Positions 1 to 64,000 of a DNA stretch of 64,000 bases are shown here, piece after piece (position 1 is the stretch's first letter; every line of letters begins with the position of its first letter). Position numbers and translations under genes: made by a program. Below the pieces are notes generated by a model, which saw only the letters and a program-made list of their open reading frames with translations, had not been told where the DNA came from and did not search any database. Source of the stretch: Haloprofundus halophilus (lineage in GTDB: Archaea > Halobacteriota > Halobacteria > Halobacteriales > Haloferacaceae); assembly GCF_003439925.1 (NCBI RefSeq), contig NZ_QQRR01000002.1, positions 310,001-374,000 of the forward strand. The letters run 5' to 3'.

Positions 1-1
1 G

Positions 2-484
2 AGCCGCGACCTCGACTCGGTGAAATGCGTCCTGAACGTCGACGGCCCGGCGAACTCCCGGAACGTCCGCGTCGGCACCAACGGCTTCGACGAGATGGGC
101 GAGGCGTTCGAGGCGGTGGGCGAGGAACTCGACGTCCCCATCCAGTCGGGCGACACCATCTCGCCGCACGGCGACCAGTGGGCGTTCGTCCAGGAGGGCG
201 TCCCCGCGGTGATGGCCTCCTCGACCTCCGACCAGAGCGGCCGCGGCTGGGGACACACCCACGCCGACACGCTCGACAAACTCGACCCGCGCGACCTGCG
301 CGACGTGGCGACGATTCTCGCGAGCACTGCCTATCATCTCGCGAGCGACGAGGTGGAGACGCCGCACAAGACGCGCCGCGAGATTCGAGACAGCATCGAC
401 GCCGGCTACGTCACCGAACTGAAGATGGGCGGACGCTGGCCGTACGACGACGACGCTCGAAGCGGGGCGAACGAGAGCCGATGA
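2..484 (+). CDS. M28-family metallopeptidase, C-terminal part (5' end outside window)
   Basis: The reading frame is open from the first bases, so the gene starts upstream of the window and only about 160 C-terminal residues are seen. The segment contains the late part of an M28 zinc aminopeptidase fold: SGDTISPHGDQWAF and WGHTHADTLDKLD, in which the second stretch carries the family's last zinc-binding His. A Met codon at 20 lies inside the domain and is not a believable start. M28 enzymes cleave N-terminal residues from peptides. The stop overlaps the start of the next gene (ATGA), which points to co-transcription and coupled translation with a second peptidase. Confidence 0.85.
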   Translation, partial: SRDLDSVKCVLNVDGPANSRNVRVGTNGFDEMGEAFEAVGEELDVPIQSGDTISPHGDQWAFVQEGVPAVMASSTSDQSGRGWGHTHADTLDKLDPRDLRDVATILASTAYHLASDEVETPHKTRREIRDSIDAGYVTELKMGGRWPYDDDARSGANESR

Positions 485-1122
485 CGCTGGTTCTCACCGG
501 CTACGAACCGTTCGGCGACGACGACGAGAACCCGACGCAGACGCTCGCGGAGGAACTCGACGGCGGGACCGTCGCCGGTCACGAGATCGTCGGCCGCGTG
601 CTGCCGGTCGAGTACGCCGTCGCCGCCGACGAGATGGCGACGCTCGTCGCCGACTACGACCCCGACGTAATCGTCTCGACCGGACTCGCGGCCGGCCGTT
701 CCGCCGTCTCCGTCGAACGAATCGGCGTCAACGTCAACGACTGCGGCGGCGTCGCCGACAACGCGGATGCGGAACCGCGAAACGAATTCATCGACGCCGA
801 CGGCGCGGACGCGTACTTCTCGACGCTTCCGGTGGTGTCGGTCGTCGAGTCGCTGTTGGACGCCGGTATCCCCGCGCGCGTCTCGAACACGGCGGGAACG
901 CACCTCTGCAACAACGTGCTGTACAGTACGCGGGCGCTCTTGGAGCGCGAAGGGCTGGAGACGCCGATGGGGTTCGTCCACATGCCGTTGACGCCGGAGA
1001 TGGCCGCCGAGAAAGCGAGCGAGGACGAAGCGACGGCGGGCGGCGCGGTGGAGGCGAGCCTCCCGCTCGAACTGCAGAAACGGGCGGTCGAGTTGGCGTT
1101 CGAGACGGCGCTTGGCGGCTGA
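481..1122 (+). CDS. pcp: Pyroglutamyl-peptidase I (family C15)
   Basis: 213-residue cytosolic cysteine peptidase that removes N-terminal pyroglutamate from peptides. The three catalytic residues of family C15 are visible: Glu79 in SVERIGVNVND, Cys143 in GTHLCNNVLY and His167 in GFVHMPLTPE. Length is normal for the family (about 210). The start at 481 is chosen because it begins with the family's N-terminal TGYEPFG motif and overlaps the upstream peptidase stop by four bases; the same frame stays open upstream but only as antisense-free shadow of the M28 gene. Together the two genes look like a small peptide-salvage operon. Confidence 0.95.
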   Translation: MTLVLTGYEPFGDDDENPTQTLAEELDGGTVAGHEIVGRVLPVEYAVAADEMATLVADYDPDVIVSTGLAAGRSAVSVERIGVNVNDCGGVADNADAEPRNEFIDADGADAYFSTLPVVSVVESLLDAGIPARVSNTAGTHLCNNVLYSTRALLEREGLETPMGFVHMPLTPEMAAEKASEDEATAGGAVEASLPLELQKRAVELAFETALGG

Positions 1123-1260
1123 GTCGGCTGTCTCTGGTTGACTCTCCTTTGATCGTCCTCCACCGATCTTCGTACTGGATTGGATGTCACACTTAAACGA
1201 CGGTTCTCACGGGAATCGAACGAGTGCACCGGGCCCGAGGAAGGAACGCGGCCTGTTATC

Positions 1261-1266
1261 AAAAAA
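1261..1266 (-). terminator. Oligo-T tract downstream of the broken PIN gene
   Basis: Six consecutive T residues on the minus strand lie 31 bases after the final stop of the PIN-domain gene. Archaeal transcription commonly stops at T-rich tracts. No stem is needed and none is seen. Confidence 0.35.
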
Positions 1267-1296
1267 CCACGATAGCAGGTTCTTGCTCGGGTCGAA

Positions 1297-1689
1297 CTAG
1301 TCAATCAACTCTTTTGGTGCGACACCACCGTGGTCGAGAATCTCTCCATCGAAAGTAGTCAACGTCGCGTTCACGTCGTCCGCCAATGCGAGAAGGACGC
1401 AATCCATCGTATAGAGGAGGTTGTCCCGCTGTAATTCATACGCCGTGATTTAGTCACTGATTTCGGGTGCGTATATGTCCACAGTACTGTAAATATCAGA
1501 TAATACCGCTTCGACTCGGTCTTGCTCAACGCGCTTCTTCTTGGTCATCACTGACCGAATCTCCATGAGATTTAGAATAGATGTACAGAACTCGTAGTCT
1601 TTATTGAGTAACTGCGTCGCAACCTCGCCGCGGCCCGGTTCGTCGGTCAGACTGGCAATGAAGACGTTCGTATCGATGAAGACCTTCAT
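1297..1689 (-). pseudogene. PIN-domain (VapC-like) toxin interrupted by an in-frame stop
   Basis: Starts MKVFIDTNVF at 1689. After 79 residues there is a TAA (1450-1452), but the same frame then continues without any shift for 50 more codons to a TAG at 1297-1299, and the continuation is clearly the rest of the PIN domain (ELQRDNLLYTMDCVLLALADD, then TTFDGEILDHGG). The four acidic PIN residues are Asp6 and Glu43 before the stop and Asp96 and Asp114 after it, so the translated 79-residue product lacks half of the metal site. VapC proteins are RNases inhibited by a small partner. One point mutation explains the break, so the event is recent, or a sequencing error. The probable antitoxin lies two bases upstream. 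Confidence 0.85.
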
Positions 1690-1691
1690 TC

Positions 1692-1838
1692 CTACTTTCG
1701 TTCGTTACGGACTGCTTCGACGGAATCGAGGTCTACATCTGCAAATCGGCCCGAAAGAAGATCGCCCAGTCGCGGTCGAGGTTCGTTGTCGTCGGACGAT
1801 TCGTCAGCCCGATTCGGCGGCGTTGCGTAGCTACCCAT
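1692..1838 (-). CDS. Probable antitoxin partner of the broken PIN toxin
   Basis: 48-residue acidic and then basic-ended peptide (MGSYATPPNRADESS to EAVRNERK). It ends two bases before the PIN-toxin start, the usual antitoxin-toxin spacing. No fold is recognised by eye; the call rests on position, size and the charged C-terminal half that would fit into a PIN groove. The ATG at 1836-1838 is preceded about 25-30 bases upstream by a TTTA-containing element, so a leaderless transcript is plausible. The frame remains open upstream, and a longer N-terminus cannot be excluded. Confidence 0.5.
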   Translation of the reverse strand: MGSYATPPNRADESSDDNEPRPRLGDLLSGRFADVDLDSVEAVRNERK

Positions 1839-2024
1839 TACCAGTAATTGCAGGCGTGCCTGTAAATCGCTTTCTCTGTTCGAGAGTTCCGCTCTGTCGA
1901 ACCGATTTGCTTCGTCCCGTCGAATCGGCGTTGCTCGACTCCTCGCTCTCGGACGGTTCCGCAGAGTCGTTCGCAACTCCGGAATCAAGCCTACAGTTTT
2001 GTGTAACGGAGTCAATACTATCCT

Positions 2025-2501
2025 ATGGGTCCGATCCGAAGTAGCCTCGGAGCGGGAGTCGTAGCGACAGTCGTACTTCTCGTGTTTCTCTTCGCTGCGG
2101 ACGTGTTGCTCCCCGGAACAGAACCCTTCGTGTTCGCCACCTTCACGAGTCTCTGTGCCGTCGGCGGACCTCCCTACTGCGGACTCGGGACGCTCACCGC
2201 GACGCTGCTGACGTACCTCTGGTTCGGACTCATCTTCGCGGTGGCCTGGCCGCTCCTCTTCGGCGGGTTCACGTGGGGACTCCCGGGCGAGTCGGGGGTC
2301 GCCCACGGCGCGGTGTTCGGACTCATCCTCTGGTCCGGATACGTCGTCGGCGCTCTGTTGGGCGTCTTCGTCGGAACCGAAACGGTCGCCGAGGACCTCC
2401 CGCTGCTGGCCGTGACGCTGGTGTCGTACCTGATATACGGACTCGTTCTCGGCGGCGGGTACGACTACCTCGCGGACCACCGCACGTTCCTCAGCGACTG
2501 A
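2025..2501 (+). CDS. Four- to five-helix membrane protein (DUF6789-like)
   Basis: 158 residues, almost entirely hydrophobic. Segments near residues 10-28, 60-85, 90-115 and 125-148 look membrane-spanning, with Gly-rich helices typical of haloarchaeal DUF6789-like proteins. No catalytic motif is seen. It is followed after 47 bases by a ZIP transporter on the same strand, so the two may be co-expressed, but a TATA-like element between them could give the second gene its own promoter. Function unknown. Confidence 0.7.
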   Translation: MGPIRSSLGAGVVATVVLLVFLFAADVLLPGTEPFVFATFTSLCAVGGPPYCGLGTLTATLLTYLWFGLIFAVAWPLLFGGFTWGLPGESGVAHGAVFGLILWSGYVVGALLGVFVGTETVAEDLPLLAVTLVSYLIYGLVLGGGYDYLADHRTFLSD

Positions 2502-2548
2502 CGGGCCGCCTAGATGATTTATACGCTCGCCGACACGATACTGGATAG

Positions 2549-3307
2549 ATGAGCCCGCTCGGGTGGATCGTCGTCACGACCGTCGGCGTCAGTCTCACCG
2601 CGTGGGTCGGCGTTCTCACGTTGTTTCTGCGCGACGAGTTGACCGACAGGATACTGTTGGGCCTCGTCGCCTTCGCTGCGGGGAGTCTCATCGGGGGTGC
2701 GTTCCTCCATCTCCTCCCCCGGGCGGTCGCCGAAACGGAATCCGCGGACACGCTGCCGCTGTTTCTGACGGTCATCGGCGGGTTCTGTCTGTTCTACGTG
2801 CTCGAACAGTTCCTTCGGTGGCACCACCACCACGCTACGACCCACGAACACGAACCCGTCTCCTACCTCGTCTTAGTCTCCGATACGCTCCACAACTTCA
2901 TCGACGGACTCGTCATCGCCGGGGCGTTCCTCGTGAGCGTGCCGCTCGGCCTGGTCACGACGTTGGCGATCGCGTTCCACGAAGTCCCGCAGGAGATTGG
3001 AGATTTCGGCGTTCTCGTCTACGGCGGGTTCGACCGACGCCGGGCGCTCGTCCTCAACTATCTCACGCAGTCGACCGTCATCCTCGGCGGTGTCGTCGGC
3101 TTCTACCTCGACAACGTCTTCGCCGACCTCTCGACGTTCCTGCTTCCGTTCGCGGCGGGTAACTTCATCTACATCGCCAGTTCGGACTTGATTCCGGAGA
3201 TAAAGCGGGAAGACGACACGCTCCGCTCCGGGCGCTACTTTCTCGTCTTCCTCGTCGGCATCGTTCTCATGCTCGGAATCAGACTGTTTGGTGGAGTAAC
3301 CGGGTGA
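2549..3307 (+). CDS. ZIP-family divalent metal transporter
   Basis: 252-residue integral membrane protein of the ZIP family, which moves zinc, iron or related divalent ions into the cytosol. Family hallmarks are visible: the His-rich cytosolic loop HHHHATTHEHE between the third and fourth helices, HNFIDG in helix IV and HEVPQEIGD in helix V, which together form the binuclear metal site. Eight hydrophobic segments fit the family topology. Start at 2549 gives a normal N-terminal helix. The metal preference cannot be read from the sequence. Confidence 0.9.
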   Translation: MSPLGWIVVTTVGVSLTAWVGVLTLFLRDELTDRILLGLVAFAAGSLIGGAFLHLLPRAVAETESADTLPLFLTVIGGFCLFYVLEQFLRWHHHHATTHEHEPVSYLVLVSDTLHNFIDGLVIAGAFLVSVPLGLVTTLAIAFHEVPQEIGDFGVLVYGGFDRRRALVLNYLTQSTVILGGVVGFYLDNVFADLSTFLLPFAAGNFIYIASSDLIPEIKREDDTLRSGRYFLVFLVGIVLMLGIRLFGGVTG

Positions 3308-3347
3308 GGAGAATCCGTCGAATGGGAGTACAGAGAGTGTATCTGTG

Positions 3348-3358
3348 GGCTTCGAACC
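3348..3358 (-). other. tRNA B-box-like sequence, possible tRNA remnant
   Basis: On the minus strand the 11 bases match the tRNA T-arm consensus GGTTCGANNCC exactly, and a TAGC-type A-box-like string lies some 60 bases upstream in the same direction (near 3405-3415). However the acceptor, D and anticodon stems do not pair into a cloverleaf, so this is not a working tRNA gene. It may be a decayed tRNA or chance. Confidence 0.25.
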
Positions 3359-3452
3359 CGGAACTTGCGGTCTCGATCCAGTCGCGACGAGTTCGCGACC
3401 GACCGGCTAACGAGGGAGCGAAGTGAACGCCGCAGGCGTGGCTTCTGCCCGG

Positions 3453-3458
3453 TTTTTT
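3453..3458 (+). terminator. Oligo-T tract after the ZIP gene
   Basis: Six T residues on the plus strand about 145 bases after the ZIP transporter stop and just before the convergent end of the importer operon. Plausible archaeal terminator for plus-strand transcription; no other support. Confidence 0.3.
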
Positions 3459-3486
3459 GCGGTTCAAGAAACGTCGCGGGAGGTAG

Positions 3487-4536
3487 TCAGTCCTCCGACT
3501 CGTACGGCTCGCCGACAGATGCGGGAACCCGCGTCTTCCCCCACCCGCTGAGAACGACGATAACGACGACGTACGGGAGCAGCTCCAGCAACTTGGCGGA
3601 GAGATCGATGTTCAGCGTTTGGAGCTGTCCCTGCAGCATATCGACCCCTCCGAAGAGAAGTGCCGCTACGGCCGCACCGAGCGGATTGTAGTTCCCGAAC
3701 AGATAGGCGACGATGCCGAGCCATCCGCGACCGTCGACCATGGTCTGGCCGGTGCCGACGAACGACGAACTGTGGGCGAGTAACACGGCACCGCCGAGGC
3801 CCGCCATCGCCCCCGAGAATATCACCGCCGCGTAGCGAACGCGGTTGACGTCGACACCGGCCGTATCGAGCGCCTCCGGATTCTCGCCCGCCGCCTGAAT
3901 CCAGTAGCCGTAGTTCGTTCGGTAGAGGAACACCCACGAACCGACCACGACGAGAGCGGTGAGCCACACGAGCGGCGACTGGTCGAAGACGATTCGCCCG
4001 AGATACGGTATCTCGTTGAGGCCCGGCACGGTCAGTCGCCCGACGGAAGGGATTCGGGGGCTGTTTCTGGACCCCCAGATGACGGACGCCGCAAACGGAG
4101 CGAGACCGAGACCGATGAACCAGACGCCGAGACCGGCGACGATTTGGTCGGCCTTGTACCGAATCAACAGAACGGCGAACAGCGACGCCAGTACCGTCGT
4201 GAGCGCCGTCGCGAACGCGATTCCGGCCCACGCGTGGACGGGCCCGCTACCGCCCGCGAAGTACGTCCCGACCGCCGCGAAGAACGCGCCGAATATCATG
4301 AACCCCTCGAGTCCGATGTTGAACACGCCGCTCTTCTCGGCGTACAGGCCGCCAATCGCCGCGAGCGTGATGGGTGCCGCCAACTCCATCGACCGGGCGA
4401 CGTATCCGGGCGTGAAGATGCTTTCGAGCGGGACGTCGAACGCGACGGTCGCCACCACCCCGACGGCGAGCGCCGCGACGACGGCGAGGCTGACCAGCCT
4501 GACTCGTTTACGACCGGCGTACTCGACGACGCTCAT
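3487..4536 (-). CDS. BMP-type ABC importer, permease 2
   Basis: 349-residue permease of the branched-chain/nucleoside type (BPD_transp_2). About nine hydrophobic helices; the conserved EKSGVFNIGLEGFM block near residue 67 and GENPEALDTAGVD near residue 240 are characteristic of permeases that work with BMP-family binding proteins, which import nucleosides and related compounds. The start overlaps the end of the upstream permease gene by four bases (ATGA). It is the last gene of the minus-strand operon. Confidence 0.92.
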   Translation of the reverse strand: MSVVEYAGRKRVRLVSLAVVAALAVGVVATVAFDVPLESIFTPGYVARSMELAAPITLAAIGGLYAEKSGVFNIGLEGFMIFGAFFAAVGTYFAGGSGPVHAWAGIAFATALTTVLASLFAVLLIRYKADQIVAGLGVWFIGLGLAPFAASVIWGSRNSPRIPSVGRLTVPGLNEIPYLGRIVFDQSPLVWLTALVVVGSWVFLYRTNYGYWIQAAGENPEALDTAGVDVNRVRYAAVIFSGAMAGLGGAVLLAHSSSFVGTGQTMVDGRGWLGIVAYLFGNYNPLGAAVAALLFGGVDMLQGQLQTLNIDLSAKLLELLPYVVVIVVLSGWGKTRVPASVGEPYESED

Positions 4537-5666
4537 TCGTCTTCACCTCCGAACTCGGCCCGGTGTGCGGCCATGCGGAACAGCTCCGGAACGGCCACGA
4601 AGAGGATGACGATTCCGACGATACCGTCGATGAGTTGGACGGGGACGTCGCTGTAGATCTGAATGTACGACGTCGCCGAATTGAGGCCGCCGAACAGCAG
4701 CGCCGCCGGGACGACGCCGAGCGGGTTGTTCGCCGCGAGCAGACTCACCGCGATCGCGTCGTAGCCGTACGTGTGGATGCTCGCCGGTTCGAGGAACCGC
4801 CCCTGGTACATGATGACGAAGAGCGCGCTCGCGAGTCCGGCGACCGCACCGGAGAACGTCATCGTCGCGACGACGTTTCGCTTCGCGTCCACGCCGGAGT
4901 ACACCGCGGCCGACGCCTGGTAGCCGCTCGTCATCATGTCGTAGCCGAAGCGAGTTCGCGCCATGACGATGGCGACGACCGCGACGAGCGCGAGCGTGAG
5001 GACGAGTCCGACGACCGAGAACCCCGACTCGCCGAAGACGACCGGCGGGAGTCCGACGCTGGCCGGGAGCGGTTCGGTCTGGACGTTCGTCGACCCCGCC
5101 TCCCGGAACGGGTTCGTGATCAGCCAACTGACGACGCCGATCGCGATGAAGTTCAGCATTATCGTCGTGATTATCTCGTTCGCGTCGGCGTACGCCTTCA
5201 ACACGCCGGGGAGCGCGCCGTACAAGCCGCCGCTGACGGCGGCGGCGACGGTTCCGATGAGCATCAGACCGACCCCGCCGAGCCCCCCGCTGGGCAGGTA
5301 CGGGGCCGCCCAGAGAATGGACATGGCGCAGGCGAGTCCACCGACAACGAACTGACCTTGGACGCCGATGTTGAACACGCCCGCTCTGAACGCGATGGCG
5401 ACGGCGACGCCGGTTACGATGAAGAACGTCGATATCCGTAGCGTTCGCGCCAGCATTCGCTCGCTCCCGATCGCGCCGACGATCAAGTTGTTCAGGAAGA
5501 CTATCGGATTGTACCCCGCGGCGGCGACCATGAGGAGGCCGAGGAGAATCGCGGTGAGTATCGACACGAGCGCGATGCCGAGGCGTTCCAGCACCGTGGC
5601 GTCGAACAGTCGGTCGCCGACGCGGTCCAGAAGCGACCGAGCGCCGGGTTCGTCGGTCGAACTCAC
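4533..5666 (-). CDS. BMP-type ABC importer, permease 1
   Basis: 377-residue permease, partner of the downstream one. It has the matching FRAGVFNIGVQGQFVVGG block near residue 94 and YGYDAIAVSLLAANNPLGV near residue 300, the usual pair-specific signatures in nucleoside-type importers. N-terminal 25 residues are cytosolic and charged, then about nine to ten helices. It overlaps both neighbours by four bases, so ATPase, permease 1 and permease 2 should be translated as one coupled unit. Confidence 0.92.
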   Translation of the reverse strand: MSSTDEPGARSLLDRVGDRLFDATVLERLGIALVSILTAILLGLLMVAAAGYNPIVFLNNLIVGAIGSERMLARTLRISTFFIVTGVAVAIAFRAGVFNIGVQGQFVVGGLACAMSILWAAPYLPSGGLGGVGLMLIGTVAAAVSGGLYGALPGVLKAYADANEIITTIMLNFIAIGVVSWLITNPFREAGSTNVQTEPLPASVGLPPVVFGESGFSVVGLVLTLALVAVVAIVMARTRFGYDMMTSGYQASAAVYSGVDAKRNVVATMTFSGAVAGLASALFVIMYQGRFLEPASIHTYGYDAIAVSLLAANNPLGVVPAALLFGGLNSATSYIQIYSDVPVQLIDGIVGIVILFVAVPELFRMAAHRAEFGGEDE

Positions 5667-7288
5667 GTCTCGACCCCGCTACTCGATTCGTCCCCGGACG
5701 TCCCGCTCGGAGACACCTCGCCCTCTGGCACTCCGTCCTCGGACGCGTCGCCCTCGTCGTCGAGGCGCTGTCCGGCCATCAGGAGGCCGAGTTCCGCTTC
5801 GGTCACGTCGCCCGGGTCCACCGTGTCGATGAACTCGCCTTCGTACATGACCGCGATTCGGTCCGAGAGCGCCTGAATCTCCTCCAACTTCGAGGAGACG
5901 ACGACAATCGCGAGTCCCTCGTCGCGGAGTTCGGTCAGCCGTTCGTGAATGAACTCTATCGCCCCGATATCCACGCCGCGAGTCGGGTGGGAGGCGACCA
6001 ACACGTCCGGCTCGTGGCCGAGTTCCCGACCGACGATGAACTTCTGTTGGTTTCCGCCCGACAGGGACTCCGCTTCGCTGTCGGGGTTCGGCGGTTGCAC
6101 GTCGAACTCCTCGATGATCTCCTCGGTGTGTTCGCGGACGGCCCCCCAATCGAGGAAGCCGCCGTTCGCGAACGGCGCTATCGTCTGATTTCCGAGCAGT
6201 CCGTTTTCGACCAGGTCGTACTCCATCACCAACCCCTCGACGTGGCGGTCTTCGGGAACGTAGGCGATACCCGCCTCGATTCGGTCGCGCCTCGACGCCG
6301 CCGAGATGTCGTCGCCGTCGAATCGGACGACGCCCGAACTGAGGGTTCGGAGACCGGTGAGGGCTTCGACCAACTCGGTCTGCCCGTTCCCCTGAACCCC
6401 CGCGATGCCGAGAATTTCGCCCTCTCTCACCGAGAGACTCACATCCGAGACTTTCTCCAGGCCGCGATCTCCGGCGACCCGGAGGTTCTCGGCTTCGAGA
6501 ATTGGTTCACCGACCGTCGTCTCGCGGGCGTCGCTTTCGAACAGGACGTTCCGACCGACCATCATGCGGGCGAGTTCCGCCTCGGACGTCTCGGACGCGG
6601 ACACCGTCCCGACCGCGTTGCCGTCGCGGAGAACGGTGATATCGTCGGCGACCGCCAACGCCTCGTCGAGTTTGTGCGAGATGAAGATGAGAGAGCGGCC
6701 GTCCGCTCTGAGGTCCTCCATGAGGTCGATCAGTCCGTCCACTTCCTGCGGCGTGAGGACGGCCGTCGGTTCGTCGAGAACGAGAATTTCGGCCCCGCGG
6801 TAGAGGCTCTTGACGATTTCGACGCGCTGTCTCGTCCCGAGGTCGAGTTCCCTGACCGGGGTGTCGAGATGTTCGACGACGTCGAACCCGTAGCGGGTGC
6901 TGATGGCTTCGATCTCTTCTCGCGCGCGCTCTTCGTCGACGAACCCGTTTTTCACCGGCTCGTGGCCGAGAACGACGTTCTGCAGGACGGTCATCGGCAT
7001 CACGAGCTGGAAGTGCTGGTGAATCATACCGACTCCCGCGTTCATCGCGTCCCGGGGGGTGTCGAACGACCGTTCCTCGCCATCGACGTGTATCGTCCCC
7101 TCGTTCTGATCGTAGAGACCGTAGAGAATGCTCATCAGCGTGGTCTTTCCGGACCCGTTCTCGCCGATGAGCGCGTGAATCGACCCCGCCTCGAGGGTGA
7201 AATCGACGCTGTCGTTCGCGACGACGTCGCCGAACCGTTTGGTGATTCCCGCTAATCTCACGGCCGGGGGTGTGCTATTCGTAGTCAT
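5663..7288 (-). CDS. BMP-type ABC importer, double-domain ATPase
   Basis: 541-residue protein with two fused ABC domains, as in sugar/nucleoside importers. Domain 1: P-loop GENGSGKTT (42-50), signature replaced by LDLGTRQRVEI (148-158), Walker B ILVLDEP (168-174). Domain 2: degenerate P-loop GVQGNGQTE (297-305), good signature LSGGNQQ (409-415) and a Walker B ending SHPTRGVD, where the catalytic acid is absent as is usual for the second domain of this family. So one composite ATP site is probably active. The C-terminal 40 residues are acidic and disordered. The start overlaps nothing upstream; the binding-protein gene ends 74 bases away. Confidence 0.93.
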   Translation of the reverse strand: MTTNSTPPAVRLAGITKRFGDVVANDSVDFTLEAGSIHALIGENGSGKTTLMSILYGLYDQNEGTIHVDGEERSFDTPRDAMNAGVGMIHQHFQLVMPMTVLQNVVLGHEPVKNGFVDEERAREEIEAISTRYGFDVVEHLDTPVRELDLGTRQRVEIVKSLYRGAEILVLDEPTAVLTPQEVDGLIDLMEDLRADGRSLIFISHKLDEALAVADDITVLRDGNAVGTVSASETSEAELARMMVGRNVLFESDARETTVGEPILEAENLRVAGDRGLEKVSDVSLSVREGEILGIAGVQGNGQTELVEALTGLRTLSSGVVRFDGDDISAASRRDRIEAGIAYVPEDRHVEGLVMEYDLVENGLLGNQTIAPFANGGFLDWGAVREHTEEIIEEFDVQPPNPDSEAESLSGGNQQKFIVGRELGHEPDVLVASHPTRGVDIGAIEFIHERLTELRDEGLAIVVVSSKLEEIQALSDRIAVMYEGEFIDTVDPGDVTEAELGLLMAGQRLDDEGDASEDGVPEGEVSPSGTSGDESSSGVET

Positions 7289-7362
7289 AGTGCGCTCGTG
7301 TTAGTCATGATACGCTCTTTTGGAGGGGAATAAAATATCGGCCGAAAAGCTTCGCTCTCGGC

Positions 7363-8496
7363 TCAACACCCGGTCGGACCGCACTCGAAGTCGATCTCGC
7401 CGTTGACGATGGCGTCCTTCGCGTCCTGGATGTTCTGGTCGAGCGAGTCGGGCATGTTGCCGTCGAACGCCTGGCCGGTCACCCAGTCGATCTGTCCGCC
7501 CTCCGTGGAGAGGTTCTGTTCTCCCTGGACGCTGTCCCATTCGTCGTTGACGACGGCCCCCGCGACCTCGTACGTCGCCTCGTTGAGCGCTTTGATGGCG
7601 GAACCGAGGATGACGTCCTGATAGCTGTCGAACGCGACCGACTGGTCGCTGTCGACGCCGATCGCGAACCGATTGTTGTCGTCCGCGGCCTGGAACGCCC
7701 CTTCGCCCGCGGCCGACGCCGCGTGCCAGACGATGTCGGCCCCGCTGTCGAACTGCGAGACGGCCTGGTCGTTCACGCCCGACGGGTCGCTGAAACTGCC
7801 GCCGTAGCCGGTGAGTACCTCGATGCTGTCGTCCACCCACTCGACGCCCTGTCTGTACGACACCTCGAACGCCTCGATGAGGGGAATCTCCTCACCGCCG
7901 ACGAAGCCGACGGTGCTCTCGTCGGGGTTCGTCGAACTCCCCTCGTGTTCGATCTCTTCCTGCGTCAGCGTCCCGGCGCCGACACCGGCGAGAAACGACA
8001 TCTCGTGGTTCATCTCGATCCACCCCGAGACGTTGGGTTCCTCGACGACGTTGTTGATGAGCATCCAGTTGACGTCGGGGTACTCGGGAGCGTTCTCCTG
8101 CAGCGGGTCCGTGTGCTGGTCGGCGACCAGCACGATGAGGTCGGGGCCGGCTTCGGCGGCGTCGGCCTGCCGCTCGGCGTACGCGCCTTGGTTCGTCTCC
8201 TCGACCTGATTGACGTCGATGTCCCACTCCTCGGCCGCGTCTTCGAGTCCCGAAAGCGCGTTGTCGTTGAACGCCTGGTCGTCGAAGCCCGCCGGACTCG
8301 AAATAATCGTCATCTGGTACTCGGCGCCGCCGCCTCCGCCGCCTCCGCCGCCTCCGCTCATACAACCGGCCAGCGACAGTCCGCCGACCGCCGCTGCTCC
8401 TGCCGCTCCCGACCGGAGAAACGACCGGCGGTCGACCGATGATATCTCGCTGTCCGAGTCTTTGCGGCTACACCCATCTTTCCTGTGAGGCATCAT
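7363..8496 (-). CDS. BMP-family substrate-binding lipoprotein
   Basis: 377 residues. A twin-arginine signal (DRRSFLRSG, residues 22-30) is followed by a lipobox LAGC with Cys45, so the protein is exported folded and lipid-anchored on the cell surface. A run of ten Gly (48-57) tethers the binding domain. The rest is a BMP (basic membrane protein/PnrA-like) fold, with GFDDQAFNDNALSGL near residue 70 and GVDSDQSV near residue 280; relatives bind nucleosides. Start at 8496 (a second ATG follows directly). It is first of the importer genes and lies behind the oxidoreductase gene with its own TATA box. Confidence 0.92.
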   Translation of the reverse strand: MMPHRKDGCSRKDSDSEISSVDRRSFLRSGAAGAAAVGGLSLAGCMSGGGGGGGGGGAEYQMTIISSPAGFDDQAFNDNALSGLEDAAEEWDIDVNQVEETNQGAYAERQADAAEAGPDLIVLVADQHTDPLQENAPEYPDVNWMLINNVVEEPNVSGWIEMNHEMSFLAGVGAGTLTQEEIEHEGSSTNPDESTVGFVGGEEIPLIEAFEVSYRQGVEWVDDSIEVLTGYGGSFSDPSGVNDQAVSQFDSGADIVWHAASAAGEGAFQAADDNNRFAIGVDSDQSVAFDSYQDVILGSAIKALNEATYEVAGAVVNDEWDSVQGEQNLSTEGGQIDWVTGQAFDGNMPDSLDQNIQDAKDAIVNGEIDFECGPTGC

Positions 8497-8518
8497 ACAA
8501 CTACCAACCGTAATTCGA

Positions 8519-8526
8519 GTATATGA
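8519..8526 (-). promoter_or_regulatory. TATA box of the BMP importer operon
   Basis: On the minus strand the sequence reads TCATATAC, centred about 26 bases upstream of the lipoprotein start. This spacing predicts a leaderless or near-leaderless mRNA, common in haloarchaea. Confidence 0.6.
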
Positions 8527-8757
8527 TTCTATGCACTACCAACAATGTTGCCGCATAGTTGACATCTATTCACCGAAACTGCCACCGAGAAGTAGGTCTG
8601 CCCTCTCCCGAATGCTCGACATAATCCACGGATTCCAACAAATTAGTTAAGACATTTTCGAATAGCAAACAACCTCGGGCCGCTCCGGCCATTATCAACG
8701 CGTTCGTCGTCTCATCGGTGAGAGTAGTGACACCCCCGATTGTCGGTCGCGCGACCG

Positions 8758-10014
8758 CTACGGTCGGTCACCCGTCGATTCGGCCGGGTACGGATCGAAC
8801 TCTCCGCGTGCGGGCGCGGGAATGTACCCCTCTAGGTCGACATCGGCAAATTCGACACGTTCTCCGCGTTCGGCAGCGAGGTACGAGGCCATACAGAGTT
8901 CGACGACCTCCAGTCCGTCGTGGAGGTCCTCTCGAGCGTTCTCGCCCGCACGGAACGCGGAAACGACGTGACGGTTCTGGTCCAGATACCCGTACGTCGT
9001 CACCTCGTCGGGGATGACGGCCATCTCTCCTTGCGTCGCCTGCTGTTTCTCGACCACGTAGCCCGCGTCGTCCTCGTTATCGGACGAGACGAAGATACCG
9101 ACGCCGGATTCGAGCGTGTTGATGTTCCCCGAGTACTCCGGGCCGAGCAGTTCGATGGTTATCCGGAGTCCGGAACCGACGAAACACCACGAGTTCGTGG
9201 ACTCCGCGACGACGACTTCCCCGTCGTCGGTTTCGTAGAACACCGTCGCGTGTGCGTAATCCTCGGTCGGCTTCGACTGGAAATCGACGTCGAAATCCGC
9301 CGCAAGCCGGTCTGCGTACTCCTCACGCGCCCACTTCAGCGTCGAGAGGTCGCAGGTGACCGCGAGCGGCGTCAGGTCGTCACCCGTCGTCGATTCGAGC
9401 AGGTGTTTGTTGACCTTGTGGGAGTGACACATCATGTCGTTCAGAACGCCTCCGCCCTGTTTCTCCCCGTCCCAGAACCACGCCGAGTGCGGTCCCGCGT
9501 GCTCCTCGGCCGACCGCGCGAGGTAGGGACGACCCGCCGCCTTGGCGCTCTCCCACAGCAACGCTTTGACCCTCTCCACGCCGGGCATGTAGACTTGATT
9601 CTCGAGATACGCGTGGGCGACATCGATCGACTCGATCAGTTCGACGACTCGCCTGGCCTCCGTGAGATTGCGTGCGAGTGGCTTTTCGATGGCGATTCCG
9701 TCGAGGTTGGCACCGTCTTCGACCGCACTGACGATCTCTTCGACCGTTTCGAGACGGGTGAAGTTCGGACTGGTGATCCAGAGCGCGTCCACATCCGGAT
9801 CTTCGGTGAGGTCGCCGACCGACTCGTGGACCGTCGCGTCGCCGCACTCGTACTCCTCGAGTTTCTCGGCGACGGCCTCGGCCTTGCTCCGGGTGGGGTT
9901 CATCACACCGGCCGCGTGGGCGTGGCGAATCCCGCGAAGCGTCTCGGAGTGAAACGTATCCGTGATGAATCCGGCACCGACGAACCCGATTCCTAGTGAA
10001 TCGTTCGCTGACAT
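8758..10014 (-). CDS. Gfo/Idh/MocA-family NAD(P)-dependent oxidoreductase
   Basis: 418 residues from the ATG at 10012-10014. Rossmann glycine motif GFVGAGFITDTFH near residues 9-21 and the family's EKPLARNL (substrate/nicotinamide pocket Lys) near residue 108. HAYLENQVYMPGVERVK and the LNDMMCHSHK stretch give the His/Asp of the C-terminal catalytic sheet. Family members oxidise sugars, inositols or sugar acids; the substrate is not readable. It lies 261 bases upstream of the BMP importer in the same direction, suggesting the dehydrogenase acts on, or near, the imported compound. A TATA box (CTATTTATATTG on the minus strand, near 10050-10061) supports this start over the longer open frame. Confidence 0.88.
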   Translation of the reverse strand: MSANDSLGIGFVGAGFITDTFHSETLRGIRHAHAAGVMNPTRSKAEAVAEKLEEYECGDATVHESVGDLTEDPDVDALWITSPNFTRLETVEEIVSAVEDGANLDGIAIEKPLARNLTEARRVVELIESIDVAHAYLENQVYMPGVERVKALLWESAKAAGRPYLARSAEEHAGPHSAWFWDGEKQGGGVLNDMMCHSHKVNKHLLESTTGDDLTPLAVTCDLSTLKWAREEYADRLAADFDVDFQSKPTEDYAHATVFYETDDGEVVVAESTNSWCFVGSGLRITIELLGPEYSGNINTLESGVGIFVSSDNEDDAGYVVEKQQATQGEMAVIPDEVTTYGYLDQNRHVVSAFRAGENAREDLHDGLEVVELCMASYLAAERGERVEFADVDLEGYIPAPARGEFDPYPAESTGDRP

Positions 10015-10194
10015 GTACTCGATGAGCAATCGCCGTCGGCAATATAAATAGCTTGACACGCCGCTCGCCCTCTCTCCGTGCAGTGTCGTACTGTACTCGC
10101 CACGGCCGAGACGAACAGCGTCACCAGCGTCGTATTCCCGGGGCGACCGCGCAGCGCATCGCCGTCCCAAACGGAGCCTCGCGGTTGTCAGCGC

Positions 10195-12153
10195 CTACGA
10201 ACTCGGCGTCGGCGCGTCCCGCGAGTCCGGTTCGTCGGGGACCTCCGCGACGCTTCCGGCGACGGCCTGCAGGAACGCCAGCGGGGCAGCGGCGGCCCAC
10301 GCCTGCGGTTCGCACGCTTCGCCGTAGGAGACCGGCACTTCGGTCTCCTCGCGCTCGAAGCCCGCGAACAGTTCGGGCAGGCGGTCGTTGCCGCGCTTTT
10401 CCGCGGCGGCGACCAGCCCCTCCGCGACCCGTCGGGCGGCGTCGACGCGGCCGTAACGGGCCATCCCGAGGACGACCAGCGAATTGTCGTGCGGCCAGAC
10501 GCTGCCGAGGTGGTAGCTCTGCGGGTTGTAGACGCCGTGGCTCGCCGCGAGCGTCCGGAGGCCCCAGCCGGTGAACATGTCGTCGGCGACGAGGCGGTCG
10601 ACGAGCGCGTCCGCCCGCGCCTCGGGGACGATGCCGCTCCACAGGCAGTGACCCGCGTTCGTCGTCACCGACGCGACCCGCTCTTTCCCGCCGTCGAGCG
10701 CGACGGCGTAGCAGTTCTCCTCGGGGAGCCAGAACGCCTCGTCGAACGCCTCCTTGAGGGCGGCGGCCTCGCGCTCCAGTTCGGTCGCGCGCGCCTCGTC
10801 GCCGGCGTGGCGTGCGAGGTCGGCGGCGCGGCGCTTGGCGTCGTACGCGTAGCCCTGCACCTCGGCGACCGCGAGCGGTCCCTCGGGATGCTCGCCGTCG
10901 GGGTGCATGATGCCGTCACCGCTGTCCTTCCACGCCTGATGGGTGAGGCTGCCGTCGCCGCCGTCGGTCGGGTACTCGAGGAAGCCGTCGCCGTCGCGGT
11001 CGCCGTACTCGTCGAGCCAGCCGAGTGCGCGTTCGACGTGCGGGCGCATCTCTTCGGCGAAGGCGTCGTCGCCGGTGCGCCTCCACGTCTCGTGGACGAG
11101 CACGACGAACAGCGCCGTCGCGTCGACGGTGCCGTAGTACGGCGAGTGCGGCACCTCGCCGCGGGCGGCGAGTTCGCCGTAACGGACCTCGTGGAGAATC
11201 TTGCCCGGTTCGGCGTCGCGGAACTCGTCTTCCGCCTCGGCTTGGTGGGCGGCGAGGTAGCGACAGGTGCCCTTCGCCAACTCGGTCGAGAGGCCGAGCG
11301 ACTGGTAGGCGGCGATGAGCGAGTCGCGGCCGAACGCGGTCGCGAACCACGGCATCCCCGCGGCGAGCATCGGTCCATACTCGGTGTCGAGACGGAGCTC
11401 CAACAGGTTCTCGCGGCTCTCTTCGAGCACCGACTCCCAGCCTGCGGGCGCGTCCTCCAGCGTCGTCGCTTCGGCCCACTCGCGTTCGCGCTCGCGGACC
11501 TCGTCGCGGGCCGCGTCGACGGCCGCCCGCACGTTCGAGGTCGGCCCGTCGGTCGTCACCGCCAGCGAGAGCTGCTGTGACTCCTGCGGGTCGAATTCCA
11601 GCGGCACCGACAGCGTCGCGTCGACCCGGTCGCCCGCGGTCTCGACGCCGACCTCGACGTCGCGATTCGCGATCACGGAGACCGACGCGTCGAATTCAAC
11701 GTCGTCGGGGTCGTACGTGAACGTCACGCCGTTTTCGCGCGTCTCCACGTCGATATCTCGGTCGCGGAGCGCGTTGCCGTCGAAGCCGCGCACCTCGAAC
11801 AGGTCGTCGAACCGGGTGCCGACGGCGAGTTCGAGCGTCTCCGTGTGGGGGTCGCGCGTGAGGTTCGTGACGGTCACCGACTCGTAGAGGCCGTCGGTGA
11901 CGAACTGGCGGCGACTCAGTTGCAGCGCTCGCGCGCCGCGCTCCAGCGGCGTCGCGAGGTGGACGAGTCGCTCGGCGGGGCGGACGTCGACCAGTTCGAG
12001 CGGTTCGAGCGTTCTCCCGCTCGCCCCGAGTCGGTACCGGTCGAGACGCCTCGTGTCTCGGTGGTAGAACCCGTCGTGGCTACGCGTCGGCGCGCCGTCC
12101 TCGTCGGTCACGAGGAAGGTCGACCCGTTCGCCACGGTGCTGTCTGTCTTCAT
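10195..12153 (-). CDS. Amylo-alpha-1,6-glucosidase / glycogen-debranching-type enzyme
   Basis: 652 residues. N-terminal beta-sandwich domain (about 1-240, beginning with FLVTDEDGAPTRSHDGFYH) typical of bacterial/archaeal GDE-N modules, then an (alpha/alpha)6 barrel (about 250-640) with WFATAFGRDSLIAAY, QAWKDSGD and PQSYHLGSVWPHDN, which hold the acidic catalytic residues of the GDE_C family. It should hydrolyse alpha-1,6 branches or short alpha-glucans in the cytosol; no signal peptide. Divergent from the sugar-importer operon with a shared palindromic operator midway between the two TATA boxes, so both are probably controlled together. Confidence 0.9.
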   Translation of the reverse strand: MKTDSTVANGSTFLVTDEDGAPTRSHDGFYHRDTRRLDRYRLGASGRTLEPLELVDVRPAERLVHLATPLERGARALQLSRRQFVTDGLYESVTVTNLTRDPHTETLELAVGTRFDDLFEVRGFDGNALRDRDIDVETRENGVTFTYDPDDVEFDASVSVIANRDVEVGVETAGDRVDATLSVPLEFDPQESQQLSLAVTTDGPTSNVRAAVDAARDEVREREREWAEATTLEDAPAGWESVLEESRENLLELRLDTEYGPMLAAGMPWFATAFGRDSLIAAYQSLGLSTELAKGTCRYLAAHQAEAEDEFRDAEPGKILHEVRYGELAARGEVPHSPYYGTVDATALFVVLVHETWRRTGDDAFAEEMRPHVERALGWLDEYGDRDGDGFLEYPTDGGDGSLTHQAWKDSGDGIMHPDGEHPEGPLAVAEVQGYAYDAKRRAADLARHAGDEARATELEREAAALKEAFDEAFWLPEENCYAVALDGGKERVASVTTNAGHCLWSGIVPEARADALVDRLVADDMFTGWGLRTLAASHGVYNPQSYHLGSVWPHDNSLVVLGMARYGRVDAARRVAEGLVAAAEKRGNDRLPELFAGFEREETEVPVSYGEACEPQAWAAAAPLAFLQAVAGSVAEVPDEPDSRDAPTPSS

Positions 12154-12179
12154 CTGTCGTGTGTTGCGGTCGGCCCCCA

Positions 12180-12186
12180 GTTATAC
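12180..12186 (-). promoter_or_regulatory. TATA box of the debranching-enzyme gene
   Basis: GTATAAC on the minus strand, centred about 30 bases from the ATG at 12151-12153. The palindromic operator starts 12 bases further upstream. Confidence 0.6.
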
Positions 12187-12197
12187 GTCCCGGTTCA

Positions 12198-12213
12198 CAC
12201 TACTCCAGTAGTG
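12198..12213. promoter_or_regulatory. Palindromic operator, copy 1 (divergent sugar promoters)
   Basis: CACTACTCCAGTAGTG: perfect 7-base inverted arms around CC. It sits between two divergent TATA boxes, 12 bases upstream of the minus-strand one and 15 bases upstream of the plus-strand one. Near-identical palindromes occur at 25509 and 26748 upstream of functionally linked genes. Best candidate for binding is the TrmB-family protein encoded at 21827-22906. A site upstream of TATA usually means activation in archaea. Confidence 0.75.
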
Positions 12214-12227
12214 AGAAATCCCGAATG

Positions 12228-12234
12228 TTTATTA
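12228..12234 (+). promoter_or_regulatory. TATA box of the sugar-importer operon
   Basis: TTTATTA about 27 bases before the ATG at 12258, so the transcript is probably leaderless. Confidence 0.6.
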
Positions 12235-12257
12235 ATCGGTGTACATATGTCCTGAAC

Positions 12258-13589
12258 ATGGCAGACGATAGCACGCGGTTCGGCGGGATGACACGACGAC
12301 GATTCGTGCACGCGGCCGGTGCGACCGGCGCTGCGGGGTTGCTCGCCGGCTGTTCGAACGACTCCGGAAACGGCGGCTCCGGGGGCTCCGGCGGGTCGAA
12401 CGGTTCCGGCAGCGGCGGGTCCGGCGACGTGTCGGGCGACCTGACGCTCTCGGGGTGGGCCGCCGACGACACCGAGTCGGAGCTCGTCAAGGAGCTGCTC
12501 TCGGAGTTCGAGTCCGACAACGAGGGCGTCAGCGTCGAGTACAACGCGGTGCAGTCGGAGTACAAACAGAAGATGAAGACGCAGCTCGGCGCGGGCAACG
12601 CGCCGGACGTCTTCTACCTCGACGGGAGCTACTTCAGCTCCTTCGCCTCCGAGGACGTGCTGTTGGAGATGGACTCGCTCGGCGAGGCCGACGACTACAA
12701 CCTCGACGACTTCATCGAACCGGTGCTCGACGCGTTCCGGTACGACGGGACGCTGTACGGCATCCCGAAGGACTTCTCGACGCTCGGGCTGTTCCACAAC
12801 ACCGCGATGTTCGAGGAGGCGGGCGCGGAGGTGCCCGAGACGTGGAGCGACCTGCGCTCGGCGCTCGAAACCATCGACAGCAATCTGGACGTCGACGCGC
12901 CGATGATCGAGTTCCCGAACGCCCGCATCTGGCACGCGATGATCTACCAGAACGGCGGCCAGATTCTCGAAGACGACGGCAGCGGCGTCGCACTCGCGTC
13001 CGACGCGGGCGTCGAGGCGCTGCAGTTCCTCACCGACCTCAAGAAAGACGGGCTGCTCGCGGTGCCGAGCGACATCGGCGCGGACTGGCACGGCGCGGCC
13101 ATCGGCAACGAACAGGTCGCCGTCGCCGGTATCGGCGCGTGGGCGTTCCCGTACCTCGAAGAGGACGCGCCCGACGTCGACGAGAACGTCGACGTGGCGC
13201 ACCTGCCGACGCCGCAGGGCGGCCAGAAGGCGACGACGGCGTTCCCCGTCTCCTACAGCGTCTCGACGGGAACCGACTCCCCCGAGGCGGCCAAGATGCT
13301 CGTCCGGGAACTGACCAGCGACGAGGGGATGGCTCGATGGGCCGAGAAGGGGCTCGCGCTGTCGGCGCGGAAGTCCCACGCCGATCTCGACTACTACGAG
13401 CAGAACCCGCGCAAGCAGAAGATGCTCGAAGCCGGCGAGTGGTCGCACCCGTTCGCCTACGGGCCGAACAGCGAGGCCATCGTCAACCGCCTCGACCCCG
13501 AACTGGAGGGGGCGATGCTCGGCGAGCAGTCCGCCCGTGAAGCGCTCGAAAACGCCCAGCAGAAGATCAACTCGGAAGTCTTCAACTGA
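12258..13589 (+). CDS. Sugar (MalE-like) ABC importer, substrate-binding lipoprotein
   Basis: 443 residues. Twin-arginine signal MTRRRFVHAAG (11-21) and lipobox LLAGC with Cys32, then a Gly/Ser linker (36-57) and an extracellular solute-binding family 1 domain: LSGWAADDTESELV at the start of the fold, QLGAGNAPDVFYLDG, LYGIPKDFSTLGLFHN near residue 165. Family 1 proteins bind maltose, maltodextrin and other oligosaccharides. Start at 12258 fits the TATA spacing. First gene of a three-gene importer operon whose ATPase gene is missing locally and is probably the one at 24334-25470. Confidence 0.93.
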   Translation: MADDSTRFGGMTRRRFVHAAGATGAAGLLAGCSNDSGNGGSGGSGGSNGSGSGGSGDVSGDLTLSGWAADDTESELVKELLSEFESDNEGVSVEYNAVQSEYKQKMKTQLGAGNAPDVFYLDGSYFSSFASEDVLLEMDSLGEADDYNLDDFIEPVLDAFRYDGTLYGIPKDFSTLGLFHNTAMFEEAGAEVPETWSDLRSALETIDSNLDVDAPMIEFPNARIWHAMIYQNGGQILEDDGSGVALASDAGVEALQFLTDLKKDGLLAVPSDIGADWHGAAIGNEQVAVAGIGAWAFPYLEEDAPDVDENVDVAHLPTPQGGQKATTAFPVSYSVSTGTDSPEAAKMLVRELTSDEGMARWAEKGLALSARKSHADLDYYEQNPRKQKMLEAGEWSHPFAYGPNSEAIVNRLDPELEGAMLGEQSAREALENAQQKINSEVFN

Positions 13590-13591
13590 CG

Positions 13592-14617
13592 ATGGCGCTC
13601 GAAGAAGGTGACGCCGGCGGCGACGACTCCTTCGGGAGCGCCGCCCGCGACTACCTCGGGCGAGGACGAACCGCCGCCGGGAGACGCGTGGGCGTCACCG
13701 AAGACCAGGACAACCTGATGGGGTGGCTGTTCGTCGCGCCCAACGTCCTCGTCTTCTCGATGTTCCTGCTCGGCCCGGTGCTGTTCGCGTTCTACGTCTC
13801 CTTTCAGGAGTGGAGCATCCTCCGCAACGCGGGCGAGTTCGTCGGACTGGAGAACTACCTGACCGTGCTTCAACCGCTGCCGGTGACCTCCGAGGGGCTC
13901 AACCTGCGCGTGTTCACGAACCCGACCGAGAACCTCTTCTGGTACTCGCTGAAGAACACCGTCGTCTACGCCGTCGGCACCGTCCCCCTGCAGATTCTGG
14001 GCGGCCTCGCCGTCGCGCTGATGCTCGACAAACGGGTGCGCGCGAAGAAAGCCTACCGCGCGGCCTACTTCATGCCGGTCATGCTGAGCGGCGCGGCCAG
14101 CGCCGTCATGTGGCGCTGGTTCCTCTCGGCGGACGGCGTCATCAACAACTTTCTTCGACCGATTGGCCTGGCGCACAACTGGGCGGGTGACCCGGCCACC
14201 GCGCTCGGCGGCGTGATGCTCATGGCCGTCTGGGGCGGCATCGGTTCGAACATGATCTTCTTCCTCGCGGGGTTGCAGAACATCCCCGAGGAACTGTACG
14301 AGGCCGCCCGCATCGACGGCGCGAGTCGCTGGCACCTGTTTCGGCACGTCACGTGGCCGAACCTCGGGAACACCAACTTCTTCGTCATCGTGATGGCGGT
14401 CATCAGCGCGTTCCAGGTGTTCGGCATCGCGCTCGTCTTCTCCGAAGGTGGGCCGTACTACGCGACGACGACGACGGTGCTTCTCATCTACCAGCGCGCC
14501 TTCGACGAGGGAGCGATGGGTGAGGGTGCGGCGATGGCGTTCATCCTCTTTCTCATCATCTTCGCCTTCTCGTACTACCAGTACAAACACCAGCAGTCCG
14601 GGGAGGTGGAGTACTGA
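13592..14617 (+). CDS. Sugar ABC importer, MalF-like permease
   Basis: 341 residues. A 45-residue charged cytosolic N-terminus precedes about six helices. The EAA loop EELYEAARIDGASRWHLFR near residue 233 is the docking site for the ATPase. Starts two bases after the binding-protein stop and its stop codon shares a base with the next start. Pairs with the MalG-like permease to form the membrane channel for an oligosaccharide. Confidence 0.93.
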   Translation: MALEEGDAGGDDSFGSAARDYLGRGRTAAGRRVGVTEDQDNLMGWLFVAPNVLVFSMFLLGPVLFAFYVSFQEWSILRNAGEFVGLENYLTVLQPLPVTSEGLNLRVFTNPTENLFWYSLKNTVVYAVGTVPLQILGGLAVALMLDKRVRAKKAYRAAYFMPVMLSGAASAVMWRWFLSADGVINNFLRPIGLAHNWAGDPATALGGVMLMAVWGGIGSNMIFFLAGLQNIPEELYEAARIDGASRWHLFRHVTWPNLGNTNFFVIVMAVISAFQVFGIALVFSEGGPYYATTTTVLLIYQRAFDEGAMGEGAAMAFILFLIIFAFSYYQYKHQQSGEVEY

Positions 14618-15483
14618 TGGCGCGCTCCAGCTACGAGTACCCCGGCTACGAGCGCTCGGGCGTCGGCTACTGGTCGAAGACGGCGCTGCTGTACGTCGTC
14701 GTCACCGCGGGCGCGCTGTGGATGACGCTCCCCTTCTGGTGGACCATCACCACGTCGCTGTCGGCGAACCCGCAGGCCTCGGAGGTGTCGTTCATCCCGG
14801 CGGCGGTGACGCTGCAGAACTTCGTCCAGCTGTGGGAGCGCCCCGACATCCTGCTCGTTCGCTGGTTCGTTAACACCGTCATCTTCGCGGGCGCGGTGAC
14901 GCTGTTCAACCTCACGTTCGACAGCCTCGCGGGCTACGCACTGGCGAAGCTCGACTTCTGGGGTCGAGACAAGCTCTTCTTGGGCTTCATCTCGACGATG
15001 ATGATTCCGGGCATGGTGACGCTCATCCCCGTCTACCTCATCCTCGTCGAACTCGACTGGACGAACACCTACCAGGGGCTCATCGCGCCGCTGATAGCGG
15101 GGCCGTTCGGCATCTTCCTCCTGCGGCAGCACTTCAAGAGCCTCCCGACGAGCCTCGGCGAGGCGGCGAAGATAGACGGCTGCAACGAGTTCCAGACGTT
15201 CTACAAGATCTACCTGCCGCTGGCGAAACCCGCGCTGGCGACGCTCGCCATCTTCACGTTCATGGGCGCGTGGAACAACTTCCAGTGGCCGCTCATCATC
15301 GCCAACGAGAACGAGATGTACACGCTGCCGGTGGCGCTGTTCGCCGTCAGAAACCAGTACTTCGCCGAGTGGGGGCTGATGATGGCCGCGGCGCTCATCA
15401 TCGTCGCGCCCGTGCTCGTCGCGTTCCTCGCGGCGCAGAACTACTTCATCCGCGGGATGAGCCTCAGCGGCATGAAGGGGTAG
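14617..15483 (+). CDS. Sugar ABC importer, MalG-like permease
   Basis: 288 residues, about six helices. EAA loop LPTSLGEAAKIDGCNEFQT near residue 180 for ATPase contact, and the MalG-type C-terminus (FIRGMSLSGMKG). The start overlaps the MalF-like stop by one base (TGATG), implying coupled translation. Last gene of the operon; no ATPase gene follows. Confidence 0.93.
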   Translation: MARSSYEYPGYERSGVGYWSKTALLYVVVTAGALWMTLPFWWTITTSLSANPQASEVSFIPAAVTLQNFVQLWERPDILLVRWFVNTVIFAGAVTLFNLTFDSLAGYALAKLDFWGRDKLFLGFISTMMIPGMVTLIPVYLILVELDWTNTYQGLIAPLIAGPFGIFLLRQHFKSLPTSLGEAAKIDGCNEFQTFYKIYLPLAKPALATLAIFTFMGAWNNFQWPLIIANENEMYTLPVALFAVRNQYFAEWGLMMAAALIIVAPVLVAFLAAQNYFIRGMSLSGMKG

Positions 15484-15616
15484 GTTCGGCTCCGCGTACC
15501 GTTCCGTTCTGTTCTACTCGGCTGAACCACTTCGCCCACGAGAGAAGTCAGTGTGAATCCAGCGGACGCATCCATCACCGAGGATGAACCGGGCCGAAAA
15601 GACGCGAGCCTGTTCT

Positions 15617-15784
15617 TTAATCGACGAGTTCGAATTCTGCGTTTCCACAGTTACACGACCCGTCTGTTCCGACCGGACGGAAATTCCCGTTCGTCTTCTC
15701 CTGTGCGGGATAGATGTTCGCACAATCGGTGCATCGTGCGAACACAGTCGGGTCGTTTCCATTGTGTAGATGTTTCTCAGTCAT
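15617..15784 (-). CDS. 55-residue zinc-binding microprotein
   Basis: Short frame starting MTEKHLHNGNDPTVFARC at 15784 and ending FELVD. It has two cysteine pairs, CTDC (residues 18-21) and CNC (45-47), spaced like a small zinc ribbon, and an acidic composition typical of haloarchaea. Haloarchaeal genomes hold many such zinc microproteins, some linked to regulation. It stands alone between the importer operon and the HEPN-MNT pair. A TATA-like CTATTTACC lies about 60 bases upstream, so a short leader is likely. Function unknown. Confidence 0.75.
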   Translation of the reverse strand: MTEKHLHNGNDPTVFARCTDCANIYPAQEKTNGNFRPVGTDGSCNCGNAEFELVD

Positions 15785-15978
15785 GTGCTTCGAGGCCGAC
15801 AGTACGCCGGTATCTCCTGCTCCTCAGAGGCTCATAGCCGGTAAATAGCTTTCTAACCGATTTCCGATAGGTTTGCGAGCGCCGTTAGTGGTCGGTCGTG
15901 GCTTCCGACGAGTACAGTCGTGGGTTCTCTCCTTGAGTTCGGCAACTAGGTGTTGATTTACTCGCTTCTCCGACGAAG

Positions 15979-16437
15979 TCAGTCGTCAAGCGCGCCGATG
16001 GAATCGAGGTAGTCGCGAACCGCTTGGACAAACAGTCGATAGCGCTCCAGATCTTGGAGCGCGTTGTAGACGACATCGTGATCGATGATTCGTCCATATG
16101 TATGCGACAACACGTTGCGGAATCGAGCCCCCTGTGCCATCTCCTCGGCCAGCGTTGGTGAAAGCACTCCAATCTCACCGAGCGCTCGCATCGACTCTGG
16201 ATTGCTAGCTGGTGGGTGCCCACGTTCGTGCTTGACGAGTTCTTCACCGATGTCAATCGAGGCTTCAGTCATCTTTACGAACCGGCGCTCGACGATATCA
16301 CGAGTATCCGAATCAGACTTGTATTCGTCGCGACTGAGACGCTGCTTCCGGGCGAGTACACCGAGGCTCTCCTCAATGGTTTCGACAGCAGTCAGAATCC
16401 TGTTGAGACGGTCCGCTGGAAAGCTATCAGTCGTCAT
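15979..16437 (-). CDS. hepT: HEPN-domain toxin (HepT/DUF86)
   Basis: 152-residue helical protein. It holds the complete RX4HXY motif of HepT toxins: Arg107, His112, Tyr114 in RNVLSHTY. HEPN toxins are RNases that cut tRNA or mRNA; in studied type VII systems the partner nucleotidyltransferase blocks the toxin by adding AMP groups to the motif Tyr. Its start overlaps the MntA stop by four bases (ATGA), antitoxin first. All key residues are intact, so the toxin should be active. Confidence 0.9.
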   Translation of the reverse strand: MTTDSFPADRLNRILTAVETIEESLGVLARKQRLSRDEYKSDSDTRDIVERRFVKMTEASIDIGEELVKHERGHPPASNPESMRALGEIGVLSPTLAEEMAQGARFRNVLSHTYGRIIDHDVVYNALQDLERYRLFVQAVRDYLDSIGALDD

Positions 16438-16922
16438 CCGTCATTCTCCGACTCGCCGGATACAGGCGCCCTAGCATCACCGCTATCGAGATGGGCGTCA
16501 ATTCTGGCCAGCGCTGCGTCGAGCCGTTCGCGAGGTGACTGCGTCTCGGTATCAGCCGCCGTTATCTGCTGACGAAGCTCGGCGGCGCGTTCTTGCTCGC
16601 CGAGGAGGAGTACACCATTTTCGAAGACCGCCTCCGCGAGTGCTGGTGAGGCTGCATGAAGATCGACGAGATCCACGTCATCGGTCCCGAGTGTATCACT
16701 CAGATCGGCACTCAATCCAAGGAAAGTATCGTTGTAGTTCGAATCTGACGGGCGTTCAGCGTCGAATTCGACCGCGAGATCGATATCGCTTGCTGAGTGC
16801 GTCGTCTCGGTCGCGTGTGAGCCGAAGAGAATCGCAAGCCGGACCGGATGCTCCCGAAGAACGCCGAGGAGGGCGTCGAGATCAACGGACGCATTGACAG
16901 CGGTCGACTCGACGGTTCTCAT
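16434..16922 (-). CDS. mntA: MNT-domain nucleotidyltransferase antitoxin (MntA)
   Basis: 162 residues. The GSX10DXD signature is exact: Gly34-Ser35, ten residues, Asp46 and Asp48 (GSHATE to SDIDLAV). This is the minimal nucleotidyltransferase fold that AMPylates HepT. The N-terminus (1-25) precedes the usual start of the fold by little, so the 16922 start is reasonable, though the internal frame offers others. The last 40 residues are polar and probably flexible. Forms an operon with hepT. Confidence 0.9.
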   Translation of the reverse strand: MRTVESTAVNASVDLDALLGVLREHPVRLAILFGSHATETTHSASDIDLAVEFDAERPSDSNYNDTFLGLSADLSDTLGTDDVDLVDLHAASPALAEAVFENGVLLLGEQERAAELRQQITAADTETQSPRERLDAALARIDAHLDSGDARAPVSGESENDG

Positions 16923-17093
16923 TGTCCGAAATCAGGGTTTCCGGCCATATAAAAACGCAGGTGCCCCTCGGACACTGTTCCTTGTAGATGTCTCACCTGT
17001 GATATTAACTCGGAGATGTCCCGACGGGCGTGCTGCATACAGAGCGCGTACTCCGCCCCAAATAGTTATCTCGGCCGTTTGCTAAAGAGTAAC

Positions 17094-17918
17094 ATGGGAC
17101 TAAATGGCACGAACACTGTCGACACGGACTCAGCGATCGGTGATATCGCGTATCTCGCACGGTCAGCGCACCGCATCCCGACGCTCGTCGCGCTGACGGA
17201 GCGTCCCCGGAGTCGCTCCGAACTCTGTGAGCAAACCGGCGTGTCGCCGTCGACGATTCGGCGAACGTTGCGCCAGTTCGAGTACCGTTCCTGGGTCCGA
17301 AAGGAGGGGTACCGGTACGTGGCGACGCGGCTCGGAGAGGCTATCGCGGCCGGGATGGAGGACCTGACGAGCCTCGTCGAAACCGAACGGAAGTTGCGCG
17401 ACGTCTGGCACTGGCTTCCGGACGAGGTGACCGAGTTCCCGACCGAGACCTGGGCCGAACTGACCGTTACGCTCCCGGAACCCGACTCGCCGTACCGTCC
17501 CGTGAGACGGTTCGAGTCGCTCCTCCGGCAGACAAACGAGGTCCGGTATCTCCGACCCGAGGTCGCGCTGATGGAGCCCTGCTTCGACTCGCTGTTCTCT
17601 CTCATCGACGCCGGAGTCGAGATCACGTTGATCGACCGACCGAGTTGCCACGCGTACTTCGTCGCGACGTATCCGCAGCGCAGCTCGGAGATGCAGAGGC
17701 GGGACAACTTCACCGTCCTCGAACACGACGAACTCCCCGAGTGCGGAGTCGGCCTCCTCGACGATCGAGTCACGATCAGCTGTTACGAACGGGACAGCGG
17801 GTCGGTCCGGGCGTTGGTCGAGGCCGACGCGCCGGTCATCCGCGAGTGGGCGGAGCTGACGTACGCCTCGTTCGAGGCCGACGCGCGGCCGGTCGAACCC
17901 GAAGCCTACGTGCAGTGA
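17094..17918 (+). CDS. Winged-helix transcriptional regulator
   Basis: 274 residues. N-terminal winged helix (about 10-80) with the recognition segment ELCEQTGVSPSTIRRTLRQFE, then a mixed domain (about 110-265) containing LFSLIDAGVEITLIDRPSC, resembling the ligand domain of haloarchaeal FilR1/DUF1724-like regulators (tentative). The start MGLNGTNTV at 17094 is favoured because an A/T-rich TATA-like element lies about 30 bases upstream; the open frame extends further upstream without a good motif. Target genes unknown; the neighbouring OsmC gene lies 220 bases downstream. Confidence 0.8.
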   Translation: MGLNGTNTVDTDSAIGDIAYLARSAHRIPTLVALTERPRSRSELCEQTGVSPSTIRRTLRQFEYRSWVRKEGYRYVATRLGEAIAAGMEDLTSLVETERKLRDVWHWLPDEVTEFPTETWAELTVTLPEPDSPYRPVRRFESLLRQTNEVRYLRPEVALMEPCFDSLFSLIDAGVEITLIDRPSCHAYFVATYPQRSSEMQRRDNFTVLEHDELPECGVGLLDDRVTISCYERDSGSVRALVEADAPVIREWAELTYASFEADARPVEPEAYVQ

Positions 17919-18138
17919 GGCTCCAACCGTGTCGCTTTCGACATCGTCCGGCGCTCGGCGTCTTCGCCTCCGCGTTGCCGGACGAGCCAGGCGGGCCATC
18001 GGTTTCTCGACGAGTTCGGTAAGCGGCTGTTGACGCGCGGTCAGTAGCTGAAACGATGTCAGGACCTGCCGAGACGGCACGAAATAGCTACAACGTCTCT
18101 GAGGTCGTTCTTCCGGCTGTCGGAGGCGACACGAAACT

Positions 18139-18744
18139 ATGACTGACGACCAGCAAATCGTGCACGGCGTAGACCTGAACAAACTCGAAGGGTTCGCCGA
18201 ATACGCGGCCGAGAACCCCGACGCGGTGCAGCTCGGGCTCGGCGCGCGTTCGACCTACGAGGGAACGTGCGCGCACAGTTTGGCGAAGGTGGACAGCTAC
18301 ACGCTCGGCGGCGAGACGATTTCGCGCGAGACCCGAGAGTACACCATTCCCTACGGGGCGTGGAAGGAAGTGATGGACGCGGGCGGGTGGGTCGGCGGAA
18401 CCGACCGACTGGAACCCATCGAAGCCGCGCTGTCGGCGCTCGCGTCGTGTATCAACGTGGGCATCAGCGTCAACGCCGTCGCCAACGGCGTCGACATCGA
18501 GAAACTGCAGACGCGCGTCCGGACCGACTTCGACCCGAGCGTCCTCTTCGGCCTCGCCGACCTCGACGAAGCCGACGGCGTCTTCGATAACCTCACCGCC
18601 GAGGTGGAGATCGAAGCAGAGGGCATCTACGAGGAGACGATAGACGAGTGGACGCGGCGCGCGCCGGTGTTCGCGTTCGTCTCGCTCGCCCAGGACGTCG
18701 ACATCGCCGTCGAGACGACCACGGCGATGCACGCCGACGACTGA
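18139..18744 (+). CDS. OsmC-family protein
   Basis: 201 residues. It has the OsmC fold pattern with GTDRLEPIEAALSALASCINVGI in the middle, in which the Cys on the central helix is the second reactive residue of peroxiredoxin-like OsmC/Ohr proteins. The first reactive Cys position is not clear here (a Cys occurs in GTCAHSLAK), so peroxidase activity is possible but not certain. Cytosolic, no signal. OsmC proteins detoxify organic peroxides or act in thiol stress. Confidence 0.85.
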   Translation: MTDDQQIVHGVDLNKLEGFAEYAAENPDAVQLGLGARSTYEGTCAHSLAKVDSYTLGGETISRETREYTIPYGAWKEVMDAGGWVGGTDRLEPIEAALSALASCINVGISVNAVANGVDIEKLQTRVRTDFDPSVLFGLADLDEADGVFDNLTAEVEIEAEGIYEETIDEWTRRAPVFAFVSLAQDVDIAVETTTAMHADD

Positions 18745-18838
18745 GCGCACGAACGACGACGCCGCCCGTCTCCCGACGACGGCGGGACGAAGGGAGGGAG
18801 TTTCGGCGGCGTCGCCGCGGACCGCTCGTCGACTCGAC

Positions 18839-18888
18839 GCGAGCGACGAAGCGGATACGTCCCGCGAGCGACGGAACGGATACGTCCC
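18839..18888. repeat. Two tandem 25-base repeats
   Basis: Unit 1 is 18839-18863 and unit 2 is 18864-18888; both read GCGAGCGACG.A.CGGATACGTCCC with two differences, and a partial third copy begins at 18889. They lie in the gap between OsmC and the DUF2270-like gene, ending about 65 bases before its start. Purpose unknown; could be slippage. Confidence 0.7.
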
Positions 18889-18952
18889 ACGAGCGTACTG
18901 TCTCGGGCTCCCGACAGCGACGATTTGCCGGACGGGTGCCACTAGAGAGCGT

Positions 18953-19648
18953 ATGACAACCCACGATTCCCTCGAGAGAGAAGACCAAGAGGTGGCCGGC
19001 GAGATCGCCCACGACGCAGACGCGCTCCTGTCGACGATTCCGCACTACTACCGCGGCGAGGTCAGCCAGACGAACAACGCCCAGAACCGCATCGACCAGA
19101 CGACCAACTGGGTCGTCACGATCATCGCCGCGCTTCTCTCGGTCGTGTTGGCCGACCCGAGCATATCTCCGAACCTACTACTGGTCGGTGTCGTGGTTTT
19201 GGGGATTTTCCTCAGCTACGAGGCGCGGCGCTACCGCTTCTACGACCTGTACCGGAGCCGAGTGCGCTTCGTCCAGCAGAACGTCTTCGCGAACGCACTC
19301 GACCCCAAAGGCGTCGAACACTCGCAGTGGCGCGAGGAACTGGGTGACGACCTTCGGTATCCGAAGTTCAAAGTGACGCTGCTCGAAGCGCTCTCGCGGC
19401 GGATTCGTCGGATTTACGGCCTCCTGTTCGTCATCGTCGGCCTCACCTGGGTCGTCAAAATCACCATCCTCACGCCCGAGACGGCGTGGTCTGACGCCGC
19501 ATCGCTGTCGGGAGTTCCGGGCGAGGCTGTCGCGGGCGTGCTTTCGGTCGTCTACCTCTGTATCGCGGTCGTCGCCTTCTGGCCGAGCAGCCGCGAAGCG
19601 ACGGGGGAGATACACGGCGAAGAGCCGGGGAAGTGGAAGCGAGAGTGA
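18953..19648 (+). CDS. DUF2270-family membrane protein
   Basis: 231 residues. After a hydrophilic N-terminus (1-45) including STIPHYYRGEVSQTNNAQNR, a pair of helices (about 48-80), the conserved EARRYRFYDLYRSRVRFVQQN stretch, then two more helices (about 150-170 and 190-210) and a charged tail. This matches the archaeal DUF2270 family. Role unknown. Start ATG follows the tandem repeats. Confidence 0.8.
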   Translation: MTTHDSLEREDQEVAGEIAHDADALLSTIPHYYRGEVSQTNNAQNRIDQTTNWVVTIIAALLSVVLADPSISPNLLLVGVVVLGIFLSYEARRYRFYDLYRSRVRFVQQNVFANALDPKGVEHSQWREELGDDLRYPKFKVTLLEALSRRIRRIYGLLFVIVGLTWVVKITILTPETAWSDAASLSGVPGEAVAGVLSVVYLCIAVVAFWPSSREATGEIHGEEPGKWKRE

Positions 19649-19756
19649 GATGTTCATCGACGTGCGCTCCGTATCCAACGCGGACGAGTGTGAGCGGTGA
19701 GGTCGTGACACTCGGTCGTCGATATGTATTTCACGCACATTGGATAATGAGACCGC

Positions 19757-19999
19757 ATGCCAGAAATGAAGGTTCGAGAGGAGAATCGACCCTCGGTCGG
19801 TAAGTACGTCGTCTTCGCGACGGTCGGGGTGCTTCTGGTCACGTGGCTTACGACGGCGGTTCTGGAAGGTGGAGCCACTCCTACCGGCGAGCTTTTGATG
19901 CTGTTTCTCGCCGGCGTCGCGAATCTTACTATCGTCTTTCTGCTGGTCAACTCCCTCGTCGAACAGTGGTTCGCGGCCGCGGAAATCGTCGACGAGTGA
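19757..19999 (+). CDS. Small two-helix membrane protein
   Basis: 80 residues, with hydrophobic helices about 19-37 and 45-66 and an acidic C-terminus. No family recognised. It stands alone with a short AT-rich leader upstream (GTATTTCACGC near 19726). Confidence 0.6.
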   Translation: MPEMKVREENRPSVGKYVVFATVGVLLVTWLTTAVLEGGATPTGELLMLFLAGVANLTIVFLLVNSLVEQWFAAAEIVDE

Positions 20000-20134
20000 G
20001 ATGTCCGACGAGCTCTGCGGTGAACGGACGCTCTCCACCCCCGTCAGTCTCTTCTCGACGACCCGTTGGTACGTTCGTCTAAAGTAGTCAACTCACCATA
20101 ATGACTATCTGGTGTTACGTTAGAACCCTAAGAG

Positions 20135-20956
20135 ATGGCTGTCCTGAATGCCCTCCGGAAAGTGCCTGGTGCGTTGGCCCGGAGTCCGATTCTCGTCGCG
20201 GTAATCGGACTGTTCGGTCTCCTCCAGGCACCGCAGTTGCTCGCACAGTACGTCAGTCCGATACTCTCGCTCGTCGTTTCGGGCCTGCTGTTCGTCGTGT
20301 ACGTCTTCGGCACCCCGTTCGTCCAAGGCGGGATGATCGGCATGGCCGACGAAGCGCTCAGAACGAAGACGAAACTCGAGACGTTCGTCCAGGCCGGCAA
20401 GCGGAACTACGTCTCGCTGCTCGCCGCGTACCTCCTGGTTACGGGAGTCGTCCTGGTGCTGATGTTCGTCGTCTTCGCCGGCGTCTTCGCCGGCGTCTTC
20501 TCCGCTGCGAGCGGCAGCCAGACCGGACTGTTCGTCGGTCTCGGCGTCGGTCTCCTCGTCGGCCTCGTCTACCTCGTGTTCGCGTTCTTCATCCAGTTCT
20601 ACAGTCACGAAATCGTCTTGAACGACGCAAGCGCCGTCTCGGGTCTCAAAGGGAGCGTCGGCCTCGTGCGCCGGAACCTCCTGAGCACCGTCGGTTACTT
20701 CGTGGTCACGATGGTCGGCGTGTTCGCGGTCGCCGGCGTTATCGGCGTCGCGCAGTTCCTCTTGCTGCCCCAGTCGGGCGCGGGAGCTGCGGCGGCCGCC
20801 CCCGCACAGCTCCCGCTGACGAGCGCGCTCGCACAGATCGTGCTCACAACCGTCGTCACGGCGGTCGTCGGCAGCGTGGGCGCGCTGTACTCGGTCGCGT
20901 TCTACGAGGAGATTCGAGAGCGAAAAACCGGCGTCGACTCGACCCCGAATCTCTGA
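20135..20956 (+). CDS. Six-helix membrane protein (DUF7847-like)
   Basis: 273 residues with about six hydrophobic segments and the cytosolic loop DEALRTKTKLETFVQAGKRNY, typical of a large haloarchaeal family of unknown function. Similar proteins look like YciC/Yip1-type membrane proteins. The TATA region just upstream (near 20098-20110) supports the start. No clear partner among the neighbours. Confidence 0.7.
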   Translation: MAVLNALRKVPGALARSPILVAVIGLFGLLQAPQLLAQYVSPILSLVVSGLLFVVYVFGTPFVQGGMIGMADEALRTKTKLETFVQAGKRNYVSLLAAYLLVTGVVLVLMFVVFAGVFAGVFSAASGSQTGLFVGLGVGLLVGLVYLVFAFFIQFYSHEIVLNDASAVSGLKGSVGLVRRNLLSTVGYFVVTMVGVFAVAGVIGVAQFLLLPQSGAGAAAAAPAQLPLTSALAQIVLTTVVTAVVGSVGALYSVAFYEEIRERKTGVDSTPNL

Positions 20957-21236
20957 ACCGTCGGCTCTCGGCAGAACGGAGCGATTTCGAGCTACTACGC
21001 ACGAACTCAAGGAGTGTGTGGTGACGTTGTAGCGGGCTGTCGGTACGATTCGGCACTACTCCTACGACTCTGGTATCCGAGGATGGTTTTCGCAGTTCGG
21101 TGATGGGGACCAGAGGAACGAAAGGCGCTCGATGGCGAAGCGTCGACGAGCACCTCAGTAATCGACTCAACACCTTCCTCGCTCTAAAGGGCGATGCTCT
21201 CTCCACACTTCTGCAGCTTACTGTTGGGGCCACATC

Positions 21237-21482
21237 TTAACAGTGCTCGTCGACCCACTCACAGAACGACTGAAAGTCCTCAGCACCGCACTGCTTGGCG
21301 ATGCTTCCGAGCGTCCCCCGGGGGATCTCACCGTGAATCGGAACTGTCGGTCGTCGTACCTCGCCGGTGTCTGGGTTGACGTACTCCAGTGTGAGGTGAC
21401 TCCCGGTCCGTGACTTCGGTTCGTAGCTAAACTTCATCAACACTTTGGCGACCTCCCGTCCCGTGAACGTCGTCCGGCCCAC
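21237..21482 (-). CDS. hicA: HicA-type mRNA interferase toxin
   Basis: 81-residue double-stranded-RNA-binding-fold toxin. The catalytic His lies in KSRTGSHLTLEY, matching the G-S-H motif of HicA/YcfA, and the IHGEIPRGTLGSI segment is the typical second half. HicA cleaves mRNA during translation. The start follows the antitoxin stop by one base. All key residues are present. Confidence 0.9.
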   Translation of the reverse strand: MGRTTFTGREVAKVLMKFSYEPKSRTGSHLTLEYVNPDTGEVRRPTVPIHGEIPRGTLGSIAKQCGAEDFQSFCEWVDEHC

Positions 21483-21483
21483 G

Positions 21484-21744
21484 CTAGGCGTCCCACGGCG
21501 GACGGCCTTCGCTCCCGACCTCGTCCTCGTCGAGGCCGAACTCCGTGGCCAGCGTCTCCGTTTCTACGGACTCGCCTTCTCCGTAGTAGGCGTCGAGGGC
21601 GTCTGCGAGCATTCGTAGCGCCTCTGCGCGGGTCTCTCCGAAGGATGCGACGCCCGTCTCGATATCCCTCGCGGTGACCTGTCCGTCGTTCTCGTGGACG
21701 AACTCAACCCCCCCGTCGTCGTTTTTTCGAGTCGTACTGGCCAT
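21484..21744 (-). CDS. hicB: HicB-type antitoxin
   Basis: 86 residues from ATG 21742-21744. HicB partial RNase-H fold: FVHENDGQVTARDIETGVASFGETRAEALRMLADAL, followed by an acidic tail (EFGLDEDEVGSEGRPP). The upstream extension of the frame is rejected because a TATA-like TTATTGG lies about 30 bases before this ATG on the minus strand, predicting a leaderless antitoxin-first transcript. In operon with hicA, neutralising it and probably repressing the promoter. Confidence 0.88.
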   Translation of the reverse strand: MASTTRKNDDGGVEFVHENDGQVTARDIETGVASFGETRAEALRMLADALDAYYGEGESVETETLATEFGLDEDEVGSEGRPPWDA

Positions 21745-21826
21745 CCCTACCGAAACCAGGTCCACTGCTCCAATAAGCGTTCGGACGGTCCCCTTTGGGA
21801 TTTCGAGCCGACCGTCGCGAACATCG

Positions 21827-22906
21827 TCAATTGATTTTCTCCACCACGAACCGCTGGCCTTCGATATCCTCGACGAGCGCACCCCAGCCGCCGACGCTGA
21901 CCACCTCGTCGCCGGTGTCGAGTTCGAGCGTCGCCGCCTCGACGAAACTCGACAGCAGCGGCCCGGCGTCGCCCTCGCTGGCGACGTAGTTCACGTCGAC
22001 GACGCGACCGGTGAGTTCCCGTTTCTCGCGTCCGGTCCGGTTCTGTCCGATGACGGTGAGCGTCACCTCGCGGCCCGCCTCGACGTCCTCGTAGACGTCG
22101 CGGATGCACTCGCGGATGTTCGTGTACGTCGCCGGCAGCGACCCGTCGCGCGCGGAGTACAGCGTCTCCCACGTCTCCCAGAACGCCGTCTGGAAGTGGG
22201 CGTCGAAGATGCGCGACAGCGAGTAGTCGTTGACGAGCACGCCGTACTCGTGGTTGGGGTGCAGCGGCGCTTCGGGCGCGAAGCAGACGTGCGTTCGGTC
22301 GGCGAGGACGAGAAACGGCGTCGGCAGCGTCCGGAGTCGGACCTCGGTGGCGACGCCCGCGAAGTCGAACACGCGGTCGTCGACGGTGGCGTCGGCGGAC
22401 TGTTCGGGCGTCAGGACGAGTTTGACGACGACGCCGCGGTCGACCGCCGCCGCGAGCGCGTCGCGGAAGCGGTCGTACTGCGGGGGCGTCACCGCCAACT
22501 GGAGTTCGTTCTCGGCAGCTTCGATGGCCTCGTGCGCGCGGTCGAAGATGGACGAGAGGGGTTTGAGCACGCTCACGCGATGGTTCTCGACGGTCGGGCG
22601 CTCCCACCTGTCGCGTATCTCGGCGGCGGCGCTCGTCACCGTCTCCGCGTACGCCTGCAGGTCGTCGACGACCGCGGCGGGGTCGTGCGCGCGGGCGTGG
22701 AGGCTCCCCTGTTGGTACGTCTCGATGTAGCCGTCGCTCTCTAAGTTGCGAAGCACGTCGTAGATGCGCGCCTGCGGCACGCCGGAGGCGTCGGCTATCT
22801 CGGTCGCGGGGGCGCTGCCGAGTTCGACCGTCGCGATGTAGGCTTCGGCTTCGTACTGCGTGAGTCCGGTCCGCTCCAGCGTCGAGCGGAGTTGGTCGGT
22901 GTCCAT
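21827..22906 (-). CDS. trmB: TrmB-family sugar-responsive transcriptional regulator
   Basis: 359 residues. N-terminal winged helix (about 1-75: LTQYEAEAYIATVELGSAPATEIADASGVPQ and ARIYDVLRNLESDGYIE) followed by a coiled region and the TrmB sugar-binding domain (about 110-350). TrmB proteins sense sugars such as glucose or maltose and switch sugar transport, glycolysis and gluconeogenesis genes. The gene sits between the three copies of a CACTACT/AGTAGTG palindrome and between the sugar importer and its orphan ATPase, so it is the prime candidate controller. No copy of the palindrome is seen in its own promoter. Confidence 0.93.
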   Translation of the reverse strand: MDTDQLRSTLERTGLTQYEAEAYIATVELGSAPATEIADASGVPQARIYDVLRNLESDGYIETYQQGSLHARAHDPAAVVDDLQAYAETVTSAAAEIRDRWERPTVENHRVSVLKPLSSIFDRAHEAIEAAENELQLAVTPPQYDRFRDALAAAVDRGVVVKLVLTPEQSADATVDDRVFDFAGVATEVRLRTLPTPFLVLADRTHVCFAPEAPLHPNHEYGVLVNDYSLSRIFDAHFQTAFWETWETLYSARDGSLPATYTNIRECIRDVYEDVEAGREVTLTVIGQNRTGREKRELTGRVVDVNYVASEGDAGPLLSSFVEAATLELDTGDEVVSVGGWGALVEDIEGQRFVVEKIN

Positions 22907-22966
22907 GCTCGGATACCGAATAGAGGGAGGGCGGACGGTTTCGGTGTTGCGGTGTGAAAACGGAAT

Positions 22967-23848
22967 TCACGCGGCGTCGTCCGACTCGGGCTCGCGGACC
23001 CACATCATCGGAATCGGCGACGTTCTGACCAGCTTCGCGCTGACGCCGCCCATCACGTAGCGGTTGAACTCCGTCACGCCCTGCGTCCCGAGGACGGCGA
23101 GGTCGACGTCGTTCTCGTCGATGTAGGTGCGAATCTGTCTGGCCGGAGAGCCGTACTCGACTTCGGTCTCGATCGTCTCGACGGACGCCGTCTCGGCGGT
23201 CTCGACCGCGTCCGCGACGATCGAGTTCGCCCTCTCGGTCAGTTCATCCTCCTTCAGGATGGAACGGGCGTCGAGGCCGAGACTCCCCGTGTCGACGACG
23301 TGCAGCAGGTGAAGCGCCGCGCCGGTCGCGTTCGCCACCGCGACTCCCTCGGCCAGCGCGAGTTGCGCGCCACGGCTCCCGTCTACCGGGACGAGGAGGG
23401 TCTCACACGGGTAAGTGCGTGGGCGGTCTCCGTCGGGGTTGACCGACACGACGGGCGCTTCGGCGGTGTTGATGACGCGTTCGGTGACGCTCCCGAGGAG
23501 GAACTGCTTCAGTCGGCGACGGCCGTGCGTCGGCATCACGACGAGGTCGACGTTGAACTGTTTCGCGTACTCGACGATTGCCGTCGACGGAGCGCCCCGA
23601 CGGACCTCCGAGACGACGGCGACACCGCTGTCTGTCGCACGCTGTGCCGCCTCGTCGACGATCTCTTCCCCTTCTCGCTCCAACTCGGGGACGGCCTCCT
23701 GTCTCTGCGTGAGGCTATCCCGACCGGTGTCTGCGACGTTGAGGACGTGTATCGTCGCCTCGTGTGCGCTCGCGATTTCGAGCGCGTAGTCGAACACCGA
23801 TTCTGCGGGCTCGCTCCCGTCCGTCGGGTACAAGATGCGGTCGTACAT
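22967..23848 (-). CDS. Universal stress protein with two UspA domains
   Basis: 293 residues from MYDRILYPTDGSEP at 23848; the frame is open eleven codons upstream, but this start begins exactly with the UspA strand. Two tandem Usp domains, residues 1-140 and 146-290. The second keeps an ATP-binding motif of the G-2X-G-9X-G type (GTQGVTEFNRYVMGG); the first lacks the second Gly (HGRRRLKQFLLGSV). Usp proteins bind nucleotide and act in stress and transport control. Confidence 0.93.
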   Translation of the reverse strand: MYDRILYPTDGSEPAESVFDYALEIASAHEATIHVLNVADTGRDSLTQRQEAVPELEREGEEIVDEAAQRATDSGVAVVSEVRRGAPSTAIVEYAKQFNVDLVVMPTHGRRRLKQFLLGSVTERVINTAEAPVVSVNPDGDRPRTYPCETLLVPVDGSRGAQLALAEGVAVANATGAALHLLHVVDTGSLGLDARSILKEDELTERANSIVADAVETAETASVETIETEVEYGSPARQIRTYIDENDVDLAVLGTQGVTEFNRYVMGGVSAKLVRTSPIPMMWVREPESDDAA

Positions 23849-23877
23849 GGTGTCTACAGTCTGCGGGGTCGGTGAAA

Positions 23878-24165
23878 TCACCTACCCTCGGTCGTGATAT
23901 CCAGCGTACCTTCTTCCGCTGTCTGGGCTTCACGCCACCAGACCAACTCGAACTCGATGCTCTGTTTGGCCTCGGTGTCGCCCTCGGACCAATCCGACTC
24001 GCCTTCGAGTTTGAACGTCACCGGATTCACCGGATTCAGTCGCACGTGCTGACCGCCGAGTTCGAGCGTGACGTCCCCGTCACCGTCTAACTGGTCGGCT
24101 AACTCGCGGAGGTACGACGCGACCTCGGACCGCGTTTTCTCGGATTCGGTTTCGAGCTCTCCCAT
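23878..24165 (-). CDS. Amphi-Trp domain protein
   Basis: 95-residue acidic protein. Ends with QSIEFELVWWREAQ near residue 75, a pattern of the haloarchaeal amphi-Trp domain. N-terminal helix SEKTRSEVASYLRELADQL. Function of the family is not established. The start at 24165 is chosen for the acidic MGELETES leader; the upstream codons have basic, non-haloarchaeal composition. Confidence 0.75.
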   Translation of the reverse strand: MGELETESEKTRSEVASYLRELADQLDGDGDVTLELGGQHVRLNPVNPVTFKLEGESDWSEGDTEAKQSIEFELVWWREAQTAEEGTLDITTEGR

Positions 24166-24333
24166 ACTGTCTGGTAGACCACACGACCGCATAAGCGAGA
24201 GGCAGGTTGTCGAACGTCGAGAACCATCCGCGGGTTCTACAAGACGGCGCAGGCCGAGTCCTCGGGGCTCGCCTCCGAGGCAGTTCACGAAGCTACAGCT
24301 GAGCTCAAATCGTCTCCGAACGCTGCCGGAACG

Positions 24334-25470
24334 CTACAGCTTCACGCCGTCCGGCAGCGACTCGGTCTGTCGCGAACGGTTGAACAGCGTCTCGCCGGAA
24401 CCGGCGTCGAAGGCGTGGATGCGGTCGCGGGGGAACTGCAGACGCACGCGGTCGCCGATGTCGATGTCGTAGTCGCCCGACACCGACGCGGTCACCTCGT
24501 CGCCGCCGACGTCGAGGTGCAGGAGGTGTTCGCGGCCCATCGGTTCGACGACTTCGACGGTCGCCTCGACGGTGTCGGGACCGGACTCCCCCGCGAGTTC
24601 GACGTCTTCGGGGCGGATACCGAGCGTCACCCGCCCTCGGCTCCCGAGAACGCTCGTCTGCTCGTCGGTGAACTGGTAGGTGACGCCGTCGGTCAGCCCC
24701 CGACCGGCGGTCGGGTCGTACTCCATCTCGACGAAGTTCATCGAGGGCGACCCGATGAAGCCCGCGACGAAGCGGTTCGCGGGCTCGTGGTAGCACTCCA
24801 GCGGCGTGCCGAGCTGCTGGAGCTGCCCGTCGTCGAGGACGGCGATACGGTCGCCCATCGTCATCGCCTCCGTCTGGTCGTGCGTCACGTAGACGGTGGC
24901 GACGCCCAGCTTGTCGTGTAACTGCTGGAGTTCGGTGCGCATCTCGGTGCGGAGTTTGGCGTCGAGGTTCGACAGCGGCTCGTCCATCAGAAACACCGTG
25001 GGCTCGCGGACGATGGCGCGACCGAGCGCGACGCGCTGTTTCTGTCCACCCGAGAGCGCCTTCGGACGACGGTCCAGGAGCTCCGAGATGGAGAGCATCT
25101 CCGCGGCCTCCTCGACGCGCGTCTGAATCTCGCTGTCGGCGAGTTCGGTCGTCATCTCCAGGCCGAACGCCATGTTTTCGCGCACGGTCTTGTGCGGGTA
25201 GAGCGCGTAGTTCTGGAACACCATCGCGATGTCGCGGTCCTTCGGTTTCTCGTCGTTGACGACCTCGCCGGTGATGCGTATCTCGCCGTCGGAGATGGTC
25301 TCCAGCCCCGCGAGCAGTCGCAGCGTCGTCGACTTGCCGCAGCCCGACGGACCGACGAGGACGAGGAACTCACCCTCCTCGACTGTCAGAGAGAGGTCCT
25401 CGACGGCGACGACTTCGTCCTCACCGGAGTCGAACACTTTGTAGACGTCGTCGTACTCGGCGCTTGCCAT
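24334..25470 (-). CDS. Sugar ABC importer ATPase (MalK/UgpC/MsmX type)
   Basis: 378 residues. ABC domain with P-loop GPSGCGKST (40-48), signature LSGGQKQR (139-146), Walker B VFLMDEPLSNLD, followed by the C-terminal OB-like regulatory domain (about 245-370) seen in oligosaccharide-importer ATPases that can serve more than one permease pair. No permease genes are adjacent. The MalEFG-like operon at 12258-15483 lacks an ATPase, and both carry the same palindromic operator, so this is most likely its energy subunit. TATA box CATATAC lies 30 bases upstream of the ATG. Confidence 0.93.
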   Translation of the reverse strand: MASAEYDDVYKVFDSGEDEVVAVEDLSLTVEEGEFLVLVGPSGCGKSTTLRLLAGLETISDGEIRITGEVVNDEKPKDRDIAMVFQNYALYPHKTVRENMAFGLEMTTELADSEIQTRVEEAAEMLSISELLDRRPKALSGGQKQRVALGRAIVREPTVFLMDEPLSNLDAKLRTEMRTELQQLHDKLGVATVYVTHDQTEAMTMGDRIAVLDDGQLQQLGTPLECYHEPANRFVAGFIGSPSMNFVEMEYDPTAGRGLTDGVTYQFTDEQTSVLGSRGRVTLGIRPEDVELAGESGPDTVEATVEVVEPMGREHLLHLDVGGDEVTASVSGDYDIDIGDRVRLQFPRDRIHAFDAGSGETLFNRSRQTESLPDGVKL

Positions 25471-25498
25471 GGTCTATCACGAACAATCCGTCCCGGGC

Positions 25499-25505
25499 GT
25501 ATATG
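25499..25505 (-). promoter_or_regulatory. TATA box of the importer ATPase gene
   Basis: CATATAC on the minus strand about 32 bases upstream of the ATG at 25468-25470. The palindromic operator begins three bases further upstream, on top of where the TFB recognition element should lie. Confidence 0.6.
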
Positions 25506-25508
25506 TGT

Positions 25509-25524
25509 TACTACTGGAGTAGTG
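25509..25524. promoter_or_regulatory. Palindromic operator, copy 2 (importer ATPase)
   Basis: TACTACTGGAGTAGTG: six-base perfect arms ACTACT/AGTAGT around GG, with the outermost base pair mismatched. It abuts the TATA/BRE region of the ATPase gene. Confidence 0.72.
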
Positions 25525-25552
25525 TCACACGAATGGGCGAGTTGCGGTCGAC

Positions 25553-26002
25553 TCAAACGCCGGCCAACCACGGCAGAAACGCCGCGGCGAGGTAGCCGTA
25601 CCACTGAATCGCCCACGAGATACCGAGCCAGAGCAGCCCCCACGGCGAGGAGAAGCCGACTGGGCGGACGGGCCACTCCGCGCCGGGGTTCGTCTGCTCG
25701 CGCGGGTAGACGTAGTCGGCCAGAAAATGTAGACCCATCCCGAGCGCGAGGAAGTGAATCGTCGTCGCCAGCGCGGGAAGCACAGACAGAAGGTCGAGGC
25801 GGAGCGCCGCCTGATACAGCAGCGTCGGGAACAGAAACGTGTGCACGAGCCACGAGCGATGCGTCTCCTCGCGGAGCGCGTCCAGTTCGGGCAGCAACAC
25901 CCCGACGACCAGCGGCAGCGCGACGGCAGGGTGGTGGCCGACGGCGACGGCGAGAAACGCCACCGGGACGACGCTCACGAGGTGGAGTTCTCGGCTGGTC
26001 AC
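25553..26002 (-). CDS. YdjM-like membrane-bound metal-dependent hydrolase
   Basis: 149 residues, about four helices. Resembles the YdjM/LexA-regulated membrane hydrolase family, with His and Asp residues at helix ends (GVLLPELDALREETHRSWLVHT and GLHFLADYV), which match the family's metal-binding pattern. Substrate unknown. Start overlaps the upstream membrane gene stop by two bases, so both are in one operon, behind palindrome copy 3. Confidence 0.75.
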   Translation of the reverse strand: MTSRELHLVSVVPVAFLAVAVGHHPAVALPLVVGVLLPELDALREETHRSWLVHTFLFPTLLYQAALRLDLLSVLPALATTIHFLALGMGLHFLADYVYPREQTNPGAEWPVRPVGFSSPWGLLWLGISWAIQWYGYLAAAFLPWLAGV

Positions 26003-26703
26003 ACGAGTTCACCCCGGTACGCGAGGACGATTCGTTCGGCCCCCTCGCCCGTCGTCTCCTCGAAGGCGACGACCTCCAACAGCGCCAGCCACCCCGGTAA
26101 CAGCAACACGACGGCGATGCCGAGCGAGACGCAGAGCCCCAACAGGAGCGCGGCGAAACAGGACTGCAGGACGCTGAACGAGGGCGTCTCCAGCAGGTGG
26201 TACGCCGCGTCGCGGAGTGCGGTGGTCGTAGACAGCTCCGTGCGAGGTTCTTCGGGCGCGCGAGCCACCAGCGAGGCGGCCCGAAAGAGGACGACGACGA
26301 CGATGACGACGGCGTACAAGCCAGCGAGCGCGCCGAGGAGGAACGCGGGCTGGCGGACGGTGAGCGCGATAGTCGAGTAGGCGTAGGTCGTCGCGACGAC
26401 GGCGATTGCGAGCAGACTGAGCGGGAGGCCACGTCGGAGATTCCGCCGAAACGACTCACGGAAGGCGGCGAGTCGCGCCCGTTCGCTCACCCTCCGTCCG
26501 GCGGCCTCGCCCTCGACGACATCGGTCATCGTCTCGACGAGCGCGAGAAGCGCCGCTCCGAGCGTGACGAGCGGGAGCGACGCGAGCGACGCGGCGACAC
26601 TCAGCGCGACGACGGTTACGAGATCGGAGTACGTCGCCCGGCCGAACGCCGAGACGGCGGCTATCGGGTCGAGGCGTTGGGTCTCGTCGGTCGTCGCGCG
26701 CAT
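25999..26703 (-). CDS. DUF624/YesL-like membrane protein
   Basis: 234 residues from ATG 26701-26703. Helix 1-2 contain ASLASLPLVTLGAALLALVE, which resembles the SLP-VT-G-A-TALY motif of the DUF624/YesL family; in bacteria such proteins neighbour sugar ABC importers, although their role is unproven. About five to six helices. The family assignment is by eye. A palindromic operator lies 45-60 bases upstream of the start, linking it to the sugar genes. First gene of a two-gene operon. Confidence 0.65.
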   Translation of the reverse strand: MRATTDETQRLDPIAAVSAFGRATYSDLVTVVALSVAASLASLPLVTLGAALLALVETMTDVVEGEAAGRRVSERARLAAFRESFRRNLRRGLPLSLLAIAVVATTYAYSTIALTVRQPAFLLGALAGLYAVVIVVVVLFRAASLVARAPEEPRTELSTTTALRDAAYHLLETPSFSVLQSCFAALLLGLCVSLGIAVVLLLPGWLALLEVVAFEETTGEGAERIVLAYRGELV

Positions 26704-26747
26704 CGCTCGTGTTGCCGCACGCCGGACGCAAAAGCACACCGGTAGCA

Positions 26748-26763
26748 CACTACCGGAGTAGTG
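26748..26763. promoter_or_regulatory. Palindromic operator, copy 3 (membrane operon)
   Basis: CACTACCGGAGTAGTG: seven-base arms with a single mismatch around GG. It lies 45 bases upstream of the DUF624-like start on the minus strand and about 90 bases upstream of the plus-strand oxidoreductase-like gene, so it could serve either. Confidence 0.7.
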
Positions 26764-26853
26764 TCGTTTCGGCGACTGGATTATCCCACTCGCCGTCGAA
26801 CGATACTCCGAGGGGTTCCATTGCACCATCTCGAATACATCTACACCGTCGGT

Positions 26854-27255
26854 ATGGACCGAGCGGAGGTCGAAGCGACGCTCGAACAGCGGACCGACGG
26901 CGTGCTGTCGCTCGCGCGAGACAGCGAGGCGTACGCGATTCCGGTCGCGTACTACTTCGACGGCGACGCGCTGTACTTCCGTCTCGGCAGACACGACGAG
27001 AGCGACAAACTGGCGTTCGCGGACGAGACGGCCGAGGCGTGTTTCGTGCTGTACGACGCCCCGTCGCCGGACGAGTCGTGGAGCGTCATCGTCCGCGGGC
27101 CGTTCACCAGACTCTCGCGGGACGACCGACCCGACGACGCCGAAATCAACGAGGCGTACACCTCGCTGCGCGTCTTCGGCGAGACGGTCGAGGATATCGA
27201 CCCGGTGTTCTACCGGCTGGACATCGAATCGGTCACCGGCCGTCGAACGTCGTAG
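26854..27255 (+). CDS. Pyridoxamine 5'-phosphate oxidase-like flavin-binding protein
   Basis: 133 residues. Split-barrel PNPOx-like fold: YAIPVAYYFDGDALYFRLG near residue 30 and ESWSVIVRGPFTRLSRDDRP near residue 80 match the FMN-binding pattern of nitroimidazole-resistance/PNPOx-like proteins. Single-domain members reduce or bind flavin or F420; the actual reaction is unknown. The start MDRAEVEATL at 26854 fits the beginning of the fold; a TATA-like AATACA lies about 22 bases upstream. Confidence 0.85.
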   Translation: MDRAEVEATLEQRTDGVLSLARDSEAYAIPVAYYFDGDALYFRLGRHDESDKLAFADETAEACFVLYDAPSPDESWSVIVRGPFTRLSRDDRPDDAEINEAYTSLRVFGETVEDIDPVFYRLDIESVTGRRTS

Positions 27256-27414
27256 GTCGAGTTTGGGAGGTCGCGCGGTAACTCACAGGAGAGCGTCGAC
27301 ACAGAACCGGGCTCCGCTCGAAGGAATTGTTCAATCAGAATTTGAGACGCACCTCATTACGTATCCAACAATTCTACCGGAGGGATTTTGGTGAAGGAGT
27401 CGAATGTAGGGACT

Positions 27415-27870
27415 ATGAGTTCCGATATTTTCGGCACAGTAATCGTCCCAATCGCCGGTCCAGACGACGCAGCGAACACCGCCCGAATCGTCTACCACTA
27501 TGCTCGTGAGGATTCACAGGTCATCGTCGTTCACGTCATCGAGAAGGGCGAAGGGGTACCCGACAAGGCATCCGTCGAACAGCGTCAAGCGTTCGCCGAA
27601 AAGGCGTATCAATCCTTTTTGGATGTGTTTCCCGACGACGGACCGACGCTTGAGTTCCGCACCTTATACGGGCGAAACGTCGGAGAAACGATTCGGGACG
27701 CCGCCGAAGAGGAAAACGCGACCTCGATTGCGTTCGTCCCGCGAGTTGGAAGCCGTTGGATCAAATTCCTCAGCGGAGATGTCACGACTGAGCTCTTCAA
27801 ACGGAGTAAAATACCAGTGATTGCACTCCCGAAGGAACAGAAGAGGATAGTTTTCACCCACGATGCGTGA
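27415..27870 (+). CDS. Single-domain UspA-like protein
   Basis: 151 residues from MSSDIFGTVIVPIAGPDD. UspA alpha/beta fold with IPVIALPKEQ at the end, but the ATP-loop region (VGSRWIKFLSGDVTTEL) is degenerate, so nucleotide binding may be weak. The start is the ATG at 27415; a TTG nine codons earlier is less likely. Followed by a zinc microprotein and TrkH on the same strand; Usp proteins often regulate potassium and other transporters, so a link to TrkH is plausible. The block 27.3-29.7 kb has visibly lower GC than its surroundings. Confidence 0.85.
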   Translation: MSSDIFGTVIVPIAGPDDAANTARIVYHYAREDSQVIVVHVIEKGEGVPDKASVEQRQAFAEKAYQSFLDVFPDDGPTLEFRTLYGRNVGETIRDAAEEENATSIAFVPRVGSRWIKFLSGDVTTELFKRSKIPVIALPKEQKRIVFTHDA

Positions 27871-27905
27871 CGAGACAGTACCCGAGTTACCCATCAGGAC
27901 CAACT

Positions 27906-28025
27906 ATGAAATGTGAGCGATGTGGGGACGATACGAGTGTGCAGGGATACGATGTAGATGGATTCACAGGATTTCTCTGTGAGAACTGTGTGGAAGAGTG
28001 GGACAGAATCCAAGAACAAAAATGA
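27906..28025 (+). CDS. 39-residue zinc-ribbon microprotein
   Basis: MKCERCGDDTSVQ, then LCENCVEEWDR, ending EQK. Two CXXC pairs (Cys3, Cys6, Cys25, Cys28) are ideally placed to bind one zinc. It starts 36 bases after the UspA-like gene and ends 90 bases before TrkH, all on one strand. Function unknown; could be a regulator of the cluster. Confidence 0.75.
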   Translation: MKCERCGDDTSVQGYDVDGFTGFLCENCVEEWDRIQEQK

Positions 28026-28114
28026 CTCCACGATGGAAACAATGAACAGTCTCCTCGAAGCGCAACCGAACCGAAACGCCCACCCGTTCGTCGTTCGACC
28101 ACCATAGATATTCG

Positions 28115-29662
28115 ATGGCCCGCACACCGAGCGTCTATGTCGATTACAGAGTAAGCGTGGCCCTCGTCGGGACAGTTCTCAAATACATCGGCATTACGCC
28201 GCTGTTCCCGCTCGTCCTGGCGTTCTATTACGGTGAAAACCCGGTCCCATTCGTCGCCACTAGCGTGCTCATGGTTGGCGGTGGATTCCTCTTAGAGCGA
28301 GTCAACAACGATGGCGAACTCAGACAGCGAGAGGTGTTCCTCTTAGTAAGTCTTGCGTGGCTGGTCGTGCCGTTAGTGGGAACGGTTCCGTATCTCGTCG
28401 CCGGAACAGGCACTGTTGCCAGTCCAGTCAACGCTCTGTTCGAGAGCATGAGTGGATTCACGACGACCGGTGCGACTGTTCTCGGGGAGATCTCGGTTGA
28501 GCGCCATGGGTACGCGATGCTGATGTGGCGCCAGCTCACCCAATGGCTCGGTGGTATGGGCATTCTCGTGTTGATGGTCGCCATCCTGCCAGAGCTCTCG
28601 GTTGGTGGTGCCCAGATCATGAAGCAGGAAGCACCGGGAATATCGCTGGAGAAGATGACGCCGCGCCTTCAGCAGACTGCGCGTGGGCTATGGGGAATCT
28701 ACGCCGGGTTCACCGTTCTCGCGATTGTCGTCTATTACGGGTTGCATCTGAGCGGATTAGCGCCGAACATGACCCTCTACAATGCGGTTGCGCACGCACT
28801 CACGACACTGCCTACCGGTGGATTCTCTCCGGAGGCACGGAGCGTGGAGGCGTTCACGCCTGCGGTCCAGTGGGCGGTAATGCCGTTCATGGTTGTCGCA
28901 GGGACGAACTTCGCTCTGTTCTGGTACGTCTTTCGGGGAGAGCCTCGCCGGTTAACCAACAATACAGAGTTCCGTGCGTATCTACTTGCCATCCTCGCTT
29001 TCGGGACAGTAATCTCGACAGTGCTCTTTCTCGGCGTTGGAATCGCCGAACCGCCGGCGAACCTCGACATCATTCCCGGAAATCTCGAAAATTCGCTCCG
29101 GCAGGGACTCTTTCAGGTGATCGCTATCGTGACGACGACTGGGTACGCGAGTATGGATTTCAACACCTGGGATGCCTCTGCACAGACGATACTGTTGTTT
29201 GCGTATTTTCTGGGCGGCTCTGCGGGGTCGGCAGCCGGTTCGATCAAGATTGTCCGGTGGGTTCTCGTCAAAAAGGCTATCTTCCGAACACTGTTCACGT
29301 CGGTCCATCCCGAGGCCGTTAAACCGCTACGACTCGACCGGAAAGTCGTCGACGAGCAGACTATTCGAGATGTACTCGTGTTCATACTGCTCTTTTTGGC
29401 GATATTCACCCTCTCGACGGTGCTTCTGTACCTCGATACTCTCCGAACGGCTGGCGTATCGTTGTCTGGTCTCGAGGCGATGAGCGTCGCCATTGCCACG
29501 CTGGGGAACATTGGTCCGGGCTTCGGTGTTGTTGGTCCGATGAACAGTTTCCTGCCGTTCTCGGATGCCGCAAAACTCTACATGGTCTTTCTGATGTGGA
29601 TTGGTCGTTTGGAGGTGCTCTCGGTGCTGGTCATCCTCACACCGACGTTTTGGCGGCAGTGA
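28115..29662 (+). CDS. trkH: TrkH-family potassium transporter
   Basis: 515-residue membrane protein with the four M-P-M repeats of Trk/Ktr K+ channels. Selectivity-filter segments: SGFTTTGATVL near residue 115, TTLPTGGFSPEARS near residue 230, TTTGYASMDFN near residue 345, and IATLGNIGPGFGVVG near residue 465. It takes up K+, a main osmolyte in haloarchaea. No trkA gene follows; the Usp-like gene upstream may take a regulatory role. Lower GC than neighbours suggests acquisition from another lineage. Confidence 0.93.
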   Translation: MARTPSVYVDYRVSVALVGTVLKYIGITPLFPLVLAFYYGENPVPFVATSVLMVGGGFLLERVNNDGELRQREVFLLVSLAWLVVPLVGTVPYLVAGTGTVASPVNALFESMSGFTTTGATVLGEISVERHGYAMLMWRQLTQWLGGMGILVLMVAILPELSVGGAQIMKQEAPGISLEKMTPRLQQTARGLWGIYAGFTVLAIVVYYGLHLSGLAPNMTLYNAVAHALTTLPTGGFSPEARSVEAFTPAVQWAVMPFMVVAGTNFALFWYVFRGEPRRLTNNTEFRAYLLAILAFGTVISTVLFLGVGIAEPPANLDIIPGNLENSLRQGLFQVIAIVTTTGYASMDFNTWDASAQTILLFAYFLGGSAGSAAGSIKIVRWVLVKKAIFRTLFTSVHPEAVKPLRLDRKVVDEQTIRDVLVFILLFLAIFTLSTVLLYLDTLRTAGVSLSGLEAMSVAIATLGNIGPGFGVVGPMNSFLPFSDAAKLYMVFLMWIGRLEVLSVLVILTPTFWRQ

Positions 29663-29848
29663 CGACCCTTAGTAGATGCACCGTTCTCAGAACATCCTTC
29701 CTTGTATACTCCCCCGTATCTCGCACGCTATTCCTATCCCGCTCCGGTGGGTTTCGACAGAGCCAGTGACGCCGTGCGACCGGGAGCCACCACCGGCAAG
29801 AACCCCCCACTCGCGTGGCTCTTTGAGGCCGATTTGCCAAGGGGTGGT

Positions 29849-31516
29849 ATGGACGCCAGTGACCTCGACAGTTTCACCTCACGCCGGTCGACCGTGTACG
29901 GTCGTCGCGGCGTGGTCTCCACGAGCCAACCGCTCGCCGCGCAGGCGGGAATCACCACCCTCCAGGAGGGCGGCAACGCCTTCGACGCGGCCGTCGCCAC
30001 CGCGGCGGCGCTGAACGTCGTCGAACCCACGTCGACGGGCCTCGGCGGCGACGTGTTCGCGCTCTACCGCACCGCCGACGGCGAGGTCGGCGCGATGCGC
30101 TCCTGCGGCGGTGCGCCCTCGGGAACGAGCATCGAGAAAGTGCGGGAGGCTATCGAAGACGCCGACGAGGAGACGCGCTCGTCGTGGTATCCGGCCTCTC
30201 GCGGCTACGCCGTCGACTCCGCGGAGGAGGCGGGGATGCCCTTCCTCGGTCCGCACGCCGTGACGGTTCCCGGAACCGCCCGCGGGTGGGAGACCACGGT
30301 GGAGGAACTCGGTCGGATGACGCTCGCCGAGGTGCTCCAACCGGCCATCGAGTACGCGAACAACGGCTACCCGGTCACCGAAGTCGTCTCCGCGCAGTGG
30401 CAGCACGGCGAGGAACTGTTCAAATCCGAGCACGCCCGCGACGCCTACCTCTTCGACGGCGAAGCGCCCGAGACGGGCGATATGGTGTCGCTGCCGAAAC
30501 TCGGTGCGACGATGGAGCGCATCGCCGAAGAGGGTGCGGACATCGTCTACGAGGGCGACATCGCCGAAGCCATCGCGAGCGAAATCCAGGAACTCGGCGG
30601 CTTCATGACCGTCGACGACCTCGCCGACTTCGAACCGGAGTTCGTCGACCCGGTGTCGACGACGTACAACGGCGCCGAAATCTACGAACTGCCGCCGAAC
30701 AATCAGGGACTCATCGCGCTCGAAGCGCTCAACATCGCAGAAGAACTCGGCGCGGCCGACCACCCCCTCGATTCGGCCGAGCGCGTCCACTACTTCGCGG
30801 AGGCGATGAAACTCGCGTTCCACGACGGCCACCGCTACATCACCGACCCCGAGTACGAGGAGATTCCGCCGCTGGCGTCGAAGGAGTGGGCGAGAAAGCG
30901 CGCCGAGGGAGTCGGCGAGACGGCCGACCACGACGTGAGCTTCGGGGTTCCGGACGCGCAGGCCGAAGACGCCGACACCGTGCTGCTCTGCGTCGCCGAC
31001 GACGAGGGCAACGTCGTCTCCTACATCAACTCCCGATTCGCCGGCTTCGGCTCGGGCGTCGTTGCGGGCGATACGGGCATCGCGCTGCAGAACCGCGGCG
31101 CGTCGTTCTCGCTGGACCCCGACCACCCGAACCGCCTCGAAGCGGGTAAGCGACCGTTCCACACCCTCGTGCCCGCCGTCGCCAAACTCGGCGAGGACGA
31201 CTGGGCGGCGTTCGGCGTGATGGGCGGGTACATGCAGCCGCAGGGCCACGCGCAGGTCATCTCGAACGTCGTCGACTACGATCTCTCGATTCAAGCCGCG
31301 TTGGACCGCCCGCGCTGGCGCTACCGCGAGGACGGACAGCTCGCGGTCGAGGAGTTCTCGGACTCCGGCGTGCCGACGGCGCTCACCCGGATGGGCCACG
31401 AGGTGCAGATTCTCGCGCCGCTGATGTTCGGCGGCGCGCAGTTCGTCCGCAACGAAGACGGCGTCCTCTCGGCGGCGACGGAACCCCGAAAAGACGGCAA
31501 CGCGTTGGGGTACTGA
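29849..31516 (+). CDS. ggt: Gamma-glutamyltransferase-family protein
   Basis: 555 residues, Ntn-hydrolase that self-cleaves into large and small subunits. The catalytic Thr should be Thr377 in DTVLLCVADDEGNVVS, aligned by its downstream DEGN motif; GFVMGGYMQPQGHAQ (about residue 460) follows as in the family. No signal peptide is visible, so it may act in the cytosol, on gamma-glutamylcysteine (the haloarchaeal thiol) or related amides. The start MDASDLDSF at 29849 is chosen; the upstream open stretch reads as non-coding. Confidence 0.88.
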   Translation: MDASDLDSFTSRRSTVYGRRGVVSTSQPLAAQAGITTLQEGGNAFDAAVATAAALNVVEPTSTGLGGDVFALYRTADGEVGAMRSCGGAPSGTSIEKVREAIEDADEETRSSWYPASRGYAVDSAEEAGMPFLGPHAVTVPGTARGWETTVEELGRMTLAEVLQPAIEYANNGYPVTEVVSAQWQHGEELFKSEHARDAYLFDGEAPETGDMVSLPKLGATMERIAEEGADIVYEGDIAEAIASEIQELGGFMTVDDLADFEPEFVDPVSTTYNGAEIYELPPNNQGLIALEALNIAEELGAADHPLDSAERVHYFAEAMKLAFHDGHRYITDPEYEEIPPLASKEWARKRAEGVGETADHDVSFGVPDAQAEDADTVLLCVADDEGNVVSYINSRFAGFGSGVVAGDTGIALQNRGASFSLDPDHPNRLEAGKRPFHTLVPAVAKLGEDDWAAFGVMGGYMQPQGHAQVISNVVDYDLSIQAALDRPRWRYREDGQLAVEEFSDSGVPTALTRMGHEVQILAPLMFGGAQFVRNEDGVLSAATEPRKDGNALGY

Positions 31517-31715
31517 GGCTCGCACTCGGCACTTCACAGTACCGATAACTCAGCCGCGCTGATTGCTATTTCTCACCCGGTGCAACCACCGTCGCGCGAC
31601 GTTGCATCGCTCGTCGGAAACCGAGAACATATTTTCTTCCAGAGCCTGAATGAGGAGTCGTGACCTCTCTCCGCCCTCTTTACCCCCTCGTGTGTCGAAC
31701 GAGTGGTGATACCTC

Positions 31716-33299
31716 GTGACACAGCCGATGGGTGATACCGACGACTCGAACGTCGTCTCCGAACTTCGGCAGTTCCGCCCGAGCGCCGTCGCGGGGCTGT
31801 TCTCCCGCGCGGACGCCCGCTACGTCTCGCCCGTACTCCTGGCGGGTGTCGCCGTCTACGCTCTGTATCTGACGGTCAACGCCTACCCGGGTTACGGTGC
31901 CGGCCTCTACAACCTGATGGGCGAACAGATCGCCGCTAACGGCTATCTCCCGCCCGAATCCATACCGTACTACACGGTCGACGGCGTCCCCTTCGCGTAC
32001 CCGCCGCTGATGTTCTACGTCATCGCCGCGATACGCGACGTGACGGGCGTCGGGCCGTTCGCACTCGCGCGCTTCTTCCCCGGGCTCGTCACCATCGCGT
32101 ATCTCGCGCCGACGTATCTGCTCGCGCGCGACGTGCTCGCCTCCCGTCCGGCGGCGTCGGCCGTCGGACTCCTCGTCGCGCTCAACCCGAAGGTGCTCCA
32201 GTGGCACATCACCGCCGGCGGGTTAGTCCGCGCACCCGCGTTCCTGTTCGCCGTCTGCGGCATCTACGCCGGGTACAGACTGTACACCGCCGTCGAGACG
32301 ACGGGCTACGAACGCCGGTGGCTCGCCGTCTCCGCGCTCTGCTTCGGGCTGACGCTCCTGACGCACCCGACGTACACGCTGTTTTTCGTCGGCAGTTTCG
32401 TCATCCTGTGGCTCTCGCTCGACCGGTCGCTCGCGGGCTTTCTCCGCGGGGGCGTCGTCGCCGCCGGCGGGTTCGCGCTGGCGACGCCGTGGCTGCTCTG
32501 GAACGTCTCCACGCACGGTATCGAGGTGTTCACCGAGGCCTCCGGAACGCACGGCGGCATCGGCGGCGGACTCGGCGTCACCCCGTGGCTCGCGATACCG
32601 CTCCTGCTCGCAGCGGCGCTGTTTCTCGTCCGGCGACCGTTCCTCGGCGTCTGGACCGTCGCGGCGGCGCTGTTGTTCCAGCAGGCGCGATTCGTCGCGT
32701 TCGTCGGCACGTTCGCCGTCGTCGCGCTGGCGTTCGCGCCGGTCCGAACCGCGGTCGCCGAGCGAGTTCCCCGACCGAAGCGACGGACGCTCGCCGCCGT
32801 CGCCGTCGCCGTGACGCTGATCTGCGGTCTCGGCGTCGTCGGCTACTCGATGACCGTCGCCGAACCCTCCATCGCGCCCGCCTTCGTCGACGACGACGAC
32901 GTGGCCGCGATGGAGTGGGCCGGCGACGAGACCCCCGATGACGCGACGTTCGTCGTCGTCGGCGACGCCGCCGAGTGGTTCCCCGACGTCAGCAAGCGGA
33001 CAATGGTGGTCGGCCTGTGGGGCGTCGAATGGGAAGGGGCGGAGACGTACGCCGAGCAGAAAGAGCTGTACCGGACGGTGTCGACCTGTGACTCCGCCGA
33101 CTGCATCTCCGAGACGTTGAACGCGGCGGACGTGACGCCCGACTACCTCTACGTCCCGAAGGGGACGTACATCGTCCGTGGGAAGCGAACTACCGGCGGC
33201 GGCGAACTCGCGGCGTCGTTGATGGCCGCCGAGGGTTACGAGGCGGCGTACGAGAACGACGGCGTCGTCGTCTTCCGCGTGGTGTCGACGGAGTCGTAG
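31716..33299 (+). CDS. GT-C-fold membrane glycosyltransferase-like protein
   Basis: 527 residues. N-terminal cytosolic part, then about ten helices with a long loop after helix 1 (GEQIAANGYLPPESIPYYTVDGVPF-AYPPL), the acidic/proline-rich loop typical of GT-C enzymes that use polyprenyl-phosphate sugars, and a soluble domain (about 390-527). GTG at 31716 or ATG at 31728 are possible starts. Could take part in S-layer or lipid glycosylation. Specific donor unknown. Confidence 0.72.
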   Translation: MTQPMGDTDDSNVVSELRQFRPSAVAGLFSRADARYVSPVLLAGVAVYALYLTVNAYPGYGAGLYNLMGEQIAANGYLPPESIPYYTVDGVPFAYPPLMFYVIAAIRDVTGVGPFALARFFPGLVTIAYLAPTYLLARDVLASRPAASAVGLLVALNPKVLQWHITAGGLVRAPAFLFAVCGIYAGYRLYTAVETTGYERRWLAVSALCFGLTLLTHPTYTLFFVGSFVILWLSLDRSLAGFLRGGVVAAGGFALATPWLLWNVSTHGIEVFTEASGTHGGIGGGLGVTPWLAIPLLLAAALFLVRRPFLGVWTVAAALLFQQARFVAFVGTFAVVALAFAPVRTAVAERVPRPKRRTLAAVAVAVTLICGLGVVGYSMTVAEPSIAPAFVDDDDVAAMEWAGDETPDDATFVVVGDAAEWFPDVSKRTMVVGLWGVEWEGAETYAEQKELYRTVSTCDSADCISETLNAADVTPDYLYVPKGTYIVRGKRTTGGGELAASLMAAEGYEAAYENDGVVVFRVVSTES

Positions 33300-33355
33300 T
33301 TCGTTCCAGCTCTCTTTTCGGATCGTTCGGTGCCACGTCGACGGGAACCCTAAGT

Positions 33356-33379
33356 ACGTGTACACGTAGACGTATACGT
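33356..33379 (+). promoter_or_regulatory. Double palindrome overlapping the vapBC promoter
   Basis: ACGTGTACACGT (33356-33367) and ACGTATACGT (33370-33379) are perfect palindromes separated by two bases, ending directly at the vapB start. They likely contain the TATA-like core and the autoregulatory operator bound by the VapB-VapC complex. Confidence 0.6.
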
Positions 33380-33607
33380 ATGGGGACGAAGAGTCTCACA
33401 ATCACCGACGAAGCGTACGAGCGTCTGAAGGCACACAAAAAAGAAGGGGAGAGTTTCACGGATACAATTCTCCGTCTCACGGGGAGTGAGCGGGATATCA
33501 TGAAAGGATTCGGCTCGTGGAAGGGGACCGGCCTTCGCGAGGCCGTCGAAGAAACGGAAGACGAGTTCGACGACGACCTCGAGGAGCGTCGAAATGAACT
33601 GTTTTGA
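33380..33607 (+). CDS. vapB: VapB-type antitoxin (DUF217-like)
   Basis: 75 residues. N-terminal ribbon-helix-helix (KSLTITDEAYERLKAHKKEGESF) and an acidic C-terminus (VEETEDEFDDDLEERRNELF) that fits into the VapC active site. Overlaps vapC by 14 bases. Leaderless, as the start directly follows the double palindrome. Confidence 0.88.
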   Translation: MGTKSLTITDEAYERLKAHKKEGESFTDTILRLTGSERDIMKGFGSWKGTGLREAVEETEDEFDDDLEERRNELF

Positions 33608-33977
33608 CACGAGTGCGCTCATCGACTATCTCGAAGGCTCCGAGGAACTAAAGCAGGTACTCGAAACGCGCGAAAATCAGCCGTTTTTCGCCCCGACAGT
33701 AGTGCTGCACGAAGTATTCGTCGGCGCTGCTCGTCTTCGCGGGGAGGAGGGTGTCCGCGAAGTCCGTGAGGATCTAAACTGGATCGAGCCACTCGAACTG
33801 ACCGTTGACGATGCGGCAGAGGCAGCGTACGTGAGCGCTGAGCTGTCCGATGCCGGAACTCCGATTGGGTCGATGGATACGCTCATCGCGGGTATCTGTC
33901 GCTCGTCGGGTTCGACGCTAATCACACGAGATGGCCACTTCGACCGCGTGGACGGTCTCGAGACGCTCACGTACTGA
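33594..33977 (+). CDS. vapC: VapC-type PIN-domain RNase toxin
   Basis: 127-residue PIN domain with intact acidic residues Asp5 (CFDTSALID), Glu40 (LHEVF), Asp95 (SMDTLIAG) and Asp113 (TRDGHFDRV), which bind Mg/Mn for RNA cleavage. Overlaps vapB. Contrast with the broken PIN gene at 1297-1689. Confidence 0.92.
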   Translation: MNCFDTSALIDYLEGSEELKQVLETRENQPFFAPTVVLHEVFVGAARLRGEEGVREVREDLNWIEPLELTVDDAAEAAYVSAELSDAGTPIGSMDTLIAGICRSSGSTLITRDGHFDRVDGLETLTY

Positions 33978-34005
33978 CCTACTGTTGGAGACTGACAGTT
34001 CCCGT

Positions 34006-35931
34006 TTAATCGTTCGCACCCTCGCGCACCAGACGCGCGACGGCCGCCTCGTCGAGTCGGTCGAACTCGCCCGCCTGCACGCCCCACAGCGTCGCGTACA
34101 GCCCGCCGAGCGAGACGAGTTCGTCGTGCGTCCCGCGTTCGACGACGCGCCCGCCTTCGAGGACGAGAATCTGGTCGGCCCGCCGAATCGTCGAGAGGCG
34201 GTGTGCGATGACGAGCGTCGTTCGATTCTCGGTCAGCCGCGTCAGTGCCCGCTGGATGAGCAACTCGGTTTCGGTGTCGACGGCGGAGGTGGCCTCGTCC
34301 AACACGAGCACGTCCGGGTCCTGTAACATCGCGCGGGCGATGGAGAGCCGCTGGCGCTGCCCGCCCGAGAGTTTGATCCCCCGCTCGCCGATTCGAGTGT
34401 CGTACCCCTCGGGGAGTTCCGAGACGAACTCGTGGGCCTCGGCAGCCCTCGCGGCGGCGACCATCTCCGCCTCCGTCGCGTCGAACGCGCCGTAGACGAG
34501 GTTCTCTCTGACCGTGCCGTCGAACAGGTAGACGTCCTGGCTGACGTAGCCGACGGCGCGGCGGAGGCTGTCGAGCGTCGCGTCGCGCACGTCGACGCCG
34601 TCGAGGCGGACCGACCCGTCGGTTACGTCATAAAGGCGAAGCAGCAGTTTCGCGGCCGTCGACTTCCCCGCGCCCGTGGGACCGACGAGCGCGACGGTCT
34701 CGCCCGGTTCGGCGACGAAGCCCACCTCCGAGAGGACGGGACGGCCCTCCTCGTAGGCAAACGAAACAGAGTCGTACTCGATTCGACCCTCGACGCGGCC
34801 GAGGTCGACAGCGTTCTCGTCGTCGACGACGGCAACCGGGAGGTCGGTCAGCCCGAAGATGCGCTCACCGGAGGCGCGGGCGTTCTCGTAGGAGTTGACG
34901 ATGCGGCCCGCGCCCGCCAGCGGGTCGACGAACCGCTGGGTCATGAACAGGAACGTGACGAACTCGCCGACCTGCAACCCCGGACCGCCCAGCGGACCGG
35001 TCGACCCGCTGACCAGCCAGTAGCCGCCGATGGCGAACGTCGCCGCGAACGCGACGTTGGCGGCGAGTTCCATCCCCGGTTGGTAGAAGTACTCCAGTTT
35101 GGCGACCGCCCACGTCTTCAGGTAGTAGTCCCACGAGGCGTCCTCGATGCGGCCGTCCTCGTACGTCTCGGTGTTGGAGGTCTTGATGACCTCGATGCCC
35201 GAGAGGTTGTTCTCCAGTCGGGTGTTGAGCGCGCCGACGCTCGCGCGAAGCGCGCGGTAGCGCGGTCGAATCGTCCGCATGAACGCGACGGTGAACACGA
35301 CCAGAACGGGCATGGCGACGAGCGTAATCGCCGCCAACTGCGCGTTGAGCCAGAACAGCACCGCGCCGATACCGAGCGCGGAGACGACGAGTTGGACCGC
35401 GCCGCTGAGCGTCGTCCCGAGAAACTCCCGGAGGTTTCGGACGTCGCTGTTGAGGATGCTCATCACCTCGCCGGTCTGCTTGTCGTCGAAGAAGGCCGCG
35501 TCGAGGCGCTGCATCGTCGCGTACGTGTCGGTCCGGATGGCGTGCTGGACGCGATTCGAGTACAGCGACAGCGAGACGCCCTGCGTCCACGAGAGTCCGA
35601 CCGAGAGAAGCGACGCGCCGACGATGAGGCCGAGTGAGAGCCACAGTTGGGCTTCGGGCGTCGACGGCAGCGACCCGTCGGGGACGACGGGGAGGCGGTA
35701 CGCCGTCTCGGTGCCGGGGGTGAACAGCGCGTCGATGGCGATACCGAGCACCAGCGGGGGAACGAGCGCGACGAGTCGACTGAACAGGCTCGCGACGAGA
35801 CCGACGACGAACAGCCAGCGGTCTTTCTGGCCGTAGTCCGAAAAGAGCCGAACCATCGGGTCCGTCTGTCGTCCGCGGCCGGCGCCGTTCGGATTCGTCT
35901 CACCTGTGGCTGGGGGAACTGCGTGTGACAT
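34006..35931 (-). CDS. ABC exporter (fused transmembrane and ATPase domains)
   Basis: 641 residues from MSHAVPPATG (35931). Six-helix ABC transporter type 1 domain (about 60-380) followed by an ATPase domain: P-loop GPTGAGKST near residue 440, signature LSGGQRQR near 540 and Walker B VLVLDEATSAVD. Half-transporters of the MsbA/LmrA kind export lipids, drugs or peptides as dimers. Stop lies 28 bases from the vapC end (convergent). No partner gene. Confidence 0.92.
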   Translation of the reverse strand: MSHAVPPATGETNPNGAGRGRQTDPMVRLFSDYGQKDRWLFVVGLVASLFSRLVALVPPLVLGIAIDALFTPGTETAYRLPVVPDGSLPSTPEAQLWLSLGLIVGASLLSVGLSWTQGVSLSLYSNRVQHAIRTDTYATMQRLDAAFFDDKQTGEVMSILNSDVRNLREFLGTTLSGAVQLVVSALGIGAVLFWLNAQLAAITLVAMPVLVVFTVAFMRTIRPRYRALRASVGALNTRLENNLSGIEVIKTSNTETYEDGRIEDASWDYYLKTWAVAKLEYFYQPGMELAANVAFAATFAIGGYWLVSGSTGPLGGPGLQVGEFVTFLFMTQRFVDPLAGAGRIVNSYENARASGERIFGLTDLPVAVVDDENAVDLGRVEGRIEYDSVSFAYEEGRPVLSEVGFVAEPGETVALVGPTGAGKSTAAKLLLRLYDVTDGSVRLDGVDVRDATLDSLRRAVGYVSQDVYLFDGTVRENLVYGAFDATEAEMVAAARAAEAHEFVSELPEGYDTRIGERGIKLSGGQRQRLSIARAMLQDPDVLVLDEATSAVDTETELLIQRALTRLTENRTTLVIAHRLSTIRRADQILVLEGGRVVERGTHDELVSLGGLYATLWGVQAGEFDRLDEAAVARLVREGAND

Positions 35932-36077
35932 GCGATGGCCGACGCCCGAAGACGCCCTTACCGAAGGTAACGGTGCCAACGGGCATGAACTGTGCGTCGG
36001 CGGGCGGAGTCGGACGCCACCGGCCGCGGTGCCTCGTCAGTACGTTTTTGGTGGGGGTGTCTGTAGCAGACGTTACG

Positions 36078-36572
36078 ATGAGCGAGAGAGTAAATTTTGG
36101 CAACTGGTCACGGAGACAACTGGTCGGCGGGTTCGGTGCCGCCGCCGTCGGCGGGAGCGCGGTGGGCCTACTGGCCTTTCGGGAAGACCAGCGTGAACGG
36201 CCGGTCGAGACGATGGAACCCAACGGCGACGGTACGTCGTCCGCGGGCGAACTGCGCTGGTTGCTCGCGGACGCCGGTATCGACGTCCGAGAGATGGTCC
36301 GCCGCGGCGACGACCTCGTCGTCCGCTACACGTCGGGAGCGTCGTCGATAGACGAGCACAACCAGGAACTCGTCGAGGTGACGAGCCAGTTCGTGAGCCA
36401 CGTCGACAACGGCGGGGGCGGCGCGCGCCTCGTCGCCGAGGTGGACGAGCGCTTCGACGACGTGGAGACGCAGTACCACGCCACCGCCAAGTGGGTCGAC
36501 GCCTACCTGAACGAGGAGATGAGTTCGATGGAACTGGTCAACACCGTCGCGCGGACCGAACGGGAGCGGTAG
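36078..36572 (+). CDS. Tat-anchored surface protein of unknown function
   Basis: 164 residues. Twin-arginine motif SRRQLVGG (11-18) with a hydrophobic stretch and no lipobox, so it may remain as a membrane-anchored exported protein or be cleaved. The rest is acidic and helical (ELRWLLADAGIDVREMV). No family recognised. Followed after 15 bases by a membrane protein gene. Confidence 0.7.
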   Translation: MSERVNFGNWSRRQLVGGFGAAAVGGSAVGLLAFREDQRERPVETMEPNGDGTSSAGELRWLLADAGIDVREMVRRGDDLVVRYTSGASSIDEHNQELVEVTSQFVSHVDNGGGGARLVAEVDERFDDVETQYHATAKWVDAYLNEEMSSMELVNTVARTERER

Positions 36573-36587
36573 GGGGGCGACTGTTCG

Positions 36588-37142
36588 ATGGTCGCTTCCG
36601 AACTCAGTCTCACGCTCGTCTCTGCGGTCGGTGTCGTCAGCGCCGTCGCCGCGGTGCTCGTGCGGCGCGTCGGCTACCCGCCGGAGTACGAAACGAAGGC
36701 GAAGGAAGTACAAGCCGGGCGGCTCTCAGGCGGGTCGGCCGAACTCCGCCCGCTGACCGAACTCTCCTCGTTCGTCGCGCGACGGGGAACCGAACCGGAC
36801 CGAAACACCGCCCGCGCCGCCGACGCGGGCGTCTCGCTCGCTCGCGCGCTCGAAGACCCCGACCGGTTGGATGGCCTCTCCTCGGAGCTCTCGTTTCTCC
36901 ACGAACCCACGGAGGCACACGAACGCTGCGTCGCGAACCGGAAGAAGGCGGTGTTGCTGTTTCTCGCGGCGGTGATGGGCAACGCGGGCGTCGCCTACGG
37001 GCTCGTCTACGCCGAACAGACGATGTTCCTGGCGCTCGCCGAGACCGCGCTGTTCAGCGTGAGCGTCCTCGCGTTCGGCGGCGCGCTCTGGCGGACCGCG
37101 CAGTTGCTCGCCGGACGACGCGAACTCGACCGGATGGCGTAG
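36588..37142 (+). CDS. Membrane protein of unknown function
   Basis: 184 residues: one helix at about 6-24, a hydrophilic part (25-115) and two helices (about 118-165). Co-transcribed with the Tat protein upstream, to judge by spacing and strand. No family recognised. Confidence 0.65.
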   Translation: MVASELSLTLVSAVGVVSAVAAVLVRRVGYPPEYETKAKEVQAGRLSGGSAELRPLTELSSFVARRGTEPDRNTARAADAGVSLARALEDPDRLDGLSSELSFLHEPTEAHERCVANRKKAVLLFLAAVMGNAGVAYGLVYAEQTMFLALAETALFSVSVLAFGGALWRTAQLLAGRRELDRMA

Positions 37143-37364
37143 CGTCGTCGGAAATCCCGGCGACAACGACCCGATACGGCGTTGACTCTCCTCGGTGTCG
37201 ATTCCGTTGACGAGGACGACGACCGCACGCGGGTCACGTCGAGTCCCGAGCGAGACCTGAGCGAGGCCCGAGAGGCGGCCCGAGACGCGACGGCGTCGCT
37301 CGGCGGGAGAGTGTCGGAGTTCCTTCGAGAAGCGATGGAGTCGCGGCGGGTCGACCGCCGCCCG

Positions 37365-37772
37365 TTACTCCTCTCGCGTCGTTCGTTCTACCAGTTCTCG
37401 AAGCGTCGCGTCCGGGAGCGTCGCGTCGTCGTGGTTCGTAAACCACGTCGCCAACGACGCGAGCAGTTCCTCGGCGTCGTCGGCGACGAAACGCCGGTGG
37501 GAGACGCGGCCGTCGACCGATGCCGCGAGTTCGACCTCGAACTGCGGGCCGTCCTCGTCGGTGACGGACGTCTCGGTCCGGTTCGTTCCGTCGTCGCTTC
37601 TGACGACGAACGAGTGTTCGCCGCGCTTTCGGACGTGGTCATCCGCTTCGATGTCGAGGTCCGCGGGTTCGAGGACGCCGCGCGAGAGCGGCTCGCTTCG
37701 CCGCGAGTCCGACCGGCGTCGGTCGTCGTCTTCGGAGTCCACGGACCGTCGACTGTCGTCGGAGGGAAACAT
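37365..37772 (-). CDS. Acidic protein of unknown function
   Basis: 135 residues from MFPSDDSRRSV. Begins with a charged, disordered 35 residues, then a folded-looking part (EHSFVVRSDDGTNRTETS to TLRELVERTTREE). Haloarchaeal amino-acid composition supports it being real on this strand; the opposite strand reads as Arg-rich and is rejected. Two bases downstream of a membrane protein gene, so likely one operon. Confidence 0.65.
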   Translation of the reverse strand: MFPSDDSRRSVDSEDDDRRRSDSRRSEPLSRGVLEPADLDIEADDHVRKRGEHSFVVRSDDGTNRTETSVTDEDGPQFEVELAASVDGRVSHRRFVADDAEELLASLATWFTNHDDATLPDATLRELVERTTREE

Positions 37773-37774
37773 CG

Positions 37775-38119
37775 TTACGATTCGCTCCGGGAACTGGTCG
37801 CGGACGTGGAGACGTTCGCCTCGGCCGCGATGTGCAGTGCCAGTTCGTACAGCATCACTCCGGCGAACAGCGTCGCCGCGCCGAACACGACGGCGGCCGC
37901 GCCGACGTACAGGTCGCGGACGACGCTGCTGAACACGCCGAATGATGCCCCGATACTCGTGACGACGACCATGCGCCAGCCTTGCGAGAGGTTCGCGTAG
38001 CCGACGATGAGCGTCGGTTCGATACCGACCAGTCGACACCATACGACGTACAGTGCCGTGTCGAACTCGAACGCGAGGACTGAGAGTCCTACGAGTACCA
38101 GAAACGTCGAGTCAATCAT
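37775..38119 (-). CDS. Small membrane protein (DUF7521-like)
   Basis: 114 residues, three hydrophobic segments (about 5-25, 45-65, 72-95). Resembles a common haloarchaeal family of unknown role. Ends two bases before the next gene. Confidence 0.6.
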   Translation of the reverse strand: MIDSTFLVLVGLSVLAFEFDTALYVVWCRLVGIEPTLIVGYANLSQGWRMVVVTSIGASFGVFSSVVRDLYVGAAAVVFGAATLFAGVMLYELALHIAAEANVSTSATSSRSES

Positions 38120-38216
38120 TGCGATTCGGTGTGAGAAGTGTGTTCGCGGTTCGGGAGGTGTGTCGGTCCCGAACGCGAGAATCGAGGGGTGTGTCAGTCC
38201 TCGATGGTTGGTCGGC

Positions 38217-38849
38217 TTAGACTTCGACCGAAGCGCCAGTCGAACTGCTGAGCGATTCCGGCACGTTCACGATGTACGTGTACTGGCTGCCGGACTGCGT
38301 GACGAAGCGGACCGTCGCGGACTCGCCGCCTTCGAGGGCGCGAAGTTCGTTGGTCACCGTGTCGACATCATCACCAGAGGCGGGTTCCTCGAGAGCGATC
38401 TGGACTTCCATTCGGTCGTCCTTCGCGTTGAGAACCGGAATTGAGCTGTCTTCGTCCTTAAGCGCGCTCGTGCCGAATTCACCAGCGGTGGCGTCTGCCG
38501 TTCCGTCGGCATCGTGAGTAAGCGTCTTCTTGCCGTTCGGGCCGATGTACTCGATGGTCGCGTCGTTCATGTCGATCTCACCGGCACCCGGCGACTGCAT
38601 GGTGGTGAACTTCAGCGTGTTAACCAGTTCGTCATCGCTGACTTCACCAACCGCGCTGGCCACGAGGACCTGGTTGGACACCTGCTCGGTGGAATCGTCA
38701 CTGGTTGCGGATGCTTTGTTCTGCAGGAAGCCGGCGGTGTTGATGAGAACACCGGCGGCGACTGCCGCCACGAGAATCATGGCGATGAAGATGATCAGGG
38801 TCTCGATACCGACCTGACCTCGGTCGTTGTCTTTGTTGAACGGTAACAT
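38217..38849 (-). CDS. Archaellin (archaellum filament protein)
   Basis: 210 residues, type III signal peptide: [17 protein letters not shown], cut by the prepilin-like peptidase after Gly11, leaving the long hydrophobic helix that forms the filament core. The acidic outer domain has a typical beta-rich sequence, suited for high salt. It is a single archaellin gene, transcribed away from the arl operon. Leader includes an inverted repeat (38855-38873) and a TATA box at about 38889-38895. Confidence 0.95.
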
Positions 38850-38854
38850 GGTTA

Positions 38855-38873
38855 GGTTAGGTTCTTGCTAACC
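38855..38873 (-). promoter_or_regulatory. Inverted repeat in the archaellin leader
   Basis: GGTTAG (38855-38860) and CTAACC (38868-38873) are six-base arms around seven bases. It covers the predicted transcription start, given the TATA box upstream, so it could be an operator or a leader stem-loop. Confidence 0.45.
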
Positions 38874-38888
38874 GCGCCTTCGACGCGG

Positions 38889-38895
38889 CTTATTC
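38889..38895 (-). promoter_or_regulatory. Candidate TATA box of the archaellin gene
   Basis: GAATAAG on the minus strand, about 43 bases before the start codon, giving a leader of roughly 17 bases. Confidence 0.4.
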
Positions 38896-39216
38896 ACCCC
38901 GAGAATGTGATGTAACATAAACCTTTGCTCTCGAAAGACAGTCTAGTGCAAAATAATGTACGATTAGAATTAAATAATTTCAGACACATAACGCCGGATT
39001 AGGCGAGGCACAAGACCGCCAAGAACAGGCTCAGGGAGTGTTAGAAGGTGGCTAATATGGGCTCTAATGGGCGAAAACGCCGGTATGGGTGGTTCGGGTG
39101 GGAGGCGTCGAATCGGTGCATCTGACGTACCCTGAGCCGCTCGAAATACAAATTATCTGAACACTAATACCTATGGAAAGGTTTTATACGTACTAATTTT
39201 CAAGAACAGACATAGT
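38896..39216. other. Intergenic region between archaellin and arl operon
   Basis: About 320 bases of AT-rich DNA with no convincing reading frame. It carries the promoter of the arl operon (TATA at 39183-39189) and stretches such as CGAAATACAAATTATC near 39149, which may bind regulators. No other structure noted. Confidence 0.6.
39183..39189 (+). promoter_or_regulatory. TATA box of the arl operon
   Basis: TTTATAC about 30 bases before the arlCE ATG at 39217. Confidence 0.65.
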
Positions 39217-40107
39217 ATGGATATCGGAAACGTTCTGCGCTCGCTCGGACTCGAGGCGCTCGCTCCCGAGGCACGCGAGGGGCGAGCGGGCACCGACCGC
39301 CCCGACGACGACTCCGACGACCCCGACGAGTCCGCAGAATTAGAGGAGGAGGGAGGACCCCGCGAGGGTGACGCCGGCGACGCCGCCGCGACGGATGGTG
39401 ACGCCATCGAGGACCTGCGCCACGAACTCGACCAGGTCGCCGCCGACCTGGAGACGACGCAGTCGAAACTGCGGGCCGTTCAGAGCGAACGCGACGAGAT
39501 GGTCGAGCGACTGGACGGACTCGAAGACGACACCGCCCGGCTGCTCGGCGTGTACGACCGGCTGACCGCGGAGGTCAACCCGTTCGACGAGCAGTGGAGA
39601 CAGTCCGCGGAGGGCCGAACCGGCGGCGACTCGCGGTACGGCGTCGTCTCCGTCGGCGAGGAGTCGTCGAACGGCTCGGTCGTCGAGACGAACGGACACG
39701 CGGACTCGCGCGCACGTGATGACGAACCGACCGAGGAGACGTTCGAGGCGACGCCGCCCGCGCCGCCCGTCGACGCGGAGTCGCTACCGCGGACACAGGG
39801 GTCTTCGGACGTGTACCTCCGGACGCTCGCCCCGTCGTTCGCCACCGAGGTGCTGTTGATGGAGTGGATGACGATGCTCATCGACAGCGCCGGTCCCGGC
39901 GGCGCGATGAAAGCCGTCGACTACTACGAGCGCATCAACTGGATCGACGAGTCGGTCAAAGACCACCTCGAAGACCTGCTCGGCGGCGTCGAGACCGCGC
40001 CGCTGACCGCCGACGGCGTCGTCGACGACCTCACGAGCGAGGAACACAGCCAGAGCTTCGCGTACATCATGAAGCTCGACGGCCTCCGAGCGACGAACGC
40101 GGCCTGA
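39217..40107 (+). CDS. arlCE: Archaellum accessory protein ArlC/E fusion
   Basis: 296 residues: an acidic linker (1-65), a coiled coil (about 65-115, ATQSKLRAVQSERDEMVERLDG), an acidic linker and a C-terminal FlaD/E domain (about 195-296, TLAPSFATEVLLMEWMTMLIDSAG). In Euryarchaeota these proteins join the archaellum motor to the chemotaxis adaptor and form a ring at its base. First gene of the arl operon. Confidence 0.92.
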   Translation: MDIGNVLRSLGLEALAPEAREGRAGTDRPDDDSDDPDESAELEEEGGPREGDAGDAAATDGDAIEDLRHELDQVAADLETTQSKLRAVQSERDEMVERLDGLEDDTARLLGVYDRLTAEVNPFDEQWRQSAEGRTGGDSRYGVVSVGEESSNGSVVETNGHADSRARDDEPTEETFEATPPAPPVDAESLPRTQGSSDVYLRTLAPSFATEVLLMEWMTMLIDSAGPGGAMKAVDYYERINWIDESVKDHLEDLLGGVETAPLTADGVVDDLTSEEHSQSFAYIMKLDGLRATNAA

Positions 40108-40110
40108 CAG

Positions 40111-40557
40111 ATGGGGTTCAGCACGAGCGCCGCCGCAACCATCATCTTCATCGGCGTTCTGCTGAGCTTCGGCTTTCTCTACCCGGTCGTCGAACAGAAC
40201 CTCGAGGCCCACACCGAGGCGTTCGACGACCGGGACGACCGCTCGCTCACCCAGCGAAACACGGATATCGCCTTCGACAGCGCGACGTACTACCCAGACA
40301 CGGAGACGCTCGTCGTCAGCGTGAACAACACCGGGACGACGACGCTCCGGGTCGACGAGACCGATCTCCTCGTGGACGGCGAAATCCGGACCGGGTACGA
40401 CACCGAAGTCGACGACGGGCCCGACAGAACGCTGTGGGTCCCCGGCGAGACGCTCACGATGACCGTCGACGACGTCGCCGAACGACCGGACCGAGTCAAC
40501 GTCGTCACCGGGTTGGGCGTCCGCATCTCGACGTCGGTCGAGGAGGGGACGGCCTGA
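40111..40557 (+). CDS. arlF: Archaellum stator-type protein ArlF
   Basis: 148 residues: one N-terminal membrane helix (ATIIFIGVLLSFGFLYP) and a beta-sandwich outer domain that binds the S-layer in studied relatives. Fourteen-residue haloarchaeal spacing RSLTQRNTDIAFDS is typical of ArlF. Stop is followed directly by arlG. Confidence 0.9.
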   Translation: MGFSTSAAATIIFIGVLLSFGFLYPVVEQNLEAHTEAFDDRDDRSLTQRNTDIAFDSATYYPDTETLVVSVNNTGTTTLRVDETDLLVDGEIRTGYDTEVDDGPDRTLWVPGETLTMTVDDVAERPDRVNVVTGLGVRISTSVEEGTA

Positions 40558-41007
40558 ATGTCCAGCGACGGCATCACCCAGCTCGTGCTGTTCATCGCGG
40601 CGCTGACCGTCGCCGCGGGCGTCGCAACCACGCTGACGACGAACGTCAGCGACATCAGCAGTTCGCTCGACACCCGCGGCGACAGTATCGTCGAGGGAAT
40701 CGACACCGACGTCGAGATAATCAGCGATCCGGGAAGCCCCGACTCGATCTACGACAGCACCAACCAAGAGGTCACCCTGCTCGTCAAGAACACCGGCGAG
40801 CGGACGCTCTCGACGGACAGAGGTATCGACGTCCTCGTCGACGGGCAGTTCGTCGCCGTCTCGAACGTCGAAATCGTCAGCGGTGCTTCGGCGTGGCGTC
40901 CCGGCCAGACCGTGAGCATCACCGTGTCGAAGTCGCTCGCGGCCGGCGAACACCGCGCGGTCGTTCGCGTCGACGGCGACTCCGCGGAGTTGCTGTTCTA
41001 CATCTGA
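40558..41007 (+). CDS. arlG: Archaellum protein ArlG
   Basis: 149 residues with one N-terminal helix (LVLFIAALTVAAGVATTL) and a beta-sandwich domain (EIISDPGSPDSIYDSTN). Partners ArlF as the stator that spans to the S-layer. Directly abuts arlF. Confidence 0.9.
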   Translation: MSSDGITQLVLFIAALTVAAGVATTLTTNVSDISSSLDTRGDSIVEGIDTDVEIISDPGSPDSIYDSTNQEVTLLVKNTGERTLSTDRGIDVLVDGQFVAVSNVEIVSGASAWRPGQTVSITVSKSLAAGEHRAVVRVDGDSAELLFYI

Positions 41008-41024
41008 CAACCCACCAACGAACC

Positions 41025-41774
41025 ATGAACGGATACTACTCACTCGGATTGACGGACCGCGACCGAATCGACGCCTCCTTCGGCGGCGGGTTGCCACGGG
41101 GCAGTCTCGTCCTCATCGAGGGGGGTCACGGCGCGGGCAAGAGCGCGCTCACACAACGGTTCTGTTTCGGGTTCTGCGAGACCGGTCACTCGGTGACGTA
41201 CGTCTCGACGGAACTGGAAGCGGCCGGATTCGTCTCGCAGATGCGCTCGCTGTCGTACAGCGTCGTCAGCCACATGCTCGCAGAACAGATGCTGTTTCTG
41301 CACGCGGACGTGGACACCCGCGACCGAATGGACGGGCAGGAGGCGAGCCTCGACGGCCGCGAGATGCTGACGCGGCTGATGAACGCCGAGACGATGTGGC
41401 GAAGCGACGTCGTCATCGTCGACGGTTTCGACTCTATCTTGCTTCACGACCCGCGCTTCGAGGCCATCAGCGACGAGAACGACGAGGACGACCTGATGCA
41501 GAACCTCATCACGTTCTTCAGACAGGTCGTCACCGACGGAACGACCGTCGTGTTCACCGTCAACCCCGAGTCGCTCAGTCCGAACACGCTCCGCCCGCTG
41601 CGGACGGTCTCGGACGTCTACCTCGACATCCAGACCAAGAGCGTCGGCAGCGAGATACGCCGCAACGCGCTCGTCCGGAAGTTCGGCGGCATGGGCGAGC
41701 AGGTCGACGACAGTATCGGTTTCACCGTGCAGTCGGGCCGCGGCATCAGCATCGTGAGTCGGACGGTGGCCTAG
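41025..41774 (+). CDS. arlH: Archaellum motor regulator ArlH (KaiC-like)
   Basis: 249 residues, RecA/KaiC fold with P-loop GGHGAGKS (33-40) and Walker B VVIVDGFDSILLHD. Binds ATP and docks onto ArlI to regulate motor assembly. Start at 41025 gives the normal N-terminus NGYYSLGL. Confidence 0.92.
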   Translation: MNGYYSLGLTDRDRIDASFGGGLPRGSLVLIEGGHGAGKSALTQRFCFGFCETGHSVTYVSTELEAAGFVSQMRSLSYSVVSHMLAEQMLFLHADVDTRDRMDGQEASLDGREMLTRLMNAETMWRSDVVIVDGFDSILLHDPRFEAISDENDEDDLMQNLITFFRQVVTDGTTVVFTVNPESLSPNTLRPLRTVSDVYLDIQTKSVGSEIRRNALVRKFGGMGEQVDDSIGFTVQSGRGISIVSRTVA

Positions 41775-41775
41775 G

Positions 41776-43458
41776 ATGTCGGACCTCGGAACCACGAAGC
41801 TCTCCGGGGAACTGCGCACGCTCGCACAGCAGCACCCGCATCTGGACGAACACCTCCAGCGCTTCCGCGCCGAGTACAACGAGTTCCCGGTGTACACCGA
41901 GGAACTCGAGTCCGAACACGAGGTGCGTCGCCCGAACGTCGTCTACCCGACGGTGAAGAACGACCACCCCGTCTTCTGCCACGTCTTCGGCGACACCGGC
42001 GTGCCGACGAAGTACTACGCGGTCGAACCCTCGCTCGACGAATCCGACTCGGCGACCTACCGACGCATCCGACAGCGCATCCTCGACGAGAGCGTCTCTC
42101 GACCCGCGCCCGGCGACATCGAGCAGTTTCAGGCCCACCTCGACGAACTGCTGAACGAAGTCGTCAACGTCGGCACGCCGAGGACTCGTCTCGGGTCGCT
42201 ACTCAGCGGGCGTATCACCGTCCGCGAGGAGACGTTCGACACGATTCGCTATCTCCTCCAGCGCGACATCGTCGGTCTCGGGCCGCTCGCGCCGCTGATG
42301 GGCGACCCCGAGAACGAGGACATCCACGTCATCGGCCCGCACGAGTGTTTCACCGACCACGGCACCTACGGGATGCTCCCGACGAGCATCGACTTCGGGT
42401 CGCCCGACGAGTTCGAAAACTGGCTCCGAAACCTCGGCGAACGGATGGACACGCCCATCAGCGACTCGAACCCCGTCATCGACTCGACGCTCCCGGACGG
42501 GTCGCGTATCAACATCATCTACTCCGACGACGTGAGTATCAAGGGCCCGTCGCTGACGATCCGACAGTTCAACGAGGTTCCGCTCTCCATCCTCCAGATC
42601 ACGAAGTGGGGGACGCTCAGCCCCGAGATGTCGGCGTATCTGTGGCTCTGCTTGGAGAACGACCAGACCGTCTTCGTCGCCGGCGAGACGGCGTCGGGGA
42701 AGACGACGACGCTCAACGCCATCCTCTCGTTCATCCCGCGAGACGCCAAAATCTACACCGCGGAGGACACCGCGGAGGTGATGCCCCCGCACAGCACGTG
42801 GCAGCAACTGCTCACCCGCGAAGGACAGGGTAGCGACGACAGCACCGACGTGGACATGTTCGACCTCGTCGCGGCCGCGCTCCGGTCGCGTCCCGACTAC
42901 ATCATCGTCGGGGAGGTCCGCGGCGCGGAGGGGCGGATGGCCTTCCAGGCCGCCCAGACCGGTCACCCCGTGATGTTGACGTTCCACGCCAGCGACATCG
43001 TCTCGCTCATCCAGCGCTTCACCGGCGACCCCATCGCCGTCCCGGAGACGTTCATGGGTAACTGCGACCTCTGCGTGTTCCAGAACCGGGTCAAACTCGG
43101 CGACGACATGGTTCGGCGCGTCACCAGCATCCAGGAGATAGAGGGCTACTCGAAGCAGGAAGGCGGCGTCGTCACCCGGCAGGTGTTCACGTGGGACCCC
43201 ATCGATGACGACATCATCTTCACCGGGATGAACAACTCCTACGTGTTAGAGGACCGCATCGCGCCGCTTCTCGGCTTCGAGGACTCACGCGCTATCTATG
43301 ACGAACTGCTGCGTCGCGCCGAGATAATTCGACGGCTCATCGACTCGGACGTCCTCGAATACGCCGAAGTCAACCGAGCCATCGAGACGTTCCAGAACGA
43401 CGGCGTCGAGGCGCTGTCGATAGATATCGCGGGACTCACCGAGGCCGGCGGGCGGTAA
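41776..43458 (+). CDS. arlI: Archaellum motor ATPase ArlI
   Basis: 560 residues, type II/IV secretion ATPase. P-loop GETASGKTT (303-311), Walker B region IIVGEVRGAEG, preceded by an N-terminal domain (1-240) that binds the membrane partner. Hexamer powering assembly and rotation. Starts one base after the arlH stop. Confidence 0.95.
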   Translation: MSDLGTTKLSGELRTLAQQHPHLDEHLQRFRAEYNEFPVYTEELESEHEVRRPNVVYPTVKNDHPVFCHVFGDTGVPTKYYAVEPSLDESDSATYRRIRQRILDESVSRPAPGDIEQFQAHLDELLNEVVNVGTPRTRLGSLLSGRITVREETFDTIRYLLQRDIVGLGPLAPLMGDPENEDIHVIGPHECFTDHGTYGMLPTSIDFGSPDEFENWLRNLGERMDTPISDSNPVIDSTLPDGSRINIIYSDDVSIKGPSLTIRQFNEVPLSILQITKWGTLSPEMSAYLWLCLENDQTVFVAGETASGKTTTLNAILSFIPRDAKIYTAEDTAEVMPPHSTWQQLLTREGQGSDDSTDVDMFDLVAAALRSRPDYIIVGEVRGAEGRMAFQAAQTGHPVMLTFHASDIVSLIQRFTGDPIAVPETFMGNCDLCVFQNRVKLGDDMVRRVTSIQEIEGYSKQEGGVVTRQVFTWDPIDDDIIFTGMNNSYVLEDRIAPLLGFEDSRAIYDELLRRAEIIRRLIDSDVLEYAEVNRAIETFQNDGVEALSIDIAGLTEAGGR

Positions 43459-43461
43459 CCC

Positions 43462-45210
43462 GTGGCGACGATGGACGGCGGTTCGGGCGGGAACGTCGGG
43501 CGCGAGGAGTCCGACGGCCAGTTCGATCTCCAGCAGATGCTGGAGTCGCTCGAACGCGGCTACTACACGATGGACATGCCGTACGAGCGGTATCTGTTCC
43601 TCGTGCTGTTGCCCGCGCTGCTGTTCGGGCAAGCGACGTTCATCGCCGTCCTCGCGTTAGAGCCGATGCTCGCCGTCAGCGCGCCGCTCGTCCTGCTGTC
43701 GTTTTTCGTGCCGGGCGTCGCGCTCGTCTACCCGCAGCTCGTCCACGACAGAAAGCGGAAGGACACCAGAGAGAAGTTCTACCTGTTCATCACCCACATC
43801 ACCGTCCTCTCGACGACGAACATCGACCGCGTCGAAATTTTCCGGACACTCGCCCGCGAGGAGGAGTACGGCGCCATCGCCGAGGAGATGGGCCGCATCG
43901 TCGCGCTCGTCGACACGTGGAACCAGAGCCTCGACGACGCCTGTCGGATGCGCGCGAAGTTCGTCGCCAGTCCGTTGATGGAGGACTTCCTCGAACGACT
44001 GGCGTACTCTGTCGGCGCGGGCCAACACATCAGCGAGTTCCTCCTCAACGAGCAGGACTCAATCATCCAGAGTTACACGACCCGCTACGGCAGCCAACTC
44101 GACCGCCTCGGACTGGTCAAGGACGTCTACATGTCGGTGAACCTCTCCGTGACGTTCGGGTTGGTGTTCGCGATCGTTATCCCGTTTCTCATCGGTATCA
44201 ACCCGACGATGGCGCTCGTCGCGGTCATCCTTGGGTCCATCTTCGTCCAGGTGATGTTCCTCTACGCGATGAACAGCATCGCACCGAAAGACCCCGTCTG
44301 GTTCCAAAGCGAGATGGCGCTCGACAGGAACGTCCGCATCCGAACGAGCCTCGTCGCCGGCGCGGGGTTGTCGCTGGCGCTCACCGCCGCCTGCTACGCC
44401 GCGCTCCGGGGGATGTTACCCATCGACGCCGGGAAGATTCCCCTCCCGCTGTACGTGGCGATACCGTTTACGCCGCTACTTCTCCCGGGCGTCGTGACGC
44501 AGCGAGAGGAGAAACGGGTGAAGAACCGCGACGAGGGGTTTCCCTCCTTCATCCGCGCGCTCGGGGCCGTCGAGAGCGTCAAACAGAGCTCGACCTCGTC
44601 GGTTCTGGCGAGCCTCAAAAAGAAGGACTTCGGCGCGCTCACCGCGAACATCTCGAACCTCTATCGGCGGTTGAACATGCGAATCGACTCGCAGCTCTCG
44701 TGGACGTACTTCTCCGCGGAGACGGGGTCGTACCTCATCCAGAAGTTCAGCGACATGTACGTCAAGGGACGGCGGATGGGCGGGGAGCCGAGACAGCTCG
44801 GGACGCTCATCAGCCGCAACATGACCGCCGTGTTGAACCTCCGTCGGAAGCGCTCACAGGAGGTCGGGACGGTGCTCGGGGTGCTCTACGGCGTCGTCCT
44901 CTCCAGTACGTTCGCCTACTACGTCGCCTTAGAGGTCGTCCGGGTGCTCAAGGAAATCTCGACGGAGATGGACGTCGACTCGAACATCGTCGGCTCGCTT
45001 CTGAACCCCTCGGTGTACACCATGCCCGAGATCGAGTTTCTGCTGCTCGTCGCGATCGTCGTCAACTCGTTTTTCGCGTCGATGATCATCCGCGTCATCG
45101 GCCGCGGCCACTCGATGACGTCGCTGCCGCACTTCGCGCTGCTCGTCTGGTCGAGTTCCATCGTCGCCGTCATCACGAGCGAGGTCGTCAGCACCCTCGT
45201 CGCGTTCTGA
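43462..45210 (+). CDS. arlJ: Archaellum membrane platform protein ArlJ
   Basis: 582 residues, T2SF-type membrane protein with three groups of helices (about 45-90, 225-330 and 480-580) and two cytosolic helical domains. It forms the membrane base and binds ArlI. GTG at 43462 or ATG at 43471 may be used. Last gene of the main arl operon; a T tract follows. Confidence 0.93.
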   Translation: MATMDGGSGGNVGREESDGQFDLQQMLESLERGYYTMDMPYERYLFLVLLPALLFGQATFIAVLALEPMLAVSAPLVLLSFFVPGVALVYPQLVHDRKRKDTREKFYLFITHITVLSTTNIDRVEIFRTLAREEEYGAIAEEMGRIVALVDTWNQSLDDACRMRAKFVASPLMEDFLERLAYSVGAGQHISEFLLNEQDSIIQSYTTRYGSQLDRLGLVKDVYMSVNLSVTFGLVFAIVIPFLIGINPTMALVAVILGSIFVQVMFLYAMNSIAPKDPVWFQSEMALDRNVRIRTSLVAGAGLSLALTAACYAALRGMLPIDAGKIPLPLYVAIPFTPLLLPGVVTQREEKRVKNRDEGFPSFIRALGAVESVKQSSTSSVLASLKKKDFGALTANISNLYRRLNMRIDSQLSWTYFSAETGSYLIQKFSDMYVKGRRMGGEPRQLGTLISRNMTAVLNLRRKRSQEVGTVLGVLYGVVLSSTFAYYVALEVVRVLKEISTEMDVDSNIVGSLLNPSVYTMPEIEFLLLVAIVVNSFFASMIIRVIGRGHSMTSLPHFALLVWSSSIVAVITSEVVSTLVAF

Positions 45211-45215
45211 CGTTG

Positions 45216-45220
45216 TTTTT
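45216..45220 (+). terminator. T tract after arlJ
   Basis: Five T residues six bases after the arlJ stop, before a new TATA box; plausible terminator. Confidence 0.35.
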
Positions 45221-45269
45221 CGGCTCCGAACGTTCGTTTCATCAACAACGTATCTTCGTCTACGAAACG

Positions 45270-45304
45270 TATTTAACGGGCCGCTCCAATCACTCGCGGG
45301 AGGA
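45270..45304 (+). promoter_or_regulatory. Promoter and ribosome-binding site of second ArlD/E gene
   Basis: TATTTAA at 45270-45276 is a good TATA box. GGGAGGA at 45298-45304 is a Shine-Dalgarno sequence seven bases before the ATG at 45312. So this gene is not leaderless and has its own promoter, unlike the rest of the arl operon. Confidence 0.6.
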
Positions 45305-45311
45305 CACTGAC

Positions 45312-45716
45312 ATGCCAAGAGACCGTTCGGCCGGCAGCGAGCAGACGAAACCGTATCTCGGCACCGTTCCCCGCGACGCCGCCGAGAACGTCACCGCGAT
45401 GGAGTGGGCACGGTATCTCGGCCGCGAGTTCGGGCCGACGGGCGCGATAAACGCCTTGGCGTACTACCGGGACGTCGACTGGATAAGCGAGCGAGCGCGC
45501 CGGATGATGATTCGGCACGTCCGCGGCCTCTCGCTCGAGGAACTCGACAGAGTCAGCGACGACCCCGTCGAGATCGACAGCGCACTCGGGTCGCTCGAAG
45601 AGTCGCCGTTCGAGCGACACGCGAAATCCCTGGAGTACATCGCAAAGATGGCCGGAACGGACGTCGAGACGGATCTCGTCTCGCTTCGCCACCCCGACGA
45701 ACACACGGTTCAGTAA
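45312..45716 (+). CDS. Second ArlD/E-domain protein
   Basis: 134 residues, essentially only the FlaD/E domain: NVTAMEWARYLGREFGPTGAINALAYYRDVDWISE resembles the C-terminal domain of the ArlCE protein at 39217. It may act as ArlD in the motor/chemotaxis ring. Separate TATA and ribosome-binding site precede it. Confidence 0.85.
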   Translation: MPRDRSAGSEQTKPYLGTVPRDAAENVTAMEWARYLGREFGPTGAINALAYYRDVDWISERARRMMIRHVRGLSLEELDRVSDDPVEIDSALGSLEESPFERHAKSLEYIAKMAGTDVETDLVSLRHPDEHTVQ

Positions 45717-45835
45717 ACTTCGGCTACCACCCTTCGGACGACCACGAGCGCGGAGCGACTGCGCTCGGCGGCGGTAGAACGGAGTCGACCGGAGGCGGTA
45801 TCTCGACGGATTAGTCCGGTTTCGAACGTTTCGCG

Positions 45836-46204
45836 TCAGAGGATGGCGAAGCGGTAGATGACGCTCAGGAACGCTCCGCAGGCGATGGCGAGACTGACGA
45901 ACAGCGCGGCGAACAGCGGATGTCGGACGGCGTCGAGAACCGTTCCGTCGTCTTCCATCTCGGCGCTGATGATCATCGCGCGGACGACCGCGAACACGAC
46001 GGCGGCGAACACGACGAGTCCGAGCGCGGCGACGCCGATGATGACGTCGTTGCGGTCGAACTGGAACGCGTACCCCATCACGCCGAGAAGAACGCCCGCG
46101 AGCAGGCCGCTCGCGGTGATAGCCGCTGCTTTCTGGTTCGCGCTGAGACCGTTCGAGACGCTGAGCGCTTTGGCTTGGAGGGAAGGACTGTCTTTCGTCG
46201 ACAT
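45836..46204 (-). CDS. Small membrane protein
   Basis: 122 residues; three helices (about 25-45, 55-75, 100-118). Start MSTKDSPSL at 46204. No family recognised. TATA-like element upstream on the minus strand near 46235 (TATCATC) is weak. Confidence 0.6.
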   Translation of the reverse strand: MSTKDSPSLQAKALSVSNGLSANQKAAAITASGLLAGVLLGVMGYAFQFDRNDVIIGVAALGLVVFAAVVFAVVRAMIISAEMEDDGTVLDAVRHPLFAALFVSLAIACGAFLSVIYRFAIL

Positions 46205-46275
46205 TGTTCTGTGACTGAATGTATGCTGAGAGTGATAGATGATAACTTCTCTGGTTGTCGGGTTGCCGCGGGTCG

Positions 46276-47070
46276 TCACCGCCGCGGCAGCGGGGAGAAG
46301 AGGACGCTGACCAGACGGCGCAGCGAGTAGAGCATCGCGACGAGCGTCGGTGCGCAGAGCGCGAGGTAGCCGACGACCCAGCCGTCTATCCGGAACTGGC
46401 CGACCGCCGAGAGACCGAACGTCTCTCCCGAGAGCGCCAGCGTCGTCCCCGACACGAGCATCCAGGCGAACACCACCGCGGGGAACGTCCAGAGGTAGTG
46501 CCAACTGCTCGGCGAGATGCGGTATCGTCGCCGGTACCGGTCGGCCGCCGTGAGCTCTCCCAGATAGTAGACCAAGAGGAGGTAACACGCCGGAACGGTG
46601 ATGAGGGCGACGGCCGCCGAGAGTATCGTCATGTGGTCGGAGACGTAGACGCTCGCGAACGGAAACAGCGCCGCCGCCGGCACCAGACCGACGAACGAAA
46701 AGGAGGCGACGGTGACGAGTGCGCCGGCGGACCCGGAGTCTCGAACCCAGAGCTCGCCGGAGTCGGTGAGGTAGTCGCGTCGCCACTGGTAGAGCCGGAA
46801 CGCCAGAAACCGCGCACAGAGGAGCGTCGCCAGCACGACGACCGGGTCGGACGCGGCGCTTGCGAGCGTCGTGCGAATCGAGACGCCGTACACGACGACG
46901 CCGATGAACGCCATCTCGGCGGAGAGCACGACCGAGAACGCGCCCGTAACGGCCCACAACCACGGCGACGCGACCCACGCGAGCGTCGGGCGGGCCGCTC
47001 GGCGCGGTCGGGGCGTGTCGCCTGCGCGTCCGGAGACGATCCGCTTTGAGCGCTCGTCGCTGAGCACCAC
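46276..47070 (-). CDS. Six-helix membrane protein of unknown function
   Basis: 264 residues with about six helices, beginning at GTG 47068-47070 (MVLSDERSKR). Resembles no family by eye; Yip1-like topology possible. The start lies one base after the upstream micro gene's stop, so both form an operon. Confidence 0.65.
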   Translation of the reverse strand: MVLSDERSKRIVSGRAGDTPRPRRAARPTLAWVASPWLWAVTGAFSVVLSAEMAFIGVVVYGVSIRTTLASAASDPVVVLATLLCARFLAFRLYQWRRDYLTDSGELWVRDSGSAGALVTVASFSFVGLVPAAALFPFASVYVSDHMTILSAAVALITVPACYLLLVYYLGELTAADRYRRRYRISPSSWHYLWTFPAVVFAWMLVSGTTLALSGETFGLSAVGQFRIDGWVVGYLALCAPTLVAMLYSLRRLVSVLFSPLPRR

Positions 47071-47071
47071 G

Positions 47072-47227
47072 CTACAGACTGACCTCGGCGATGACGGTGA
47101 GGACGACGAGAATGAGCCCGAACAACAGCAACGGCGCGACGTTGAGCGGAACCTCTGCCCGGTCTGTCCGTCGTGTATCCGCGCGTGGTGTCGACGAGAG
47201 CAGCGCGCGGAGAGAACTGTCGTTCAT
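47072..47227 (-). CDS. 51-residue membrane microprotein
   Basis: MNDSSLRALLSSTPRADT to a single hydrophobic helix (APLLLFGLILVVLTVI) near the C-terminus. Directly upstream of and coupled with the six-helix protein (one base between). It may be a subunit or regulator. Confidence 0.65.
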   Translation of the reverse strand: MNDSSLRALLSSTPRADTRRTDRAEVPLNVAPLLLFGLILVVLTVIAEVSL

Positions 47228-47345
47228 GGGTCGAACAATTCCGGTCACGATATTAAACGCTTCTTTAACCGACGCCCGTTACAGAGTTAAACACACTCAC
47301 GAACACTTATACGAGCGTTGCGAGTACGGTCGGACGAATCGAACG

Positions 47346-47525
47346 ATGCAGCTACTCACCGGTCTGTTCGTCGGTCTGGGTCTCGTGACGGTCGGTCTCT
47401 CGTTTCTCCGACTCGTCCGGACGAACAGGACCGACGCGACGTATCTCCGCGTCATCGAGGGTTGTTTCGCCGCCGTCCTGGTCGTCTCGGGCTTCGGGCT
47501 GATGTTCGTCGCACTGTTGAGCTGA
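47346..47525 (+). CDS. 59-residue two-helix membrane microprotein
   Basis: MQLLTGLFVGLGLVTVGLSF, then RVIEGCFAAVLVVSGFGLMFV: two helices with a short positive loop. A TATA box CTTATAC about 35 bases upstream supports a real gene. No family known. Confidence 0.65.
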   Translation: MQLLTGLFVGLGLVTVGLSFLRLVRTNRTDATYLRVIEGCFAAVLVVSGFGLMFVALLS

Positions 47526-47606
47526 GCGACGCGATCGAGTGACGCGATCGAGCGACGCGAGCGCGAGTCGACAGAGCCATCTGCGCGACGCTCGATACGA
47601 ACCGCT

Positions 47607-48098
47607 ATGCCAGGGAAAGCGTCCGCCTCGTCGGACCGCGAGAGTCGGTACGGCTTCGACGAGGGCGGCAGGTCGCTCGCCGAGCGACTCGGCCAGTTCG
47701 TCCCGCAACCGTTGGCCCGGCGCGGGTTGACGATTCGGCTCGCCGTCGAGCGAACCCGCTACGAACGCGGCGAACCGGTCGACCTGACGATCACGATACG
47801 GAACCGACTCCCGGTTCCGGTGACGGTGACGACGCCGCAGCGACGGCTCTGGGGGTGGACCGTCGACGGACTGCTGGAGGGAAGCGACGAGTCGCGGTAT
47901 CTGAGCGACAGTCCGGGGTCGTTCGCCTTCCGGGCCAAGGAGACGAAAGTCATCGAACGGACGTGGAGCGGTCGCCTCAAGCGAGTCGCCGACCGGACGA
48001 CCTGGGAGCTCCCCGACCCGGGCGTTCACGAACTCGGCGCGTTCGTCGCGACCGGCGACGGTCGCCTGCACGACTCTGTAGAAATCGAACTCGGATAA
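47607..48098 (+). CDS. Beta-sandwich domain protein (BsuPI-like)
   Basis: 163 residues. After 40 residues of linker, an immunoglobulin-like strand pattern TIRLAVERTRYERGEPVDLTITIRNRLPVPVTV, similar to the BsuPI-type protease-inhibitor fold widely found in haloarchaea. No signal peptide seen. Function uncertain. Confidence 0.6.
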   Translation: MPGKASASSDRESRYGFDEGGRSLAERLGQFVPQPLARRGLTIRLAVERTRYERGEPVDLTITIRNRLPVPVTVTTPQRRLWGWTVDGLLEGSDESRYLSDSPGSFAFRAKETKVIERTWSGRLKRVADRTTWELPDPGVHELGAFVATGDGRLHDSVEIELG

Positions 48099-48172
48099 AC
48101 CGATTCGCCCCCGAGCGAGGCCGAAACGGAGTCGAATCAGAAGGAGAACGGACGACGGGCCAACGTTTCGTC

Positions 48173-49459
48173 TCAGTCGGCGTTGGCGGTGTTGTCGATT
48201 CCCTCGCGGTGGAGGTGACACGCCGCGTGGTGGACGCCCGTGCCGTACTCCGTCTCGACGGCGTAGTCGGGTTTCTCCTGCGCACAGATGCTCGGGTCGG
48301 CGAAGGACTCTTCGAGAAGCTCGTCGGCTTGCTCCCACTCGTCGCTGAGCAACAAGTCGATGGCCGTCTCGACGATGTCGCCGGCCTCGCCGCTGGGAAC
48401 GCCCTGTTCGAAGAACTCGTCTCGCAACTGAGCCTCGTTCTCCACCTCGAACGTCCGTCGGGAGACCGCCCGCATGAAGCGGCGAGCGCCCGCCCACTCG
48501 GACTCGGTCATCTCGTACTGTTCGGGCGCGATGAGCTTCGGACAGCGCGTACGGAACCGACAGCCCGACGGCGGCTCGATGGGCGACGGAACGTCGCCTT
48601 CGAGGAGGCCGCGGCGGCCCTCCGCTCGGGGGTCCGGAACCGGAATCGACCCGAGCAGCGCCTGGGTGTACGGGTGTTGGGGGTTCTCGTACAGTTCCTC
48701 GGTCTCGGCGAGTTCGACCATCTGACCGAGGTACATCACGGCGACCCGGTCGGAGATGTGCCGGATGACCGAGAGGTCGTGCGCGATGAACAGGTACGTG
48801 AGGCCGAACTCGTCCTGCAGTTCCTGCATCGTGTTCAGCACCTGCGCCTGAATCGACACGTCGAGCGCCGACACCGGTTCGTCGCAGACGATGAAGTCGG
48901 GGTTGACCGCCAGCGCCCGCGCGAGGTTCACCCGTTGGCGCTGTCCGCCGGAGAACTGGTGCGGGTAGCGGTTGTAGTGCTGCGGGTCCAAGCCCACCTT
49001 CTCCAAGAGTTCGCGTGCGCGCTCCTCGCGCTCTCCTTCGTAGAGGTCGTGGGCGCGCATCGGTTCCTCGACGATGGTCCCGATCTTCATCCGGGGGTCG
49101 AGGCTGGACTGGGGGTCCTGGAAGATCATCTGCATGTCCTCGCGCTGCTGGCGCAGCTGTTCGCCCGAGAGGTCGGCGATGTTGCGCCCGTTGAAGTAGA
49201 CGGCTCCGTCGGTCGGCTCGACGAGGTTGAGCACCGTCCGCGCGAGCGTCGACTTCCCGCAGCCGGACTCGCCGACGAGACCGAGCGTCTCGCCGCGTTC
49301 GATCTCGAAGGAGACGTCGTCGACGGCTTTCACCTTCGGTTTCGGCCAGATACTGCTGAACAGTCCCGACCCCTGCGAGTAGTGTTTCGTCAGTCCCTCG
49401 ATGCGGAGTATCGTCTCCTGTTTCTCCCGCTCTTCGGACTTCGTCGTCGTGCTACTCAT
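48173..49459 (-). CDS. Oligopeptide-type ABC importer ATPase 2 (DppF/OppF-like)
   Basis: 428 residues from [10 protein letters not shown] at 49459, preceded by GAGGTGAG (about ten bases upstream), a good Shine-Dalgarno match. P-loop GESGCGKST and signature [11 protein letters not shown]-terminal Cys-rich [Fe-S]-type segment CRFRTRCPK plus a long acidic tail (last 100 residues) beyond the usual 330. The second cysteine pair ([12 protein letters not shown]... and HHAACHLH) may add to metal binding. Overlaps the DppD-like gene by eight bases. Confidence 0.9.
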
Positions 49460-50570
49460 TGCTCTCACCTCGGGTCTCGACGAGCTCGCCGCCGAACGCG
49501 GCGGTCGCCTCCGTCTCCAGCGGTTCGGAGTCCTCGTAGCCGACGTCCTCGTACTTCACACAGGAGACGCGGTGGGTGTACCCCTCCGGCCCGCCGACGT
49601 CCTGGTAGACGGGTCGCGTCCGGCGACACACCTCGCGGGCGTCCGGACAGCGGGTGTGGAACCGACAGCCCGGCGGCGGGTTGATCGCCTCCGGCATCAC
49701 GCCCTTTATCGGGTCGAGCTCTTCGACCGTCTCGTCGGGACGTGGCATCGAGTCGAGCAGCGCCTCCGTGTAGGGGTGTTTCGTCTCGTAGAACAGGTCG
49801 TCGACCTCCGCCTGCTCGATGATCTCGCCGAGATACATCACGTTGACGCGGTCGCAGATCTCGGCGACGACGCCCATGTCGTGGGTGACCCAGAGGAAAC
49901 TCGTGCCGTATTTGTCCTGCAGTTCGTCGACGAGGTCGAGAATCTGGCCCTCGACGGTGACGTCGAGCGCCGTCGTCGGCTCGTCGGCGATGATGAGGCT
50001 CGGTTCGCACGACAGCGCCATGGCGATGAGGACGCGCTGGCGCATCCCGCCGGAGAACTGGTGCGGATAGCTGTCGTAGCGCTCTTCGGGTTCGGGGATG
50101 CCGACCTCGCGGAGCATGTCGACGGCTATCTCTTTGGCCTCCGTTCCGGAGACGTCTCGGTTGATCTCGATGAACTCCTTCAGTTGGCTGCCGATGGTGA
50201 AGACGGGGTTGAGCGCCTCCATCGGGTCCTGGAAGATGATGGCGATCTCGCTACCGCGAATCTCGTCGCGCATCTGCTTGTTCGACAGCATCTCGTCGGA
50301 CGGGCGGCGCTCGCCGTCCGGACCTTCCTCGAAGTCGAGGATGACCTTGTCGCGGTACTTGACGGTACCGCCGACGACCTCGCCGGGTTCCTCGACGAGT
50401 CGCATGATGGAGCTCGTGGCGACGGATTTACCCGCGCCGGACTCGCCGACGAGGCCGACGAGCTCTCCTTCTTCCACCGTGAAGCTGATGCCGTCCACCG
50501 CGCGGACGACACCTTCCTCGGTGAAGAACTGTGTCTGCAAGTTTTCGACGGTGAGTAGTGGTTCTGCCAT
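49452..50570 (-). CDS. Oligopeptide-type ABC importer ATPase 1 (DppD/OppD-like)
   Basis: 372 residues: P-loop GESGAGKSV, signature FSGGMRQRV, Walker [14 protein letters not shown], and C-terminal [15 protein letters not shown] typical of oligopeptide ATPases that hold an Fe-S or Zn site. Start shares one base with the permease gene upstream. Confidence 0.92.
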
Positions 50571-51571
50571 CAGTTGTTGATCCGTGGGTCGAGTGCGTCT
50601 CTCAGACCGTCACCGACGAGGTTGAAACCGACCACCGTGATGAGGATGGCGATGCCGGGCCAGATGCTGAACCACGGGTCCGGCAGCAGATACTGCCGAG
50701 AGGCCGAGAGCATCTGTCCCCACGAGGCCGTCGGGGGCTGTGCGCCGTAGCCGAGGAACGAGAGGCCGGCGATGATGAGGATGTTGATGCCGACCTGCAG
50801 CGTCGCCTGCACGAGCACCGGCGCGAAACTGTTCGGAACGATGTGTCTGAGGATGATGTTTCTGTCGCGTACCCCGGCGGCTCTCGCCGCCTCGATGTAA
50901 TCTTCCTCGCGGACGCTCAGCACCCGCGAGCGGATGAGTCGCGCGAACGTCGGAATCGTCGCGATGCCGACGCCGACCATCGCGAACGTGAGGTTGCGCC
51001 CGAAGGCGGCCATGAACGCGATGACGAGCACGAGGAACGGGATGGCGAACAGCGTCTCGGCGGCGCGCATCAGCGCGTCGTCGATCCAGCCGCCGTAGTA
51101 GCCGGCGACCGCGCCGACGAGCGTCCCCAGCACCAGCGCGATGCCGGTGGAGACGATCCCGACCGTGATGGCGATTCGAGTGCCGTAGAACAGCCGGACG
51201 GCGATGTCACGGCCGCGGTGGTCGGTGCCGAGCGGGTGTTCGAGCGTCCCGGGCGTCATCGGGTAGATTTCGTTGGTCAGCCCGTACGGCGGGAGGAGAA
51301 TCTCCGCCTGCGAGGGGTCGCGGTTAGGGTGATACCAGAACGTCTCCGCGAACCAGAAGTCGAGGAAGACGCCGTCGACGTACGCGAACAGCGCGATGGC
51401 GGTCATGACCGCGACGATTCCCAAGCCGGCTAACGCCGTCGGGTCGCGTTTGATCTGCGAGACGGTGTACCAGATGCCGACGCGGGCCTCGAACTCGTCG
51501 TCCTGCGGTTCGCCGGCCGCGCCGCCGTTCGGTCCGTCGGTGTTCTGGGGGGTAGATGTGTCGGGTGCCAT
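50570..51571 (-). CDS. Oligopeptide-type ABC importer permease (DppC-like)
   Basis: 333 residues, about six helices. EAA loop EEDYIEAARAAGVRDRNIIL near residue 220, plus the DppC-type GTDHRGRDIAVRL motif. Hydrophilic N-terminus. One base overlap with the next gene. Confidence 0.93.
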   Translation of the reverse strand: MAPDTSTPQNTDGPNGGAAGEPQDDEFEARVGIWYTVSQIKRDPTALAGLGIVAVMTAIALFAYVDGVFLDFWFAETFWYHPNRDPSQAEILLPPYGLTNEIYPMTPGTLEHPLGTDHRGRDIAVRLFYGTRIAITVGIVSTGIALVLGTLVGAVAGYYGGWIDDALMRAAETLFAIPFLVLVIAFMAAFGRNLTFAMVGVGIATIPTFARLIRSRVLSVREEDYIEAARAAGVRDRNIILRHIVPNSFAPVLVQATLQVGINILIIAGLSFLGYGAQPPTASWGQMLSASRQYLLPDPWFSIWPGIAILITVVGFNLVGDGLRDALDPRINN

Positions 51572-51573
51572 TG

Positions 51574-52572
51574 TCAGTCACCTCCCTCGAAGGAGACTCT
51601 CGGGTCGACGTACGCGTACGACAGGTCGGTGATGATGACACCGACGACGAAGACGACACCGAACATCAGCGTCGTCCCCATCACCAAGAGGAAGTCCTGG
51701 TTCTGAATCGCCGTAATGACGAGCCGCCCCATTCCGTTGATGGAGAAGACGGTCTCGGTCAGGACGGCACCGCCCAGCGCCGTCGTCAACTGGAGGCCGA
51801 CGATGGTGATGAGCGGGAGCTGTGCGTTGCGGAAGGCGTGCTTGCGGAGGATCTTCCCCTCGCTGACGCCGTACGCGCGGGCGAGTTTGACGTACTCCTC
51901 ACCCAGCACTTCGAGCATCGACGAGCGCTCGATGCGGGTGAACGCCGCCATCTGGAGCGTGCCGAGCGTGATGGTCGGCAGTATCAGATGTTGGATGGCG
52001 GTGATGACGACGTCTATCTGGTTCGACGCGCCGCCGACCGTCGTGGGGTCGGCCCACGGCATCACGAGACTCGTCGCCGGAAGCACGTTGAAGTTGTACG
52101 AGAAGATGATGATGAGCATCAGGCCGATCCAGAACGACGGCGTGCTGACGCCCAGGAGGGCGACGACGCGCGAGATGTGGTCGGCGGGCTTGTTGCGACG
52201 TTTCGCCGAGATGATGCCCAGCGGCACCGCGGTAGCGAGCGCGAACGAGAAGCTCGACACCATCAGCAGCATCGTCACGGGAAGCCGCTCCATGATCTTC
52301 TGCGTCACCGGCACCCCGTAGTAGAGGCTCTCGCCGAGGTCGAGGCGGATAACGTCGAAGAGGTAGTTGAAGTAGCGAACGTACAGTGGTTGGTCGAGGC
52401 CGAACTTCGCACGGATGGCTTCGGCCTGCTGTGCACTCGGCGAGGGGCCGAGCATGATGCTCACCGGGTCGCCCGGAATCGCATCGGTCAGAAGGAACGT
52501 GATGGTCACGACTCCGAGCAGTACGGGTATCGCCTGCAGGAGTCGACCGATCGCATATCGGAGTCTACTCAT
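51574..52572 (-). CDS. Oligopeptide-type ABC importer permease (DppB-like)
   Basis: 332 residues, six helices, with the DppB-type start RYAIGRLLQAIPVLLGVVT, EAA loop EYVKLARAYGVSEGKIL near residue 215 and FSINGMGRLVITAI. Channel half for DppC-like protein. Starts 104 bases after the binding-protein stop. Confidence 0.93.
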   Translation of the reverse strand: MSRLRYAIGRLLQAIPVLLGVVTITFLLTDAIPGDPVSIMLGPSPSAQQAEAIRAKFGLDQPLYVRYFNYLFDVIRLDLGESLYYGVPVTQKIMERLPVTMLLMVSSFSFALATAVPLGIISAKRRNKPADHISRVVALLGVSTPSFWIGLMLIIIFSYNFNVLPATSLVMPWADPTTVGGASNQIDVVITAIQHLILPTITLGTLQMAAFTRIERSSMLEVLGEEYVKLARAYGVSEGKILRKHAFRNAQLPLITIVGLQLTTALGGAVLTETVFSINGMGRLVITAIQNQDFLLVMGTTLMFGVVFVVGVIITDLSYAYVDPRVSFEGGD

Positions 52573-52675
52573 TGCTGTCTGTCATCCCTGATTGCAGCCT
52601 ACGGCAGTACGGTTGTGAATGTTTTCCACGGTAAGTATCGAAATACTGAACGGATAGACTCGGGCTGTGACGAGT

Positions 52676-54367
52676 CTACTTGTCGACCGAGACGTTGTTG
52701 TGGTTCGACGCGAGGTGGAAGCTGTCCACCGGGTGCTCCGCGAAGTCGTTCACGTAGTTCTTCACGCCGAAGCTGTTCTTGAGGTTGTACGCGGGCAGGT
52801 GTGCGCGGTCTTCGAGCACCGTCGTGATGCCCTCGGTGTAGAGCTGCTTGCGCTGCTCCTGGTCGTTGATCTCGCGAGCCTGGACGAACTTCTCGGTCGC
52901 GGTCTTCGCGCGTTCGCTGGAGTCGTGGTAGAACGTTCCGTCGGTGACGCCGAGAGTGTCCTCGGTCGCGCCGAACATGTAGTAGGTGAACGCGTCGGGG
53001 TCGGGCGAACCGGACCAACCGAGCGTGTACATGTTGTAGTCGTCCTCGCTACCGGAGACGTACTGTTCGAGGAACGCACCCCAGTCGAGCCGCTGGACTT
53101 CGACGTTGTTGAAGCCGGCTTCCTGCAGCCCGTTCGACACCGTCACGCCGATCTGTTCGCGCTTGTCGTCCGGCGGGACGATGATGCGCCACGAGTAGTC
53201 TTTGCTGACGCCGGCCTCGTCGAACAGTTTGTTCGCCTGTTCGATGTTTTTGCCGTGGGGAATCTCCTGCCACTGCTGGGCGTTGAAGCCCCAGTCGTCG
53301 ATGATGGACTGCGGCAGCGGGCTGTACTGGCGGACACCGGTCGGCTCGACGTAGTTCTGGACCGCCTGGTCCATGTCGAAGCAGTAGTCGACCGCTTCGC
53401 GGACTTTGGGGTCCGTCGTCGGGCCTTCCGCGCAGTTGAACGCCATGTAGAAGTACCCGATACCGGGCACTTCCTGGATACCGGCGTCCTGAATCTGTTC
53501 GACCGAGGAGTAGAGCTTCGGCGGAATCTCCTCGATGACGTCGTTCTCGCCGTTGCGCAGCGTCGTCACGCGGGTCGTCGACTCCTCGACGGGGACGAAC
53601 TCGACCGACTGGAGGTTCGGCGTCAGGTCGCCCCAGTAGTCGTCGTAGCGGCTGATGCGGGCGAACTGCCCTTCCTGCCACTCGTCGAACTGGAACGGAC
53701 CGGAGCCGACCGGCTTGCTGTTGTTGAACGCGTCTTTGTCCTCCTCGCGGACGGATTTCGGGACGATGCTCCACGCGAGCGTCGTCTCGCCGAACGCGCC
53801 GTACGGGTACGAGAGGTTGAACCGGACCGTCTTCTCCTCCGGCGTGTCGATGGACTCGACCATGTTCACTTCGGAGGCGTTCTCGGTCTCCTCTTTGACC
53901 GGTGCCTCGAAGGAGTACTTCACGTCCTCGGAGGTGACGGGGTCGCCGTTCTGGAACGTCGCGTCCTCGGCGATCTGGACGGTGTACACGGTGCCGTCGT
54001 CGTTGACCTCCGGTTCGCCCTCTGCGAGCGCGGGAACGAGTCCGGTCGACTCGTCGTACTCGTAGAGGCCCTCGAAGATGTTCTGAGAGACCTGCTGGGA
54101 CGGTACGTCGTTGAGGACGATGGGGTCGAACTCGAGGGGACTCTTGACGAGACCTATCTTGAGCTGACCGCCCTGGGAGGACTGTCCGTCACCGGAGCCG
54201 TCACCGCTCTGGTTGCCGCCACCGGAGCCGTTGCCGCTCTGGTTGTCGGTGTCGTCACCGCCACCGCCACCGCTCGAACAACCAGCTACGCTTGCGATAC
54301 CTGCGACGCCGAGGCCCTGGAGCATTCGACGCCGATTGATCAGTTGGGAGTTGTTATCTTTCGTCAT
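52676..54367 (-). CDS. Oligopeptide-type substrate-binding lipoprotein (family 5)
   Basis: 563 residues. Twin-arginine signal INRRRMLQG (10-18), lipobox VAGC with Cys30, Gly/Ser/Asn-rich tether (31-75), then the solute-binding protein family 5 fold (GLVKSPLEFDPIVLNDVPSQ, LNYAGW-like SWSGSPDPDAF). Binds peptides, nickel or other small polar ligands; the exact one is not readable. First gene of the five-gene operon, minus strand; its TATA box is at 54413-54421. Confidence 0.93.
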   Translation of the reverse strand: MTKDNNSQLINRRRMLQGLGVAGIASVAGCSSGGGGGDDTDNQSGNGSGGGNQSGDGSGDGQSSQGGQLKIGLVKSPLEFDPIVLNDVPSQQVSQNIFEGLYEYDESTGLVPALAEGEPEVNDDGTVYTVQIAEDATFQNGDPVTSEDVKYSFEAPVKEETENASEVNMVESIDTPEEKTVRFNLSYPYGAFGETTLAWSIVPKSVREEDKDAFNNSKPVGSGPFQFDEWQEGQFARISRYDDYWGDLTPNLQSVEFVPVEESTTRVTTLRNGENDVIEEIPPKLYSSVEQIQDAGIQEVPGIGYFYMAFNCAEGPTTDPKVREAVDYCFDMDQAVQNYVEPTGVRQYSPLPQSIIDDWGFNAQQWQEIPHGKNIEQANKLFDEAGVSKDYSWRIIVPPDDKREQIGVTVSNGLQEAGFNNVEVQRLDWGAFLEQYVSGSEDDYNMYTLGWSGSPDPDAFTYYMFGATEDTLGVTDGTFYHDSSERAKTATEKFVQAREINDQEQRKQLYTEGITTVLEDRAHLPAYNLKNSFGVKNYVNDFAEHPVDSFHLASNHNNVSVDK

Positions 54368-54412
54368 GCGCTGTCACATCACTCGCGAAGGATACCATTT
54401 CGTCTTTGCCGA

Positions 54413-54421
54413 TTATATAAA
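54413..54421 (-). promoter_or_regulatory. TATA box of the oligopeptide importer operon
   Basis: TTTATATAA on the minus strand, about 48 bases upstream of the ATG, predicting a leader of about 20 bases. Confidence 0.65.
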
Positions 54422-54790
54422 TACCTAACGCTCTTCAGACGTATCTCTCAACAGAATTTAACAATAAGGTCCAGTTTTGGACGACTGTGGAATATTGGAG
54501 ACGTTGGTTGCCGGTTCATATTCTAAATGGTTCTACAGTTTGTCTATTTTCGACTCTCGTTCGGGTGTTTATCCGAGTTACCGGTATTGTAACCGTTGAT
54601 TGAACCAGAGCAAGGCCAGATTCCGACCGAACGTAACTACACATCGGGTTGTGGTCTGGAAAATTCAACCACAGTTTTTTGTGCACCCATCGGTGCGAGC
54701 GGCCGAGCGAGAAAACGCCGACGATTTTCGCGCCGGGACCGGCGCGCGGCGAGTAGACAGACCCAAGGCGACTCCGCCGTCACCTCCGGT
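54422..54790. other. Intergenic region, AT-rich then GC-rich
   Basis: About 370 bases between divergent genes. The left half is AT-rich and could hold regulatory sites; the right half (54700-54790) is a normal-GC leader of trmY. The plus-strand frame is open here but reads Arg-rich; no gene is called. Confidence 0.5.
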
Positions 54791-55387
54791 ATGCGTCAGT
54801 TCGTCATCATCGGCCACGACGCCCCCACGACTTCGGCGTTCTCGCTGGACGACATCGCCGGCGGCGCGGGCCGCCTCGACGTGCTCTGTCGATGCGTCAA
54901 CTCCGCGTTCTTTCTCTCGCACGCGATTCGTGAGGACGTGCGGACCCACCTCGTCCTCGGCGACGAGTACACGGTCCGATTCGAAGGGTCGGAGCTCCGG
55001 CGGCTGAACCCCGACGAGCGGAGTACCGCGGCGCTGATTCGGAAGGCGCTCGACGCGCGCGAGGAGGCCATCGGCCACATGCCCGCCGAGAGCAGTCCGG
55101 GGGTTTCGCTCTACCGCATGGGGTTCGAGGCGACGCTCGACGCCGTCGCCGCCGAGTCGACGGTGATGCAGCTCCACGAGGACGGTACCCCCGTCGTCGA
55201 CGTCGACCCCCCCGAAAATCCGGCGTTCGTCCTCTCGGATCACCGCGACTTCTCCGACGAGGAGGCATCGCGTCTCGACGCCGTGGCCGACGAACGCGTG
55301 CGTCTCGGCTCCGAGACGCTGCACGCCGACCACGCTATCACCGTCGCGCACAACTACCTCGACACCGACGCCTACACTCGATACTGA
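54791..55387 (+). CDS. trmY: tRNA (pseudouridine54-N1)-methyltransferase
   Basis: 198-residue SPOUT-class methyltransferase that methylates pseudouridine 54 in the tRNA T-loop, forming m1-Psi in haloarchaea. It starts MRQFVIIGHDAPTTSAFSL and holds GGAGRLDVLCRCVNSAFFLSH and the C-terminal knot region (FVLSDHRDFSDEE, RLGSETLHADHAITVAHNYLD). Ends overlapping the next gene (TGATG). Chromosomal neighbour of a tRNA gene and near tgtA/arcS. Confidence 0.94.
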   Translation: MRQFVIIGHDAPTTSAFSLDDIAGGAGRLDVLCRCVNSAFFLSHAIREDVRTHLVLGDEYTVRFEGSELRRLNPDERSTAALIRKALDAREEAIGHMPAESSPGVSLYRMGFEATLDAVAAESTVMQLHEDGTPVVDVDPPENPAFVLSDHRDFSDEEASRLDAVADERVRLGSETLHADHAITVAHNYLDTDAYTRY

Positions 55388-55758
55388 TGGCTCCGGAACG
55401 CGACGATGCCGAAGGACTCGGCTTCGACGCTCGATTCGACGTTCCCCTCCGCGGCGTCGGCGTCGACGCCGACACTCGGTGCGAGCACTACGACACCGAG
55501 CGGGACGTGATCGCGATCAAGTTCCCCTGCTGCGGCGTCTATTTCCCGTGTTTCGAGTGCCACGAGGCACTCGCCGACCACGAAGCGCAGCGGTGGCCCG
55601 CCGACCGGTTCGACGACCCGGCGGTGTTGTGCGGCGTCTGCGGTGAACGGCTCTCGGTCGCGGCGTACCTCGACTCGGACCACACCTGCCCGTCCTGCGG
55701 GGCGGCGTTCAATCCTGGGTGCGCCTCGCATGCGCACCGCTACTTCGACACGACGTGA
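55387..55758 (+). CDS. CHY-type zinc-finger protein
   Basis: 123 residues. CHY zinc finger: CEHYDTERDVIAIKFPCCGVYFPCFECHEAL, with a Cys/His pattern for two or three zinc ions, and CGVCGERLS and CPSCGAAFNPGC completing. Overlaps trmY start-stop, so translated with it. Function unknown; could bind RNA or protein. Confidence 0.88.
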   Translation: MAPERDDAEGLGFDARFDVPLRGVGVDADTRCEHYDTERDVIAIKFPCCGVYFPCFECHEALADHEAQRWPADRFDDPAVLCGVCGERLSVAAYLDSDHTCPSCGAAFNPGCASHAHRYFDTT

Positions 55759-55814
55759 CGCAGTACCCCGCCTTTCGCAACCCTTAAACATCGTCCCGGG
55801 CAACTCAGTCGTGC

Positions 55815-55887
55815 GGGCCGGTGGGGTAGCTTGGTATCCTTCGGCCTTCGGGTGGCCGTAACCGCAGTTCGAATCTGCGCCGGCCCA
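55815..55887 (+). tRNA. tRNA-Pro (anticodon CGG)
   Basis: 73 bases; GGGCCGG pairs with CCGGCCC in the acceptor stem (discriminator A), D-arm GGGTAGCTTGGTATCC, anticodon stem CGGCC/GGCCG with loop TTCGGGT so anticodon CGG (reads CCG), T-stem CGCAG/CTGCG with loop TTCGAAT. The archaeal GGG start and a TATA-like upstream segment (CCTTAAACAT near 55783) are present. No intron and no CCA encoded. The 3' part is duplicated downstream. Confidence 0.95.
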
Positions 55888-56072
55888 CTTCTCCCGCACT
55901 TTGCAACGACGAGCGCAGCAGGTCGCCCGTAGCGGTGTGAAAGGTTCGCCACGCGGATTCGGGCAGACCAGTCGCGCGCAGCGAAGCGAGCACGTCTGGG
56001 CGAGTTCGAATCTGCGCCGGCCCACTTCTCCCGCACTTCGCAACGACGAGCGCAGCGAGTCGCCCGTAGCGG
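55866..56072 (+). repeat. 70-base direct repeat carrying the tRNA-Pro 3' end
   Basis: Copy 1 is 55866-55935, copy 2 is 56003-56072, offset 137 bases, with 67 of 70 bases identical. Copy 1 begins inside the T-arm of tRNA-Pro and runs through the 3' end and about 48 bases beyond. Integration of an element at tRNA 3' ends leaves such copies; no integrase gene is near, so it may be a remnant or a local duplication. Confidence 0.85.
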
Positions 56073-56277
56073 CGCAGGCATCCGGTGCCCGGGAGTCGGT
56101 GACGCCGCGAAGCTGGCACCCGTCTCGGTCGTCCTAACGGACCGTTTTCTCCCGCCTCGAAGGGGCGAACACCTCCTAAATGGACAATAGACGGACACGA
56201 ACGCGTCCCCGGCGGCGTCCCTCCAGTAGGACGCCCATACGTATCGAATGGGGTGCCTGTCGTCGGTGTGTCGATGG

Positions 56278-56341
56278 ATTACGGGCGAAAAACGGTGGGT
56301 TACGAGCGAAAAACTCCGAATCTCGGGCGAATATCGGTGGG
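56278..56341. repeat. Imperfect tandem repeats of about 21 bases
   Basis: Three units (56278-56299, 56300-56319, 56320-56341) share the pattern CGGGCGAAAAA or near it, each followed by GGTGGG or variant. They lie in the long gap upstream of the ATP-grasp gene. No coding meaning is evident. Confidence 0.55.
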
Positions 56342-56485
56342 ATCCAGGCGTTTGATGGATACCTGAGTTCGATTCTGAAAGACCGGAACAAAGCAGGCGT
56401 TTACGATCCAATAACTGCGTAACGTGGGGCGTAACGGGCTAAACTCAGCAGTGCATTAATGTCTTTCGAAATAGAATTGGTAAGT

Positions 56486-57700
56486 ATGGCTAAAAACTGT
56501 GGGACGAGGGAATCGGTGTTGATTCCCACCGGACTCGGGCCGTCTCGGACGTACCCGACGATACGGTCGCTCGGACGGCGCGGAATCAACACCGTCGTCG
56601 CGTCGGAACACGACAACCCACCGGTGTTCGCCTCCCGGTACTGCGGGGAACGTCTCTCGGTGCCGGCCCCCGATGTCGACCTCGTCGGCTACAAGAACGC
56701 TCTCCTCGGCTTGGCGTCGCGTCCGGACGTTCGGACCGTCATCCCCGCGCGCGAAGAGGACGCGTACGTCTTCTCGCGCTACAGAGACGAGTTCGACGAA
56801 GTCGTCGACCTGGTCGCCCCGTCGTTCGAGGTGCTCCGGCGCTCGCAGGACAGGCTTCAGTTGGCCGCCGCCGCGGAGAAAGCGGGCGTTCCGGTGCCGG
56901 AGACGCGACTGCTCAGCGAAGTGGACGACTGGGAACCGGAACTCATCATCAAATCCCGGTACAACCTCCTCGCGGACGGGTACGTCGACGGCTACGCGCC
57001 CGGACAGTCCTCGAAAGTCAAGAGCGTCAAGCATCTCTCGCCGGGCGAACACCCCGACGTCGACGCCATCTTAGACGAGATGAAACACGACCCCATCGTT
57101 CAGGAGTACGTGGCGAGCTCCGACGAGTACATGTTTGCCGGACTGTACGACCACGGGGAACCGCTGGCGACGTTCCAGCACCGTCAGATTCGGGGCGACT
57201 CCTACGTCGGCGGCGGCGGCGTCTACCGGAAGTCCGTCTACATCGAGGAGCTCGAACAGGTAGCGAACGACCTGTTGAGCGAACTCGACTGGCACGGCCT
57301 CGCGTGCGTAGAGTACATGTGCGACGCCGAGACCGGCGAGTTCAAACTCACCGAGATAAACCCCCGGATGTGGCAGTCGCTCCCGGCGACCGTTCACGCG
57401 GGTGCGGACTTCCCGTACTACTACTGGCAGGCGGCGACCGATCAGATAGACCGCATCGACCCAAGGTACGAGATCGACAGCGGGAGCCACTCGCTCCGCG
57501 GCGAACTCGGTTACGTGCTCAGCCTCTTTCGAGACGAGTCCCCGCACGTCGAGCGACCGTCGCTCGGCGCGACGGCGAGAGAGCTACTCTCGTCGTTCTG
57601 CGAGGACCCCTACCTCGACTACACGCACGTCGACGACCTCGGGCTGTTCGTCAGCGGCGCGAACCGAATGCTCCGAAACCGGCTCCACGGCTCCAGTTGA
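56486..57700 (+). CDS. ATP-grasp carboxylate-amine ligase-like protein
   Basis: 404 residues from MAKNCGTRES. ATP-grasp fold: early Rossmann-like domain (IRSLGRRGINTVVASEHDN), lid with LIIKSRYNLLADGYVDGYAPG and metal/ATP-binding CVEYMCDAETGEFKLTEINPRMWQS. Such enzymes join a carboxylate to an amine using ATP; substrate unknown. The start is placed at 56486 because the TATA-like CATTAATG is 28 bases upstream, making it leaderless; ATG at 56459 would add nine residues. Confidence 0.87.
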   Translation: MAKNCGTRESVLIPTGLGPSRTYPTIRSLGRRGINTVVASEHDNPPVFASRYCGERLSVPAPDVDLVGYKNALLGLASRPDVRTVIPAREEDAYVFSRYRDEFDEVVDLVAPSFEVLRRSQDRLQLAAAAEKAGVPVPETRLLSEVDDWEPELIIKSRYNLLADGYVDGYAPGQSSKVKSVKHLSPGEHPDVDAILDEMKHDPIVQEYVASSDEYMFAGLYDHGEPLATFQHRQIRGDSYVGGGGVYRKSVYIEELEQVANDLLSELDWHGLACVEYMCDAETGEFKLTEINPRMWQSLPATVHAGADFPYYYWQAATDQIDRIDPRYEIDSGSHSLRGELGYVLSLFRDESPHVERPSLGATARELLSSFCEDPYLDYTHVDDLGLFVSGANRMLRNRLHGSS

Positions 57701-57809
57701 GCGCGGGACTCGCTGAGAGACCGTGACGCCGACGTCTGCGAGGGACGCGGACTCTAACGCCGCTGCCCGAACGTTCATCGTGGTTCCCGCGACAGTTATC
57801 CGTACTTCG

Positions 57810-59093
57810 ATGGTTTCGAAACGCACGAGTGCCGCCCTCGTTCTCGCGGGCGTCGCGCTTTTCGTCGGTATGGTCGTCGTCAGCGCCGCCACCGCGCCGA
57901 CTATCGGCGCGACCCAGAGCCACGACCCCGACTCGAACGAGACGATGCGGACGCTCGTCGGCTCGCAGGGCGGCGGACCGGGACTCCACGACTACGGGAG
58001 CGTTTACCTGCTCGAAAACGACGAGGTCGCCTGGCAACTCGCCGACGCCGACAGCTACTTCGACGTGACGATGCTCGACAACGGGAGCGTCATGGCGGGC
58101 TTCATGGACAGCGGGTACACCGACTGCGGCCCCTACGAGTCGCCGTGTACCCACACCGGGTTCCGCGTCATCGAGCCCGGCGAGAACCCGGAGGTCGTCT
58201 CGGAGTTCAGTTTTACCGTGCGCACGCGCGCGAACAGCGAAGTGCACGACGTGGAACGACTCCCTTCCGGCGAGTTCCTCGTCAGCGACATGGAGCACGA
58301 GCGCATCATGACCGTCCGGGGCGGCGAGATAACGTGGCAGTGGAACGCCAGTAGCATCTACACGGACGGCCCCGACGACCCGACACGCGAGGACTGGCTC
58401 CACATCAACGACGTCGACCACCTCGGCGACGACCGCTACCTCGTCTCGGTTCGCAACGCCAACCAGTTGGTCATCGTCGAACGCGGCGAGGGCGTCGTCG
58501 AGATAATCAACGAGGACCCGAACCCCGAGGACGGACGCGTCGGCGACCCCTCGGTGCTGAACCGCCAGCACAACCCGCAGTGGCTCAACGAGGACACGAT
58601 ACTCGTCGCCGACTCCGAGAACGGTCGCGTCGTCGAACTCCAGCGGGGCGACGAAGGCAACTGGACCGTCGGATGGGAGCTCTCCGAAGCCGAGGGCGTC
58701 GCCTTCGCGTGGCCGCGAGACGCCGACCGCTTGCCCAACGGCAACACGCTCATCACCGACTCGGCGAACCAGCGTATCGTCGAGGTCAACGAATCCGGCG
58801 AGACCGTCTGGAGCGTCCGGACGCGTCACATCCCGTACGAAGCCGAACGTCTCCCCGAGGGCGAAACGGTCGGCGGACAGCCGCACAGCGACGGCGCGAG
58901 CAGGTTCACCGGTACCGCCTCCGGCGACGTCCCCGGTATCTCGTTCCTCCTACAGGTGCTCCGCACGAGCGTGCCGCTGCCGTTCTGGGTTGCCGAGATT
59001 CACCTCGTCGTCACGCTCGTCTCGCTGGGGCTCGTCTTCGCCGGCCTCGGGACGGCGGCCCGTTCGGCGTTCGCGGCGCGGCGACGCGGCTGA
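57810..59093 (+). CDS. Arylsulfotransferase-like beta-propeller membrane protein
   Basis: 427 residues. N-terminal helix (8-30), a beta-propeller with repeated blocks (VERLPSGEFLVSDM, RQHNPQWLNEDTILVADSENGRV, ADRLPNGNTLITDSANQRIVEV) matching arylsulfate sulfotransferase-like (ASST/arylsulfotran) proteins, and a C-terminal helix (about 395-418). Catalytic His of true sulfotransferases is not obvious; might be only a homologue. Likely faces the outside. Confidence 0.82.
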   Translation: MVSKRTSAALVLAGVALFVGMVVVSAATAPTIGATQSHDPDSNETMRTLVGSQGGGPGLHDYGSVYLLENDEVAWQLADADSYFDVTMLDNGSVMAGFMDSGYTDCGPYESPCTHTGFRVIEPGENPEVVSEFSFTVRTRANSEVHDVERLPSGEFLVSDMEHERIMTVRGGEITWQWNASSIYTDGPDDPTREDWLHINDVDHLGDDRYLVSVRNANQLVIVERGEGVVEIINEDPNPEDGRVGDPSVLNRQHNPQWLNEDTILVADSENGRVVELQRGDEGNWTVGWELSEAEGVAFAWPRDADRLPNGNTLITDSANQRIVEVNESGETVWSVRTRHIPYEAERLPEGETVGGQPHSDGASRFTGTASGDVPGISFLLQVLRTSVPLPFWVAEIHLVVTLVSLGLVFAGLGTAARSAFAARRRG

Positions 59094-59145
59094 GCGTCCG
59101 CCCGTCGACCGGACGATTTTTCGACTCGCCGCCGAACCACGAGAC

Positions 59146-59736
59146 GTGAACGACGACGCCGACGCCGACGCCGACGGCGGGACCGCCAACGACGGGAGCC
59201 GCCTCGACTGGGAGACGACGGACTCGCGAATCGACTACTCCTGTCCGGGGTTCGACGTCCGCATGGACGACGTCCGCCTGCCCGACGGCACGGAGACGGA
59301 TTTCCACTACGTCGACGAGCCACCTGCCGTCGTGATTCTGCCGTTCACCCCCGACGGCGACGTGGTGCTCGTAGAGGAGTGGCGACAGGCCGTCGGCCAC
59401 GTCAACCGCGGTCTTCCAGCGGGCGGCACCGAACCGGACGACGACGACTTCGCTGCCGCCGCTCACCGCGAACTCGCCGAGGAGACAGGGTACGAAGCCG
59501 AGTCGATGGAGAAGTTCTACGTCGCCGAACCCGCCAACGGCATCGCCAACTCGGTCCACCACTACTTCGTCGCCCGCGGCTGTGAGTCGACCGCCGAGCA
59601 GGAACTCGACTTCAACGAGAGCATCCGTCCGACGACGACGAGCTACGAGGACCTGTTGGCGTCCGTCGTCGACAACGAGATTCTGGATGGAAGGACGTCG
59701 CTCGGCGTGTTGCAGTACGAACTCGCGCGGCCGTAA
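59146..59736 (+). CDS. Nudix hydrolase
   Basis: 196 residues from GTG 59146. Nudix box near GGTEPDDDDFAAAAHRELAEETGY (about 95-118): the REXXEEXGX core is complete, but the upstream Glu is Asp. Hydrolyses nucleoside diphosphates linked to other groups; strongly acidic N-terminus. ADP-sugar or similar pyrophosphatases have this look. Confidence 0.85.
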   Translation: MNDDADADADGGTANDGSRLDWETTDSRIDYSCPGFDVRMDDVRLPDGTETDFHYVDEPPAVVILPFTPDGDVVLVEEWRQAVGHVNRGLPAGGTEPDDDDFAAAAHRELAEETGYEAESMEKFYVAEPANGIANSVHHYFVARGCESTAEQELDFNESIRPTTTSYEDLLASVVDNEILDGRTSLGVLQYELARP

Positions 59737-59811
59737 CTCGATTCCTCTGTTCAGTTCCCCGCACCACCGGAACGCAACCCTTACCGACGCGCCGCCGAAA
59801 CGCGGCGGTGT

Positions 59812-61302
59812 ATGCGCGACTGTTTCGAGCAGCGGCAGGGTGACACGGCCGGACGCATCGGCCAACTCACCGTGCCGCGCGCCGGGGTGACCGTCGAGAC
59901 GCCGGCGCTTCTGCCCGTCGTCAACCCCAACGTCCAGACGATTTCGCCCGCCCGACTCCAGTCGGAGTTCGGCGCGGAGATTCTCATCACCAACTCCTAC
60001 ATCATCCGCAAGACCGCGGAACTCCGCGAACGGGCGCTCGACGTGGGTCTCCACGAGATGCTCGACTTCTCGGGCGCGATCATGACCGACTCGGGGTCGT
60101 TCCAGCTGGCCGAGTACGGCGACATCGACGTAACGACGACCGAGATTCTGCAGTTCCAGAGGGATATCGGCTCCGACATCGGCACCCCCGTCGACATCCC
60201 GACGCCGCCTGATGTCCCCCGCGAGCAGGCGGAAGAGGAACTCGAGATTACCGAGCGGGCGCTCGCCGACGCCGAAGCGTTCGACGCCGGCGAGATGCTC
60301 GTCAACGCCCCCGTGCAGGGATCTACGTACCCCGACCTCCGGGAACGCGCCGCCGGTCACGCCGACGCGACGAGCCTCGACGTGTTCCCCGTCGGGGCGG
60401 TCGTCCCCCTGATGAACGCCTACCGCTACGACGACATGGTCGACGCCGTCGCCGCCGCAAAGCGCGGCCTCGGCGCCGACTGTCCGGTCCACCTCTTCGG
60501 CGCGGGTCACCCGATGATGTTCGCGCTCGCCGTCGCCATGGGTTGCGACCTCTTCGACTCCGCCGCCTACGCGCTCTACGCCCGCGACGGGCGCTACCTC
60601 ACCGTCCGCGGAACCGAACACCTCGAAGACCTCGACTACTTCCCGTGTTCCTGTCCGGTCTGTTCGTCGCACACGCCAGACGAGGTCAAAAGCGCCAGCG
60701 ACGCCGACACCGAGCGCCTGCTGGCCGAGCACAACCTCCACGTGACGTTCGCCGAAATTCGCCGCATCAAGCAGGCCATCCGCGCGGGCAACCTCCTCGA
60801 ACTCGTCGAGGTCCGCGCCCGCGGTCACCCTGCGATGCTCGACGGCTACCGCGCGCTGCTCGACCACGCCGACCAGCTAGAGGAGTCCGACCCCGCCGCC
60901 AAAGGCTCGTTCTTCCACGTCTCCCACGAGAGCGCGCGGCGACCCGAAGTTCGCCGACACCACCGTCGCTTGGCCCGACTGGACCTCGCGGAGTACGACG
61001 ACGCGCTGCTGACCGAAGGAGGGACGCCCTCCGAGAGCGAGTACGACGCCGTCTGGAAGGTCGTCCCCCCGTTCGGTCCGTTCCCCGGCGCGCTCTCGGA
61101 CACGTACCCGCTGAACGCGCAGGTTCCGGACCGACTCGACGACGCGGCCCGACGGGCGGCCGCCGAGGGCGTCGCGGCGCTCGTCGCCGACAACCCCGAG
61201 GTGTCGTTCACGCTCGCGCACGACGACTGGGGAGACGCGGCGCTCGAAGCGGTCCCCGACTCCGTCGCGCTCGAACCGCTGTCGACCGTCGCGTCCGAGT
61301 GA
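59812..61302 (+). CDS. tgtA: Archaeal tRNA-guanine(15) transglycosylase
   Basis: 496 residues. Exchanges G15 of tRNA for preQ0, first step to archaeosine. Motifs: [13 protein letters not shown] (active Asp area), [31 protein letters not shown], zinc site C279-X-C281-XX-C284 (FPCSCPVC). The C-terminal part (about 370-496) is the extra archaeal domain. Works with arcS, 52 bases downstream on the same strand. Confidence 0.95.
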
Positions 61303-61354
61303 CGGCGTCGGTGGACAAAGCAAGATAGTTCACCCTCCGCCGCAGAGAGCGACC

Positions 61355-63112
61355 ATGACCGATTACTTCGAGGTGCACGCCCGCGACGGGGCCGCTCGCC
61401 TCGGCGAACTCCGCCTGTCGGAGTCGCGCACCACGCCCGCGCTCGTCGACGACGTCGTCGAGGACGCCGGAAGCCTCTGGGCGGCCGAACGCGACGCTCC
61501 CGAGGGCGACGAGAACCGCCTGACCGTCCTCCCGCACCGCGGTTTCCCGGCGGGGACCCGCGAGGAGGTCAAGGAGTCGTTCGCCGTCGACTACCCCGAC
61601 ACGGACTACCCGAGCGCGGCCGTCGTCGCCGCCGACGCCGCTCGCGACGTGGGTGCGGACGCGTACATTCTCTCGGACGCCCACAGCTTCGTCGGACACG
61701 CCGCCGCGTTCAAGGACTCAGTAATCGAGGCGCGCGAGTCGCTGCCGGCCGACACCGCGCTGTACCTCTCGGGAGTCGCGACGCCGACGAACGCCGCGAC
61801 GCTCGCCTACGCCGGAATCGACCTCGTCGACGCCAAGCGCGCCCGGGTGAAAGGGTTCGAGGGGAAGTACCTCACGAGCGACGCCGAGTACTTCCTCGAA
61901 GACCTCGACGAACTCCCCTGCGCCTGCTCGGCCTGTCTCGGCGGCGTCGACGAGTTCACCCGCGAGGACTGCGCCGAACACAACGTCAACGCCTTGAAGG
62001 CGGAGTTGGCGACCGTCCGCCGCCGCATCCGCGACGGCCGACTCCGCGACTACGTCGAGGGACAAGCCCGTCACGACGTCTGGCTCACGGCGGCGTTCCG
62101 CGAGTTCGACCAGCAGTACGGCTACCTGGAGGAGCGAACGCCGGTCATCCGGGACTCGGAGCTCACGGCCGCGACCGAAGATTCGCTGCGCCGCGTCGAG
62201 ATTCAGCGCTTCGCCGAGCGGGTGACGACCCGCTACCGAAACCGGTTCGACACTCCCCTGGTGCTCGTGCCGTGTTCGGCCCGAAAACCGTACAGCGAGT
62301 CGCAGAGCCACGGCCAGTACCACGACGCCGTCCAGTTCCGCGCCCACCAGGTGTCGATGACCTCGCCCATCGGCGTCGTCCCGCAGGAACTCGAACTCAC
62401 CTACCCCGCCCAGCACTACGACTCCGTCGTGACCGGCCGGTGGTCCGAGGACGAAAAGGAGTTCGTCACCGAGGTGCTGCGGCGCTACCTCCAGCGCAAC
62501 GAGTACCCGCGCGTCGTCGCGCACGTCCCGCCGGAGGGCTACCGCGACATCGTCGAACGCGTCGAGAGGGAGGTCGAGATGCCGTTCGAGTACACCGTCG
62601 AAGACCACCCGACGACGACGGAGTCGCTGGCGAATCTGGCGTCGACGCTGTCGAACGAACCCAAGTATCGAAAACGAGAGCGCGAGCACAACACCGTGAA
62701 AGCCATCGCCGACTACCAGTTCGGCGACGGCGCGGGCGACGCCCTGTTCGCGGACGCCGACATCAAGATGACGAGTCGCTACCCCAAACTGCAGGTCCGC
62801 GACGGCGACGGCGAGCAGTTGGCGACGATGGTGCCGCAGTACGGCGTGCTCTCCTTCACGCTCGCCGGGGCGCGACTGTGGGACGCCTCCGACGCACCGA
62901 CGAAACGTATCGAGATAGACCGTTTCGTTCCGCACGGCAGCGTGCTCGCTCCCGGCGTCGTCGACGCCGACGAGGAGATCCGTCCCGGCGACGAGGTGGT
63001 CGTCGAGGGGCCGAAGGCGTTCGCCGTCGCCAGAGCGGAGATGTCGGGGCCGGAGATGGCCGAATCGACGCGCGGCGTCGCCGCCGAGGTGCGACACGTC
63101 GACGAGAAGTGA
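61355..63112 (+). CDS. arcS: Archaeosine synthase
   Basis: 585 residues. Adds lysine-derived nitrogen to preQ0 in tRNA to make archaeosine with partner proteins. The ArcS-specific motif PC-X3-KPY-X2-S-X2-H is exact at residues 306-319 (PCSARKPYSESQSH). N-terminal TGT-like domain (1-270) without catalytic Asp, C-terminal PUA domain (about 505-580, SVLAPGVVDADEEIRPGDE). Same operon as tgtA. tgtA and arcS next to each other is normal in haloarchaea. Confidence 0.95.
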   Translation: MTDYFEVHARDGAARLGELRLSESRTTPALVDDVVEDAGSLWAAERDAPEGDENRLTVLPHRGFPAGTREEVKESFAVDYPDTDYPSAAVVAADAARDVGADAYILSDAHSFVGHAAAFKDSVIEARESLPADTALYLSGVATPTNAATLAYAGIDLVDAKRARVKGFEGKYLTSDAEYFLEDLDELPCACSACLGGVDEFTREDCAEHNVNALKAELATVRRRIRDGRLRDYVEGQARHDVWLTAAFREFDQQYGYLEERTPVIRDSELTAATEDSLRRVEIQRFAERVTTRYRNRFDTPLVLVPCSARKPYSESQSHGQYHDAVQFRAHQVSMTSPIGVVPQELELTYPAQHYDSVVTGRWSEDEKEFVTEVLRRYLQRNEYPRVVAHVPPEGYRDIVERVEREVEMPFEYTVEDHPTTTESLANLASTLSNEPKYRKREREHNTVKAIADYQFGDGAGDALFADADIKMTSRYPKLQVRDGDGEQLATMVPQYGVLSFTLAGARLWDASDAPTKRIEIDRFVPHGSVLAPGVVDADEEIRPGDEVVVEGPKAFAVARAEMSGPEMAESTRGVAAEVRHVDEK

Positions 63113-63449
63113 CGACCGTTCACGACCGTTCACGCCGGAAATCGGGTGGCAAATTCGGAGGATAGAAGCCGCCTACGCGGCCTATTTCGACAGAAGTTGC
63201 GAAATGTGAGGTTTCTCGAAAACGGTCACGAACTCGTACCCGTTTTACGCCGACCGCGAATCAGCCCACCACGGCATCTCGACCGGACGAATCGACGCTC
63301 GCGGGTGGTTTCATCGGTGCATAAGAACGGCCAACTGTCTATTTATCAAGTGGACGGTTGTAGCTATTTATTCGATGTCGTGTGGTACGACGCTCCGTCG
63401 GATCACGGCCACCGGAACCGGGCCTCCGGACCGGGCCGACGCACGAGCC
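63113..63449. other. Intergenic region after arcS
   Basis: About 337 bases without a convincing gene. Two TATA-like elements CTATTTAT (about 63349 and 63363) may drive the small downstream gene. Nothing else seen. Confidence 0.5.
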
Positions 63450-63584
63450 ATGTCAAAGATCCAATACCACGGCAGCGATCTCCAAAGGCAGGGTACCGTC
63501 CCGGGTCGCCTCGCGGAGGCGACCGCGCCGACCGCACCGGTGCGCACTCACGGGGTGATCGAAGATGGTCGCTACGGCCACTGA
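63450..63584 (+). CDS. 44-residue small protein
   Basis: Begins MSKIQYHGSDLQRQGTVPG and ends EDGRYGH. No family recognised. Its 3' end overlaps the next gene start by 20 bases, which supports both being real and co-translated. Confidence 0.5.
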   Translation: MSKIQYHGSDLQRQGTVPGRLAEATAPTAPVRTHGVIEDGRYGH

Positions 63585-64000
63585 CATCGTCGTCCCGAAC
63601 GGCTGGATGTGCGAGACGCTCTCGGACGACGAAGTGAAGTTTGTCCCCGAGCGGTGGCGACTCTCACTGCACGCCGTTCGGCTGCCGAACAGAGAGTGGG
63701 AGCTGTACTGTCGTGAGAGCGCGGGCGAGGCGACGAGCGTCACGACCATCGGATTCACGCAGACCCGTTCGTCCGCGGTCGCGGCGTTCGTCGAGGCGAT
63801 GGAGTGGGTAAACACCGTCGCCGACCCGAAACGACGTGAGCACGAGGTGACCGAGATTCCGGTGCGCATCGCCGCACTGGCCGACCACCTCACCGCCCGC
63901 TCCGACGTCCTCGAATGCGAGACGTGGGGGCAGACGCGCGGACAGCCGTTCAACGTCGCGGGGAGCGACGACTCGGGCGGCTCCCGTCGTCACCTACCTC
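63565..64000 (+). CDS. Unknown protein, 3' end outside window
   Basis: Starts MVATATDIVVPNGWMCET and reads open to the window edge (about 145 residues). Mixed charge with Trp (NREWELYC, MEWVNTVAD). No family recognised. The upstream gene overlaps it. Confidence 0.6.
   Translation, partial: MVATATDIVVPNGWMCETLSDDEVKFVPERWRLSLHAVRLPNREWELYCRESAGEATSVTTIGFTQTRSSAVAAFVEAMEWVNTVADPKRREHEVTEIPVRIAALADHLTARSDVLECETWGQTRGQPFNVAGSDDSGGSRRHLP

Follow-up and report, generated by a model that had tools for sequence, protein, structure and literature searches.

This locus raises the question of why the 3' end of an intact tRNA gene, and the DNA behind it, should occur a second time a short distance downstream. 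The DNA analysed (hereafter the window) is a stretch of 64 kb, G000:C2:310001-374000, from a haloarchaeal genome of 3.47 Mb (G000), in which ARAGORN found a single tRNA gene, tRNA-Pro(CGG). A preliminary description had reported a near repeat of its 3' end, and comparison of 55866-55935 with 56003-56072 confirmed it: 67 of 70 bases are identical, the starts are 137 bases apart and 67 bases separate the two copies. The repeat begins in the T-arm, as had been described, its first 23 bases being tRNA, but the flank that follows measures 47 bases and not 48. The copies differ at 55902, 55920 and 55921, all in the flank, and identity beyond them drops to 2/20 and 4/20. Since this is the sole direct repeat in the window with at least 19/20 identity at a spacing of 40-260 bases, it is not a chance similarity.

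All parts of the arrangement lie on the forward strand. The intact host gene (55815..55888) ends in the first direct-repeat copy, D1, which runs from the T-loop to the tRNA 3' end (55866..55888) and is followed by a first trailer (55889..55935) with an imperfect hairpin at 55907-55925, the H1 region as read by eye. Further on lie a degenerate inverted copy of the T-arm, I (55953..55964), and a GC-rich imperfect hairpin, H2 (55965..56002), with a recurring core at 55967-55999. The second copy of the tRNA 3' end, D2 (56003..56025), is identical to the first at 23/23 positions, and the second trailer (56026..56072) at 44/47. Pairing of I with D2 in a 13-bp stem is predicted, yet the fold energy of the cassette is ordinary beside that of shuffled sequences (z -0.44), and a stable structure was rejected for this locus. 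An Rfam scan of 55500-56500 (E ≤ 0.5) returned no family, the tRNA-Pro itself being also unmatched there. The gene, found by ARAGORN, is likewise absent from the RF00005 list of G000; tRNA counts obtained with that model may miss genes of this sort.

Two readings had been offered at the outset, an att remnant left after internal deletion and a local tandem copy. The repeated block starts at the T-loop and spans at least 22-23 bases, which is not the block of 13-15 bp at the acceptor end typical of SNJ2-type sites. Unlike an att block ending at the tRNA, D2 is followed by a further 47 bases of repeat, so that the trailer was copied too; a later tandem copy explains this more readily than a simple att site does. 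Neither element genes nor a recombinase lie in the 67 bases between the copies, whereas relative G028 has such genes beside its right copy. The earlier statement that no integrase is present holds for the SNJ2-like P0001 family, whose sole match in G000 (E ≤ 1e-30), C1:1307307, lies outside the window; for other integrase families it rests on the preliminary description.

The last 32 bases of each tRNA of G000 were compared with nearby DNA, a score D of at least 12 within 320 bases counting as a downstream match. Of the 48 tRNAs listed, one without sequence (L050) was left out, and 29 of the remaining 47 matched their own 3' end downstream, against 0/47 upstream. Mismatched controls, in which the tRNA end of one gene was set against the downstream DNA of another, reached a maximum of 18.0, because T-arms also sit in other cassettes. 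Eighteen of the 47 loci (D ≥ 20.5) lay above every such control; Gln(TTG) only equalled its own, and among the nine loci with D of 12-15, five did not rise above theirs. At the 20 loci with D ≥ 17, the tRNA part from T-loop to last base was identical at 421/440 positions, compared with 194/480 over the 24 bases after the tRNA end and 117/400 over the 20 bases 5' of the T-loop; the shared block is therefore the T-loop-to-3'-end part of each tRNA. D2 stops at the last tRNA base in most of these 20 loci, and over the set the stretch of identity finishes with the tRNA 3' end, as in an att scar. The trailer is copied as well at the focal locus (23/24), Ser(CGA) (22/24) and Arg(TCT) (20/24). The cassettes are gene-free and about 100-250 bases long, and the focal repeat is one member of a common, gene-less kind of "tRNA-tail cassette" found behind many haloarchaeal tRNA genes.

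At tRNA-Gly(TCC), Ala(CGC), Arg(GCG) and Arg(CCG) (L038, L045, L074 and L048) the match covers only the last 13-14 tRNA bases, with hairpins adjoining. Its length is about that of published SNJ2-type att sites, three of the four are not above the mismatched controls, and these loci perhaps represent a second kind of scar. A direct copy of the anticodon side was considered as a further component of short cassettes and dropped, as it occurred at only 1/47 loci over three genomes; by eye, such a copy does exist at the tRNA-Pro of L013, L017 and L024 and in the G028 and G039 elements.

Between tRNA and D2, the tRNA end and its trailer were found again in inverted form at 20 of 29 loci at no more than 1/300 shuffles. 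These were plain shuffles, reached by 0/300 at 19 loci and 1/300 at one, with eight loci unclear (11 to 181 of 300), and swapped controls sometimes also reach the score (Ala(CGC) 6/28, Arg(TCT) 8/25, Leu(CAA) 3/27, Glu(TTC) 2/27). The focal inverted copy is weak and not significant (98/300 shuffles; T-arm 6/8). Over three genomes, the inverted T-arm resembles the allele (TTCAAATC or TTCGAATC) present in its own tRNA more than the other allele at 33 of 42 loci and less at 3, with ties at 6, and the GC-rich H2 hairpin connects the inverted part to D2. A mimic of a tRNA minihelix was dropped since, by eye, mismatches are frequent in the acceptor part of the inverted copy. A transposon with terminal inverted repeats, a class to which casposons belong, was also rejected, since by eye the cassette ends do not resemble inverted repeats of one another.

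The direct-inverted-direct order at those 20 loci is that of a tandem inversion duplication, a rearrangement that, as far as we are aware, has been investigated chiefly for entire genes; at the focal locus it is not significant. Replicative inverted triplication, which needs no recombinase, is the main rival explanation. A fork would stall at the tRNA, the nascent strand would fold back at the trailer hairpin and copy trailer and tRNA end in reverse, and a second fold-back at the T-arm would restore forward copying. The inverted copies, their agreement with the allele of the adjoining tRNA and the hairpin-like look of both turning points (by eye) speak for it, as do five comparisons in which the D1 trailer equals the trailer of a copy-free relative. 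On the other hand, D2 ends at the last base of the tRNA in most of the 20 loci, the window holds no second direct repeat like the focal one, and the hairpin cores described below are common to different tRNAs. We regard this route as unlikely, though a serious contender; were it right, tRNA 3' ends would be hot spots for this rearrangement.

The distribution of the hairpins bears directly on this choice. In a sample of 119 genomes of the phylum, the pattern GATTTGAA-N20-50-GTTCAAATC, which detects a single T-arm allele, occurred in 19/22 genomes of the order of G000 and in 4/97 others, and the reversed control pattern was not among the matches listed. Forty stretches from other haloarchaeal genomes, chosen around sites of this pattern and hence a subset of all, contained 52 sites. 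Of these, 43 have a same-strand tRNA fewer than 450 bases before them and end in at least 10/12 bases of its acceptor end; three of the other nine lack such a tRNA in the stretch. The sites span many isotypes, with arrays of up to five units (L317). One H2 family, scanned across the genome collection, gave at least 120 stretches and at least 128 sites. A same-strand tRNA lies less than 500 bases upstream at 116 of the 128 sites listed, 92 of these matching its acceptor at ≥10/12; 12 have no tRNA that near, ten of them none upstream on the same strand in the DNA examined. All 80 titled stretches are haloarchaeal. Identical or nearly identical copies of the focal H2 core stand in other haloarchaeal genomes, for example behind tRNA-Ser (L323) and tRNA-Arg (L335). 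The core of the H1 trailer hairpin has five matches in G000, all 20-21 bases behind tRNAs, and six, checked in part, in three of the four other genomes of the genus.

The junctions therefore do not consist of local sequence only: H2 cores are common to different tRNAs and species and H1 cores to several tRNAs of the genus, and purely local copying cannot yield this.

Viruses and plasmids were searched for the same structures. Two scans of the viral collection with T-arm-hairpin patterns returned mostly phage tRNA-Ser genes or coding-like repeats, and no clear cassette was seen among the stretches inspected (the best 45 of at least 120 and the best 40 of 104 by GC; L226 left out). The focal cassette and the att region of G028 gave no match to phages by blastn, H2 included, and against plasmids the focal cassette gave one match and the G028 region none. 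Plasmid NZ_CP119561.1 of Haloarcula halophila (L470:1847-6662) carries 23 clustered tRNAs, as called by ARAGORN, with genes for a type B DNA polymerase and a TROVE-domain protein nearby. What we read as a tRNA-Cys-like gene, split in the T-arm by an H2 hairpin that is an insert or possibly an intron, lies between its tRNA-Asn and tRNA-Glu. Within the genus, four tRNA matches cluster on one strand at G003:C1:2084795-2085475, resembling a viral tRNA cluster.

Cassettes turn over within the genus. At the focal locus a copy is present in G002, interrupted in G004 and lacking at the G001 and G003 loci. Among tRNAs with at least 330 bases downstream, copies were found at 20/54 in G003 and 19/46 in G004, at partly different tRNAs, compared with 2/37 and 0/31 upstream where the sequence allowed the test. 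Twenty-two comparisons with loci lacking a copy gave a mixed picture: the trailer agreed with that of D2 only in five (Leu(CAA), Leu(GAG) and Asp), with that of D1 only in five (five tRNAs), with both in three, the focal tRNA-Pro among them, and with neither in nine. At tRNA-Leu(CAA) of G003, the trailer matches the D2 trailer of G000 and G004 (z 10.7 and 19.6) and not the D1 trailer (z -0.6 and -0.7), and as judged from sequence this appears a clean case of insertion, or of precise excision, between copies. The Lys(TTT) locus of G004 seems not truly empty, because its trailer enters part of an inverted copy (by eye).

Twenty-nine pairs of cassettes behind the same tRNA in two species were compared, ten of near-equal length and 19 differing by more than 3 bases. 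The near-equal pairs had a mean identity of 0.85, against 0.70 for the 100 bases after D2 (random 0.585), and were higher in nine of ten. The unequal pairs ranged from 0.36 to 0.81, identity being computed over the longer cassette, which lowers values for unequal lengths. In eight of the 29 (0.36-0.62, compared with 0.585 at random) the cassette looks, from its sequence, to have been replaced.

The conservation of same-length cassettes, together with a D2 kept nearly identical while trailers diverge and the fixed position of the H1 core behind tRNAs in G000, is what a functional tail maintained by selection would lead one to expect; such a tail might be a hairpin, in RNA or DNA, that terminates transcription, influences processing of the tRNA 3' end or prevents conflict between replication and transcription. 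However, conservation in the same ten pairs is also seen over the 60 bases before the tRNA (mean 0.89), so that the cassettes are not more conserved than these, and gene conversion from the tRNA would equally keep D2 identical. Moreover, 18/47 tRNAs have no copy even at the loose threshold, presence, length and type vary within one genus, and the focal fold is no more stable than shuffled sequence. A selected function is held to be improbable as the explanation.

The preliminary description had held that two copies in every relative, with no element at any, would point to an old local duplication, and that elements lying between the copies and a matching integrase should be sought. The relatives are not all alike. 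Thirty tRNA-Pro(CGG) loci were listed; a copy with at most 5/24 mismatches lies within 200 bases in ten, and in 13 when up to 7/24 are allowed, the other 17 having none within that distance and three of these (L010, L022 and L025) holding an element instead. Elements were indeed found at tRNA-Pro, of 19.6 kb between the tRNA and the next copy in G028, about 37 kb in G039 and about 1.8 kb in G018, all three with GC hairpins at the right copy. A tyrosine recombinase (P0001; Pfam Phage_integrase) lies at the right end of those of G028 and G039; its identity reaches 42% with viral homologues and 47% with plasmid ones. In both elements the att copy can be read as the 3' half of a tRNA-Pro, split in the T-arm by GC hairpins. 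G028 and G039 belong to two families and their integrases are 93% identical; in the stretch that runs to the tRNA end and contains the hairpins, their sequences agree at 230/240 positions, and beyond it at 64/100, indicating that the hairpins travel with the element. The G018 element ends similarly.

About 0.4 kb within the G018 element (L465:1024-1432) is bounded by inverted AGAGCGTGTCATAGAA-like repeats, has a small frame inside and, by eye, looks like a small transposon. Behind tRNA-Val(CAC) of Haloterrigena salina (L382:100-3250) lies an AT-rich stretch of about 3.1 kb with broken integrase-like frames and a 486-aa frame (functions by eye). A complete H2-D2 cassette lies beyond the right copy of this stretch.

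Elements at this very tRNA in G018, G028 and G039, and the T-loop-to-3'-end block, which is such as a tRNA-targeting recombinase leaves, sustain the att part of the earlier proposal. The notion of a single remnant, the scar of one large provirus at tRNA-Pro after internal deletion, fares poorly: the anatomy recurs at 18 to 29 of the 47 tRNAs of G000, inverted tRNA-end copies are frequent, the hairpins are common to tRNAs and genera, the 67 bases between the copies are partly palindromic and the trailer is duplicated too. We consider this simple case very improbable.

A relative of P0001 (E ≤ 1e-30) occurs in 75/98 genomes of the order. Thirty of more than 150 listed matches, plus that of G000, were compared with 211 tRNA sequences. 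In ten of the 31 loci the att block begins at the T-loop or close to it, eight have one of 13-14 bases, three one of 33-41 bases and four a whole tRNA, one (L512) has a separate cassette only, and five have none, a class that may include misses because only 211 tRNA sequences were compared. The ten T-loop blocks are not independent, five being at tRNA-Pro(CGG); the integrases of four of these five are 93-100% identical. Fold excess over the 75 bases before the block (z -0.6 to -6.1 for the ten, against 1.0 to -4.2 for the 13-14-base class) overlaps and so does not separate the classes. Two of the ten, att copies of tRNA-Tyr beside integrase genes, contain 28/28 (L493) and 26/28 bases (L491) of the focal H2 core (0/1000 shuffles each), which, by sequence, appears to be the strongest link between cassettes and mobile elements. 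Five of nine virus or plasmid integrase regions have tRNA matches of 13-16 bases, and none of the nine shows a GC-rich H2 before att by eye. In Haloferax phage LSV-48N (L477:2608-2630), 23 bases beside the integrase match tRNA-Pro(TGG) from T-loop to 3' end, exceeding the usual 13-base halovirus att. SNJ2, Humcor2 and HRPV9 gave no att-like match in that search; for Humcor2 and SNJ2, annotation or inspection by eye shows a short acceptor-like match at the end. In G000 itself, the SNJ2-like integrase (C1:1307307-1308299, L513) belongs to tRNA-Met (C1:1316933-1317040), with a 14-base block and no H2, probably as part of an element of roughly 9-10 kb.

The reading we favour, on account of the T-loop-to-end block, the hairpins that travel with elements, the core held in common and the turnover, is that the cassettes are gene-less att cassettes, or scars, of tyrosine recombinases that target the T-loop; we give it a probability of about 0.42. 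A T-loop-cutting enzyme, perhaps of the SNJ2-like kind, would insert a tiny att-only element, or a full element would be inserted and its genes lost later. D1 would then be tRNA sequence supplied by the incoming DNA, which restores the gene, and D2 the original 3' end after its displacement; this would give the order seen: tRNA with D1, the H1 trailer hairpin, I (inverted tRNA end and trailer), an H2 of the shared family, and D2. Later recombination between identical 3' ends would duplicate, swap or delete cassettes and so generate arrays and turnover. Several observations weigh against a recombinase origin. The inverted copy is not expected of a plain att site and favours fold-back copying, although it could also belong to the way in which an att cassette is made; in addition, the empty-site comparisons are mixed, the viral att sites inspected are without H2, and the trailer is copied at the focal locus.

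A variant modelled on integrons holds that the cassettes are single-strand integrations. Their top strand would form a dumbbell, a duplex of tRNA 3' end and trailer closed by H1 and H2, and, folded in this way, would be inserted at the T-loop border by a tyrosine recombinase, much as attC is in integrons. We regard this as a long shot; if true, tRNA genes would be integration platforms and their tails an archaeal integron-like array system. Should the broader att reading hold, some 40 to 60 percent of a haloarchaeon's tRNA genes would bear footprints of a recombination system that is not described as such in the papers searched. It would also account for the stray tRNA fragments behind haloarchaeal tRNAs, make them a record of past integrations, and define H2 plus T-arm as a substrate for a T-loop recombinase.

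A search of open-licence papers brought up none whose title or abstract deals with hairpin cassettes downstream of haloarchaeal tRNA genes, which is weak evidence of novelty. According to the excerpts available, archaeal tRNA fragments are leftovers of integration (PMC9897764), partial tRNA copies accompany prophage-like regions in Haloquadratum (PMC3119063), the T-loop is among the known integration positions of archaeal att sites, which are short for SNJ2 (PMC8371274), and a halovirus provirus has a 13-bp att sequence at tRNA-Pro, among others (PMC7911831). Like the fragments of the first two sources, the cassettes contain partial 3' copies near the full tRNA; as those excerpts have it, the fragments differ in flanking kilobase elements and in being few per genome, and a hairpin cassette is not mentioned there.

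The cassettes resemble the att duplications made by tRNA-targeting elements (archaeal tyrosine recombinases and the SNJ2-like integrases of pleolipoviruses) in that the tRNA 3' end is repeated directly and the tRNA kept whole; they depart from them in being gene-free and at most a few hundred bases long, in enclosing an inverted copy and a hairpin, and in their abundance in G000, and the att blocks of SNJ2 type are reported to measure about 13-14 bp. The tyrT repeats of E. coli, associated with rtT RNA, likewise follow a tRNA gene in tandem, every unit opening with the 3' end of the tRNA; they occupy one locus, and we know of no inverted copy or shared hairpin family there. Integron attC sites are also imperfect palindromes arranged in arrays next to a recombinase site, whereas here the stem derives from tRNA sequence and gene cassettes are absent. 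Finally, REP and palindrome-associated elements and MITEs are short, dispersed, gene-free hairpins as well, but the hairpins described here are linked to tRNA 3' ends, copies of which flank them.
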